DNA from: Bryoerythrophyllum caledonicum
Lineage: Eukaryota; Streptophyta; Bryopsida; Pottiales; Pottiaceae
Reading direction: 5' to 3'
Assembly (NCBI GenBank): GCA_963971425.1
Contig: OZ020518.1
Span: 9,031,989-9,095,988 of the forward strand
Length of the DNA stretch: 64,000 nt
Positions 1-64,000 of this stretch are shown here, piece by piece. Numbering within the stretch: position 1 is the first letter of the stretch; the number at the start of each line of letters is the position of its first letter. Position numbers and translations under genes: made by a program. The notes beneath the pieces were generated by a model. The model worked only from the letters and a program-made list of their open reading frames with translations, ran no database searches and was not told the origin of the DNA.

Positions 1-540
1 CTGACGCAGTGCTCACAACCGCACGTTTGACTTGTAATAGTCAGCAGATCTCATTATCACCCTAATCTGAAACTGAAATCTATGACTACACACAGTAAGA
101 ATGGCAAATTCGACTCCATGGCATATCTTTGCATTAGACTACGGACAGCCAAGTTCTAGTCAGATGCTTCCGATTTAATATTGAAATTTCTCTCCCATTA
201 GTGAATGAAACTAGTATACTATGACTCCATGCAGTCATCAAATTATATGAGTGACTATGTGTAGTGAAGCATATTTGACTTTACAACGTCGTATTAGCTC
301 ACGTGAGTATGATGCAATACAGTCACAACCACACAAGGTTGTCATAACGGACGGGTTGAGGTGATCGGACGGAACAACCGGACGGGCGGTCCGGACGACA
401 CGGACGGACAGTTCGGACAGATTGCCCGAAGTGCACCCAGTAATTTTTTGCAAGTAAGAATTTTTTACTGTGATCGCCACGTCACATACGGACGTGTCAC
501 ACCACCGTGGCACTAGGGCGGGAACGTCTCCGCCCCAAAA

Positions 541-1521
541 TGGTAGGGGCGGAGACGTCACCGCCCCTCCCCGCCCAATTTTGGAATCAGGATCTTTGAA
601 CGGCCATATCTCACTCAAAAATAGTCCAAATTAAGCGTGTGAGATGTTTGTTGGCATCTACGCAAAATTTACATATCAAATCACACCTCAAACGCTTAAT
701 TTGGGCTATTTTTGAGTGAGTTATACCCATTCAAACATTTTGACTCTAAATTTAGGCGGGAAAGGGGCGGGGACGTCAGGGGCGGGGACGTGAGGGCGAG
801 GACTCAACCCTTTGAAGGTTGTAGAGGAACAAAGTTGGGCAAACTCCATTCTCGCCTTGGCAAAGGCCTTCCTCCTTCCCATGCGTTAGAGAAACGATAT
901 TTTTAATGTAAATTTAGTTTTCCTTCCAACTTCTAGGGAATGACATGATTGCCGTGATGATTGAGGAATGCAAAGATCTTGTCGGAACCAAATATAGCGG
1001 CTTTTTGCTCTAAATGATTCTATTGGACTTGAATTAGGAGAAGGAGAACTACGGTCTTCCAATGGGACCGGCGTGAATGTAGTGTTCGTTCATTCTCTTC
1101 ACTAAGCATATGGCCACGGGACATAGGCTAGTGTACAAAGAACTACTCTTTCCCCTCTTGAGGGTAAACACTTTTCCACACTAAGTGCTTCCCTACACTA
1201 ATTGCATTAAAGATAACCGACATGTCATCTCTCCCAAGGGCTTTGTGGGTCCCCATACAACGAGGCCGTGGGATCTCCCACCATAATTGGGTGGACTATG
1301 GTGGTACTTGAATTAGAATGTTGTATTACACTATAAACAACAAATTCTTTTTGACATTTTCAAAGAAGGTAATATTCTTTGCACAAGTGAAACCTCCTTT
1401 ATTATCGACGGACAAATACCATTGAGCAATGTAGTTTTAATGTAAAGATGTGTTCTTAAATGACTCATTTTAAGGTCATATTCAAATTTATGAAGCATAA
1501 TGTCAAATCATCCAATGTCCA
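541..1521 (+). repeat. Left arm of about 1-kb inverted repeat
   Basis: This stretch is the inverted counterpart of about 2832-3825. Over the inner 150 bp I compared (about 1370-1521 against 2832-2985) I found a single difference. Near 880 the arms differ again by one base. The outer part, near 541-720, carries several mismatches and small indels. A transcript through both arms would fold into a long hairpin with a loop of about 1.3 kb. Confidence 0.9.
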
Positions 1522-2831
1522 TATATCCCTTGTGTAACAATTCTTAAACTTTACTTTACAAAGGAATTACGCAACTTAACTTTACAAACGAATTTTTTAA
1601 ACATGCAATGAGAGAATTATATATATCCCCAAACATAAGGGCTCCTGTAAACTTTTAACCACGGAGGAAATGTACAAGTTACTCAACAATAAAATGTTGC
1701 ATGAGTGCCCCACAATAAATACCCCCTTTTCATCCATTGAGAAATAGTGAGAACCTAAATCAGTATAATCTACCATTCAAATTTTGTACCTATTTTTTCC
1801 ATGATATTTTGTATGTATCAATTACATAGTTCTTGGACATTATATCTAATTATATATTACTTATAACCATATTTCACACTTTAAAAGCAATGTATGTTAC
1901 ATGTACTTTCTTTATAAAATTTATCCTAAGTGAATATATTTGCCCCTATTTCTTTATCGTACGTCGTTTCTACAATTTATGCCAGTGGCCCCTTCGAGAT
2001 TACTTTTTTTCCCAACTTCCCCAAAAAGTGTAAATGTGCTCTACTTGGATTAAAATGTATTTTAACAACAAAGAAAATACTTTGTTTTTGGAATCTTAGA
2101 AGAAGGTAATACGCTTTATATATACGTATTCTACAATTGAATCCAATGTTAAGAAGGGGCATGGAAAGATAAACAAAAAAGTTAAGGAACATATAAATAG
2201 TTTGCACGTGTTAGAGGAAATGTAATAGTTTCCATTTGAACATAAAGAAATTGACATTCCCAATTTATAAATACGGCATATGTATAGTACATCACAAAGT
2301 CAAAATTATATTTATTTAGGAAAAGAATTTCATGCAAACCATACAAAGTTCTATTGTTATTGTATATAGACATGTGTTCAACAAAGAAGTTAATAGTTAT
2401 GTCCTATATTGCTAGAAATTTTACTAGAGCTTCTATTGACATTTATATTTTTTGTACACCTATATGTATACTAAAAAACATTTGGTCGTGTGTCTGTCCC
2501 CTACATCCATAGCTTTTACAATAGACATGTTTAATGTGACCTTTTGAAGGTGTCACCCTTAGTTGCAAAGCCTTTTGGAGTTTCATCTAACCTTTGCAAG
2601 GTTTAATCAATTTAAAGTTAAATTGACACCATTTAGTAAGAAGTGTTGTGAGAGAACCACTTTGACTTTGGAACATTGTGGCCTTTAGAGAATGCTTTTA
2701 TTTGCATCATCTTTCTTTATGATTGAATAAAGCGATAAATAATCATAACCTCAACAATTTAAAGATAGATATTTCATCGACCCTGCGGTTATGAAGAGTA
2801 ATTCGTGGATTGTTCCAAAGGGGTTGTTACA

Positions 2832-3825
2832 CATTGGATGATTCGACATTATGCTTCATAAATTTGAATATGACCTTAAAATGAGTCATTTAAGAACACA
2901 TCTTTACATTAAAACTACATTGCTCAATGGTATTTGTCCGTCGATAATAAAGGAGGTTTCACTTGTGCAAAGAATATTACCTTCTTTGAAAATGTCAAAA
3001 AGAATTTGTTGTTTATAGTGTAATACAACACTCTAATTCAAGTACCACCATAGTCCACCCAATTATGGTGGGAGATCCCATGGCCTCGTTGTATGGGGAC
3101 CCACAAAGCCCTTGGGAGAGATGACATGTCGGTTATCTTTAATGCAATTAGTGTAGGGAAGCACTTAGTGTGGAAAAGTGTTTACCCTCAAGAGGGGAAA
3201 GAGTAGTTCTTTGTACACTAGCCTATGTCCCGTGGCCATATGCTTAGTGAAGAGAATGAACGAACACTACATTCACGCCGGTCCCATTGGAAGACCGTAG
3301 TTCTCCTTCTCCTAATTCAAGTCCAATAGAATCATTTAGAGCAAAAAGCCGCTATATTTGGTTCCGACAAGATCTTTGCATTCCTCAATCATCACGGCAA
3401 TCATGTCATTCCCTAGAAGTTGGAAGGAAAACTAAATTTACATTAAAAATATCGTTTCTCTAACGCATAGGAAGGAGGAAGGCCTTTGCCAAGGCGAGAA
3501 TGGAGTTTGCCCAACTTTGTTCCTCTACAACCTTCAAAGGGTTGAGTCCTCGCCCTCACGTCCCCGCCCCTAACGTCCCCGCCCCTTCCCCGCCTAAATT
3601 TGGAGTCAGAATGTTTGAATGGGTATAACTCACTCAAAAATAGCCTAAATCAAGCGTTTGAGGTGTGATTTGACATCTAAATTTTGCGTAGATGCCAAAA
3701 AACATATCACACGCTTAATTTGGACTATTTTTGAGTGAGATATGGCCGTTCAAAGATCCTGATTCCAAAATTGGGCGGGGAGGGGCGGTGACGTCTCCGC
3801 CCCTGCCATTTAGGGGCGGGGACGT
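2832..3825 (-). repeat. Right arm of about 1-kb inverted repeat
   Basis: This is the reverse complement of about 541-1521. The match starts at an ATTGGATGATT motif and runs outward into the GC-rich AGGGGCGG repeats. 1522-2831 between the arms is AT-rich spacer with no convincing gene. Confidence 0.9.
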
Positions 3826-3918
3826 CTCCGCCCCTGCCATTTAGGGGCGGGGACGTCTCCGCCCCTACCATTTAGGGGCGGTGACGACTCCGCCCCTACT
3901 ATTTAGGGGCGGATACGT
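3775..3918. repeat. GC-rich 31-bp palindromic minisatellite
   Basis: About five tandem units of 31 bp, each a CCATTT-like spacer plus a near-palindrome of the form AGGGGCGG-GGACGTC-TCCGCCCCT. The left arm of the fold-back element has only one to two such units (541-570), so the array expanded on the right side only. Confidence 0.85.
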
Positions 3919-4161
3919 CCTTGCGGCCAATATATTATTTTATGTAGTCAACTATTCATTTTTTTAGTTTAAATCCTGCGTGGCAGTACTTTAGTTCATA
4001 CGTGGCTGCCACGTCGCCTATTTTTTACCTTGCAGGTAAGTCAACCATACGTTGACCGTATCGGACGGGCGAGAGCTCTATCGGACGGGCGAATCGGACG
4101 GACGGGCAAATTGGACGTCCGTCCAGTATGACAACCCTGCAACCACATCAAACCACATCAC

Positions 4162-4215
4162 TATTTGAGAATATAGCAGTGGTAGTGATCAAACCACTGC
4201 TATATTCTCAAAATA
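4162..4215. repeat. Near-perfect 22-bp hairpin in CACTA subterminal DNA
   Basis: The arm at 4162-4183 is matched by its reverse complement at 4193-4215 with a single inserted A. The loop is about 9 bases. It lies 22 bp outside the right end of the hAT element. Confidence 0.85.
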
Positions 4216-5039
4216 CCTCACTACAATTAGTCATGTCCATCTCATGATTTCAGCATTGGAGACTATGTATAGTCACTTCGATGTGGCTGTACAGAGTCGT
4301 ATTATCCCAAGTCTATGTATGACATAATGCAGTCACTACCGCAGTACTATGTGTAGTGATAAAACCGTTGATGTGATCACTAATATCTCACTACAATTCG
4401 TCATAGCATTCAGAAGCTATTTCAATATTTGTGACTATGGGTAGTCTAATAGAAGTGACTCCAAAGAGTCTTATTCTCCAAACTCAATGTATGACTCAAT
4501 GCGTGCAAGATCTCATTACCATGCGCAGTGATAAAACCAATCATGTATTAACTGATACCTCACTACATTTAGTCATACCATTTGGAAGCTATTTGAGTAT
4601 TTGTGACTAGGGGTTGCCAAATAGATGTGACTCCAAAGAGTCACGTTCTCCCAACTCAATGAATGACTCAATTTAGTCACCATCTCACTACCATGCGTAG
4701 TGATAAAACCAGTATTATGTTGACTTATACCTCACTAGAAATAGTCATTCATTCAGTCACTATTTACATATGGATGACTACGTGTAGTCATGTATATATG
4801 ACTATCTAGAGTCATATGGACCCAAGTCCCACTGCAGGTCCCGTTTTGAGGTCCCAAAACATTGTGGGAACGCAGTATTGGGAACCAGAAGTGTCCGATA
4901 TAACCCCCACTCAGATTGTCCGAAGCGACTAAGTCAAAATGACTAGAAACAGTGCTAGTCACATTTTGGTTTATGCCCAACTGTAGTCATAAAACCTAGT
5001 CACATTGGGCTGGTTTTCTTGTAGTGTTATTTGTTTTGG

Positions 5040-5757
5040 TCAAGCCATTGACCTCAATACTCTTCTTTAGATTTGTGGCCTCTGTTGCGTTGTTCTGCAC
5101 GTTTTGCGTGACCATCCACGCGTGTTGGAGATAGATTCTAATGCTTAGAGGGCAACGGTGTCACATCTCACAAAGTTCGTGGAAGGAGAGATGCTATTTT
5201 TTTTAAGAGACATGCAAGTGAGGAGCTTCGTGCTCAGCGTGTCTTTGCAGCCTTGGCCAAGGACTTTGGTCGAAATAATGGCCGTGATATCTTCGCCGAG
5301 TTTTATCAACACGACACGAGATTTCCTGAAGATCCCATGAGTGAGGGCATGAATGCCCTCTCTGCTACTATGTAGCAATTATCAGCCGTGCTGGTACGCG
5401 GTGAGTCTTCTACAGTGGAGTTAGAGACGACGGAGTGTGATAATTGGCCTTTGGATTTAGGGCCACATCCTACAAGTGCCGAGGCACAGAAGATACGAGC
5501 GTTTATACGTTTGTATTGTTGTTGTTTTGCCTTTAGTCTCCATGATTTGGAAGGGTATAGAGAGAACCGGATACACATCCAATTGGAGGAGGACCACCCA
5601 ATCTTTTGACCACCGTACAAGTTCAATCTTTCAAAGAAAGTTTGGGTCCAGACTCGTCAAGAGTTCGTGGCCGCCAACTTCATTGAGCTCTCCAACGGCG
5701 AGTACGCTCGTGCCACGGTTATCCCATCAAAGAAGAATATCTTTGGCAATCCGTTTT
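5040..5757 (+). pseudogene. Ty3/gypsy polyprotein fragment (linker plus start of reverse transcriptase)
   Basis: One forward frame reads as the C-terminal gag/linker region and the N-terminal edge of a gypsy reverse transcriptase. Recognisable pieces are EEDHPIF near 5588-5606, PPYKFNLSKKVW after it, and ELSNGEYARATVIPSKK ending near 5740. The last piece is the strand and turn that precede the first RT catalytic block in this family. The frame is broken by TAG near 5372 and TGA at 5607-5609. The TGA falls where the family normally has Arg, so it is probably a decayed CGA. The copy stops at about 5757, before any catalytic aspartates. Confidence 0.75.
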
Positions 5758-5829
5758 AACCTTCCGGGTGGTCAACCCTAAGTTGACCCCTAACGGATCT
5801 CCCCCGACCCTTAACGGACAGACGAACGA

Positions 5830-6736
5830 ACCTCCTGGTCTTTCGGATGGGGACATTCCGTGAACAACCCTGATTGGAGGAGCAGCAGGCCCCTTTTATC
5901 CAAGCGTGTGCAAAGCTTCAGCAGGAGTTGGCAATGGCGGAAGCGGCAATAGTGGAAGCACGAGCAGCCCGGAAGGAAGTGGAGGACAGAGTCACCGCAT
6001 CGCCTTAAGCAGTTGTAGATGTCCGGGAAGCACTGAGTTTTCCGGTTGACACGGTCAACCGGAGCCTCTTCTTCAACAAATGCTTGGAGAAGGAAGGGAA
6101 GATGAACCGGGGCTAGATCATCCGGTTCCCCATGGATCACGGTCGAAAGATGGAGAAGACTTGGAGCCAGATGCACCTCTTGGTCAACAACGTAGTTTGG
6201 AAGGAACTCGTGGTGCCAACCTCATCAATTGGTTTTGGCTCCTCACCAGAAGAAGCCGAGCCATCGAGTAGAGCACCAGGGACTTTCGGAAAGGAGAAGG
6301 AGAAGGAGATTATGAGTACTCCTGATGCGTTGTCACCAATGACTTGGAGTAACCTCCCTCTACCTAGCACGGAGACCCTCAAGTCTTGGAAGGACACGCT
6401 CCCGGCAACGCTCTTCCAATGGACTCTTCCAGTTTTCCGGCTTCCTTCCTTCTCTCCCTCCTCCACCCTCCGGAAGACAACCTCCCCACTATCAGGGGTC
6501 TTTCGGAAGAGACTTCCAACAACATGGACATGATGAGAACCTCGGCCGGCACGGCAGAGAAGGCGACACAGGTGGTGCCACCCACTGAAGATCGGGAGCC
6601 AACTACTCCAGCTTCCGGAAGCAAGAGCCAGGTACCGGAATCGTCTCCGGAGAAGATAGAGAAGGCGAAGGTTGTTGTGGACGAATCCCTTTGGCGTAGG
6701 AGCGGCCAGAATAAGGGTGCCCAGAAGACTTCGTAG
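5830..6736 (+). pseudogene. Family-G gag-like coiled-coil protein, 3' part (copy A)
   Basis: The forward frame is collinear with the reverse-strand gene at 27299-30884. It has a heptad-like Ala/Glu-rich coiled coil (AKLQQELAMAEAAIVEARAA, near 5910-5980), a block around TWSQMHLLVNNV (6150-6190), and a Ser/Pro-rich tail ending at a TAG at 6734-6736. Two internal stops break it: TAA near 6006, and TAG at 6114-6116 where copy B keeps CAG. The upstream capsid-like half is missing. I do not recognise a named function. Because the block recurs four times in the window with retroelement-type ends, I read it as the structural protein of an LTR element. Confidence 0.65.
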
Positions 6737-7948
6737 TTAGGTCTAGGCTTAAAGTTCGGAATTGTTAGTTACTTAGGTTTAGTAGCAATTAACAATGAAG
6801 CTCAGGATTGCACCCGGTTGCCAAACCTTAGGCTAAGAAATTCCAAAACTACCATCCCAGTTAGGAGCGGAAAATCTAGATCTGAGATCCATAATTTTCG
6901 GATCTGAGATCAGATTTCCAAATTTTTGGGGATAAGGCCTTTTTGCTATTAGGATAAGATTTTCCGCTACTAGGATAAGATCTTGTTTCTTCTCGCTGAG
7001 AATGTTTTCAATCTATTACTAATTTGTTTATCTCAAACTTGTGGTGATTGAGTGTTTTCTTGTGAGGAACGGATCCATTGTGGTTGGAGTATGATGACTT
7101 AGTTCTCTTGTGGTGAGTATTAGAGTGTTTGTAATTGAAGTAACCGGTTGGGACTTGCATTGGGAGAACACCTGGAAGAGTTGGAGAAGAGATTAGGGAG
7201 AGCCTTGACATTCTTTAGGGTCCAGAGGTAGCCAGGAGGGGAAGAGACATATTGCAGAGGTGTGTCTTGTAGTCTCTTGGCCCAAAAGATCCGTGTGAAC
7301 CCGGATTCCGATTGAGGCTGGAATCTCCCCCTACGATAGAAAAAAAGCCAGATGTGTATGTCTAGAAGGTCCTTTTGTAAAATGTAAGGCTCACTCAGTA
7401 GAACCACCATAGTACTGTTGTAGTCCAGATTTGCCTCTGCGTGACCGCGTCCGGATGGCCATCCGGATGTTGTGAGAGCGTGGGTCGAGCAGCAATAATT
7501 GTCCACCGGTTAGCGGAGTAGGGAGAGTGGGTGTCTAGCCACCTTAAGTTACCAGGCAGTGGGTGTCTAGCCACTTTAAGTCGCAAAACGGTGAAGAATC
7601 CGGCCACTTACACAAAACAGTATCAGTGGCCTTCCGGTCACTCGTTTAAACCGTCTGGAAGACTCTAAGGAAGAACAGAGATAAATAAAACTCCTTCCCA
7701 GTTGTCCGGAAATTAGTTCCAGAAGCTATTCTAAAATCTCCAAAATCCGGAAGGATCTGGATATTGAGCAAAAAAATGAGTAGGAAGCTAACATGTGGAG
7801 TAGTGTTTGATAGTTTAGTTTTTGGTAGTTCATTCAGAAAAAAAAACAATAGGTCTCTGTGGGAACGACACCGGAGCAATTTACTTTGGTTGTATTTAAT
7901 GACAATTAATTGCTAACCGGAGGAATACTGACCCAACGACTTGCGACA
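6737..7948 (+). mobile_element. Family-G element 3' non-coding region and terminus (copy A)
   Basis: This stretch is homologous, in opposite orientation, to 26041-27298 of copy B. It ends with ...CGACTTGCGACA at 7948, the counterpart of copy B's terminus TGTTGCAAGTCG (26041). About 90 bp before the end lies a purine-rich tract followed by TGTGGGAACGACACCGG, the possible start of a very short 3' LTR. The next base, 7949, is inside a gypsy gag gene, so copy A is inserted there. Its left end looks truncated. Confidence 0.65.
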
Positions 7949-10230
7949 CCCCAACCTTCTCTGTAGGCTTGGCCGCCTCAATCATGGACTCGGCCTTCCC
8001 CGCCCCTGCCCCCTTCTTATTGGAGCAATTAGGGTATTGTTTGGTATGTCCAGCTTCTCTACATGTCCAACAATGCACAACATTTTCGGATTGTGCCTCC
8101 GCCAAGCTACTAGTAGTTATAGCAAGCATCTTGGGCTTCGGAGCCTCCAATAGTGACGTCACCAAATCCGTGGTCTTGCTCACGCCAAGTGCTCTATCAA
8201 GCGCTTCCACCTCGGCAAAAGCCTGTGCCAAAGTGGCGTTTCTGTGATACCAAAAAAGAAGATGCGGACCAATGAAATCCACCATCCGCTAATATATCTT
8301 GGATATGAAGATCTTCACAAACTCACACTTTGTGAACACATCACCGGCCTCCGTTGACAATCGTGCCAACCAAGTATACATAGTGCGTGGGATATCCTCC
8401 TTCTCCCGGCACAAATCTTGGATGCGCTGCATCTGATCAGGCATGAACCCTCTGTACTCCTCCTATAGATGTGCCATAAATAGCGCGAGTAGATCAAAGG
8501 TTGGCGGATTGACAACCGCCACCAATGTCGCACGTGTGGCTACATCCAAACAAGACATGGCCCCTATGCGAGTCCATTTGCCCACAATGACAACACCTTT
8601 ACCCCTTGAGTCCTCATCGAGGAAACTTTCTTCCACCTTGGACTCCTCGGTAGAAGTCGAGAGTTGGACAACCGCACTCTCCTTCAGCGCAGTCACCAAC
8701 TCCACACACTTGCATCAATACTCCTCAACGAGGCTGTAGAGCCTAAATATCAATTTTAGTTTTTTTCTAAAACTTACAGTTTAAAAGAATTAAAATAACT
8801 AAAAAAATAGTTAGTTATTAGTAAAAGTTAAGAGAATTTTTAAAAATAAATAAAAATCTTGAAATAGCTTAAAGGAAATAATGCTAGTATGAAAGAAATT
8901 AAGGAAAAGACTTAATGGAATAGTCACACCTATTAATTAGTTGAAAAGGTTTAAAGAAACTTGAAAGGATAGAAGTGGAAGGAAAAAACCTTTTAGAAAA
9001 AAGTGTGACTCTTCATAGTTTTAGTTTAAGTGGAGTAGGAATTCATTTTTGAATTCACCACATTGAAGAAGCAATTGTGAGTCCTAGCTTGGAGCTAGTA
9101 ATTCTTGCAATGGTTGAAAGAATATTTATGTGAATATATATTGTGTTGTGTAAATTGTATTGATTCTAATTGATTAAGTAAACTTTGCACATGTGACTTG
9201 TGTAAGTGATTTTTAATAATTAAGAAAGTGGAAATTTATTTGATTATAATATCTTAAAATTGTTAGGCAATTTAAGAAGATTTAATATTGCACTTATTGA
9301 ATAAGTGACATTAAAAGAAAATAAAACATATTTAAAAACTAAATATACTTGTGAATAAGAATTTTAGTAACAATAATCAAATTATAAGATAAGAATTCTT
9401 TTAGTGAAAGTTAATTGATTAATCTTAAGGAATTAATTGCATTAAAGAAAATAGAGTTATTTTAGAAGAATTGAATTACTTTAAGATTAAGAGTATTACA
9501 TGGTAAATTTAATTAAAGGAATTAAATTTGATTGAAAATGAATGTGTTGGAGTATAGAATTCAAAGTGAATTATTTTTTAATTAACTTCTAACAAATGAA
9601 ATTGTTTAAATTAATGTGTGTGATTGATGAGCCACTTGGAGCTTAAAAGTTTAGTTGTGGACGTACGTGATTAAAGAAAGAAGTATTAATTGCTTGACGT
9701 AATTAATGAATTAATAATCAACCAAATAATAAAGAAACAAAGCAATGAGTTATAATAATGGACAAGCTCCATTAGCCTAGCTAGGCTTAGTTAAAGGTTG
9801 GGCACACACACAAGGAAGACAGAGAGCAAGGCTCTTTGCCGCAATCACTCTTCATCTTGTGTCAACATTGAAATTCCCAATTCTTTGAGACTGTAGATTG
9901 TTTAACCTAAAAATCTTTAAATAAATGCATCATAGTTTAAATTTTGTTACAAGAGACATATTTTAAGTGATAATTATATTAAATTACCTAACCACTAGAC
10001 GCTAGACCATCCCGGGAAGAATTTAGAATCATATGGAGACTTGTGAGTCTTGGGTATTTTGCGAGTGTGGATTTTACGGTTTACAGAGGCGCATGTCTAC
10101 CTCGTGCTGAATGATCCACATCATGTATGTGTAAAGGGCCTCGAGCTCCAAATATTGCGGCAAGAGCTTAAACTCATACCACTTGTTAAACGACAGGCAT
10201 CCGCTGGCCCTTTTCGTTCATCCAGGTCTG
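7949..10230 (-). pseudogene. gag: Ty3/gypsy-type gag gene, split by a solo LTR
   Basis: The reverse strand carries one frame on both sides of the solo LTR at 8735-10085. Removing the LTR and one copy of its target duplication joins the frame exactly. The N-terminal part (10230-10086) includes NKWYEFKLLPQYLELEALY. The middle has the helical capsid-like region with DLCREKEDIPRTMYTWLARL (near 8430-8370). The C-terminus has a zinc knuckle CWTCREAGH...C near 8080-8030, with six residues instead of the usual four before the last Cys. In-frame stops are TAG at 8465-8463 and 8291-8289 and a TGA just right of 8710. The frame is cut off at 7949 by copy A of family G, so protease and later domains are absent. 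Confidence 0.75.
8735..10085 (+). mobile_element. Solo LTR, family L, copy 1
   Basis: The element starts TGTAGAGCCTAAAT and ends ACGGTTTACA (TG...CA). It is flanked by a perfect 5-bp duplication GAGGC at 8730-8734 and 10086-10090. It is 1351 bp long, AT-rich and has no coding capacity. It is homologous over its length to 31905-33523 (reverse) and to the split copy beginning at 25142. No internal retrotransposon sequence lies between two copies, so this is a recombination-derived solo LTR. Confidence 0.92.
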
Positions 10231-12080
10231 TAATCGGAAGCGCCAATCAGGTAAGGATATGCCCCTACCCCGTCCCGAGAACCTATCTTGAACAACATGA
10301 TGGAGATTCTCCTCCATGTGGTCAAACGTGCTCACGCCCTAGACCCAAAGCCTACGGCCGATATCCTATGCCGAAACATGCTCAAAAGTCTCATCAAGAT
10401 CCGACCCTGGCCCAAAGTCTTTGACAGAAGCACTCTCCGGGTGGTCTCGTAAATAATAGCGGTAATACTGACTTCAGGTACTCACCGTAAACAAAAACCA
10501 CTTCGAGATCTATCTACAAGTACTATCTAAAGGATAAGGGTACGAACGTGAAAACTGCACCTGCAAAACCACCAAACTTTGTTGTTCACTGGTCATCACC
10601 TCCGGCTAGCATATGTCCAATCACAACCCTCCACATAAATAGGTCTTGTCAACCATGAACTCAACTTCACTCCTTCGGTATCCTATTACAATCTAGAGAC
10701 GACAAAAAATATGGCCATCAAAAAACACCGGCAACAAGTCCGCAATACGGGGGAGGTACCGCACAAGAATCCAGAAATCAAAATCGGATCATCTCCTCCA
10801 AAAACATAGTAGCAGAATGGACAGGCTCAGAGCCACCGGCACACGCCTATGGTGGATGGCCCGAAGTTGTAATACACGCAATGCAAAGAGAAACACTTAA
10901 AAGTATTCCCCCTAATGTCTAAAACTAAGAAGTAGTGGGACGTTGACCAATGAATTTAGAAACACAAATCCTTCAAATGCAATTGACACAATGGGTGATT
11001 TAACGCGCCACTAAGCCTATTCTATATTAAAATTGGATTAAATGGCAAAATCCCTAGCTAAAGGCGCAAATTTAACTTACATCCGAGTCAAATTGTCCAT
11101 GCAAATTACCTCCAAAGTTTAGACACCAATTTTTTTTTTAAAGCCACATAAAATTATGGGTTTTCCAAAGACCTAAAATTTCAATTTGTCTACTCTCCTA
11201 GACTAATACTATTACTAGGAGTACATAACCGCACTCGAAATTGAAAATAATGATTTTCGCATAAGTAGGATTTGCAAAATTCATTTCCACCAACTTTGGC
11301 ACAAAAATTGGCGGTTTAAGGTTTCCGGCACGGTTTAGGGTCCTAACCGAATAACTTACCCAATTTGCAATTGGATCTCTCCCAATGTAAACATAGCTAA
11401 TAAGAAACCGGTTCACGCAATAGCTCGAAACGTTTGCCCAACATTGTGTGAATGGGGTAACAAAAAAATTAGTTCTGAAAAAGTCCTGAACCACTTACAA
11501 TGTGAACGCCCTACTGGAGAAATCAGCTCCAACAACTCCTCTTCCTCCTCCAATTCTTCGGTCTGTCATATCTTCCTCAAAATTTGTCGGATTTGCAAGT
11601 TATTTTTGCATTCTCCTTTATTACACGCGCTCTACAACATCATTCTATATACCCAATTTTTTTAAGCTCATCCAAGCTCAAATTCAAGAACTAAAGAGAG
11701 GAACTTGGGATGATCTTTGTCAAGTGAATAACTAGTAAATCACAAGAGTAGTCAAGCGTCTCGCACTCCACAAAAGAAGAATCAACAAGTGCAAGTAGTA
11801 TAAGAGAATGTAGAGCCTTTACTAATGATAAACAATCACTTACAAACAATAATAATCACTAAACACCCTCAAACTCATGCACAAAGCTTGACTTGGCAAA
11901 GATGTCAAGTCAAAGACGTGTGCAGCGCTATATGTACACACACAACCTTAAGAGGATGAAAATCATCCATGAATGAATGCAATGCGCCGCCGTACGTACC
12001 TAAACCCGTAGATTAGTAACAAACTATTCTACGCTAAAACACTACAATGCGGAGAGGCCCTTGACGCCACGTCAAATGAC
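10231..12080. other. Gene-free stretch, probably decayed retroelement DNA
   Basis: No frame here has a recognisable domain. The first few hundred bases probably continue the gypsy element whose gag is upstream. 11500-11560 is a run of TCC/TTC-rich DNA. Nothing else is supportable. Confidence 0.5.
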
Positions 12081-12084
12081 AGTC

Positions 12085-12365
12085 AAGATTGAGTATTGCA
12101 TAGAGCAAGAACTTGTGCCGGAACATGGTATCGCAGTAAAAAAATGTATTTCGTCATGATATGATCTTGCATCGAGACATAGAATTGCTCCAGAACATGA
12201 TATTGCGTTGGAACAGGGTCTTGTGTCGGGACAAGATATTGCGCCAAGACAAGAGCTTGTGCTGGGACATATTATGATGCTGGGACATGGTATCGCGCTG
12301 GAACATGTTCTCACGGTAAGACACAATATTACAATAGGACGAAGCCTTGCACTAAGATATGGTGA
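12085..12365. repeat. Degenerate minisatellite of about 21 bp
   Basis: About a dozen diverged units built on GGACA-(t/a)GATATTGCG repeat in tandem. Because the period is a multiple of three, one forward frame stays open and reads as imperfect heptads (GQDIAPR, GHGIALE, EHVLTVR). I regard the open frame as a by-product of the repeat. Confidence 0.7.
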
Positions 12366-12399
12366 TACCAGAAACCTAGGTGATATCCCCGACATTTTG

Positions 12400-13143
12400 T
12401 TCGGCTATGTCATTGGGACTTTACGCACTTCAAATATTGAAAGTCGACTACACTTGTGTATAATAAAATATTGTTGTGGTATCTATCAGATGAAGCCAAA
12501 ACCTAAGTTAACCAAAACATAAGGTATGTATGACATGCCTCATGATTGCTTGTTTATGTAAGATTATGAAAGTGTGCAAAAGGTGGTGTGGGTAGTGCAT
12601 CCAAACCCCTTTCTAATCTTGATATCTATTAGATCCATGTTTTAGAACGTTTTAGAGTGAACATGGAGGAAATGAAGGAAGTGGAGATATAAGAGACTTC
12701 AAGTAAGTTGGGACTTTGGGACTAGAAGAAAGTGAGGACTTGAGGACTTGACAAAAGTAGGGACTTGTGGAACTTGATGAAAGTATTGACTTGTGGGACT
12801 TGGTGATATTAAGGGAAAGTGCGGACTTAACCCTTGAGCGCGTTATTAGAGGCTTTGGCAGGGTCGTTTTTTGTGCTTTCTCTTTTGTAATTATTTCTAC
12901 AATAGTCTATTGTCTCTTGCGTACTCTAAATGCATTTAGAGCTCCTCATTAGCTTTCCAAAAAATTAATCCAATCTCAAATCCATGCAGGCATCAACAAA
13001 CTACAGTGATTTCCTCGAAGTGGAGTTGTAGATTTTTGTGCTAAAATGTACCTACCGTGTTGATGACGTTTTGCATAAACTACTACACTTGTAGATTGTC
13101 TCTGACTCTTGTAGTCCATACAGGCGCTAACAGGTTAAGGGAC
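12400..13143. other. Gene-free stretch with GGACTTG-type simple repeats
   Basis: 12690-12830 contains many irregular copies of GGGACTTG/GGACTTGA. Otherwise nothing recognisable. Confidence 0.5.
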
Positions 13144-14096
13144 TTAACCCCTAAGGATCCAAGTATCAAAAATGGGCTTTTTGAAAGTTCGGTCAGGTTC
13201 CTATGGTGTCAATTTCCAACATTCTTCTTTTAATTTTTTACTATAGAAAGACATTACCAAGACCTTAGTGGGAATTTTTTTTCCTCTAAATTGGACATTT
13301 GATGAAAAAGTTATAGGGTTTTGAATTTTAAATGGGGAGGGCGGGCACCTCGGGCACCTCCAAAAACTTTTGATAGGACACTCTATTGAGTGTAAGATTT
13401 TTCAGTACTTGCAAGTAATATTATTTCCCTTCATATTGTCAAAAAAAAGTTATTGTCTTTAGTGAAAAATAGCATACCAACCCAAGTCAAACATTTTCAC
13501 ACATTGTCACTCATTGTCGGGCAAGGTACCCAAAAAACTTCTTCTTTTCCACATGAAACCTAGAGATCTTCATATTTTTCACTTTTTGTTTTTTCCACAA
13601 CAATATGTAATGTAAACCTTCTTATTAACCATTTGGATTATCAATCAAAAACATATTAAGTTCAAAAAAAATTAAAGTGTGAATTAACAAATTTTGAGCC
13701 TCCACTCCTTGCACACTTGTTTTGAATATGCTACACCCCGTCTCTACCTCTAAAAATTGGTGTGTAAGGAGCTAACATCATGCTTAACAAGATGGTAATG
13801 GATTTAGACCTTGTGTAGTGAAAATTTTTGACAGAAACTGAAGTCAAAGTCTGCTGATCCACTAAACGCAGGGAAGAAAATGAACCATTTGCTTGACTTC
13901 AAACACTATAATCTTTCAATCCGTACGGTCAAAGTTTATGAAATTTTGTACATGTATTACTTAATGAGCCTTTATTGAAATCCTACGGTCAGAACTGAAA
14001 ATCAAAGTTTTTGTTTCCTTCTTTATTCATTGCACTAGAATCCAACAATTTTGAAGTGTTTTTGGTGCAAAACTATCACGGTGCCTTAGGGGTTAA
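13144..14096 (+). mobile_element. TTAA-flanked piggyBac-like MITE, family R copy 1
   Basis: Both ends carry the same 13-bp inverted sequence: TTAACCCCTAAGG at 13144-13156 and its reverse complement at 14084-14096. That reads as a TTAA target duplication plus a CCCCTAAGG terminal repeat, the arrangement piggyBac transposases make. The element is 953 bp with no transposase frame. A full-length inverted copy lies at 39249-40199, and partial copies occur at 15130-15896, 42433-43160 and about 24370-24760. Confidence 0.78.
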
Positions 14097-14702
14097 GGGA
14101 ATTGGACTTGCCAGGGGGCCTTGAGCATAATGAAGACTTGGGGGACTTTAGGCCCTATACAAGGGACTGTCCTTGTCCCATTAACAACGATAGGGATCAT
14201 TACTTGGTACACATGTAATAGAATATTGTCCGTCAAGTGAAGCCAAAACTTAGGTGATATGCAAAACTTAGGTGAAACCGTCTGGTTGGAATATACTCGT
14301 TGATGGCAACACAATATTTTAACAAGTATTAAGGTATTTGATTGACTAATTTAAGTTCCTTTTGTATTGGAATTTATATTTTAGCGTGTTGGATCATTCT
14401 GTGACCAATTATTGCTACAAAGTTAGCTCAAAGTTTTTACAAATACTACAAAAAGCATCGAGGTGATGATATTTGAAGTACTTATGTCTTTTTAAATTTA
14501 TAATTTATTTTATTTAAAAAAATTATATACACTATTGGATATTTTAGAAAGTAAGCATAATTAAATTGTTATAATATGGTCACACATGCAATTTAATATT
14601 CAAAATTCTAGAAAATTTTGTATAGAGATGCAAGACGACAAGAGGCATGCGGGACTATAATTTTTATTCTCATCGGACTTATAAAAAAATAGTTATGCCA
14701 TC
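14097..14702. other. Gene-free AT-rich stretch
   Basis: Host DNA or older element remnant flanking the MITEs. I see no gene or clear repeat. Confidence 0.45.
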
Positions 14703-15133
14703 TTAATCCCTAAAAGCCCATGACAATTTCACACCAATTGTCTATTTTTTTCCCCGCTTGCCCAAAATGTCTAAAAATGTTTGACTTGAGTTACAATGTT
14801 TTTTTACACTAAAGACAAGAATTTTTTGACATTTTCAAAGAACGTAATATTCTTAGTGTCAATAGAGACTTCTATTGACATGTATGGAAAATCTCAATGT
14901 CAATAGAGACTTCTACAAAAAAATTGGAGTTGCCCAAAGTCCCCATTTCTAACTTTGAGTAGTACTAACTTTCAGATATGAATGAAAAAATAATAATAAA
15001 AATATCTCCATGGAGCTCTTATCAGGGACAATTTAGAATAAGAGTTTAAAAAAAAAGATTTTTTTTGAATTTCAGGAACTTGTCCAAAATTCAAAATGTA
15101 CGCCCCATGTACACTTGGGCTCCTAGGGGTTAA
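14703..15133. mobile_element. Short TTAA-flanked MITE
   Basis: The left end is TTAATCCCTAAAAGCCCATG. The right end, read on the reverse strand, is TTAACCCCTAGGAGCCCAAG. It is 431 bp with no coding capacity. The termini resemble those of family R, and an internal ACTTGAGTTACAATG segment also recalls family R, so this is a related, shorter family. Confidence 0.65.
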
Positions 15134-15896
15134 AGAAAATATTGTCGAGTGCGGATAGGTCGGGCAACTTCAAAACTTTTGCTAGGACACTCTAGTAAAT
15201 TTGAGATACTAGCAAGTAATATTATTTCCTTTCATATTGTCAAAATAAAACTATTGTCTTTATTGAATAAATGCATTTTATCCCAAGTCAAATAATTTCA
15301 CACATTGCCACACATTGGGCAAGGAACCAAAAAAACTTCTTCCTTTCCACATAAAGCTTTGAGATCTTCATTATTTTCACATTTTATTTTTTCTATAATA
15401 TTAGAAGACGTGGTGTAAACCTTCTTATTGACGGTTCGGATTATCATTCTAAAACAAATTTTGTTCCCAAAAAGTTAAAACGCAAATTGGCTTTCTTTGA
15501 ACCTCCACACCTTGCACAATTTTTTTGAATATGCTACACCCCTTTTCTACCTCTAAAACTTGGTGTATAAGGAGTTAATATCATGATCAACATGATGATA
15601 CAAAATTTAGACCTTATGTAGTGCAAAACTTTGACACCAAGTGAAGTTAAAGTTTGCTGATCTACTCAACACAGTGATGAAAATGAACCATTTTTTCTAC
15701 TTCAAACACCATAATCTTTCAGACATGTGGTCAAAGTTGATGAAAGTTTGTGAGTATGTTACTCATCAAGTGCTAAATGAGATCCTAGGGTTAAAACTAG
15801 GAATACAATTTTTGTCCCCTTCCTTTCTCATTGCACTAGAATTAACAGTTTTGAAGTGATTTTGGTGTGAAATTGTCAAGGAAATTTAGGGGTTAA
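15130..15896 (+). mobile_element. Family R MITE, truncated copy 2
   Basis: Collinear with the right three quarters of 13144-14096, ending ...TTTAGGGGTTAA at 15896. The left inverted repeat and about 200 bp are missing. The copy abuts the right TTAA of the 431-bp MITE. Confidence 0.7.
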
Positions 15897-16317
15897 CAAG
15901 ACATAATGCTGAAAGACTTTCCACACAGCCAGAGGTTTTATAAGGTACAGAGACCAAAGTTTTGCAAAGAACAATCACTATTCTTGGCCTGAAGAAATAC
16001 CGAACAGTGAGGTAGAAGTGCCCAAAACCAAGAGGCACTAGAGCCAACACCATCGTAACAATCACGGTAAAAGGCCTGTGTTTTTCTATAGATCATCACA
16101 CTGTTGGAAAAAGGTGCTTCTTAGCCTCAAGTCTACCTCCCTTTCTTTCTTTTCTTTTTTCTCTATAACTACAACACATTGATGCAGTTTGCTATCAAAA
16201 ATGGATGTGCACTACCAGGATCTTCCCTCAACAAAGGGTTTGGTTTTGGATTAGTGCCACATCTACTGCAAAATTAGGCAAATTTAAAGCATTACATTCC
16301 AAGTAACATGAGCCTAG
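15897..16317 (-). other. Probable 3' flank / 3' UTR of MORC gene
   Basis: This lies directly downstream of the MORC stop codon on the reverse strand. I cannot define the poly(A) site. There is no sign of another gene before the MITE that ends at 15896. Confidence 0.45.
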
Positions 16318-19300
16318 TCAGTTAGCTTCGGTTTTCACATTATTGTGAAGTAAAAGTTGTTCATCCTGCAGGCACAGTACAGAGGCTTAATAAGATTCTA
16401 GAAAAAGGGTAGAGAAAATACTACGAGATTACCATATAAGTCTCTTGGAAAGAGAAAAATGATATTATTTGTAACATGAGATAGCATTCGAGATTTCTTA
16501 CCTGAGGTACATCAGGTGTCAAGCTGTGCACCCTCTTGAGCGCCAACAACTCTTTTTCAAGTTCTGCAATCTAGAACACCATGAAACGAATACAAAGATG
16601 AGACATAAGTAGAAATAAAGATATGGAAAACAATAATTTGAGCGCAAACTCTGCTACTAATTCTGCAGAAAGACACAACCAATAACCAGGCCGAACATGA
16701 AAGAGAACAAAGAACTGAAATAAAATTGCACCGAAGTAAAACTCAAAAGGTTAACCTTTCTTACCTTTGCTAAATGCTCTTTCTCACGCATCTCAAAATC
16801 CGTACATCTGCAGTACAAGAACACCATTGGCTTCTAAAAAGTTACTACACTAATCATTGCTAAAAACAAGCAAAATCTCGAAGTTAGCGAAAGCTGAAAG
16901 TTGGTATCACTGGAGAAAAATTTAGTATCACCTTTCACTAATCACCCTCCTTCACTACCCCTTCTTCAAAGTAAGTCTGGTGACTATCCAAGAGTAATTT
17001 TAAAAAGAATTCTCACTCTCTTGATTGACATGACAAAAAAGAAAAGGTACCTCTCACGTAGAACGGTGTTCTGATCCAGGATCTCAGCCAGCAACCCACT
17101 ATTCTCTGGAGAAATAGTCATGCTAGTAGATGGCTCTCGGTTGGCGAGTGGCATGACTTGATCACTACTATTTGTCACCCTAATCTCCGCTAATATCTCC
17201 TCCAAATCATGTGTTTCAGCTCCAGCCTTGGCTTTGGCCTTCTCCAGCCGTGATCCCTCCGCCATCTTGTTCCCATCCGGAGTAGAGGGCCCTGAAGCTG
17301 ATGTGCTTGCAGGATGACTCTCTTGATTGTTCATTGTAGGCGGCGAGGCTGGAGAGGAACTAGTGGGGACTTCAGGTGTGAGAGCCTCTGGTGACTCTAG
17401 TTGGGGCACAGCACTTGGTTGAGAAATGGGATTTGCGATGTTGGTGGGCTTAGGACCTTGTTGTATTGTCCTCACTCCTGCTGGCTTGTAACCAAGTAGT
17501 TGACAATGAGCTTTCCTGCAATGCGCACCATAAGACGTGAGTATCACTGAACCTGCTTCTTAGTTTTTTATGAGGATGCTTTTTTAAAGATTGATTGGGT
17601 TGATTGCTGGCCAGAATTCATCAAAAATTGCAATCGCTTCAGTAAGGGTATTGCAATCGCTTCAGTATGAGAGAATTGCAATCGCTTCAGTAAGGGTATT
17701 GCAATCGCTTCAGTACGAGAGAATTGCAATCGCTTCAGTCGCAGGAAGGGTACTAAACCAGAATCAGGTGTATAAGAGGCTTCAGTTGCACTAAACCTTG
17801 AACAGATACGTACCAGTATTCCATTGTAATCTGCTTGAGACGAGTCTCAAGTTTTATGAACACTGCAGTGCGCTCAAAGTCTTGCTTGTCGTGTGCAGGT
17901 TCTATGAAGTTCACTTCTAGTACACCTGCCACAATAGGTTGCAATGAGCACAAAATGAATGGGGGATTTATAAAACTAGAAACTCGTCTCAAGCATATAA
18001 CTATGGAATACTGGTACATAGGTCTAGACAATCACTTTAGTACATAGGTCAATTATAGAGATTGGACAGAAAACCTACCGACAACGCCCCGCCCTCGACT
18101 GCTGTTTTCGTGAAAGACTTTCCAGAACGGCTGCAATCAGAAAGGCAGGGTCAGAAAATATAATAGTTTGTGGTCCTACATCATCATCATAATGATGAAG
18201 AATAACGAGCGTTTACCATGATGAGCCTGTTCTTGTGGTAGACGCTGTAGCCATGAACATTAACCATAGGAGCTTCTTTGGTAAAGCCCACAGTGGTCAC
18301 CACCGACACCTGGGACCAAGACATCGAAAAAGGTTTCAAGTATGTCCGTGATAGGGGGATATCGTATAGAATCAGATACTGTATCTGAATCTATAAAGTC
18401 TCTCTGTTAGTTTTCATCTAAAAAAGAAGGAAACGTTTAGCTGATAAAAAAGATGCCACTTATGAGCTTCCACTCATACATAAAAACAAACGTTATTTGA
18501 TCCAGGTACAGGTCAGAAGGGGAACTGATAAGATTACATCTCTGTGAATGGACTCTTTCTCTTTTCCGAAGTGGGGCTTGTACTTTAGATACTGAACGTA
18601 TTTCAGATCGTCCACAATGTTGTGGTGCTGCACAATCTTTCCTCTCAAGATAATTCGGAAGTTCGCAGGCATTTCGAGGTATAATATTGAGGAATACACC
18701 TGCATTCACAAAAATAAATCCACAAAAAGCCTCAATATTTATAACTTAAGAAAGGAATGAGAGAATTTATGATAGTAGCCTTACCCGTAAAGAAAGCCGG
18801 TACCGGTTGCTGATATGTTGTTCAACAAGGGAAGTCTGAAAGCTGGTTTTCCTCGATTTCTCGTTCTCCTTCACATTATCCCGCAGCTTAATATCCTGTA
18901 CTTCAGAAAAGTTTCATTCAGTACCAAAACAAACAAACTGGTTTAACATCAATATCACTCTTGAGCTTTCCTAAACCTAGGACCTTCACAGCTCTATCAC
19001 AATCACTTGAAGAATGAAAGATTACATGCGGATCCGTGTCGAAGTCCAGCTCCAAGTCATCGTTGTCATCACGCCACAAGTTGAAAATTATCACTTTAGT
19101 CCCATGCTTGCCTATATTGGAGAACTGCGTAACAGCATAAAGTTGAGTTAGATTCCAACTCCCAAAATGACAATTATGATGGTAGTTGTAACTTCCAATG
19201 TTTTACAAGGAAATAGCCAATTCTTACAACACGTTTGAGATGTGAAAGACCTTTAGTACTGCTCTAAATTTTTGCTCGTTTCAGAATCAACCTCATCTAA

Positions 19301-22300
19301 GGTTGAGGATTACTGACCTGTTCAAGGAGCTCATCTTCCGAGACGAATGGAGACCATCTGGTAATGGTTGCAAGGTTGCTGAGCCAGTCGTCCATGTTGG
19401 ATCGTACTAGCGCTGTTGGTCTGACCCCAGTTCCTTGTAAGTTGTAATCCACCTGAGACGAAAATAATAAAGGTCAACATACCAAGCTCTAACTAAACCC
19501 GAAGAAAGTAATGAGAAACGAAGCATGAATAACAAGATATTCATGCACAGTTACTCTCACAACGAGCATGAATACATGCACACCAGTTTCAGAATGGTCA
19601 TGAATATTTCCAAGAGGATTTATTTGCAACCACTATATATGGCTTACCATGGGCACGACAATATCCTCATGTCCAGTCTTTCGCAGAAATGTATAAGAGA
19701 GTAATCCGGCACTTTGGGTCACAAGCCTGCCAGAAATGACTTCAAGATTAGTAAAAGGGGCAACAGAAGCAGAATCACGAACATTTGGAATAATAGAAAA
19801 GAACTCCCTCAAATATTCCATGCATGGTTTGTGATCGAAGCGCTAGAAACTTCAAAGATAACAGAGAACTACTGAGTGGTATCCGGTTCATACCCGCTCT
19901 CACTTCCCTTCCGGGTAAGTACTATCACATCCGCACCCAAGCGCATCGTACTGGTTTTGAAACCATTGCCATCTACACAGAACCAATCCAGAAATATGGA
20001 GTCAACCAAAGTCTAATTAAGACACCCTTCTTTTCATATGAAATACTACTATTTGTTCACTCTGAATGGCTCTAAAATCAATGGAAGTGCTTAGTGGCCT
20101 CTCAACTAAGAATTTGGTGGTCTCTAAACTCAAGCTAGAACTGACCAAGAAAATGGAGGGGCTTTTTTCCTCATATAAAGAGGAACTTAGAGCTGATTTC
20201 ATTTATTGAAAAGAGAAAAGAAGGTCAAAACTCATGGTATCTTTGCCTCACTTAACAAATAACTTCAATAGGTACAGGAAAGTAGTATCTCGGTTCAACA
20301 TGAAGCACAAACATTTTCCATCTCAAAATTGTGTGTCACGTGAGGGGCGAGTCTAAATCCTTCATAAAAATCGTCAAAACTTTGTCTAATACAACTGACA
20401 ACTCGTGAGACATGTTTGTTGAGAAAAGTCCAAACATGGAACCTGACAACAGTAAGAGGAAAGTAGCCCTCACATTGCCCAATGGTAGTGCCGCCAGTCT
20501 TCTCAGAAAAGCCCAAGCTCATGCATTGTCTGAGCGCATCTGGGGTCATGCCCCCACCATCATCTGCAGAAAAAATGGTTAGTATTCATAAGATGCCAGA
20601 ACAGCCAAAACATAAAATGATGATGATGCGGACAAAAGAACCTTGGATAAGCAGGGCAGCACCACCGTCACGAGGATTTGTAATCTTGTCTACAAAACAA
20701 AACGTAGCTCCATTTACAACCTGTGACAATGACCACTTGGCAGTGTAAAGTAGGTATAGAGGCCAGTTTCTAAACAAGCTATTTCAATTCCATATATTCA
20801 ATGATGTAAAAGGGATCTATGCATGTCTCAGATGAATATGAAAAGACATAAATATGAAAGAAAATCATTTTCAAATCTAACCTCACATGATTGTGAAGGA
20901 AAGATAAACTCTTAAAAGTTTTTGAAGAGGAGTTTATCATACCTCATCGATAGAGTTGTCCAACAGCTCTGCTATAGCTGGCAAAGGCGAAGTAAAACTT
21001 GATTAGAAAATGTTCAGTAAACATTTATACATGCATCTACAAAATGGTTTTTCTAATTTCTTCTGCTTTCTTGTTCTTTTACTTTTGTTCTTTTTCTTTC
21101 ATTCTTTATTTTTTTTTTTTTGTTTGTTCTGCATACCTCCAAGAGCCCATTTATGCGATGTAGCATTAGAGTGCAAAAACTTGGGATGCACTCGCACGTG
21201 GTCCATAGCTCCTGTTACAAAAACCAGAAGGCACTTATTAAGCCATGTTCGAGACATTAAAAGTTACATTAAACTACCCCCTCGTTTCTCAATTCAAGTA
21301 AAATCAGCTCAATTGAGAGAAAGGCGGCTGACATTCACCAAGGTCGATCTCATACAAACACTTTATCAAAGACAGCTAAAAGTACTTTGGCTGTTACATG
21401 CAATAAATGTCATGAGGGGTGACTTCCATAGAGTTGTGGAGAGCAGATATTTGTTATGGACCCAAGCCAATTGTAATAATGAAATGGTTGTTGTAACATA
21501 TGCTCTTGTAAAGGGAGGTGTAAAGGGAGCTGACTGTACTTAATTGACAGACCGACCATATAATAACTACTTTAGAGTAAGGAAAGCACATTATAATGTA
21601 ATTAAAAAAGGGTATCCTATTCAAACTTTATAGATAACTCCACTTGCGCAAACTCTAATTGGCTAATGCACATTAGTTTGTTTCGTCCAACTTGAAGTAA
21701 TAACAAAAAGTCATGCATAACTGTAGATTTCACTTTGTGTTACCCTAATCACTCATGCTTTGTGGTAAAAGCCTAAACCAATTGGTCTGCAACCTCTCTC
21801 ACCATCTATTAAGTGCCCAAACCCTCTATACCATCCCCTCAACAAAAAAAACCCTTGAAGAAATAACACTTGAAGGATAAGGAAAGAAAGATGAACTCCG
21901 ATCTCCAAAAAACTTTGCCTACTAAAACTAGGTTAGTAGAATAGAAGTACTAACCCTTCTAAGGGTGGACACCACTTGAAGGGTAACTCTTATGAAAGAA
22001 ATCTTTAGTCCATTCTCCCTCTCTTTTATATATGTGTGGGTTCAAACTAGGAACCCGATCCTTTAATTTCAAATTAACAAAACTGAACAATCATAGATTT
22101 TTCAAATCTATAAAATCTTCCAACTAGTGTAAAATCCACATTCCTTAATTCCAACTAACCAAACCAGATATCCTTCCAAGACGTAATGCTTAGTGTAAAA
22201 TAGCCAGACCAAAGTACAAATCCATAAGAGCCGAGGTCTGAAGAGAAGAATCTCTTGCAGCTACAAATCTTCGTAGTGTAAAATCCAAATACATTAATTT

Positions 22301-22819
22301 CACATAACCAAACCACATATGCTTCCAAGACCTGATGCAGCATACATATGTAGAATATACAAAGGTAGCTGCAAGATACACAAGACCACACTTGTCTGCA
22401 GCTTCAGCAAGATATTCAAGACTACATTTGTATGCAGCTACCTTAGAATAGAGAAGAATATCCAAGACATGCTGTTGCAAAGACATGGTACCTTGCGTGG
22501 TTCGCCTTCGCTTGGAAGGATGGTCCTCATAGTTGCCCGCTTGCCAAAACTGGCGACAGAGAGAAGCGCCATCCTCAGGTGGAGAGGACGATGCTGGCCT
22601 CTCATGGTGCCGCATCTGCGCATGGCTCCTTGGCACAAGCGCGCCAGAATCCTGAACCTGCTGAACCTGAACCTGCTGAGCCTGAACCTGCGGAATGATG
22701 GCACCCCCGTTTGGATGCTCCACTCCGGGCTCCTGCTTGCACTTCACCTCCTGCGCCTCTTCCCCGCGCACAGGCTCGTCGTCGTCGTCGCTGCTGTCGA
22801 GGTAGATCACACCGTCCAT
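16318..22819 (-). CDS. MORC: MORC-family GHKL ATPase, complete, 18 exons
   Basis: The exons, in transcript order, are 22819-22492, 21211-21137, 20977-20943, 20720-20642, 20563-20474, 19972-19894, 19726-19648, 19452-19318, 19124-19026, 18895-18785, 18699-18538, 18309-18217, 18130-18079, 17925-17814, 17515-17051, 16807-16765, 16570-16502 and 16365-16318. All use GT-AG, and the phases join into one 717-residue frame. The N-terminal tail (1-109) is acidic, has QVQ repeats, a QFWQAGNYED motif and a KRRR cluster. The GHKL ATPase follows: HPKFLHSNATSHKWALG (118-134), ELLDNSIDE (138-146, with Mg-binding Asn), DDGGGM (173-178) and GNGFKTSTMRLG (204-215). GLLSYTFLRKTG and the S5 transducer-like region run to about 530, then a Ser/Pro linker and a C-terminal coiled coil (about 650-702). 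Plant MORCs act in the nucleus in transposon silencing and heterochromatin compaction. The start is the first ATG in frame. The last 16-codon exon is the least certain. Confidence 0.93.
17628..17755. repeat. Intronic minisatellite in MORC (48-bp dimer)
   Basis: Five copies of TTGCAATCGCTTCAGT start at 17628, 17651, 17676, 17699 and 17724. The spacing alternates 23, 25, 23, 25, so the repeating unit is a 48-bp dimer with two kinds of spacer. The array lies in the intron between exons 14 and 15. Confidence 0.92.
17960..18040 (+). repeat. Inverted duplicate of MORC exon 14 end inside intron 13
   Basis: On the forward strand this segment encodes FIKLETRLKHITMEYW. It repeats, in inverted orientation, the last part of exon 14 (FIKLETRLKQITMEYW) plus its GT donor. 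The two copies are about 85% identical over about 65 bp and about 100 bp apart, so the pre-mRNA can form a stem that covers the exon 14 donor site. Confidence 0.85.
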
Positions 22820-22899
22820 CTCTGCCACAACTCACAGCCTCAGTATTCCTTGCAAAGCCAACCGCTCCCCTACCTATTCTGAAGATTGTGGTGAACCTA

Positions 22900-23520
22900 G
22901 AAGACCAGGATGATATCTATGATAGTCATTCAGCGTAAACCCTGACTCTTCACCGCATAAACATACAAAGAAAAAAGCAAGTCTAGCCAAATGACCTGAA
23001 AGTTTTCTTCCAAGGAGTTAAAAAGAATGCTTCGAGATGATCTTAGACATAGTTATGACAGTCATTGCCTCTTAAACTCTACCACATAAACTTACAAAGA
23101 ACAAGGCAAAATTAACTAAATGAAGTGAAGAGTTTCTTCCAAGTCTAAAAGCATGGGGAGAATTTCACAGATACTAAGAATGCTTGAAGATGATCTCAGA
23201 CAAAGTTATGACAGCCACTGCCTATTAAAACTTAACCTCTTCACCACATAAACATACAAAAAAACAAGGCAAATCTAACTGAAAAGTTTCTTCCAAGACT
23301 AAAAAATGGGGAGACTTTCAGAGAGACCCAGAATGCTTGGAGTTCACTCTTGACAACGATTTCTCTCTTAAACCCTACCTCTTCACCACATAAACACACA
23401 GAGAAGTACAGAAGGTCAATCTGACCGAATGGGGCAGATATTACAGCGAATCAGAATGCTTGGAGATGATCTCAGGCAACAGAACCGAGTGTGATTCTCT
23501 TAAACCCTACTAGCTTAAAC
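22900..23520. repeat. Tandem repeats of about 140 bp upstream of the MORC start
   Basis: A block with AAACCCTACCTCTTCACC, CATAAACATACAAAGAA, an AAGTTTCTTCCAAG motif and GAATGCTTGGAGATGATCTC recurs about four to five times, starting near 22938, 23073, 23226, 23371 and 23503. Units vary by small indels. It occupies the presumed 5' UTR/promoter of the MORC gene on the reverse strand. Confidence 0.75.
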
Positions 23521-24369
23521 CCTCCACACAATCCCTTGAATCCTCACAAGGGTTGCCAATCTACCCCTAAAAACACACACACTTTCCGAAACCTCACCTA
23601 AAACTAGACCTGAAGAAGACAGGATTCAAATGGCCTTTTGTCTCTTGTGTTCACTCTGAGTCCTTCCCCATTCACACAAAGTTAGAACATGGAAAGCAAC
23701 ATTTGTAAGCTAAGCAAGTGAAGGATGCCCATCATGATGACGGTGTGAGTGATGGGGATGATGAGAAGAAGTGTACTTTGTTTCTCGAGAGTTTGAAATG
23801 GAAGGTGGACTACCACTTCAAAGTGGAAGGTGGACTACCACTTTGTGACATGAATCTAGTGGGTTTGGTTGTGTGAGTGCATATATGGGATGTGAGATGG
23901 ACTCTCTCAAGCACTTGCTTGAGAAGTGAGGGAAAGAAGAGAGGAAAAAGCAGGAGAGGAGAGATGGGGGCTCCTTTAGTAGTGAGCTGGAGTGGCCAGA
24001 ATTGGTCTACAGGAAGAAATTATTCTGTGAGTCCAGCTGTGATTGGAGGCTATTTATTGCGTTTTGGAGGCATGCCAATAATTAGAAAGTGTACCCACCC
24101 AAGGCTGAGGCTTGGTGCACCACAAGTTCAGGGGTGAATAAAGGGATTGGGCACACTGGGAAGGAGAACGATGAGTGTTTTTAGTGGAGCCCCTCGTAGA
24201 GTGCCTAAAATCATTTGCTCATTTTTTTCTTTGATCATAAAGTTAATGTCAAAATCTGCCACAACACTAAATATGGTCATAAGTGTAACCAAACTAATTG
24301 TTTTGGAAATGTTATAACTTTTTATTTTAGAAGAATTTTTACTGAGAGCACATCTATCTATATTACTTA
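23521..24369. other. Upstream flank of MORC; no second gene seen
   Basis: 23786-23850 contains a direct duplication of a segment GGAAGGTGGACTACCACTT (about 27-bp period). The rest is unremarkable. The MORC promoter is probably in or near here, but I cannot point to a core element. Confidence 0.5.
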
Positions 24370-24760
24370 AGGAGGGAGATCATTGTAAACATAGTTGGTA
24401 AAAATATTCATAAGGAGTAAAATCTTGTAGCATTTATAAAAAAAAATAGTGTGGTTAACACTAATGACAACCTTTAGTGTAGTGGCGACAATATCTATAT
24501 GTATGGTGTTGAATTTGAACATGATGAGGTTTACATATTGAAATGACCTCCAAATGAAAGATGTTAGATGTGGAAAAGAAGAGTTTTCTTCCATACCTTG
24601 TCTGACAATGTGTGAAAATGTTTGACTTGAATTAAAATGTTTGTTCATACTGAAGACAATAATTTTTTTTTAGCATTACCCAAAAAGATAATATTCCTTG
24701 CATGTATGTAATTTTTATTGGAAACTTTTAGCAAAAATATTAGAGTCCCGAGTTTTACAC
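24370..24760 (-). mobile_element. Fragment of family R MITE (copy 5)
   Basis: The segment around 24600-24700 (ACAATGTGTGAAAATGTTTG, then a GAAGACAATAA block) matches the corresponding interior of the copy at 39249-40199. Neither TTAA end is preserved. Confidence 0.45.
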
Positions 24761-25141
24761 TTAGAATAGCGTAATTTTTTTAAGGTCCACTGTGAAAAAA
24801 ATCATATTTCTTCAAAGCTACTGTCATGCAGCATTTTAACCAAAAGTCTCATGATCAAAATTGAGACTTCAAGAAACTGCAAAAAAATAAGTAGTCTTAC
24901 CAAAATGTAGAATGTATATTATTTGAGGTGAATATGATATAATAGCAGAAATAGCAGAAAAGATATCTACAAGGAAGGCAGAGGTTGTATAGATAGTTTT
25001 ATCGGAAAAGACAAATGAACTAACTTTGTGGCTTAAAAGGAGGCCCTTCCAAATCGTTGGGCTACTAACCCAACAGTTTGTTGAGCTAGGCACATTGGGA
25101 CATGGAGTTGCAAATCTGAAGGACGTGTATATGGATGGAGA

Positions 25142-26040
25142 TGTAAAGCGGAAATTCACTATTTCCAAAACATCCAAGAGTACTTACTCATTTGGATTTG
25201 TTCTCGAGGATGATCACACGTCTACTAGTATTAGGTAGTTGTATGCTAATTACATGTGAAAAGCTATCTTCTATTGAAATACTCAAGGTTATCAATCTAC
25301 TTTAGAAGATTTTAGAAAAACAAAATTCATTCTTAAAGGATTAGAGATTCTTGGTTAAACCCCAAGAATAAGAGTGCATGACAGGAGCCTTGCTCCTTGT
25401 CTCAATAATATGTGTGCCATAAAGCTCTAGTCTATGCTACATTGGGCAAATAGATTCTATCCATTTCATTGCTCATTGCTTTTGGTTCTTTAATTACGTC
25501 CTTGAATGATTCACAAACTTACTTCATACAATCAAGCTCCACACTTTTCACGTATGTCCAATCACATCGAGGACTCAGGTTCAATCCTTCAACCAATAGG
25601 TTAGATCTTCAACATCACACAAGTTAGACAATCTACATTATTTTTTCAAATTAATAACAATAACTTAACTTTCACACAAAAAAGTTAGTCTACTTTAAGG
25701 CTACTTCCTCCTCAAGTCTAGACCTAACTTTAATTACTTGTATGCATATGATGCCTCATGCATTGCATGAAATATACACTCGTAATGCTTTATAATGCAA
25801 TTGTTTTAATGAGAATGATGACTTACACTCTCATTCTTTTATTTTTTTGAGTATTTTCTACTCGTACTTAAAGATTCTAATTTATACTTGTACTTCTACT
25901 CAAGCATGTATGAAGTTTTCTTAATCACAATCACTCTCCTATAAGAATATATTCACTTAAGTTCACTCTTTAAACACACAAGGTCATTATTAACCTAATT
26001 AGGGTTTTGCCCTAATTTTGACTATTAAGACCTAATTATG
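25142..26040 (-). mobile_element. Family L LTR copy 3, first part (split by family-G element)
   Basis: It begins TGTAAAGCGGAAATTCAC, the counterpart of TGTAAACCGG at 31905, and stays collinear with 31905-33523 (shared TCCACACTTTTCACGTA and other blocks) until 26040. There the family-G element begins. Homology to the remaining part of family L resumes at 31409. Confidence 0.8.
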
Positions 26041-27298
26041 TGTTGCAAGTCGTCGGGTCAGTATTCCTCCGGAAGGCAATCAATTGTTGTCAAATGCTCT
26101 CAAAATAAACCGCTCCAGTGTCGCTCCCACAGAGACCTATTGTTTCTTTCTAAATAACCTACAAAAATTAACTACCAACACTACTCCAAAGGTTAGCTTT
26201 CCTACTCATTCATTTTTTCAATATCCGGATCCTTCCGAATTCTGAACTTCTTACAATACCTTCCGGGTCTAATTTCTGGAAAGCACGAAGGGAGCTTTAT
26301 TTATTTTTGTTCCTCCTCATAGAGTCTTCCGGACAGTTTAAACGAGTGATCGGAAGGCCATTGATCATGTTTGTGTAAGTGGCTGGATTCCCCAGTGTCT
26401 TGTGACTTAAAGTGGCTAGACACCACTCTCCATATTCCGCTAACCGGTGGACGATTGTTGCTACTAGACCCCCGCTCTCACAACATCCGGATAGTTATCC
26501 GGACGTAGTTATGCAGAGACGAGTACGGACTACAACGACATTTCGGTCAGTACTATGGTGGTTCTATTGAGTGAGCCATACTGTTTGCAAAGAGGATTTC
26601 CTTCTAGACATACACATTAGACTTTTTCCCTATCGTAGGAGGAGATTCCGACGTCAACTGGAATTCGGGTTCATACGTAGCTTCCGTGCCCTAAAGACAA
26701 CTAGGCACACCTTTGCAATACATCTCTTCCCCTCCAGGCTACCTCTGGACCATAGAGAGTATCAAGCCTCTCCCTAAATGCTTCTCCAGCTCTTCCCGGC
26801 GTTCTCCCAATGCAAGTTCCAACTGGTTACCTCAAATAAAAACACTCTAACACTCACCACAAAAGAACTTAATCACCACACCACAACCAAAATGGATCCA
26901 TTTCTTACAAAAAAACACTCAACACCACAAGTTTAACATAATCAACATGGTGATAAGTTGAAAACAACGTTCTCAGCAAGAGAAACAAGATGATGAGTTT
27001 CTTAAAACTCACTTACTAAATACAAGCTAAATTTCCTAATTTAAGTCTACCTAATCCGCGAGAAATCCGGAAAATTTTATCGTGACAACAAAAAGGCCCT
27101 ATCTCCAGAAGTTCGATAATTCCTGGCTCAAAAACAAAAATTTGGATCTAAGATCCGGATTTACCGTTCCTAAATCTTAAAGTGGGTACAAAATTCCTTA
27201 GTCTAAGGTTTGGTAGCCGGTTGCAATTCGGAGCCCCATCGTTAATCGCTACTAAACCTAAGTAACTAAGAATTTCCTAACTCTAATCCTAAATCTAA

Positions 27299-30200
27299 CT
27301 AGGGGGTCTTTTAGACACCCTTATTCCTAGTATTCCTAAGCGAAGGGGACTCGTCCACGACTCTCTTCGCCTTCTCCAAAGATGATTCCGGCACCTGGCC
27401 CTTACTTCAGGAAGCTGATGTAGTTGGCGTCCGGTCTTTGGTTGGTGGCACTACCTACGTTGCCTTCTCAACTATTCCAATCGATGTTTCTATCATGTCC
27501 CGGTGTCGTGAAGTAATTGAGTACATGATGTGAAAACATATGTTAGTATAAGAAAAAAGGGGGTATTGAATGGTCTAGGCCAACAGTGAAAATATGACTA
27601 GTGGATTCATCCTCTACCACACGGTCATACTTTACCAGGGCGAGCCTTATCTTGGAAATTATTCCTGCATCTTGTCACTAGCTCAGGGTTCAAGAGCATC
27701 AACCGGCTATTACACTGCTGAAGTATCAACAGTCCCCGGACCACGCGCCACATCAATTGTTCAGATAATCTGCAAGATTCGAACTTTGAATCAATTTATT
27801 GTGGCGGAACACTTAGCCAACCTTCTGAGTCGTGATCGATGTGTGTAGATATTATCTAGTAGCATATAAAGTGTTTGTAGCACTATGGTTACCTAAAATA
27901 TTTAAAAAATCAATCACGGTTGGTAATATCTTTATAAGTTTGAAGTATGTTAGAATAGTGGATAAATGAAATTGGAAGTTGATATAGAAAGCTCACTTTG
28001 TATGTTTTTTAATTAGTTGTGGTCTCTAGATTATTTAAGACTTAATGTTTGATGTTAAGCCTTTAAGAAAAAAATTGAGCTTAAAGTTTAGAGTTTAGAT
28101 GTAAATGTTTAAATTGAGAAGATAAAGATAGTTTATACATGGCAAGGGGATAGAAGGATAAGAGGAGGTGGCAAGGGATGAAGGGAGGTGGTGAGGAATG
28201 GAGGGAGGATGGCTTTGGATGAAAGTCCTTATCCCATTCACCAATTTCCATGACCAATGAGGATTCAAGGGGCTGCCCGAGGCAGCTAGGGGGTTTTGAG
28301 CAACTATAAGACCGATTGGAAGGAAGTAAAGATCAGAATCGGATAGATGGGATTGTGGGCTCTAGTTTTGGAACAAAAAATTTAGGATTTTGAGTTTCGA
28401 AGGAGTTATGAGCGTTTGAGGTTAGTGGGCGATTTAAAGACCTATTGCCACTCTTTTGAGCATTCCAAGAGTTTTAAAAGAGCTTTTGGAGATCGGGAGG
28501 AGAGGTTGAAAAGGTATTTTTAATTTCTATCTAGTGCGCGGCAAAATCAAAGGATTTGGAGTTGTACTAAAGGAGATATTTGGAGTTGAACAGAGTGCAT
28601 ATATTTTCTAAGACCGTGAGTATATCACTTTGATGTTGGTGATGGTTTTGGCCATATCTTTTGCTTTCGGGCGAATTTGGCTAAGATTTTTAGGGAAGGT
28701 GGTTCATATAGTTGAAAAGCTACAACTTTAATTTCGTGGCGTTTGGAGATTTTTCTCGATATTTATGAAGATTATTGTACGCGGGTGTTTGTAAGCAAGG
28801 GTTTAAAGAGGCAGTGAGTATTTTGACGATATCTCAAGATCCGTAACGAATTTGCGGTTGAGATTTGGAGTGGTAGTTATTTATAGTACATCAACGCTTC
28901 TTCTAAAAATAGTAGTCATTTCAACGGTTGGATTTAGAGATACATGCCCTTAGGATTCGGGATTGTTTTCCTTTCTAAGGTTTGTAAGTTTTACATAGTT
29001 TTCTTAAGTAGTTGGACACTTTTGTCCTACAAAGACTTATGTATTGAGGTGATTGTCTTTTAAAAGGGAAAATCTATAAATATAGTTGGATTTACACCTC
29101 CAAGAACTTGGTTGAGTAAAAGTTGCAGAAACTCAGTGTTTTTTTGGAATACAAACTCTCTGCTACGACACCGGACACTGGAATTCTTCTGAGGGAGCCT
29201 TGTCGAGAGTGGAGAGGTCGACTTCTAGAGGATGGAGGAGGGTGATGAGGAAGGTCGCCGGAAGACTAGAGGGGTCTCTAGGTAGAATGCTTTTGGAAGC
29301 GTATTCTCCCAAGCCTTAAGCACTTCCCTGCCGAGGAGGGGGAGGTTACTCCAGCTCATGGGAGAAGATGCGTCCGGAGTTTCGAAAACCTCATTGTTCT
29401 TCCTGGAAGCCTCCGAAGCTCTTCTTGATGGCCAAACTTCATCCATTGAGGAACCAAGGTTGATTAGTGAGGTGGGCGCCACAAGTTCTTCAAGTGCCAT
29501 GTTGTTGACCAAGAGCTCCATCTGGCTCCAGGTCTTCTCCATCGTCCGGCCGTGATCCATAAGGAACCAGATGATCTGGCCCCGATTCAGCTTTCCTTCA
29601 TTCTTGAGTCGTTTATCAAAGAGGAGGCTTTGGTTGACCGTATCAACCGGAAAACTCAGCATCGTTCAGACTTCCACTAGTGCCTACGCTGATGCGTTCG
29701 CCTTGTCCTCTGCCTCCTTCCGAGCAACCCGTGCCTCTACTAATGCTGCTTCTGCTTCCGCCACCGCCAGTTCTTGTTGGAGTTTGGCACGCCCTTGGAT
29801 CAACGGGGCATGTTGTTCCTCTAGTATGCTCAATTGGTCCTCCTTGTGTCGGAGGTCCTTCATCCAAGGAAGGATATTTTTCACCTCCTCTACCTTCAAT
29901 TCTTCCAAGATCTCTTTCACCAGCATCATGCTTTCCGCGGTGAATTGATTAAGCAGCGCAGCTCTCCATGCCACGTGCTTTAGTAATTCCATGATCTCTT
30001 TCCTTGAATTTCCACTGAGTTCCAGAGCCTCTGCCTTAGATACTTGTTCTTGTTGGGTGGATAGGCCAGTTGGATCTGGAGTGATTAGTATATTCTCCAT
30101 CTGGGTTTGTTGAGCTCCTTCCAATTCTGCCTCCCGCCGCGCTGACCGACTCTTCTTCCGGGTCTAAGGGGTTTCAACCGGAGGGGGCTCCGATTCTTCG

Positions 30201-30884
30201 AGCTTGTCTTCAGAGTCTATCTTTGGTCTGCCGTACTTCTGAATATTCAAAAGTTCTTCGTATCCGTCTTCTTCCGCCGATGTCAGCAAATGGTGCTTGG
30301 CGTAAAGGTGAATCATGTCGGACGGAAGTGACAATCCGGTCTTCTTCGTTTGGTGGAGGTTCTTGACCAACCGTCCGATTAGGTCACTCATCAAAGAGGC
30401 CCAGTCAACGGTGATCTTCTTCCTCATCGCTCCTAGAAAGGTGCATGCCCACTTGGACACCAACCTTTTGAGCTTCTCCGGATCGAAGATAGAGAATCCT
30501 ACGACTATCGAAGCCTCGGGATCACTGAGATCACTCGTGTAGTAGCCGTCCTTCGGGTCGGCATTTCGACGGAATTCCCCCTCTAGAAACTCGTCATTTT
30601 TTTTGTATCTTCACTGCCCCGTCCTTGAAGTCGTACGTCCACTTCCACTCGGCCACTATCCACCTCTCCGGGTGAACTCGGAGGCTGCCGTCATTCTCGT
30701 TGTCCGGATCCCCGATCAACTTCGTCACCAAGCCCTCCTCTTTTATACCCCACGTCACTTCCATGAGTCCGACAGACCCCATTTCGTCTAGAAAATGGTA
30801 GAGGACCTAGACATACTTGTCTTCTACGAGATATTCCGGCGTCACCTTCTCGATCGGTGGCCCTCCGGCGGTAGTATTCTTCAT
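27299..30884 (-). pseudogene. Family-G gag-like protein (copy B), interrupted by a solo LTR
   Basis: Reverse-strand gene starting at ATG 30884. The domains in order are an N-terminal region (MEVTWGIKEEGLV, DGSLRVHPERWIVAEW), a helical capsid-like domain (KWACTFLGAMRKKITVDW, then LIGRLVKNLHQ and HLYAKHHLLTSAEE, 30463-30300), an acidic linker, a long coiled coil (30000-29690), and a block with TWSQMELLVNNM and a Ser/Pro tail. After removal of the LTR at 27504-29170 and one CCGG, it continues to a final TAG at 27299-27301. In-frame stops include TAG and TGA near 29680-29663. It resembles 'putative plant transposon protein' gag-like families, but I could not run a search. No enzymatic motif is visible. 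Confidence 0.65.
27504..29170 (+). mobile_element. Solo LTR, family S, inside family-G copy B
   Basis: It starts TGTCGTGAAG and ends CTACGACA, so TGTCGT and ACGACA form the short inverted ends usual for LTRs. It is flanked by CCGG at 27500-27503 and 29171-29174. Copy A, which lacks the insertion, shows a contiguous sequence at the same place (near 6525). It is 1667 bp without a gene. A TATA-like TATAAATATA lies near 29070, which suggests forward transcription. Confidence 0.82.
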
Positions 30885-31413
30885 CTATAGCGTCCTTCCA
30901 GCCCGATCTCCACTCCCAGCCACAGATATCTCTAAATGTTATTCAACCTCACTTTTTTTCAGTCACACCTGCACACACTGATCTCGCAAAAGCACTCGCT
31001 ACTCGGAATACTTTTGGACTCCGAAAGTAAAAGAAGACAGAAGGTAGGAGAGAGAGAGCAGAAAACGACAAGGTAAAATGGTGATGCCTTCCTTTTTCTA
31101 ACCCCTTTATGTATGACACAACGTACGGACCTCTATCAATGCTGTCGGGCTCATGATGTCCTATTCTGGATTCTAGATACTATCCGAAATATTTCGAACA
31201 TCTTTTGGATACTCTGGACGTCGAGTTTCCAAAAGATTATTTAAGATAACGTTGTTTAACAATTCCCGTTAGGCCCAAAATCCTTATTCATTATTTTTGT
31301 CTAGTTGTACAATTATGTACTACTCTATTCACTAAATTTTTAATTTTCCCCCTTTGTTTATCAGATTTCAAGGTTATATCCGAAACCATGTGGAAACGGA
31401 TTCCCACATTATG

Positions 31414-31790
31414 CATTAATATGTTATTTAATAGTAGACACATGCATAAACGATACAAAAAAAAAAGATTTAAATTAAATAGATACTCTTACAAATTCAA
31501 TAAGAGCTCCTCCTAGCTTTCTTTAAGCTAAGATGCACACGCCAAGTCTTTATATTGTAAATACGACCTATTTAAGTAGTTATTTATACTACATATTTTC
31601 TAAGAGTCATATTATTATATTATTCTTTAACTTTCTACCACTTATATAACTTAGACTATTAGAAGCTTCATGCCTTTCCATCAAGGATTGTGCCTTTACC
31701 AAAGGCCACAAATTTAACCATTTTCTCGCTATCCTTCAACTCCTTGATATGAATATGTGATTTGTAATCAGGATTGCTATCTTGCGAGCG
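31414..31790 (-). mobile_element. Family L LTR copy 3, second part
   Basis: Collinear with the later part of 31905-33523: both carry an AGCTTT...AAGCTA segment, then CCTTTCC/CCAAAGG blocks followed by TTGATATGAATA. This is the continuation of the copy interrupted at 26040. The true outer end (GGCTCTACA) is not preserved. Confidence 0.65.
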
Positions 31791-31904
31791 GCTCGCGGCA
31801 AGCCGTGAGCACTAAATTTTTAATTTTTTTTTCTACTAAATGTTTTCTTAAAAGTTAAAGCAATGCCTATGGCTGTGGATTATGTATAGATAAGATTGAC
31901 ATAT

Positions 31905-33523
31905 TGTAAACCGGAAAATTTACATTCGCAAAACATCCAAGACTCACACCAGTCTCCCTATGATTCTAAATTCTTCCCGAGATGGTCTAGCGTCAAATGT
32001 TAAGTAGTTTGTCTTTAATTGTAGGTCAAAAACTATCTTTCTACCAAATTACTTAAGTTTATACACTCATTTTTAGGAAATTAAGCCTTAAAATGCCTCA
32101 CACTTAGCATTCCACTCTTAGGGTGTTAATCCCAAGGATTTAAGTGCTTAGGTAGAGCCTTGCTCTTGATTTAACTATGAATATGCATGTTAGTTTGCCA
32201 TCTTCGGCTTTTGGATACTATCCATTGCACTTATGATTGGTTCCTTCATTAATTCCATTAGAATTCACGAATTTACCTCGTGCAATTCGCTCCACTTTTC
32301 ACGTACGTCCCACGGTTCACGCACTCACGTACTCACAACAAGTGTTAAACTCAAACAACACACAAGTTAGATTAAGCCTTTAAGTAATTCTACTATAAGT
32401 CCTGACTTAAGTCTAACCTATCTATTAGTCCTTAACACTTAAATGCAAAAAGAGTATCTTCACTCTTACACTTGCATGACTTAAGTTCTATAACTCAAAC
32501 TTAAGTTCTATCATTTATACTTAAGTTCTCCCTCACTGTAGACTTAAGTTTTCTAATTTACACATGCATAAGACTCCCATCTTATGTCTAAATACTTTAA
32601 GTTTCCACACTTAAACTCAAGTCTGACATTAACTACTTATGCATTCGTCACATTAATGCATTAAATTACTTACTCAAAATTAATTTCTAAATGCTTCACT
32701 CACATTTTAGAATTATTATTTTATCATGCACAATGTCACTTTGACATAGTTAGGATCTTTCCCTAACTTAATCTCTTGAAGATTTAATATTAAATATGCA
32801 CATTTCACTCATATGCAATACATTAAATTTAATTCATTAACACACACAATTTCATGTCACATGAACAATTAGGATGATATCCTCATTTCTACAATGAAGA
32901 TCTAAATAATTAATGCATTTATGCATAGGAATTTATTCACAATTAATACCTTATGCATACAATTGCATTTACAAAACACAATGTCAAATTTATTCTATAA
33001 AGAACTAATATTATTGCAATTATACATATTATTTAGGTCACACACAAGACTTTACACATGCAAATTCAATAATAATTGTATATATTAATAAAATTAAATA
33101 TTCTTACAACAATAAGATCATCAACTAGCTTTTATACCTAAAGCTAGGACTCACTCCAATCTTCCTCCAAGGAATTGCTATAGTAATGGCAAAGAATGCT
33201 AAAAATTCAAGCTAGTCATTCTACTCAAATTCAAGAGGCACACCTCTTGAAAAAACGGTTTTTCCTATAATTAACCATTAAGATAAATTCCACTAAATCC
33301 TCACATCTATTCATATCTATTCATGAAAAGGCACACCCTTTCCAAAGGGTGCGAGTTCAACCCTTTTTCCATGAATTCCTAATTCTTGGATATGAATAGG
33401 CACTTCTTAATTAATTAACTACTTAGTGTAAACTTAGTCATTAATTATTTAATTCTCCATATATCTACAATCCTTTTTACACTTAATTTTCTAAAAATAT
33501 ATTTTTAGGATTTAGGCTCTACA
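31905..33523 (-). mobile_element. Solo LTR, family L, copy 2
   Basis: On the forward strand it starts TGTAAACCGG and ends GGCTCTACA. In element orientation that is TGTAGAGCC...GGTTTACA, the same termini as 8735-10085. It is flanked by a perfect 5-bp duplication CATAT at 31900-31904 and 33524-33528. It is 1619 bp, AT-rich and non-coding. Confidence 0.92.
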
Positions 33524-33528
33524 CATAT

Positions 33529-35247
33529 GAAAAATAAAATGTAAAAATAAGATTCTTGGACACATTGTATTTTATATTTTTGAGGCTTTTATTGCTACAA
33601 TTCTTCAAAAACTTGAAACAACATTTATGACTGTGGAATTTGGTTTAGGATATTTTAAGATGTTGTAAATAATTACTTGACTATAGGAACATTAACTACT
33701 TTTTAAAAAATATGCGAGATTTTTTGAAGGAAATATCCACGTGATACTTAGTCATACCCTTGAAAGAAAAGTGTCCAAAACTAATTGATGGGAACAAGTG
33801 GAAACCATGTAAACACGTTAGAGATGTTATAAGTTTGCAGAGGATAAGGCCAACAAAATGAACGGTTTAGTACTAGGAGAAGCACATTTTCATCAATGTT
33901 GGCATCCCGTTACTAGAAGAATTTGAAACATATTGAGTCTACTTTCATGTGGTTTTGAAATGAAGGTACAATACATTATCTCCCACGTAGTTGTGATCCC
34001 TCGATTCCTGTCCACTTGAAGGATCTAACGAGGTTCATTTGGGTTTTGAGGCACCAATTTAACCATTCTTGAATTCTTTGGCCCGCGGTAGCCCCAATCT
34101 CTCCTCCACTCAGATCTGAGAAGTGCTTGATACTACAATGTTAAGTCATCCGAAGGCCATGGATTTGCAGCAACATTGCGCCGTCGAAGTGCTGTGAAAT
34201 TATGGAACTTCTCAATGAGTCTATCCAAGGCGTCGAGCTCTTCGATTGTCAGAGTTTTGAGGCCACAGTCAAGGAGTACGTCATCGCCCGGTTTGCAATT
34301 GCAGATGCATTGACTCCGATGCCGATGCCGACTTCGTTAAAACGCGTGTAAGACTGGATACTCTTTCAACCCCTATTGTTCCTCGGTAGTTCTCGCGTTG
34401 TTTCTATCAGAAAACTCTCTCTCCACCCTCCATAAAGCCAATCGCAGTGATGCTCCTACAACACTGCTATCAACAAGTCGATGGATCACCTTTGATGTGA
34501 CTCTGAAGCGCATTGCTTGGAAGATATGTGGCAGAAGGGCATCAAATTTAAGAGGATTTACTCAAATTTCATCTTGTAGCAAAAAATACGTCTTCTGGAT
34601 TGCCGCAAGGAGAGTGCATTTGTCCGTACACGCGTTGAAGTCTCCAAGGAATAAAGGTGTTGGCGTCATTGTCCATAAAGGTGCTTCTATATCGATACCT
34701 AACACTGTAGATGGATTGAAAATATAAGAACAACAATAAATAGAATAAACAACAATTGAAAATAAATAAATAAAATAAACAATAATTTCCTTACAAGAAC
34801 CTCAAGGTACATAATCAGACATGGAATTTAACACTCCGCACGTCACCCCATTAAAGTGCTACAAAAACCTTGACATCCTAGACAAGTACAACTTACAACT
34901 CTAGATGTAGCTCGAACAAAACGACTCTTGCTAATGAATCAAATTGTGAATCCACCTTCTAGGAATCCACTTATATAGGTTTAGGGTTAGATTTCTCTAC
35001 CCACTATTATTGGTATAATCCAAAGGGAAACATGTTAAAGTCGGCATAAAGTTTGCAGTTAGAAATTTATAACTGCAAACTTAATTAGGAAATTGCCGCG
35101 AATAATGTATGCAAAGGTGGTATGATCATGTAAGAGGATGAAAATATAATTTAAGATTTACGTATTTAGCAATGCATGACTCATAGGTGAATATGAAACA
35201 CGTTTTACCGTTCAGTTTAATACAAGTTCTTACTATACACCAGCAAT
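33529..35247. other. Intergenic stretch with one decayed coding-like segment
   Basis: From about 34200 to 34340 the forward strand reads ELLNESIQGVELFDCQSF and then EYVIARFAIADAL. This has protein-like composition, and a further frame follows at 34398-34727. I do not recognise the protein, the frames are short and broken, and no element ends are visible. Confidence 0.35.
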
Positions 35248-35820
35248 AACACACAATTAAGCAATTATGCACTTGGCCATATAAAAGTGCACTTGGATGC
35301 AACGGCGGCCATTGCGAACAAAAGTGGCAAAATTACAAAATTACAAAAACAAAACAATGAAAAAAATTATTTTCAAAACAAAAAAAAATTGAGGTTCTGC
35401 AACAATATTACGTACAATCATGGTTGTTAATATTGGAAGCGATTTTTTGGCATTTTCAACTCATTTTTGGTGGCCCCTCGTTATTACTAGATAAATGTGT
35501 ATTTAATATAGTTTCACAATATTTCAAAGATAGATTTGAAGGATTGTAGTGTACAAACAGGCGTAATCACAAAAAACATACTTTATGCAAGGGTTGGCAG
35601 TTGATTAAAAGATATTCTACGTAGTACATAATGCATACAATGGTGGAAACTAAATATAGACTCTTCTACAAATGGACTTAGCACCAATAGTAAAATTACC
35701 TTTACTCTATAGGATTAATGACATAACGTCTTACATCACCCTTAGAATATACTACTCTTACACATACACTATATATCAATTACCATACACAACTAGTACA
35801 CTCTCATAAAGGCACACTAT

Positions 35821-38800
35821 CTACTCCATAGAATTTAGGGCTGCTTGCAAACGGTCGTCATCGATAGCTTTGGTTTGCATTGCAATGTATTGTAGGATGT
35901 GAGCCTTTGCCGATTGAAGAATGCGAATCCTGCTTTCAACCTGCACTCCAAATACATTGCGCTTTCTCCACCCGCTGGCCTCGGACATGGTTCTTTCCGG
36001 TGTGTCTATCCATGAAAAAATGCATGCATCTTTCTCTACCCAACTATGGCTCTCCCCAGATGGCTCGCAGAATGAATCCATGCAATTTGCATACCGTTGT
36101 GCAAAAGACCCATGTCCATTAACAACCCCCTTTGGATGATGGGCCAATACCAACAAACCTTTATCTTCACTCTCAATCGGTTTTTTCCTTCCTCAATCAC
36201 TTTCCCCACATAGAATCGTACACCGCCTTCTATATCTGCTCGATCAACACTCAAGGCTACAAACTGTCCACAACAGATATCAGATTGTGGATTAAATGGT
36301 GGAAATGGGTCGTGATTACCTGCATACATTGCTCCTTCTTAGGCGCGTTCCTCAACATAGTTGCGCTCTGTTCGTTGTGCCCTACGCACTACTTGATTAG
36401 AAAGTCTTCCTCTACGAGGACCAAAGTATCCTTGAGCCTCGGCATTTGGAAGCATGGCCACTACCTGCTCTACGACATTTACCTCGCGATTTTCTTCACT
36501 TGCACCATCCATTACATCCAAAGATGCACTCCCTGTAGGTCCGGTGTTGGAGAACTCTGAAGGCCAAAACGGTGAAGTACGATGCTCATTGCTATGGTCT
36601 TTGTGCGGAAATTGAGCTAAATAGAGTTTCAATCTTTCAACCTCTACTTTTGCCTCACGATTCTTGTCCTCATGCTGCAATCTTTGAATGCACATTTGTT
36701 TATATGTAATGAAATCATCCAACGCCTTCAACTCCCGTTTGTCCGCTGCAAATACTTCCGCAAACGATGGTCGCTCATCCCTATTTGGCAATGACCTCAA
36801 AGTTTTTGTCCCTGCCTCCGGTCCCCATGGATCCTTGCAATAATGCTTGTGTTGTACTCGAACCTCACGAGTCCCTTCTCGATTGTCCATATAGAATCGC
36901 ATGTGGTGCGGAAATGTTATGCCCACCAATGAATCCTGACCTATCAGTAAGTGAGGAGTTATGAACAATTTCCAATCCCATACATTCTCTAGCAGCCGGG
37001 CGCTAACAAATGCCTCCGTAGAAGATGTTCCTCGTTCTATAAGACTAATTATTTCCTTCAACGAGTCCACGTCCGACCTCTTCAACATATTTGATATACA
37101 ACTGAAGCGTTGATCAATATCTTTGTGTGTATGGCCCACTATAAAAAAAGATAGTTCCACCTCCTGAAAAAACCCCAATCCCACCAATGTAGCACATAGA
37201 GCAAATATATAAATGTTTTTGTTCTCACGTGTGCAGTTGTCCGTCTGAATTCGCAACGTTGGTGGCAAAAAGCCCCTCCTCCGCAACACATCTCCTATCA
37301 CGTACAACAATGTACTCACAACTTGGTTGCTATCGTGTTTGTGGTGAGCCCCAAACCACACGTCGCAATATAAACCAATCCCATGTACAAGAGCACCACA
37401 AAGATGGGTCTTCACAAACCGGTGTTTAATGTTCTTCACAGTCTGACGCATCCTCAATACCATCGTCGTGTTTTGGTTCATCCCATCCACTATGATGCAC
37501 ATGTACAACTAAGGGCTAATATAACACGACCTCTTGAATATCCAATAATGCCTACGTTCTTCCATCTGGCTGCGCAGATGCAACATAAACAACTCCTTTA
37601 TCTTAATCCTTGCATCCGCATTGATGGTTCCCTCCATGGCACATTTATACTCCCAACAATGATAACACTTTGAGAATCTTGAGAATGGAGGTACCTGAAC
37701 GTAGGGATACTTCATGCGCCACATCCTCCGGAACGAACTCATAGAAATGGTTTCCCCATTACAAATTCTCTTGACCTCCTCGTTCACGTAATTGAATACA
37801 TCAAATTTGGTTGTATTCATAGGAAGGAGAATAAGAGGCACCACTTCGTTGTCACTCCTACGGCAAATACAACGATGAGGTTGAGGACAACCAGCTTCAT
37901 CGACAAATGATTTAAAGCAAGCCTCTGCCGCAGACATTCTAGTGCTCTCTCTGATCGGATTTGAAAAGATATTCCCGTGAATCGATGTCACTCTTCTATA
38001 TATTAGATAGTCCTTCTTCAATTGCTTAAAGCGCCTCTGTGAATATCCAACCCCAAGAGCGTAGCAAACATTGCAAACTTGTTTTCCATCTAACTTTGTT
38101 ACAAACTTGTCTGGACGAGTTTCTTCTGTCCTTGTGTAAAAAAAAACCAGCATCTGTCATATCCACGTACTTCGTACTGAAAACTCTGTAGCCCATGCAT
38201 TATATTGCATGTCCAATAGATACCTTGCTGGAACGTCCCTCAAACAATTGTGTTTGCATCCTCCTTGTGCCATTGCAATTTGCACGCTTCTAAGCGATAC
38301 CTTAGATGGTGCAGCTTCTGTCAATGATGGCTCTCATGAATCTCTTGAATTCTCTCTTGAATCTCTCCTTCTTATTTTGTATAGAATATGGACGACGTGT
38401 TGGTCTAACATAAGCAAATCCATCTACATGGGGCAAATCTTGGATGTTTGAGGGAGTAGGCTAGGAAAACGACGAATTTTCATCTACGGCGTTAGAAGCT
38501 TGACTACTGCGTCGAGACCTCTCGGTGGATCCTGGTGTGTTGATGAACTCAGGATAATCAAATTCTGGGGCCATCACTTGTGTAGGTGCTATCTGTGATC
38601 CAATGTCACCATGGACACTTGTAATATCAGGTTCTACAGCCACTACACGTAGCAAAGACCGATGCCAACGAATGATCAAGCCCTCACACATGCCAAGGCG
38701 TTCTCCTACAATCTCTCCGGTCCAATGCAATGCATCATCTATCATAGTGATACGCACCGCCACCTCGAATGGGAACAACTTCGACCCATTCAATTCCATA

Positions 38801-39069
38801 CCACTTTTGAATGCATGCTCCTTGGTTGCTAAGCCCACCACATCTCCTCTTTCAGAAAGCAATTCTACTGCCCTTTCCAATTCACGTGTTGTGATTCCAA
38901 CAGATCTCTGTTGAATTTGCCTTGCATGTGTTGCTCGTACTAATCGAGCCCCCACAGAGCTATTGGAATGCATATTATTCCTTTGGATGTGTGGCCGTAT
39001 CGAAGGAGTCTGAATCGTGCAGCTCTCCATTACCACTATTGAAAAAATAGGAACATTATGGCTGCACAT
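35821..39069 (-). pseudogene. DUF7869-like, RNase-H-fold transposase-like protein
   Basis: One gene in several broken frames, about 1060 codons from ATG 39069. The N-terminal part is variable, then come a Cys motif GCKHNC and LRDVPARYLLDMQYNAW (38270-38200), KQVCNVCYALGVGYSQRRFK (38070-38010) and CYHCWEYKCAMEG. The core follows: IIVDGMNQN (37490), KTHLCGALVHG, QTDNCTRENKN (37240) and FFIVGHTHKDIDQRFS (37140). D-, D- and GHT(H)xDID motifs in this order match DUF7869-type proteins, which I believe have a DDE/RNase-H-like fold. The C-terminus has a barrel-like segment (GGVRFYVGKVIEEGKN). Breaks are TAG 38463-38461, TGA 38159-38157, TAG 37511-37509, TAA 36341-36339, and frameshifts near 38350 and 36150. 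The family assignment is from memory. Confidence 0.62.
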
Positions 39070-39248
39070 TAGTCAAAATACATGTACTAATTGTTAACCC
39101 TCAAAGCACCATTCATTTGATAAAAGATATGTTTCTAAACACATATTCATTGTTCAAAATATGATGATGATATTGGACCTTTTGATAAAACAACTTTGAA
39201 ATGAAAAAATTAAGAACTTGTAGAGCATGAACTCCTTGCACAGAGTCT

Positions 39249-40199
39249 TTAACCTTGAAAGTACAATGACAGTCCTACACCAAAAACACTTCAAAATTGT
39301 TGGATTCTAGTGCAATGAACAAAAAAGGAAACAAAAACTTTTATTTCTAGTTTTGACCGTAGGATCTCAATTAAGACTTATTAAGTAATATGCAAATAAA
39401 ATTTCATAAACTTTGACCGCACGGATTGAAAGATAATAGTGTTTGAAGTCAAGCATGTGGTTCATTTTCTTCCTTGCGTGCAGTGGATCAACAGACTTTG
39501 ACTTCACTCCGTATCAAATTTTTGCACTACACAAGGTCTAAATCCATAACCATCTTGTTAAGCATGATGTTAGTTCCTTGTAAACCATTTTTTAGTGGTA
39601 GAGGACGGGTGTAGCATATTCAAAACAATTGTGCAAGGAGTGGAAGTTCGGAATTTATTAATTCACATTGTAATTTTTGTGAACTTAATATGTTTTAGAT
39701 TCGTAATCCAAATGGTCAATAAGAAGGTTTACACCACATATTGTTGTGGAAAAAATAAAAAGTGAAAAATAAAAAGATATCTAGGTTTTATTTGGAAAAC
39801 AAGAAGTTTTTTTGGTACCTTGCCCAACACTGACTAACAATGTGTGAAAATGTTTGATTTGGGTTGATATGCTATTTTAAACTAAAGACAAGAACTTATT
39901 TTGACAACATCAAGGGAAATAATATTATTTTTGAGTACGGAAAATCTCACAATCAACAGAGTGTCTTAGGAAAAGTTTTTTGAGGTGCCCAACTTGCCCG
40001 CTCATCCCATTTGAAATTTAAAACCCTAAAACTTTTTGATCTAATGTCCAATTTAGGTAAAAATTGTTTACCCACTAAGGTTTTGGTAATTCCTTTCTAT
40101 AGTAAAATTTTCAAAGAGGAATGTTGGAAATTGACACCATAGAAACCTGACCGAACTTTCAACAAGCCCATTTTTTACACTTGATCCATTAGTAGTTAA
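39249..40199 (-). mobile_element. Family R piggyBac-like MITE, copy 3
   Basis: Full-length inverted copy of 13144-14096 (951 against 953 bp). It is bounded by TTAA at 39249-39252 and 40196-40199. The 3' terminal repeat has decayed. It sits between the two genes of the 12.5-kb element, so it inserted into that element. Confidence 0.72.
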
Positions 40200-41500
40200 A
40201 TATGCTACACATCTTTTGCATTCATAAACATTGGTGTATAACGGAACTAATCATTCTTCACATGATGATAATGAACCTTAATCATGTGATGCAATCTTTT
40301 GAATCGAAGTGAACTGAAACGAAGGGAATCCACTGAACCTAGGGAAGAAAATGAACCATGTCATCTATTTGCTATAACTAACACCATTGGAACTTGTTAC
40401 AATCGCTAATAAAAGAAAGGGTTTGTACATCCACATAAAGGTTATTCTACAAACAACATAATACAAAAGATCAATCAAGAATCAATCTTAAACTTGTATA
40501 AAAATAAGTGCTTACCTCAAGATACATTGCAGGTGTTAGGGGTACACACACTGATGCTTGATGGCGTTCAACATTATATCACCATTCCGTCGTTGTTGTT
40601 GGACATGTTTTTCAACCCTTCCCACTTTACCTACACATGCATAAAGTTTATATGGTAAACTATGTGATAAGAAAATCCTATATGTACCTTCGTATTACAT
40701 ATAGCCCAAAATTTTAGTATAATATATTAAAAAATTTAACATAAGGAGAAACAAAGCAAAAGGTCCAAAGTTTTTAAAGTCAAATTCTGACTAGTAAACT
40801 TGTGGCACAAGGTTCCAACATGGATATAAGGTTTCTTTGCAAACCCTAGAGGTCTCTTCTCTTCCCACTTTCTACAATGAGTTCTCTTGCAATCAAAACC
40901 TCAGTCATGTGCATTTTTACTTCATTCACTGATTTCTATCAGATTTGTTTGTACTGCATAGATTGGAGGAGGAATTTTGCACATCGAGGAGAATTTTACT
41001 TCAGTAAGCTCGCTAGGGCTAAAGTACCTCATGGTGTTAACCACCAGGGTGAGAAAACGACACAGTTTCAGAGTCCCAGAGCATTCAACCCACTATTGCA
41101 GGTCATGCAACCATTGCAAGCTTACACTTGGTAAGCTTCTGACTTCTTCGCTTCAATGCTCAATACGAGGTTACAATACTGTAAGTTCATCTGATACTAG
41201 TATTTGAGCACACACATGGACACCAACTTTGATATGATCAAAATCGCAAATTCCACAAAAGTTGAATGATTACAGATTATAGATGTCAACAACTCGTGAG
41301 TGCAACCTATATACTACAGAAGTAATGAAACCAAAACCACACTGAACTGAAGTCAAGTAGTAATTGCTCGTAGAATGGCACTAGTAGCTCGTAGTATGGC
41401 ACTAGCACTACCTGAAATCCTAGCCGCCACAACCAAACCCTAGCCGCCTAAACATAATCCCGTGGAGTTCGCGAGACGCCTCATGGAGTAATTGTAGACT
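40200..41500. other. Gene-free stretch inside the 12.5-kb element
   Basis: 40200-40360 resembles another family R interior (CTACAC, GGTGTATAA and GATGATAATG blocks). The rest shows short open frames without recognisable content. Confidence 0.45.
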
Positions 41501-41640
41501 AGAGGTGTGCGCGCGCACACCCCCTACTGCTGGTGCTCCTCCATCCACCATAACCGTGCAAGTTCGAAGGTGCGCGCGCATAACTCCTACTGCTGGTGCT
41601 CCTCCATCCACCATATCCGTGCAAGTTCAAAGATGCGCTG
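41501..41640. repeat. Tandem duplication of about 68 bp next to a GTGTGCGCGCGCACAC palindrome
   Basis: Two units with CTACTGCTGGTGCTCCTCCA and TCCACCAT...CCGTGCAAGTT. The first is preceded by the palindrome GTGTGCGCGCGCACAC (41505-41520), the second by a degraded version, GTGCGCGCGCAT. Confidence 0.8.
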
Positions 41641-41781
41641 CAAGAGGAGATCAAGGAGCTGATGAACACATAGGTGGTGGAGCGCAACGAGAAGGAGAAG
41701 CACAAATTCAAGTTAAGAAGAAGCACGAATTCGAGATAAGGTAACTAGGACAAAACTTTGTTCATTGGTTAGATTATATGG

Positions 41782-41981
41782 NNNNNNNNNNNNNNNNNNN
41801 NNNNNNNNNNNNNNNNNNNNNNNNNNNNNNNNNNNNNNNNNNNNNNNNNNNNNNNNNNNNNNNNNNNNNNNNNNNNNNNNNNNNNNNNNNNNNNNNNNNN
41901 NNNNNNNNNNNNNNNNNNNNNNNNNNNNNNNNNNNNNNNNNNNNNNNNNNNNNNNNNNNNNNNNNNNNNNNNNNNNNNNNN
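41782..41981. other. Assembly gap (200 N)
   Basis: Exactly 200 unknown bases, a conventional placeholder size. Open frames drawn through it are meaningless. The true distance between the flanks is unknown. Confidence 1.
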
Positions 41982-42218
41982 CCTACCTGCGCGGCGCGGC
42001 CTTTCAACAAAAATTGGTCCTCAATCATGACCTCTCTCAACTTCAAAGCCATCTCTCCCAAATCCTAGCCGCCCACATCTCCTCTCCTCCCTCACAACTC
42101 TTCTCTCCCCACCCTCCGCCCTCACAAGCCTTCATTGTCTCCGTCTTCCTAACCCTACAAACTCTCTCTCCTCTCCTCCAAACTCTCACACTCACAGCCT
42201 CCCTCTCAACAACTGCCA

Positions 42219-42385
42219 GGGGTGTGCGCGCGCACACCCCTCCTTGGACTAACCAAAGGTGGAAGGATTGATACCCTCTAAACGAAAACCCTAATTGATA
42301 CCCTAACATAATACCTAGGTTGATAACCGGGTTGTGGTACCCAGGGATTCATACCCTGGTGGTGATACCCTCGCTATTGATACCC
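42219..42385. repeat. Second GC palindrome followed by GATACCCT-rich DNA
   Basis: GGGGTGTGCGCGCGCACACCCC (42219-42240) is a perfect 22-bp palindrome with the same core as 41505-41520. From 42270 to 42385, TGATACCCT-like units recur about eight times with irregular spacing. Confidence 0.8.
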
Positions 42386-42432
42386 AAAGTTCCATAGTTC
42401 ATAAATGGTGTAGAGAATATCTCAACCAAAAC

Positions 42433-43160
42433 TCGTTAAAAATGGTTGTTTTAGTGCAATTAGCTTGGATGTAAAAATAAAGTTTTTTTTGTAGTTTTAA
42501 CCGTAGGATCTCAGTAACGACTTATCAAATAATATACTCTCAAAATTTCATAAAGTTTGACCGCACGGATTAAAAGATTATAATGTTTGAAGCAGAGAAA
42601 AGGCTTATTTTCTTCCCTGCGTTTACTGGATCAGCAGACTTTGACTTCAATTAGTGTCCAATTTTTGCACTATAAAAGGTCTCAATTAATTACCATAATG
42701 TTAAGCATGATGTAAGTTTTCTATATACCGATTTTGAGAGGTAGACAAGGAGTGTAGCATATTCAAAAAAATTGTGCAATGAGTGGAGGTTTAAAATTCT
42801 CAATTTGCGTTATATTTTTTTGTGAACTTGATATTGTTTGAAATGAGAATCCAAATGGTCAATAAGAAGTTCTACATCACATAATGCCGTAGGAAAAATC
42901 AAAAGTGCATCATACAAAGATCTCAAAGTTTTATGTGGAAAGGTAGAAGTGTTTTTGGTACCTTGGCCGAAAATGTGTGACAATGTGTGAAAATAATAGA
43001 CTTGGATTGATATGCTATTTCACCAAAGAACTAACAACATGCTTGATACAATGGTATTGGATTTAGATCTTCTGTAGTGCAAAAGTTTTAGAGGTAGACA
43101 AGGGGTGTAGCATGTTCAAAAAAATTGTACAATGAGTGGTGGTTCAAAAATTCTTATTCC
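42433..43160 (-). mobile_element. Family R MITE, truncated copy 4
   Basis: Same orientation as 39249-40199 and collinear with it (TTTGACCGCACGGATTAAAAG, GTGTAGCATATTCAAAA, and other blocks) but without TTAA ends. The last about 120 bp (43040-43160) repeat part of its own interior. Confidence 0.6.
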
Positions 43161-43216
43161 ATACTAATAGTAACTATCGTTTTGTAATGATATAGAGGTT
43201 TTTTGAGTGTTGCGTT

Positions 43217-46200
43217 ATGGCACCACCAAATATTGATAGAATCTGGGAGAGCCACGGCTGGTGGATCGCGGAAGTGGATGAGTCAAACGCCTTCTTGTGG
43301 ATGACGGATTATCTGTTTGAGCTGGGGAAGCGTACATTGGCGTTGGGAAAGAGTTTTGGCAAAATCCAAGCAATCACTCTTCGACGTGATGATATGGTAT
43401 ACGTTACTTGCGCACTGGGTCCAGGTCAATCGAAGGTGAAGACTTCTCTTTCGAAGAAGTTGCTTCTTGCACCTATTCCTTAGAATCTTCTTCAAAATCC
43501 AGGTCAAGTGAAATTCCTCAAATCATTACAGACGTTTTGGTTGAATATCTCTCTTGCGGTACGTACTGCTAGAGACAATAACGTCTTAGCCTGTTTAGCG
43601 TTATCATCGGAGATGGTGCTAAAGGCTAAGAAGATTATGGAGGAACATATCAGATATGAGGCATTTCGGGAGAGGGATCCATCACATGCGACAATTCAAG
43701 CCCCACCAACGGAACCAGAAGAAACAAAAATTTATCGAGTTCTTGCTGAGCCGTTGCAACTGGATTGGCAACCACTGGAGGGGCGGAGGGGAAATGAGGG
43801 CCAACATCCCTCTACAACTTCTGAGGTACAAACATTACCTAATCATCCATTAACGAGTAGACGTCCCACAAAGAGGCCACGGCGTGTTGAGAGTGATGTA
43901 GCTTCTGGTTCAAGAGAAGGCCCATCAAGTTTGAATCCAAGCGGGAGGAGGTTGATTGGGAGAAGTGTAAGATCGGGTGGCAGGGTTCCTAGGTCGGGGC
44001 TCAAGACGTCTGATGGTCATTGTAAGGCCCCTACATCTACTCCGGGAGATTTAGCTGATTTGTCAGCCATGGGGCCGGAGGAGGAAGATTTTCACAACCT
44101 TCCAGACAGTATACCACAGGATTTTGAAGACAATGCGGAGATACCACAGGATATTTCTACTTCAATGTATTTAAAAGCATCAGTGCCTACAATGGAGGAG
44201 ATTGATAAAAGATCAGTGTGGGGAATTTGGTGTTTAAGGCACACATAGACCGCATTGTCTCTGTGGAGATCCGGAAACGAACCACCGGGTTTTATCACAA
44301 AAGAGGGTCATAGAAGTATTTAATCGCTTAAGAGACCCAGAATCCGTGACTCAGATGAGTAGATTGGTACTTCGACCGATCAGATACATTGTGCATACTA
44401 CCACCGATGATGGTGTCGTTGAGAAGGAGGAGCTGCCATTTCCGTTGGTAGGTACCGCACGAGAGTTTGAGCGCATGTTCATTGCACACAGGAGTGCTTC
44501 TGCACAGGGTTCTATGGGAACTCAGTATTCTTGGCTTCAAGATCATATCATTTGGGAACCGGCGGATGGACAACACATAGTAGCAGCTTGTAAGTTTGCA
44601 CAGCAGCAGTGGAGAGATGGTACTATGCCTGTAAATGAGTACCTGGACACGATCGAGCGGCGGAACGCCTCTTTTTTGGTGTATGATGATCGCCGCTTTT
44701 ACATTGAGAAGTCTATGCGGATCAATGTGGCGGAGTTCTAGAGACATTCATATTTTACCATGGAGGAGGATTTGAGGAAGCTCCTTCAGATTCGGGATCT
44801 TTACGGAAGGCCTGATAGCACACTACGTGCGGACGATGCACGCAAGGCTGTTGCTTTGGTGAGTGCGGCAAGTACAGTGCATAAATTACCCCAGGGGTAT
44901 GGAGTTGTCACGGTGAAGAGGTTGTCCAAAAACATGAAGGATCTGACCAATCATGTATGGAATCCGAGCAATGACTGCTTCGAAGCTATCATTCAAGTAT
45001 GCAAGGACTACGAAGATAGCATTCTCTTTTACAGCAAGGAGGAAGAGGACAAGTGGAAGGCCATGGCGAGGAAGAAAGAGCTGGATTCAAATGTGGACGT
45101 ACGACCAACAAGAAAGGAGATGACCCATAATTGATTGAGGCCATTAGGTAGGGTTCCGAATCCATATTATCTTCATTTGGCAAAGTCTGCTGCAGCGAAG
45201 CCGGTGAGGGAGGATGGAGTAAGACCTCGTCAAGCATATTACTTCGACGGTGTTAAAGACAAGAATCCACATCCTCGTACAATTGCCGGTGTGGTTGACC
45301 GATATCAAAGACGAGAAGTTGTGATGAATTCCATCCGTTGATTGATGGTGGAGAACAAGGAAAGTACACTTGATTCAATGGAGGAGTTTTTTCGTATCCA
45401 TGTAGGGAAGTATTTTCCAAGGAGTAATACACAACTTGATACCTTTGGGAAGCTTTTGAATGTTGCCACGAAAAAAACTTGGACTGCTCCTGTGCGGGGG
45501 AAGGTGTCTAAATTGGAAGACATAGGCTACCTCATCCCCCCTTCCATCAGGTTTCATTATGGTGACATTGCAGCATGGGGGCGTGGATACATTGGACTAT
45601 CCGTGGATGTGGGAGGATTGGCTACTACTAATTGGGAATGGCAGATGGAAGTCAAGAGGCCAGGGCAGAGCGACACAAAGAATTTTCTTTCAGTTCCGTG
45701 TAGAAGAGGGTTATTCCACACTGACTACATAGAGTTGGGGAAACCATGTTTGTAGTTGATTGATTGTCGACGTGGCGGTGGAAGGCATGGAGATGGTCAT
45801 TGGGGAGACGCCCAGTTATCCGCAGCTTTTGCACAGCTGGCATTATGGATGGCAAATATTGAACCATGGAACGTCATCTTCTTGTTACCAGCGGCCGTAT
45901 ATGCCAACGAAGAGTTTTTCACGAAGGTGAAGCTTCCAGAGGGATGTACTATGCGACGTGGATGTTGGGCATTTGATCCCAACTCGGTTAATCTCTATAC
46001 TCTTGATTTTACAGAGAATGGGCGTGTGGAGCAAGTCGTACAACCGATTGGCAATATTGTGATTTGTATGCAGCACCCTGTGGCTACATCTCTTGGCCCG
46101 AACTATGTTTCTGGAGATGTTCCACTTCCACTTGTTCTCTTGGATCACTGGAGTGAGGCACGCCAACCCTCTGAAGTTGATTCACTTGAGAGATCTCCAT

Positions 46201-47180
46201 CAAAGTTGGCAAGACTAGTGGGCTCATACTTGCCCCGTGGTTGGGGTTTAGTGGCGTGTAACATATCTAGGGCCATTCCCACGATCCTTGAAGGAGATTT
46301 CCAGGGATCTCAGGTTTTCATCATTGACGATTGTATAGTCAGAGTTTCATTCTTGTACAATGAGTTGTCTAATAATTTCCAAAGACAACTGTTAGTCAGG
46401 ACTGGTGGAACAAGTATTGGTTGCAACATCATACCTGAGACTGAAGAGGCGGTTGGTGGAGTGAGGAATGAAGAGGACAATGAGGATGGAGGTGGTTTAC
46501 ATGAAAGATTGCCACGTTCACGTACCACTGAAGATTTTTCATCTCGCAGTGGTTCAGACGTCGATGAGGATGGAGTGAACCAGTCTCCTCCAAGAGAGAG
46601 AATTTCATCGACACAGCGGACGGTGAGAGATACTTCAGGGGAGACGTCTGCACCACCTACAGAGAGGATGCAAGATACAGGTGTAGTAGATGTTAGTTTG
46701 GCGGCAGGGGCAGGAGGGGGGCGTACATTTGATGGTCCTAGGCTGGAGGTGGAGGAAGAAGGATTGGATTCATGTAAATTTTTTTCGGAGTAGAGGAGGA
46801 TTCCACAGCCTTCCATGCCTTCTCAAACAGAGCCTGTATCGGAGACACAAGAGAGGTTCTGAGGTACTCAGAGTGATACCGGACCAAGTTTGTCTTCCGT
46901 TCCAAGATCTAGCGTATCCGAGGACATCATTGCATTTCAGAGGGCCTTCTCATCAGAGCGAGAGATGTCCTTCAATGCAGAGGATGGCTTTTTCTATAAT
47001 GATGACAGGGTAAGGCATACACGGGAGGGTGTTCCTGGCAATTACCGATTTGTGGAGTGTGCGTCCATTGGCATCGAAGATGTGGGAGATCGTCCAGTGG
47101 AGGATCATGAACTATCTGCTATGGTAGGTAGCGCCATTGGACACGTGGAGGGAGTCGTTCCGCCAGAAGATGAGTTGTGA
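43217..47180 (+). pseudogene. Large element-borne protein of unknown function
   Basis: The frame from ATG 43217 to about 44240, and after one frameshift (44210-44240) the frame to TGA 47178-47180, encode about 1310 residues. Seven in-frame stops interrupt it: TAG 43481, TAG 44739, TGA 45132, TGA 45339, TAG 45753, TAG 46791 and TGA 46860. Between stops it is fully open and protein-like. The N-terminus holds WESHGWWIAEVDESNAFLW. A basic Ser/Arg linker (43840-44000) has PTKRPRR, a likely nuclear signal. The most globular part (45480-46170) includes LIPPSIRFHYGDIAAWGRGY, HWGDAQLSAAFAQLALWM and PWNVIFLLPAAVY. The C-terminus is acidic and Ser-rich. I do not recognise the family. Its place opposite a transposase-like gene suggests an accessory transposition, DNA-binding or anti-silencing role, which is inference only. 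Confidence 0.6.
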
Positions 47181-47746
47181 GCCGTGGAGCTATATACTAT
47201 AGTAGAGCATCCACACAGTTTAGGTGGCAAGTACATTAGTATAATGCAGTTTGAGATGTGTCTATCGTTCGGTTGGTGGTATATATTTATTTATTGGGTG
47301 GTCCATATGATATGTTTGATTTTAGAATTCCTCAGCAATAGTGTGGAATTGCTTGATTATGTATGTTTTTGCATTATAAAATACAGTGAGGTACTTTACA
47401 CTGTCTTAGGAATTTGCATATGTATTTTTGTATGTCTTACACATTGTATTTGTAGTGCAGTACTCTAAAATCCTGTAATAACTCATAACACATTTATAAT
47501 TTCTTTGGGCACATGATCATAATTTTGTAGCAGGATTTGCAAACTATAGTAGAAATCATATATTTTCTAAAAAAAGGTAGCGAATGTAAAAAATATATTA
47601 CTGATATAAACATGAAGATGCCAATGTATGACACGACAAACACCAAATTTTTTTGACAAAAAACATACTAAACTTTTGCCAAATTTTGATTTTTAAAAAA
47701 GTTGTGAACAAATCATTTGCGGCTTTCTACCAGCAACCAGTGCACT
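47181..47746. other. 3' non-coding region of the 12.5-kb element
   Basis: AT-rich, with no gene after the stop at 47180. The last about 50 bp are weakly inverted-similar to 35280-35330. Confidence 0.5.
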
Positions 47747-48026
47747 TGGCTAAGTGCATAATTGCTTAATTGCGTATTCAATATGTATCTTGTGTGTGTA
47801 GAAGAGGTTGTCTATGAAAGTTGTATACAATGGACATTGGATGATAGTTGAATTTAGATTACTAATTTTGAATCACAATTTAGACTCCTCAATTGATTGT
47901 AATGACTTACCAAAATCAAATATGACCTATGCAGATAATATATAAGTCTCATGCGATTACAATGATGATGTCAACAACTCATTAACTCATAAAAAACAAA
48001 ACAACAAAACAAAGGGTCGACACGGT

Positions 48027-49285
48027 TGTTGCAAGTGCATCCCCTTGAGTGTTTTAAGTGCTAAAACACCCCTTGTGGTGACTTGTGTATTGTTCCAGGG
48101 ATTTAAGTGAAGTTAGCTAGATTAGGATAATCGGATTATTACTCCTTCTACTCTTCTTCTTACTGTTCTTATTCAATCAGGTCCAATCCGGTCACCTCAC
48201 CTTTCCGGTTATCCGGATTGCCTCTCCCCACTTCCTGTTTCCGGAAATGAATTCGGATCCAGGAATATCAAACCACACGCAAAAGTAATCAACTCTAGTT
48301 TTTCCTCATGACGTTAGCTATCGGAGGACGTGTCTTATTTGGAGAGGGAAGGTGTACAAAACTTTCCCCTCGTAGATTAGAGTGGTCAAAGATTCCACTA
48401 TCAATCCTAACAACTCCTACACATAACAAACACACACATTAGGGTGGTGTCTACCTCCTCACAATTGTAGGGACGTTGCCGGACAGCCAGTCGAGCAAGA
48501 AGTATTCTAATCCTTTGCTTACTACAACGATGGGATTCCAAGAGAATACAGATCCGATTATGACTAGTCACGGTTTCCAACCCTCTCGCGGAATCCCAAA
48601 GAAACACGAATCCCTCACCTCTCCTTTCCATTGCAATCTAGGCTTCCAAAGGTTACTCAACCATTTCCAAATTGGGTACGTCCGTGACAAAGACCACTTC
48701 GAAGCTTACTAAAAAAGAGATAGAAAGGTGTCAAGATTAAGGACACAAACTTAACATAAAAAATGGACGGCGCATCTCATACAACCGTAGAGAACGGTGT
48801 TCTGTAGTAGAGTGCTTGCAAACCCTCTTCCTAATACTAAGATGACGAGAGCCGGATTCTAGATGCAGCGGCGGCCATGCAAGGGGTCCAACCTACACAC
48901 CAAAATCCAAGTAGCCCGGGTCCCCAATTTCCCAACGCTCTCACGATTAGATCAACTAACAAGACCCTAATAGCCTCGCAACTAACAACTAAATACTCTC
49001 CCTTTGAGAGAAAAATTCGGAAACCTTACGATGAGCATCGTGGACACCTCATTTCCATGATGTCCACCTGTCCACTAGCAAAACGGTCCCTCACAACTGG
49101 CCAGTCACTTTCTAACTACCACCGACCAAATCCGAAAGTTACAAATCAGATCCACCTTTCCCGAAACAAGTTCCGATTCCGGGTAAAAATCCTAACTACC
49201 GGATCAACGCCGTGACCGTTTAACACTACCTCTACACTTCTAACTTCCTATGACTAGTTCCTTGAGCTTAAAACAAGGCTTGGCC
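48027..49285 (-). mobile_element. Family-G element 3' non-coding region (copy C)
   Basis: It begins TGTTGCAAGTGC, sharing the first ten bases with the terminus of copy B, and precedes (on the reverse strand, follows) the gene at 49286-51082. ACGGT flanks it on the left (48022-48026). The same pentamer at 53487-53491 follows a CA and is a possible but weak target duplication for a C+D insertion. Confidence 0.5.
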
Positions 49286-51082
49286 CTAGTCCTTGTCTTC
49301 TTGATCCTGATCATCGTCCTCCTCCGATGAATCCGAAAGCTTCACCGTTGAAGTTCCGACTTGGGGTGATGCCGCTTCTTCCTCGTCGTCCTTGTCCTCC
49401 GGCTTCTGCACCTCAATCTGCTTACTCGCGGGCTTCTTCTCCACCACGTCCCGAGTGACGGTCCGCAAAGCTGGCCGAGTTTGCCGCATGGAGGTTGCCC
49501 TCTCGGAAACGGAGATGGTCGGCCTCTTGAAAACCCAGGAATTTGGAGTATCGTCCTCTACCTTGCTTGTCTTCTCCTTCCGACCCTCTACATTCAGCTC
49601 AGTTACTGGTAGAGGCTCGTCCTTCCGCTTTTTAGGTTCCAAACCAGGGGTTTGGAATCCGACTTCCGATTTCGATTCCACAAGCACTCCCAGAAGCGCG
49701 TCCGCCGACTCCGAGTTGGGAGAGACCTTCCGCTTACCTTTCCCAATGTCGTGGAAGATCCCTGCGTGGATCTTCTGGCACTCCTCCAACACCTTCTCCA
49801 TCTTCGCATGGTACTCCACCAACACTCCAACAAGCTTCTTCGCTACCGGACCGGAGAGTTTTCGGGCTTTGTCAAATTCTTCTTCAAACAACCTTTCCTT
49901 CATCAACACGTCGCCCAGGTGTTGCACGAACTCCGTGACATGGGTCAAGGCAATCGCGGCAGCATTAGCCCTCCCCATTACCGCGGACACATCTTCCTCC
50001 TTTTTCTCCATGGCCATCTTCATCTTCATGTTCCAGTTCTCCAAGAAGACGAAACAAGCCTCCAACTCCTGCACGTTCTGGGTTGTAGGTTCCTCTCTAG
50101 ATGTCCGCACAGTTCATCTAGTCCTACGTCTCCTGCAATCTGGCACGCCTGAGCCAGGATCACTTCGATCCGCTCATAGTTGTCCATCGCCTTCTCGTAC
50201 CTTTCCACGATGATGCCAAAAGGGTCGTCGTCCTCCCGTTCCTTGTTGACCTTCTTTATGCGAATCAGAGGTGTGGTGTTGCACCTCTCGGTCCGCTTCC
50301 TCCTCTTCCTTGCGCTGGCTGATGCAGGTTGAACGTCGACTTTGGAGGAATCCAAATCCGGTTCCTATTCAGGTTCCGCATCTGGTTCGACATCCTCCCA
50401 GTCGTGGCTCGCCAGCACCTAAGCCGTCTCGTAGGCAGTCTTCTTGTTGTCGCGCGGCAGGTCCTTGTGTTGGTAGAGGTGATATTTTCTGGGGAGATTG
50501 GGGTAGGTCGCACCTTTCCCAATCCGATTAGAAACTTCCCCACTAATTCTTCTACTATCTCTCCCCATGCTACCAGTCTCTCACATGTATACGCTCCCCA
50601 TATCGTGTTGGCTAACGTGGTGGTCGGTTTAGTGGGCCTATCCGGATACAAGATCGGGAGCAGGAATTCCATCACCCTCCTTACTCCCAGATCTTTACAA
50701 TTTGCCACGGTCGGCCAATCATTCAGGTCTGCCTTCATTGGATAAACTTCCCATCTATAAACAATTCACTACGAGAGCACATACCTTCTCCTCGTGTGGA
50801 GAATCCATACACGGTGCTTCAAACTGCCGTGGTCCACTTCTGTGGCCTCTCCCGGATGGTGGCCTCAAATTCGTTGGAGACTCCCTCGATCAGCTCCCGG
50901 ACCATAACGTCGTCCCTGAAACCCCACGGACGCTCCCGCAATCCAAAATAGCCTATCCTCTTTACGTCCGCGTCCAGCGCCTTTCTGTCGCGCTCGGATT
51001 TAGGAATCACCGGGACCACAGTCTGGAGATTCACGATTGCCTTAGTCGCCGTTCTGCTGTTGGTCGCCTTCATAAGCGTCAT
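49286..51082 (-). pseudogene. Family-G gag-like protein, copy C
   Basis: Reverse strand from ATG 51082. It starts with a domain MVRELIEGVSNEFEAT, then a capsid-like region (GVRRVMEFLLPILYPDRPTK, LANTIWGAYTCERLVAWGEI, LVGKFLIGLGKVRPTPISP), a basic linker RKRRKRTERC, a long helical/coiled-coil part (YEKAMDNYERIEVILAQAC ... RANAAAIALTHVTEFVQHL) and an acidic tail ending at 49286. The domain order equals copy B, although the proteins have diverged strongly. A frameshift near 50400 and a few stops break it. There is no catalytic motif. This is the best preserved C-terminal half of the four copies. Confidence 0.6.
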
Positions 51083-51518
51083 CCTTGCAACCCTCGACTG
51101 AATCTGAACCCTCGTCTTTCTCTAGAACCTCCATACATATCTGCACTCAAATCCAAATCCGCACTTCCTAATCCTAACCTGTACACGGTAACAATCCTGG
51201 CTATGAATATCCTCGCGCACAACTTCTAGTTTTCCACGCTCGCTCGCTTGCCGCTAACCAACCCAAAACTCACTAAGAAAGATGAGGGGAAGAACTTTGG
51301 GATTAACTATTTATTCCCAGTCTGATAATCATTACCTGAATCTGAACCCGCGTCCAGTTATTGCCGTTGGACCCGGTTCCAATTTTGATCGATTGATCGG
51401 GATTCTGGTTATAACCGTTTCGAGCCCGATTTTTGGTCACCGATACCCGGATTCCTCTTTACCGTGTTTATGGTTTCCGATTTTAGGCAACGAGGACTTA
51501 TGATAGTTTTTAGTAAAA

Positions 51519-53293
51519 CTATTGATTTACAATGGGTGTGTTCCTAATTTCCGAAAAACACCGCCCATTCTCCCTTGGACTTACATGAAGATGACAACTT
51601 TTCAAAAACTTGGTTCCGACATCTTCAATCTCTAGTGTTGCCGCTCGCAACAATGACCTTGTCTTCCGCATGGACGCAGATCTCCTCCCGGTTCTAAATG
51701 CAGACTGGTATCCGAAGTTTCTAGAATCCAAGGTCGTACCTTCCGCAATAACAATCTCCTTTCCTTTCCTCCCTTCTGCATTTTTCCTCTCGCAATCCGT
51801 CCTTCACTTGTACCCCAAGCCTTACCCAAAGTTCTGTATTGCGGTTCCTATTCCGGTTATGCTTTGTCTACTCATTCTAGAAGCGTGTCTACAGGTCGTC
51901 TTTCCGAGGTTGCCTTTTGATTCTCTTTTTTTGTGACCCGGTAATCTTTTTGATGATCTTTCAAAACTCCTCTAAAACCTTCTTCATCTTGGCTTGGTAC
52001 TCCACCATCACCCCGACGAACTTCCTCACTACCGGACCGGATAGCTCTAGTACCTTAATAAGTCCAGCGTCTAGAAGTTTTGCCTTCACCAAGACATCTT
52101 CCAAATGTACCACAAATTCCATTACCTTTGTCAAGGCTTGGGGTGACTCGTTTTCCCTTGCCGCTGCGAAGTTGGCCTCCTCTTCTTTCTCCTTCACCAC
52201 CTTCTTCAATTTGGCGTTCGAGTTCTAGAGAACAATCACCCGGTCTTCTAGCTCCTGCACATTGCAAGGCTAGAGATTCCTTTCGAGCTACTCGCACAAC
52301 TCTTTTGGAGTTACCTCGCACACTATCTTGCACTCCCGGCTAAGGATAGTCTCCATCCACTCCTAACCTTCTTTGGTTCTCTCAATTCCAAACAGCACGA
52401 TAGGAAACGCGTCTCCCTACTCCCGTTCCAAACGGATCATGTTGGACTTTCTTCGACATGTGGGTGGTGCAGTCTCAGACCTCTCGTCTGTCTTTTCCAT
52501 CTCTTCCCACTCCTTGTCACCGGATCCTAATCCTCGTCCAGTAGGTCCGATTCTTGTTTCGATTTTGGCATTTTCTCTTCATCTGGTTCCACTTCGTCCA
52601 CCCAGCCGTGACTCGCCAATATATTGGCTGTCTCATACGTCATTTCCTCATTGTCCCTTAGTAGCCTGTGACACTTACACAAGTGGTAAAGAAACGGGGA
52701 TATAGGAGAAGGCCTTGTTCTTCCAACTCCGGCAACTAACTTTCCCACTACCTTCCAGATTACTTCACTCCATCCTACTTGTTGTTCTCCGGAATAGGAC
52801 CCTGAAATTATATTAGCCAACATGGTGATCAGTGATTCTCTTGGCGGGCCTTACTAGATACAAAATCGGCACTAAAAACTCCATTACTCTAGTAGCTCCC
52901 GGATCTATGCAATCCACTACCGTAAATCCGTCCTAAGGATCAACCTTCTTTGAGAACTTCCCCTCTACAAAACACTCCCTCCGCGAGCACGTACCTTCAT
53001 TCTTGGCCGGGAAGACGTAGACCTCTGTCCAAAGCTTGGCCGTCCACTGATCCGGATCCGCCCGTAGCGTCTTGTCCCATACCTTGGAGCGCTCCACAAT
53101 CACTCGGGCACCATGACCTTGTCTTTAAACCTCCATGGCCGCTCAGCCCAAAGCACGCCATCCGCTTCAGATCCGTGTCAAGGGCTTTCTTGTCTATCAT
53201 ATCCTCCAGAACTTCTAGAACCACATTCCAGAGTTTGATCGAAAGCTCCTTGACCACCCGGCTGCTCGATGCCTTCACCATCTTCTCCATCAT
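51519..53293 (-). pseudogene. Family-G gag-like protein, copy D
   Basis: Reverse strand from about 53293. It is collinear with copy C: KALDTDLKRMACFGLSGHGG matches KALDADVKRIGYFGLRERPW, GATRVMEFLVPILYL matches GVRRVMEFLLPILYP, and the blocks with WKVVGKLVAGVGRTRPSPIS and TYETANILASHGW follow. The coiled coil is at 52209-51961 and a tail SMRKTRSLLR at 51650-51620. Many stops and frameshifts make it older or more damaged than copy C. TTATTTATAG at 53490-53500 could be the upstream TATA region on the reverse strand. Confidence 0.55.
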
Positions 53294-53499
53294 CTCGATC
53301 CTGCAACCGCAAAAAGTCCTCTACTGTTCCGCAGCCGGATCCTTACCTTGCTGGAAACCCTAACCCCAATCCTCACACGGTTGCTACTATAATCGCGGCC
53401 CTCCATAATTGCTCCTTCTAACCATATCCTCTCAAAACACAAAACAACAAAAGAAGAACAAGAAAAGGTCTGACACTCGTCTTCCAACGGTTATTTATA

Positions 53500-55226
53500 G
53501 TTGTTGAATGACCGTTATCTTTTCCCGGTTCCGGATAGATCCACAAGATCGGCATCTGATTCTGGATGTCTGTAACCCTATCCTATTTTAACCGGATCTT
53601 TAGAAACACCCATCATTCACGCTCTGGAGGTGGTCTCTTAAACATCTTTCTCTTCTCCCCTAATCCAGTTATTTCTTAATCATTCTTTAATACTTTTATT
53701 GTTTGAGAAACTGACTATCATGGCCAATCACTAAAAATAATAAAAACATAAAAATAACAAAAGCTAATCAATCAAACATAACAAAACTATCCCATTAAAG
53801 CACTCATTACTCTAAGTGACTTCCAAGGTGAAAAGTAGGTTCCAACAAATCTATTTCAAGAGTCCTATAACTCCAAATCATGATCCAATTTTGAAAAGTG
53901 TCCATATACTGTGTGCGCAAATTTGAACTTCAAAGTTTATAATCTATTTCCTCATGCATTTCATGCAAATTGAGACTAGAAAATGATTGCGTGGTCATTA
54001 AAGGGTTAAAATGTTTGCAAACCATACAGTGATTGAAATTGAAAGTTGAAATTTTCATTTGCGGAAAACTATAGATATGTAGTGCAAGATATTTTCATCA
54101 TTTGAGGAAGAAGATTGAAAAATATTAAGAGTCAAAATTTAAACTTACATGTATGTTTTAGTCAGATCAATGTGCATTCCCAATGCGTCATAAAAAAAAT
54201 TATCAAAATTAATTGAAGAAATATAAGGTGGAGTTTATGATTTATTCCAAAATTATTCATCTAAATAGAAATAACATAGCATCATTTCATTTCAAATCGT
54301 TCAATGATAAATAAATAAATAAATAAATAAATAAGGGTTCATCAGTTATAAATCAAAAAATATGTGAACATATTTCCAAAAAAAAAAATTGAATAGTAAA
54401 ATCATAACATAATTTGTTTGGTCACATGTTGCTTGAATTAAAGTTTTTATATTAAATTTATAGTACCAAAGTTCCAAGTAGTCATGGAACAACTAACCAG
54501 AAGCTTAAAATAAGATATTAAGATGTTGATTAGAGACATGTTGGTGAAGTCTTAATCCATGTGATGCTAGGCCAACCATTACATTGATTAATTTACCCTT
54601 TAAAGTTAATATTCAAGTAACCTACCAACTATAGTCTATGAAGAATTTCAAATAAAAATTTCTAATAATATCTCATTGTTAGGCATGTTTCTTAAAAAAT
54701 GATGACATTTTTCAATGAACTCTCAAATGGCCAATTGCACAAAACTTTCGTTTCAGGCATGTTCTTCCAATATTGATTGTGATAAAGTTTCTTTGAACCT
54801 TTCATTTTCTTTCATGTTTAGAATTTCTTCCTATACCCAAAACAATTGAAATTATAACATAATGATAAAAAAAATAAAAAATGTAATAACATAGTTGTAA
54901 ATAAAATTAACAATTAAATCAACAAGACCAAAAAATTATAATACAAACATGAGCCACTAAATTCCACTAGTAGTGGTCTTCCAATCAAAGCATCAAACAT
55001 TGAATTCTCACACCATCAATTTTAAAGCTCTTAGATTGATTAATTATTATCTAGCAATATTCTAGCTTTTCAATTAATTATATATTATTATCCAATTTTA
55101 TAACCATCTATACATATTGGTTGCATATACAATAATGCCTCTCGGATATATTCCAGTTTATCTTACTTAGTTTTGAACAACTTGTTATTGTCAGATACAC
55201 TTTCATAAAAATTCCAACTTTATATA
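53500..55226. other. Gene-free AT-rich intergenic DNA
   Basis: It holds an (AAAT)n microsatellite at about 54308-54335 (seven units). No coding segment or element ends are recognisable. Confidence 0.55.
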
Positions 55227-55443
55227 CAGTGACTCTTAAAACTTAGTCGATAATTGCTTACATCAAATTTCACACACAATGCCAAAAAAATAAAGACATG
55301 AACTTTAAATTTTTCATATGTTTATATTAATAATCACAGTCGAGTACATCATATTCGAAGTTTCATGCCAATTGTAAAATCATACAAGAAAAAATAAGGA
55401 TTCAAAAAAACTACATACATTGACTTGGTTTTGTAAGCTATAT

Positions 55444-56530
55444 CTACCTATATATCAATAATTTGTCCACGTTCCTTTGGAAGCTAAAATAGCTTGGATG
55501 CAGTTGGGCATGCGATGATAAAACCTTTGACACTGCATAGGAGTGATAGAATAATTTAAAAGAATCTTGTACACGCTCCCATAACTCAAGCATTCCATTG
55601 GCTAGTGTTGGATACTCATTTAACCTTGGTTTCACAATTGCCCACACATGCTCAATCGGTTTTACATTAGGTGATTGAGGGGGCCAAGTAAGCACATCAA
55701 AATCTTGCATTAATATCCAATGTTTGACTAATTTAGCAATATACTTAGGGTCATTATCATGTTGGAATATAACATGAAAGGGATTGAAATTATACAATTT
55801 AATTGTATCTATGAGCTCATTTTGAAAAATCCTACAATGTAAATCTTGTTTCATATTCCCCTCTATCTTGCACATGTATGCCATGCCACGAGAAGTCATA
55901 CAATCCCACACAAAAATTGCACCACCTCCATGTTTAATTGTTTGGCTCGCATGACGAGCTTGTAAATGATGTTCTTCATCCCGTATCCTACACCAAGCAC
56001 AACCACTGGCTCACATGACGAGTTTGTAAATGATATTCTTCATCCCGCATCGAACACCAAGTACAGCCATTAGATTGAAATCCATTGATCTCATCACTAA
56101 AAATCACCCTATTCCAATCATGCACAGTTCAATCTTTATGTTGTTGAACAATTTCTAACCTGGAACGTATATTCTTGACCGTGAGTAGTGGCTTCTTCTA
56201 CTTCTCTAGAGACCCAAGACCCGCTTCATGAAGTGTTTGTCTCACTGTGTTGGTGCTAACTACCACGTTCAATAACTCACTCAAAGCATTTCACATCTAT
56301 TGCAGTATTTAGTCCACTTGAAGAAATAGCTCTAACGCACGCTCGCCTTTGAGCATGGATGATGTGCTTTGGGCAACCTCCTTTTAAACGTTCTACATAA
56401 GGATCCTATTCACTATGAATCATAGAACATGTGGATTGAGAGATGCCCAATAATCTGGACACCTCACGTGTGCTACACCCATTCTACAATAGGACTATAG
56501 CACTCAAAGTTTATCTTTTGATAATAATCT
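55444..56530 (-). pseudogene. Tc1-like DD34E transposase
   Basis: From the N-terminus, broken frames show the helix-turn-helix part (NGCSTREVSRLLGISQSTC near 56490-56430; LGSLEKKKPLLTVKNIRSR-like near 56200) and the first catalytic region VIFSDE (56100). An intact stretch from 55911 then reads WDCMTSRGMAYM, FQHDNDPK and WPPQSPNVKPIEHVW, ending at 55444. Between the second Asp (QHDND) and the Glu (PIEH) there are 34 residues, the DD34E spacing of Tc1. A 64-bp tandem duplication (55944-56007 and 56008-56071) shifts the frame, and several stops lie upstream. The enzyme is dead, but its catalytic domain is well preserved. Confidence 0.85.
55944..56071. repeat. 64-bp tandem duplication in the Tc1 transposase
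   Basis: Two diverged copies start with GGCTCGCATGACGAG and GGCTCACATGACGAG. On the reverse strand both encode the segment around CxWCxxRDEExHLQxRH. Since 64 is not a multiple of three, the duplication breaks the frame. Confidence 0.85.
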
Positions 56531-56876
56531 CATAACCTAAGAGAGGTGTAAAAACAGTAAGAGAAGCCTTCTAAGATAGTACAAAATTGTCCAGAAGAGA
56601 AAGCATGAACTCCAGGCAACACCTTCAACTCAATCTTGCAAAAAATAATGTTTGCTGAAAACCATTTCAAATTTGAGTTAACAAATCTACTATCATTCAT
56701 AATGACATTTTTTTCTTGTTGCTATAGTAATCAAGTTGAAACTTGGCAAAATTGTAGCCAACTTGATAGAGCATCTTCCACAATTTACGATTTACCAAAA
56801 AAATCAAATCTCTATTAAATATAGCATTTCAAAGGTGGCGGTTATCCTTGCTGATTCAATTTTGAGAGTCGCTATA

Positions 56877-57256
56877 TGTAGTAGATGTAGGTAAGTTACC
56901 ATAACTTTTAGATAGTTTACAAATTTAATGATAATTTGAAATAATTATGAATTTTGGAACAATTAAAAACATTTCAAATCACTTATAAATCAAACTATGT
57001 AAATAAAGAATGAATAAATATTTATTTTGAGTGTATCATACAATTAAATCATTGTAGTGCATGAAAATTAAAGTTCATCCACAATAATAGGTCTTAAATA
57101 ATAATTGTTATAGTGTTTTTAAGCAAATTTTAAACTAGGTTTTGGATATTTCTTTCAGTTTAGAAAATAGATGTGATAATGGTTGTTTTCATATCAAATA
57201 AAATATGGATGAAATGATCTTCAAAATGAAAAATGCATTGAACAATATTATAAAAT
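56877..57256. other. AT-rich intergenic DNA
   Basis: Nothing recognisable between the Tc1 element and the kinase remnant. Confidence 0.5.
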
Positions 57257-58290
57257 TTAGCATATATACAATATATTATCATATATAATCATATTTATCA
57301 AAAGAACATACTCTAGCACCTCTAGTCGATTTCCTCTGAGCACAAGATTATAAACTGAACATCTATATTTATCAAATGGATCTTTCCCTTCTAGTATTTC
57401 ATAATAGGTCATTTCATAGCTATAAACAACTATTTTTTTTGTAAATGCCTCTTGTTTCTTTACATACATCTCCCCTTTCACAAGGCCACAATACTTTGGG
57501 GGCCCTCCAAAATCCCATTCCTATAACTCCAATGGAACACTCAAAGTTAGCAACACTACTAACCCAATTTCCTCCAATCCTTTGTTTCGACATTAGCACA
57601 TTTGTTACCTTTAAGCCCCCAAGAGTGATGTAGCGATTATGCATCAAATCCATTCCAAGTGCAATCTGATACATAATCATTTCAGCATCCTCTTTATCTT
57701 TCTCAAATGGCCCTTGATTCCTCCCAACATTCCTATGCATATTCTCATCAATGATGCTCCGTAAATCCCCGTCCTCCTCGACCATCAAGAAGGCAAACGA
57801 ACCATCTCCTAATAATGTTGCATACATTACTTCACAATAATGCCTTTTCCAAGTTTAGATTGTTCCGACCCCTCTATTCTAAATTGCAGATACCCTCAAG
57901 GCCACAGGAACTGTAAGCGATGCAATAAACTGATCTTCTTGAACACCTTTAACACCCGCTCCATTCCCTCTCTCAGATCCTAGTCATTTAGTTTTGGCTT
58001 CATCCAAGTGACCTTAACATGGAAGAATTCTGCTTGCCCACCCTCTGCAAACTTCTCCCCTATCTCCAACTCACTTGAACTTCCATGACCTTCTCCTCCC
58101 AAATCATAACCAAATGTATGGAAGAAATTAGGGGCAGTGGGATGCATTTAAAGCGACTTGAACACTTCCATGTTGTCAATATCAGCCGCTCCCTCTTCAT
58201 CAAGATTGGTAGCTAGCTCTGAAAGCTCGCTCCAATACTACTTGCAACTTTGAGATTGCTCCTCCACTCGAATAAGAGTGCAACAATCTC
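57257..58290 (-). pseudogene. Protein kinase pseudogene
   Basis: On the reverse strand the frame reads ELSELATNLDEEGAADID, then a glycine-rich-loop remnant LEIGEKFAEGGQAEFFHVKV (58080-58020), YATLLGDGSFAFLMVEEDGD (57825-57765), MIMYQIALGMDLMHNRYI (57680-57625), a catalytic-loop remnant TLGGLKVTNVL, VANFECSIGVIGMGFWRAPK (57560-57500) and, after a frameshift near 57480, VVYSYEMTYYEILEGKDPF. Kinases need HRDLK and DFG-like Asp residues. Here both Asp positions are changed (GGLK; ANFEC) and APE is APK. Stops lie near 58145 and 57975. The family resembles kinases common in bryophytes and lycophytes (from memory). 58920-59010 (RFEEEAEEFSARFEF) may be its former N-terminal exon. Confidence 0.7.
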
Positions 58291-58705
58291 AACAACTTAC
58301 TCATAGAGGTGGGTTCACTTGCCATGCTATCGTTGCTTTACCCTTGGAATTGTTGCAACACACACTTAAGCACCTGGGACCACAGTAGACGCTTTTAGGA
58401 AAACCATACAACATCAAAGTACATATCATAGACTTGTACTCCCCTGCAACTAAATCTGAGGATATGTAGATGGTGACAAACATGCCTTGCTGGGGTTATC
58501 TACCATGGCAAGCAGGCGCCTTCATACCCTTGACAAATATTCCATAGACCAAACCCTAAACCCACCAAAGATGAATATAGATCTACAGCTACTCACGCCT
58601 TTCAAAAACCCGCACAAAATGAAAGCAAAGATTCTCTGCGGACAAGCAGCAACAATAGCCGTGCCCATGAGTGCTCAAGAGCTGCAAGAGAGACTGCAAA
58701 TTGAA

Positions 58706-58763
58706 GGAGGAAGAGCGAACCTAGCTGATGGGCAGGAGGAAGAGCGAACCTAGCTGATGGGCA
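58706..58763. repeat. 29-bp tandem duplication
   Basis: Two identical units of GGAGGAAGAGCG followed by AACCTAGCTGATGGGCA, at 58706-58734 and 58735-58763. Confidence 0.9.
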
Positions 58764-60205
58764 GATGTAGATCGATCATGAAGAACCACGCTGGCGCTGC
58801 CAGAAATCACCCCTACAATCACCCTGTCCTCAAGCTTCTTCCAAACCTCGAAACCCTCGTGCTCTCGTGCCTTGAACACACTGCCGCTTCCTGGAATCGA
58901 TCAGATTGATTTAAGCTTTCCACTTCACTCCATCTCTTGAATGACTGAACGAAACCTTTTGCAAAGGAACTCAAACCGCGCGGAAAACTCCTCCGCCTCC
59001 TCCTCAAATCGCCGTAGCTAACCCCGCAAAACGAGACCCTAGATCAGCATCGTCGGTGGGTTACAAAAACTTTGCCAGCAACAATGGCCGCAGCAGCGAG
59101 CGAGAGAAGAGAGATTCGCAGCCAGAGAGCGCCAACTTCGAAGAGATCACAAAACGAAGTAGGAGCAGTGCGCCACACAGCTGAGCGATCAAGTGAGTCT
59201 GAGGCGTAGTTACCTAGGAGCCCCGAAGCGCTGTGAACCTCGAGGGCCGAGGCCCTTGCCAGGCCCTTGTGTACCAAGTCAACGGAACCACAGCGCGTGA
59301 GGCCAGCAGACTTATCCAAAGCATTTTATTACATTGTTGGTGTGTTCAGATTGCAGCATCGAAACCTTTTCACGGCTTATGTCCTTCAAGTCATTAGTTT
59401 TCTAACTTTGAGACGTGAGCATTCCCACATTTGAAAGAAATTGAGTCCTCTCGCAGCGTGCTCTGCGATGCACCATGACCTGGATTCGAATGCCTCACAA
59501 TTTCTACATAGAGTTGAGAGTTTTTCGTAGTCACCCGGAATCTCACCTTATTTTGACTTATTTTACTAGTCTTTTCTCAAACTAATACTTATAAATAGTT
59601 CTAGTCCTCTTCGAAAGTGATCGACATTATGTTGCATGCACATGGGTAAGTTCCATTTCTGACCCAAGGATACTGCACAAGAGACACTTCACAGAACGAA
59701 GTACTTCAAGAAATAGTTTCAGAATTTTCTAATTTTTTCAGATACAATAAGCTCAGTTACCAACCGGTCAGGCCTGGACTCGGCTATTTAAGGTACCCGC
59801 CACAACGGAATCGTGGCAACCATGAAAGAAGACGAGGACATATAGTTTCCATATTTGATACAGGATGCACATGAACTTGGACTATTTTCAAGTACAAACT
59901 ACATGGCTGGACGGAAGCAGAGACCATTCTGGTGCAGTCGTTAAAAACACATTCAGGAGTATTACGGTAGCAGCTGCTATATGACCACTCCGGCCTGACT
60001 CACAAGCCTATTCGATGACCTTGATTGTATCCAACAACTAATATATGCCAGCACCACGCCTTCTTGCTCCACAAGATGACTAACATCACAATAACAAACA
60101 GGCATCTGGGGATTTAACGACTGAGGTATATGCCAGACCATCAAGGGGAGAGGTGGAGCTCATGTAGAAAAAGGCGCCGGAGAAGGAAGAAGAAGGGGGG
60201 TGGGG
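58764..60205. other. Intergenic DNA and 3' flank of kinesin-13
   Basis: 58800-59330 is GC-richer than its surroundings and has short open frames on the reverse strand (58819-59007, 59044-59319), one of which may be a first exon of the decayed kinase gene. 59340-60205 would include the kinesin-13 3' UTR. No other gene is supported. Confidence 0.45.
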
Positions 60206-63908
<3,703 letters not shown>

Positions 63909-64000
63909 CTGCCAGTTCCCAATAGGCATTTGTAAGCAATAAATCACGTACAAGCTGCGAAGTGAGACGTATAGATAGGCACCAAAAAAGTGTAAGCAAC

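Follow-up and report, generated by a model that had tools for sequence, protein, structure and literature searches.

A probable two-gene terminal inverted repeat transposon with a DUF7869 protein in Bryoerythrophyllum caledonicum

Comparison with described transposons

Transposons of the En/Spm (CACTA) and MuDR types encode a transposase and a second element-encoded protein and carry repeated motifs near their ends, with target duplications of 3 bp in En/Spm (CACTA) and about 9 bp in the MuDR group. The element described here, found in a 64,000-nucleotide window (the whole stretch of DNA that was analysed) of the B. caledonicum genome, shares with both types the two element proteins and the end-proximal repeated motifs, but it has no CACTA termini, its target-site duplications (TSDs) are 4 bp long and the main piece of its gene A (389 aa) matches DUF7869 (PF25273) alone in Pfam. 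Gene A is a clear member of that family, whose entry gives no function, whereas here the domain lies within an element that has terminal inverted repeats (TIRs) and TSDs, and it thereby offers a functional reading for a Pfam domain of unknown function. The literature that was searched yielded none of the terms DUF7869, PF25273, IPR057191 and PTHR34415, nor any of four motif strings.

Sola elements, according to PMC10741241, combine a DDD transposase with 4-bp TSDs; their TIRs measure 11-1,124 bp, and the elements are mostly 2-9 kb long, with some above 15 kb. Sola is recorded from the moss Physcomitrella (PMC10741241), where it is listed as Sola1 (PMC9033089), and is listed for the fern Azolla (PMC6786969), and AWWT targets are reported for Sola2-type elements (PMC3627910). 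The present element could accordingly be a member of the Sola superfamily; DUF7869 would then be the domain of a particular group of Sola transposases, and novelty would be limited to the family and the companion gene. Its TSD length, TIR length (tens of bp), size (Sola can exceed 15 kb) and three Asp motifs all fit, as far as a comparison by description goes, and the invariant D, D, D of gene A would correspond to the Sola catalytic triad; the moss and fern records also agree with this reading. However, the relevant portions of PMC10741241, PMC9033089, PMC6786969 and PMC3627910 do not link DUF7869 with Sola, and the present element has another gene, for a protein of about 1,314 aa. None of its TSDs is AWWT (0/11), so that the element does not look like Sola2, and none is TTAA (0/11). 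We consider membership in Sola a serious contender that falls a little short of an even chance. As a tentative alternative, DUF7869 may mark a superfamily of its own among eukaryotic DDD transposons, one with 4-bp targets and two obligate proteins, transposase A and the larger companion B, that has expanded to very high copy numbers in the B. caledonicum genome. The initial annotation had called the element undescribed, which is doubtful, since its layout agrees with what has been published on Sola elements.

Whatever its classification, we read the window as containing the decayed remains of a TIR transposon of 12.5-14 kb, autonomous in type and present in high copy number, in which gene A encodes a DDD transposase and gene B its companion, and we give this reading a probability of about 0.88.

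Ends, target duplications and genomic copies

The window element is bounded on the left, at the gene A end, by a 32-bp TIR (35248-35279, plus strand) with a G mark in ...CTTGGCCA, and on the right, at the gene B end, by a 32-bp TIR (47747-47778, minus strand) with an A mark in ...CTTAGCCA. Directly outside these ends stand the left and right 4-bp TSDs, both CAAT (35244-35247 and 47779-47782, no strand assigned). An inner extension of the left end, evident in the sequence (35280-35304, plus strand), contains a second AAGTGCACTT motif and is likewise seen in the left ends of 10 other copies, and a further AAGTGCAC motif (either strand) begins at 47740, immediately inward of the right TIR. The two ends are 91% identical over 32 nt and agree at 25 of the 26 positions of their core; their blastn score of 45.5 bits is higher than that of the best inverted repeat in all 200 simulated regions (maximum 42.8), which were generated from the 13.4-kb region by a first-order Markov model. 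Among the other copies the commonest end is AACACGCAATTAAGC..., and both ends in the window are slightly degraded forms of it.

A search of the 437-Mb host genome for the 26-bp end core, allowing up to 3 mismatches, gave 1,986 matches, and the reversed control gave 0. Twelve end pairs have a spacing of 12.5-14.5 kb; ten full-size copies were taken from these, and both genes align in 10/10 of them, with gene-covering blocks that are 88.8-92.8% identical to the window. A 4-bp duplication flanks all 11 full-size copies (the ten and the window); 10 of these were scored by script and that of copy P10 by eye, because its right end carries an extra 8 bp. In an additional end pair 19.1 kb apart the duplication matches at 3/4 bases. 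Gene A ends consistently carry the G and gene B ends the A, in 11/11 full copies and in 8/8 further end loci. The notion that an inverted repeat arose by chance around unrelated genes has nothing in its favour once the genome is searched; the 1,986 matches, with none in the control, and the TSDs in 11/11 copies refute it, and its probability is negligible. The ends of about 32 bp with their 25/26 core and the CAAT duplication, which the initial annotation had put forward as possible, are thus borne out, and the ten copies examined, whose ends bracket both genes and whose 4-bp duplications match, are of the kind that it had named as support. The element is multi-copy and has TIRs and a TSD of fixed length, as expected of a TIR DNA transposon, and the proposal of a large two-gene element of this class is upheld by the ends, the duplications and the presence of both genes in ten copies.

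Ends at unrelated spacing and without the genes had been named beforehand as an observation that would speak against such an element. This was seen in part: 8 of the 24 neighbouring facing end pairs among the first 100 end matches listed are only 2.2-7.1 kb apart and are therefore too short to hold both genes. From their spacing, the short pairs are read as internally deleted derivatives.

Between the window ends lie the two large divergent genes that had been predicted, gene A on the minus strand and gene B on the plus strand. Both are interrupted by stops and frame changes, and for that reason the window copy is not itself autonomous. In P8, one of the ten copies, both genes are open and intronless, with open frames of 1,066 codons (gene A, protein of about 1,063 aa) and 1,341 codons (gene B, about 1,314 aa).

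Gene A and the DUF7869 domain

The decayed gene A occupies 35821-39030 (minus strand), with limits drawn by comparison with P8, and encodes the DUF7869 protein and probable transposase. Its DUF7869 match (36873-37424, minus strand) scores 166.8 bits in Pfam against a cut-off of 26 (E=5.5e-49), and the D...D...GHTHxDID pattern that had first drawn attention is present as well: by hand-counted positions, all on the minus strand, the first conserved Asp codon (IVDGM) is at 37485-37487, the second (DN..RENKN) at 37239-37241 and the GHTHKDID motif, which holds the third acidic position, at 37113-37136. All 150 genomic matches that were scored, from 3,608 first-look candidates, exceed the curated DUF7869 cut-off, and 66 of these best-scored 150 lie in frames that stay open for 1,040 aa or more, with no stop within the domain. 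D263, D345, D385 and D387 are invariant in an alignment of 12 gene A proteins, in which identity to the first sequence ranges from 45-96% among the remaining 11 (three of the 14 gene A loci, L045, L047 and L049, are left out). More distant DUF7869 subfamilies (L036-L042) are represented too, with putative transposases that are 36-46% identical. Signs of purifying selection are seen in 4/8 comparisons with P8 (dN/dS = 0.21-0.29, two of the four being near-identical copies), and the other four are saturated at dS.

The three invariant acidic residues stand in RNase-H order, as in DDE/D transposases. In a structure model of the gene A protein (mean pLDDT 66.4), a strand at 257-262 precedes D263, another at 339-344 precedes D345, and a helix at 384-398, which follows a strand at 371-376, bears D385 and D387. 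The predicted RNase-H fold is thus partly recovered: its elements come in the right order, but the third acidic site has a pLDDT below 50 and fold searches with the model returned weak matches. Folding the window protein as a single sequence gave a useless model (mean pLDDT 33.5). The invariant acidic motifs and the location between TIRs with TSDs support the earlier view that the DUF7869 protein is likely the element's transposase, and we infer that it performs the catalysis. Acting as a transposase of the DDD type (RNase-H-like), it would bind to the 32-bp ends and to the adjoining palindromic AAGTGCACTT motifs, excise the element and integrate it at a target cut with a 4-bp stagger, which would produce the 4-bp duplications, presumably by cut-and-paste rather than another DDE route. 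This mechanism is testable, since the ends, the target size, the candidate catalytic residues and a copy with both genes open are at hand. Annotators could also mask DUF7869 genes as transposon genes.

Beyond the host genome, no relative of gene A was confirmed in prokaryote, phage, plasmid or viral collections, nor of its upstream part among viral contigs. A DNA pattern for the GHTH motif found 0 places in a first search, and later patterns found 2 viral and 5 bacterial places; these seven were judged, by eye, to be chance, as the reading frames there show no further resemblance. Against PDB sequences the main piece of gene A matched only three recA chains (residues 324-379), which were set aside as spurious because they fall outside the DUF7869 match and no stretch passes alone.

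The companion gene and the intergenic region

Gene B (43217-47180, plus strand) encodes the companion of about 1,314 aa and is decayed, with a frame change near 44.25 kb. It has no recognised domain, as initially noted: neither its pieces nor, at E up to 10 and with X at the stops, nearly its whole length matched Pfam, and its 346-aa core has no match in PDB sequences, PHROGs or NCBIfam; a 215-aa part, compared with viral contigs only, gave no confirmed relative. The initial annotation had put the accessory protein at about 1300 residues, as large as the transposase; it is in fact longer than the approximately 1,063 aa of gene A. One may ask why an element of 13 kb should carry a companion that exceeds the transposase in size, and conserve it.

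The lack of a family match could mean that gene B is a hitch-hiking passenger of host or other origin, dispensable for transposition, and elements of other superfamilies do carry captured genes such as Fanzor1 (PMC3627910). Such a passenger is unlikely, however, in view of the presence of gene B at the same position and in the same orientation in all ten full-size copies examined and of its dN/dS of 0.27-0.34 in 4/5 comparisons with P8 (0.53 in the fifth), by which gene B looks constrained as a protein. Stretches in its second half resemble, by eye only, motifs IV and I in the order seen in class-beta DNA methyltransferases, and gene B might then be a degenerate protein of that kind that counters silencing of the element. 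We hold this to be quite improbable, as catalytic residues are not recognisable in gene B and the empty searches in Pfam (E up to 10) and, for the 346-aa core, in NCBIfam and PDB sequences also tell against it. A companion role at the DNA or chromatin level is the most likely one for gene B, whose protein may help in end binding, transpososome assembly or anti-silencing.

The window has no Rfam family at gathering score and no tRNA gene. A PHROGs match at E=0.021 was disregarded. Sequence comparison revealed two related intergenic repeat blocks between the genes, at 39249-40199 and 42413-43165 (no strand assigned). Later nested insertion was considered for these middle repeats, but a simple event of that kind is disfavoured because similar blocks are present in 10 other copies; the repeats are found outside the elements too.

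Inverted ends and full-size copies

The two-gene element (35248-47778) is bounded by inverted arms of 32 nt at 35248-35279 and 47747-47778, which pair with 91% identity in the repeat search. The inverted ends proposed in the initial annotation are real, their pairing scoring 45.5 bits against a maximum of 42.8 for the best inverted repeats of 200 first-order Markov simulations of the element region. With up to three mismatches allowed, the 26-bp core of the end matches the window at the two end positions only, and inward of both ends a 6-nt gap is followed by a second common block containing AAGTGCAC-TGG-TGC. In the host assembly (437,360,962 bases, 894 contigs) the core gave 982 forward and 1,004 reverse matches at up to three mismatches, and the reversed core, used as a control on the same assembly, gave none. 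Pairing was analysed on the first 100 end matches listed, all exact and on two contigs. Among these, 24 neighbouring facing pairs lie within 25 kb: 12 are spaced 12.5-14.5 kb, four are spaced 11.3, 15.8, 16.6 and 19.1 kb, and eight, probably internally deleted derivatives, are 2.2-7.1 kb apart. In 21 of the 24 pairs one end has G and the other A. The 52 other ends have no partner among these exact matches, a set that does not include mismatched partners.

Ten copies, 12.5-13.9 kb long, were fetched from the twelve pairs at 12.5-14.5 kb and are thus a size-selected sample. In all ten the ends bracket both genes, as initially proposed, and the genes align to the window element with gene-covering blocks 88.8-92.8% identical; P9 shows a small gap within gene A, the DUF7869 gene. 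Their usual end sequence is AACACGCAATTAAGCAATTATGCACTTRGCCA, in which R distinguishes the two ends: G marks that of gene A, and A that of the companion gene B. This rule is kept in eight of eight further end loci, two being the ends of the 19.1-kb pair, and the inward sequence of all eight matches the corresponding element end, only partly so at L009 and L010. CAAT stands directly outside both ends of the window element, and the suspected target-site duplication held up in the copies examined: four identical bases flank 10 of 11 copies by script, window included (TAAG, CTTA, GATG, CCTA, CTTA, GAAT, CAAT, CATA, AATG and CAAT), and the remaining copy, P10, shows ATAC by eye, eight extra right-end bases misleading the script. 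The flanks of the 19.1-kb pair (L014/L015), TACT and TACC, agree at three of four bases and so show no duplication.

Coding capacity and constraint

Gene A (about 39030-35821, minus strand) matches Pfam DUF7869 with E=5.5e-49, and gene B (43217-47180, plus strand) has no Pfam family match, its 346-aa core also finding none in PDB sequences, PHROGs or NCBIfam; both results agree with the first description of one DUF7869-like gene and one lacking a recognised domain. With end stops counted, shuffled sequence averages 50.5 stops over the 775 codons of gene A's main frame (36036-38360), where 5 are seen; for the 967 codons that make up the longer part of gene B (44280-47180), the mean is 56.0 and the observed number 7. 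Both genes were once coding, and since each now carries premature stops and frame changes, the window copy is unable to make either whole protein.

In the full-size copy P8 (loci L022 and L023), genes A and B are open over 1,066 and 1,341 codons, respectively, and both are intronless; in P11 the frame of gene B spans 1,213 codons. Counted from the first plausible methionine, the P8 proteins have about 1,063 (A) and 1,314 (B) residues, in keeping with the earlier claim of a companion as large as the likely transposase. Four comparisons of gene A with P8 gave dN/dS of 0.21-0.29, two of the four involving near-identical copies; four more distant ones were saturated. For gene B against P8, dN/dS was 0.27-0.34 in four of five comparisons and 0.53 for the remaining and shortest piece. 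On these comparisons, both proteins appear to have been constrained during the spread of the family.

A PF25273 (DUF7869) search returned 3,608 first-look candidates in the host genome and no match in 14 control genomes. All 150 of the matches scored, the best 150 of the 3,608, passed the curated cut-off, and 66 of them have an open frame of 1,040 residues or more and a domain free of stops, a favourable sample since it is drawn from the best-scoring candidates. Fourteen loci among the 150 span 36-97% identity to P8 gene A, and therefore several gene A subfamilies exist. Four host matches (C9:16369984, C3:18240523, C9:4860007 and C9:4884169) have 1,087-aa open frames and the same score, which points to all but identical copies of another subfamily that moved recently.

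Probable transposase and possible kinship

This two-gene DNA transposon is real and abundant, and its transposase is very probably the DUF7869 protein. Protein A would most likely bind the ends and nearby palindromic motifs, cut the element and re-insert it with a 4-bp stagger; we infer catalysis by A from its motifs, fold order and the target-site duplications. Protein B might, as a guess, assist at the DNA or chromatin level, and by eye part of it looks methyltransferase-like. Membership in the Sola superfamily, likened by description only, is a tentative reading to which we give slightly less than an even chance. The Sola description (DDD transposase, 4-bp duplications, 2-9 kb with some >15 kb, inverted ends of 11-1,124 bp, occurrence in a moss; PMC10741241) fits the element closely, and Sola is also mentioned in Physcomitrella (PMC9033089) and Azolla (PMC6786969). 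However, the AWWT targets of Sola2-type elements, as given in PMC3627910, differ from those of this transposon, whose eleven targets are 70% A+T and include no AWWT or TTAA (0/11). The literature searched yielded no mention of DUF7869, PF25273 or IPR057191. The companion protein is of interest, as is the scale of this transposon family.

Other repeats and reading frames

Two more copies of the repeat found between genes A and B lie outside the element at 13144-14096 and 15147-15896, about 73-86% identical to it. At L009 and L011 element ends directly adjoin repeat of this type, suggesting, on one-sided evidence, that such copies may serve as insertion targets. A 431-aa ORF at 60910-62205 (minus strand) contains a unit repeated many-fold and has no Pfam match above cut-off. 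The ORF at 55444-56010 (minus strand) is Tc1/mariner-like by eye; its match to DDE_3 is weak (E=7.5e-6), at 26.3 bits where the Pfam cut-off is 28.6. At 516-1541 and 2809-3833 lie inverted arms, each about 1 kb long and 97% identical, that may belong to a further element which is younger and has long inverted repeats.
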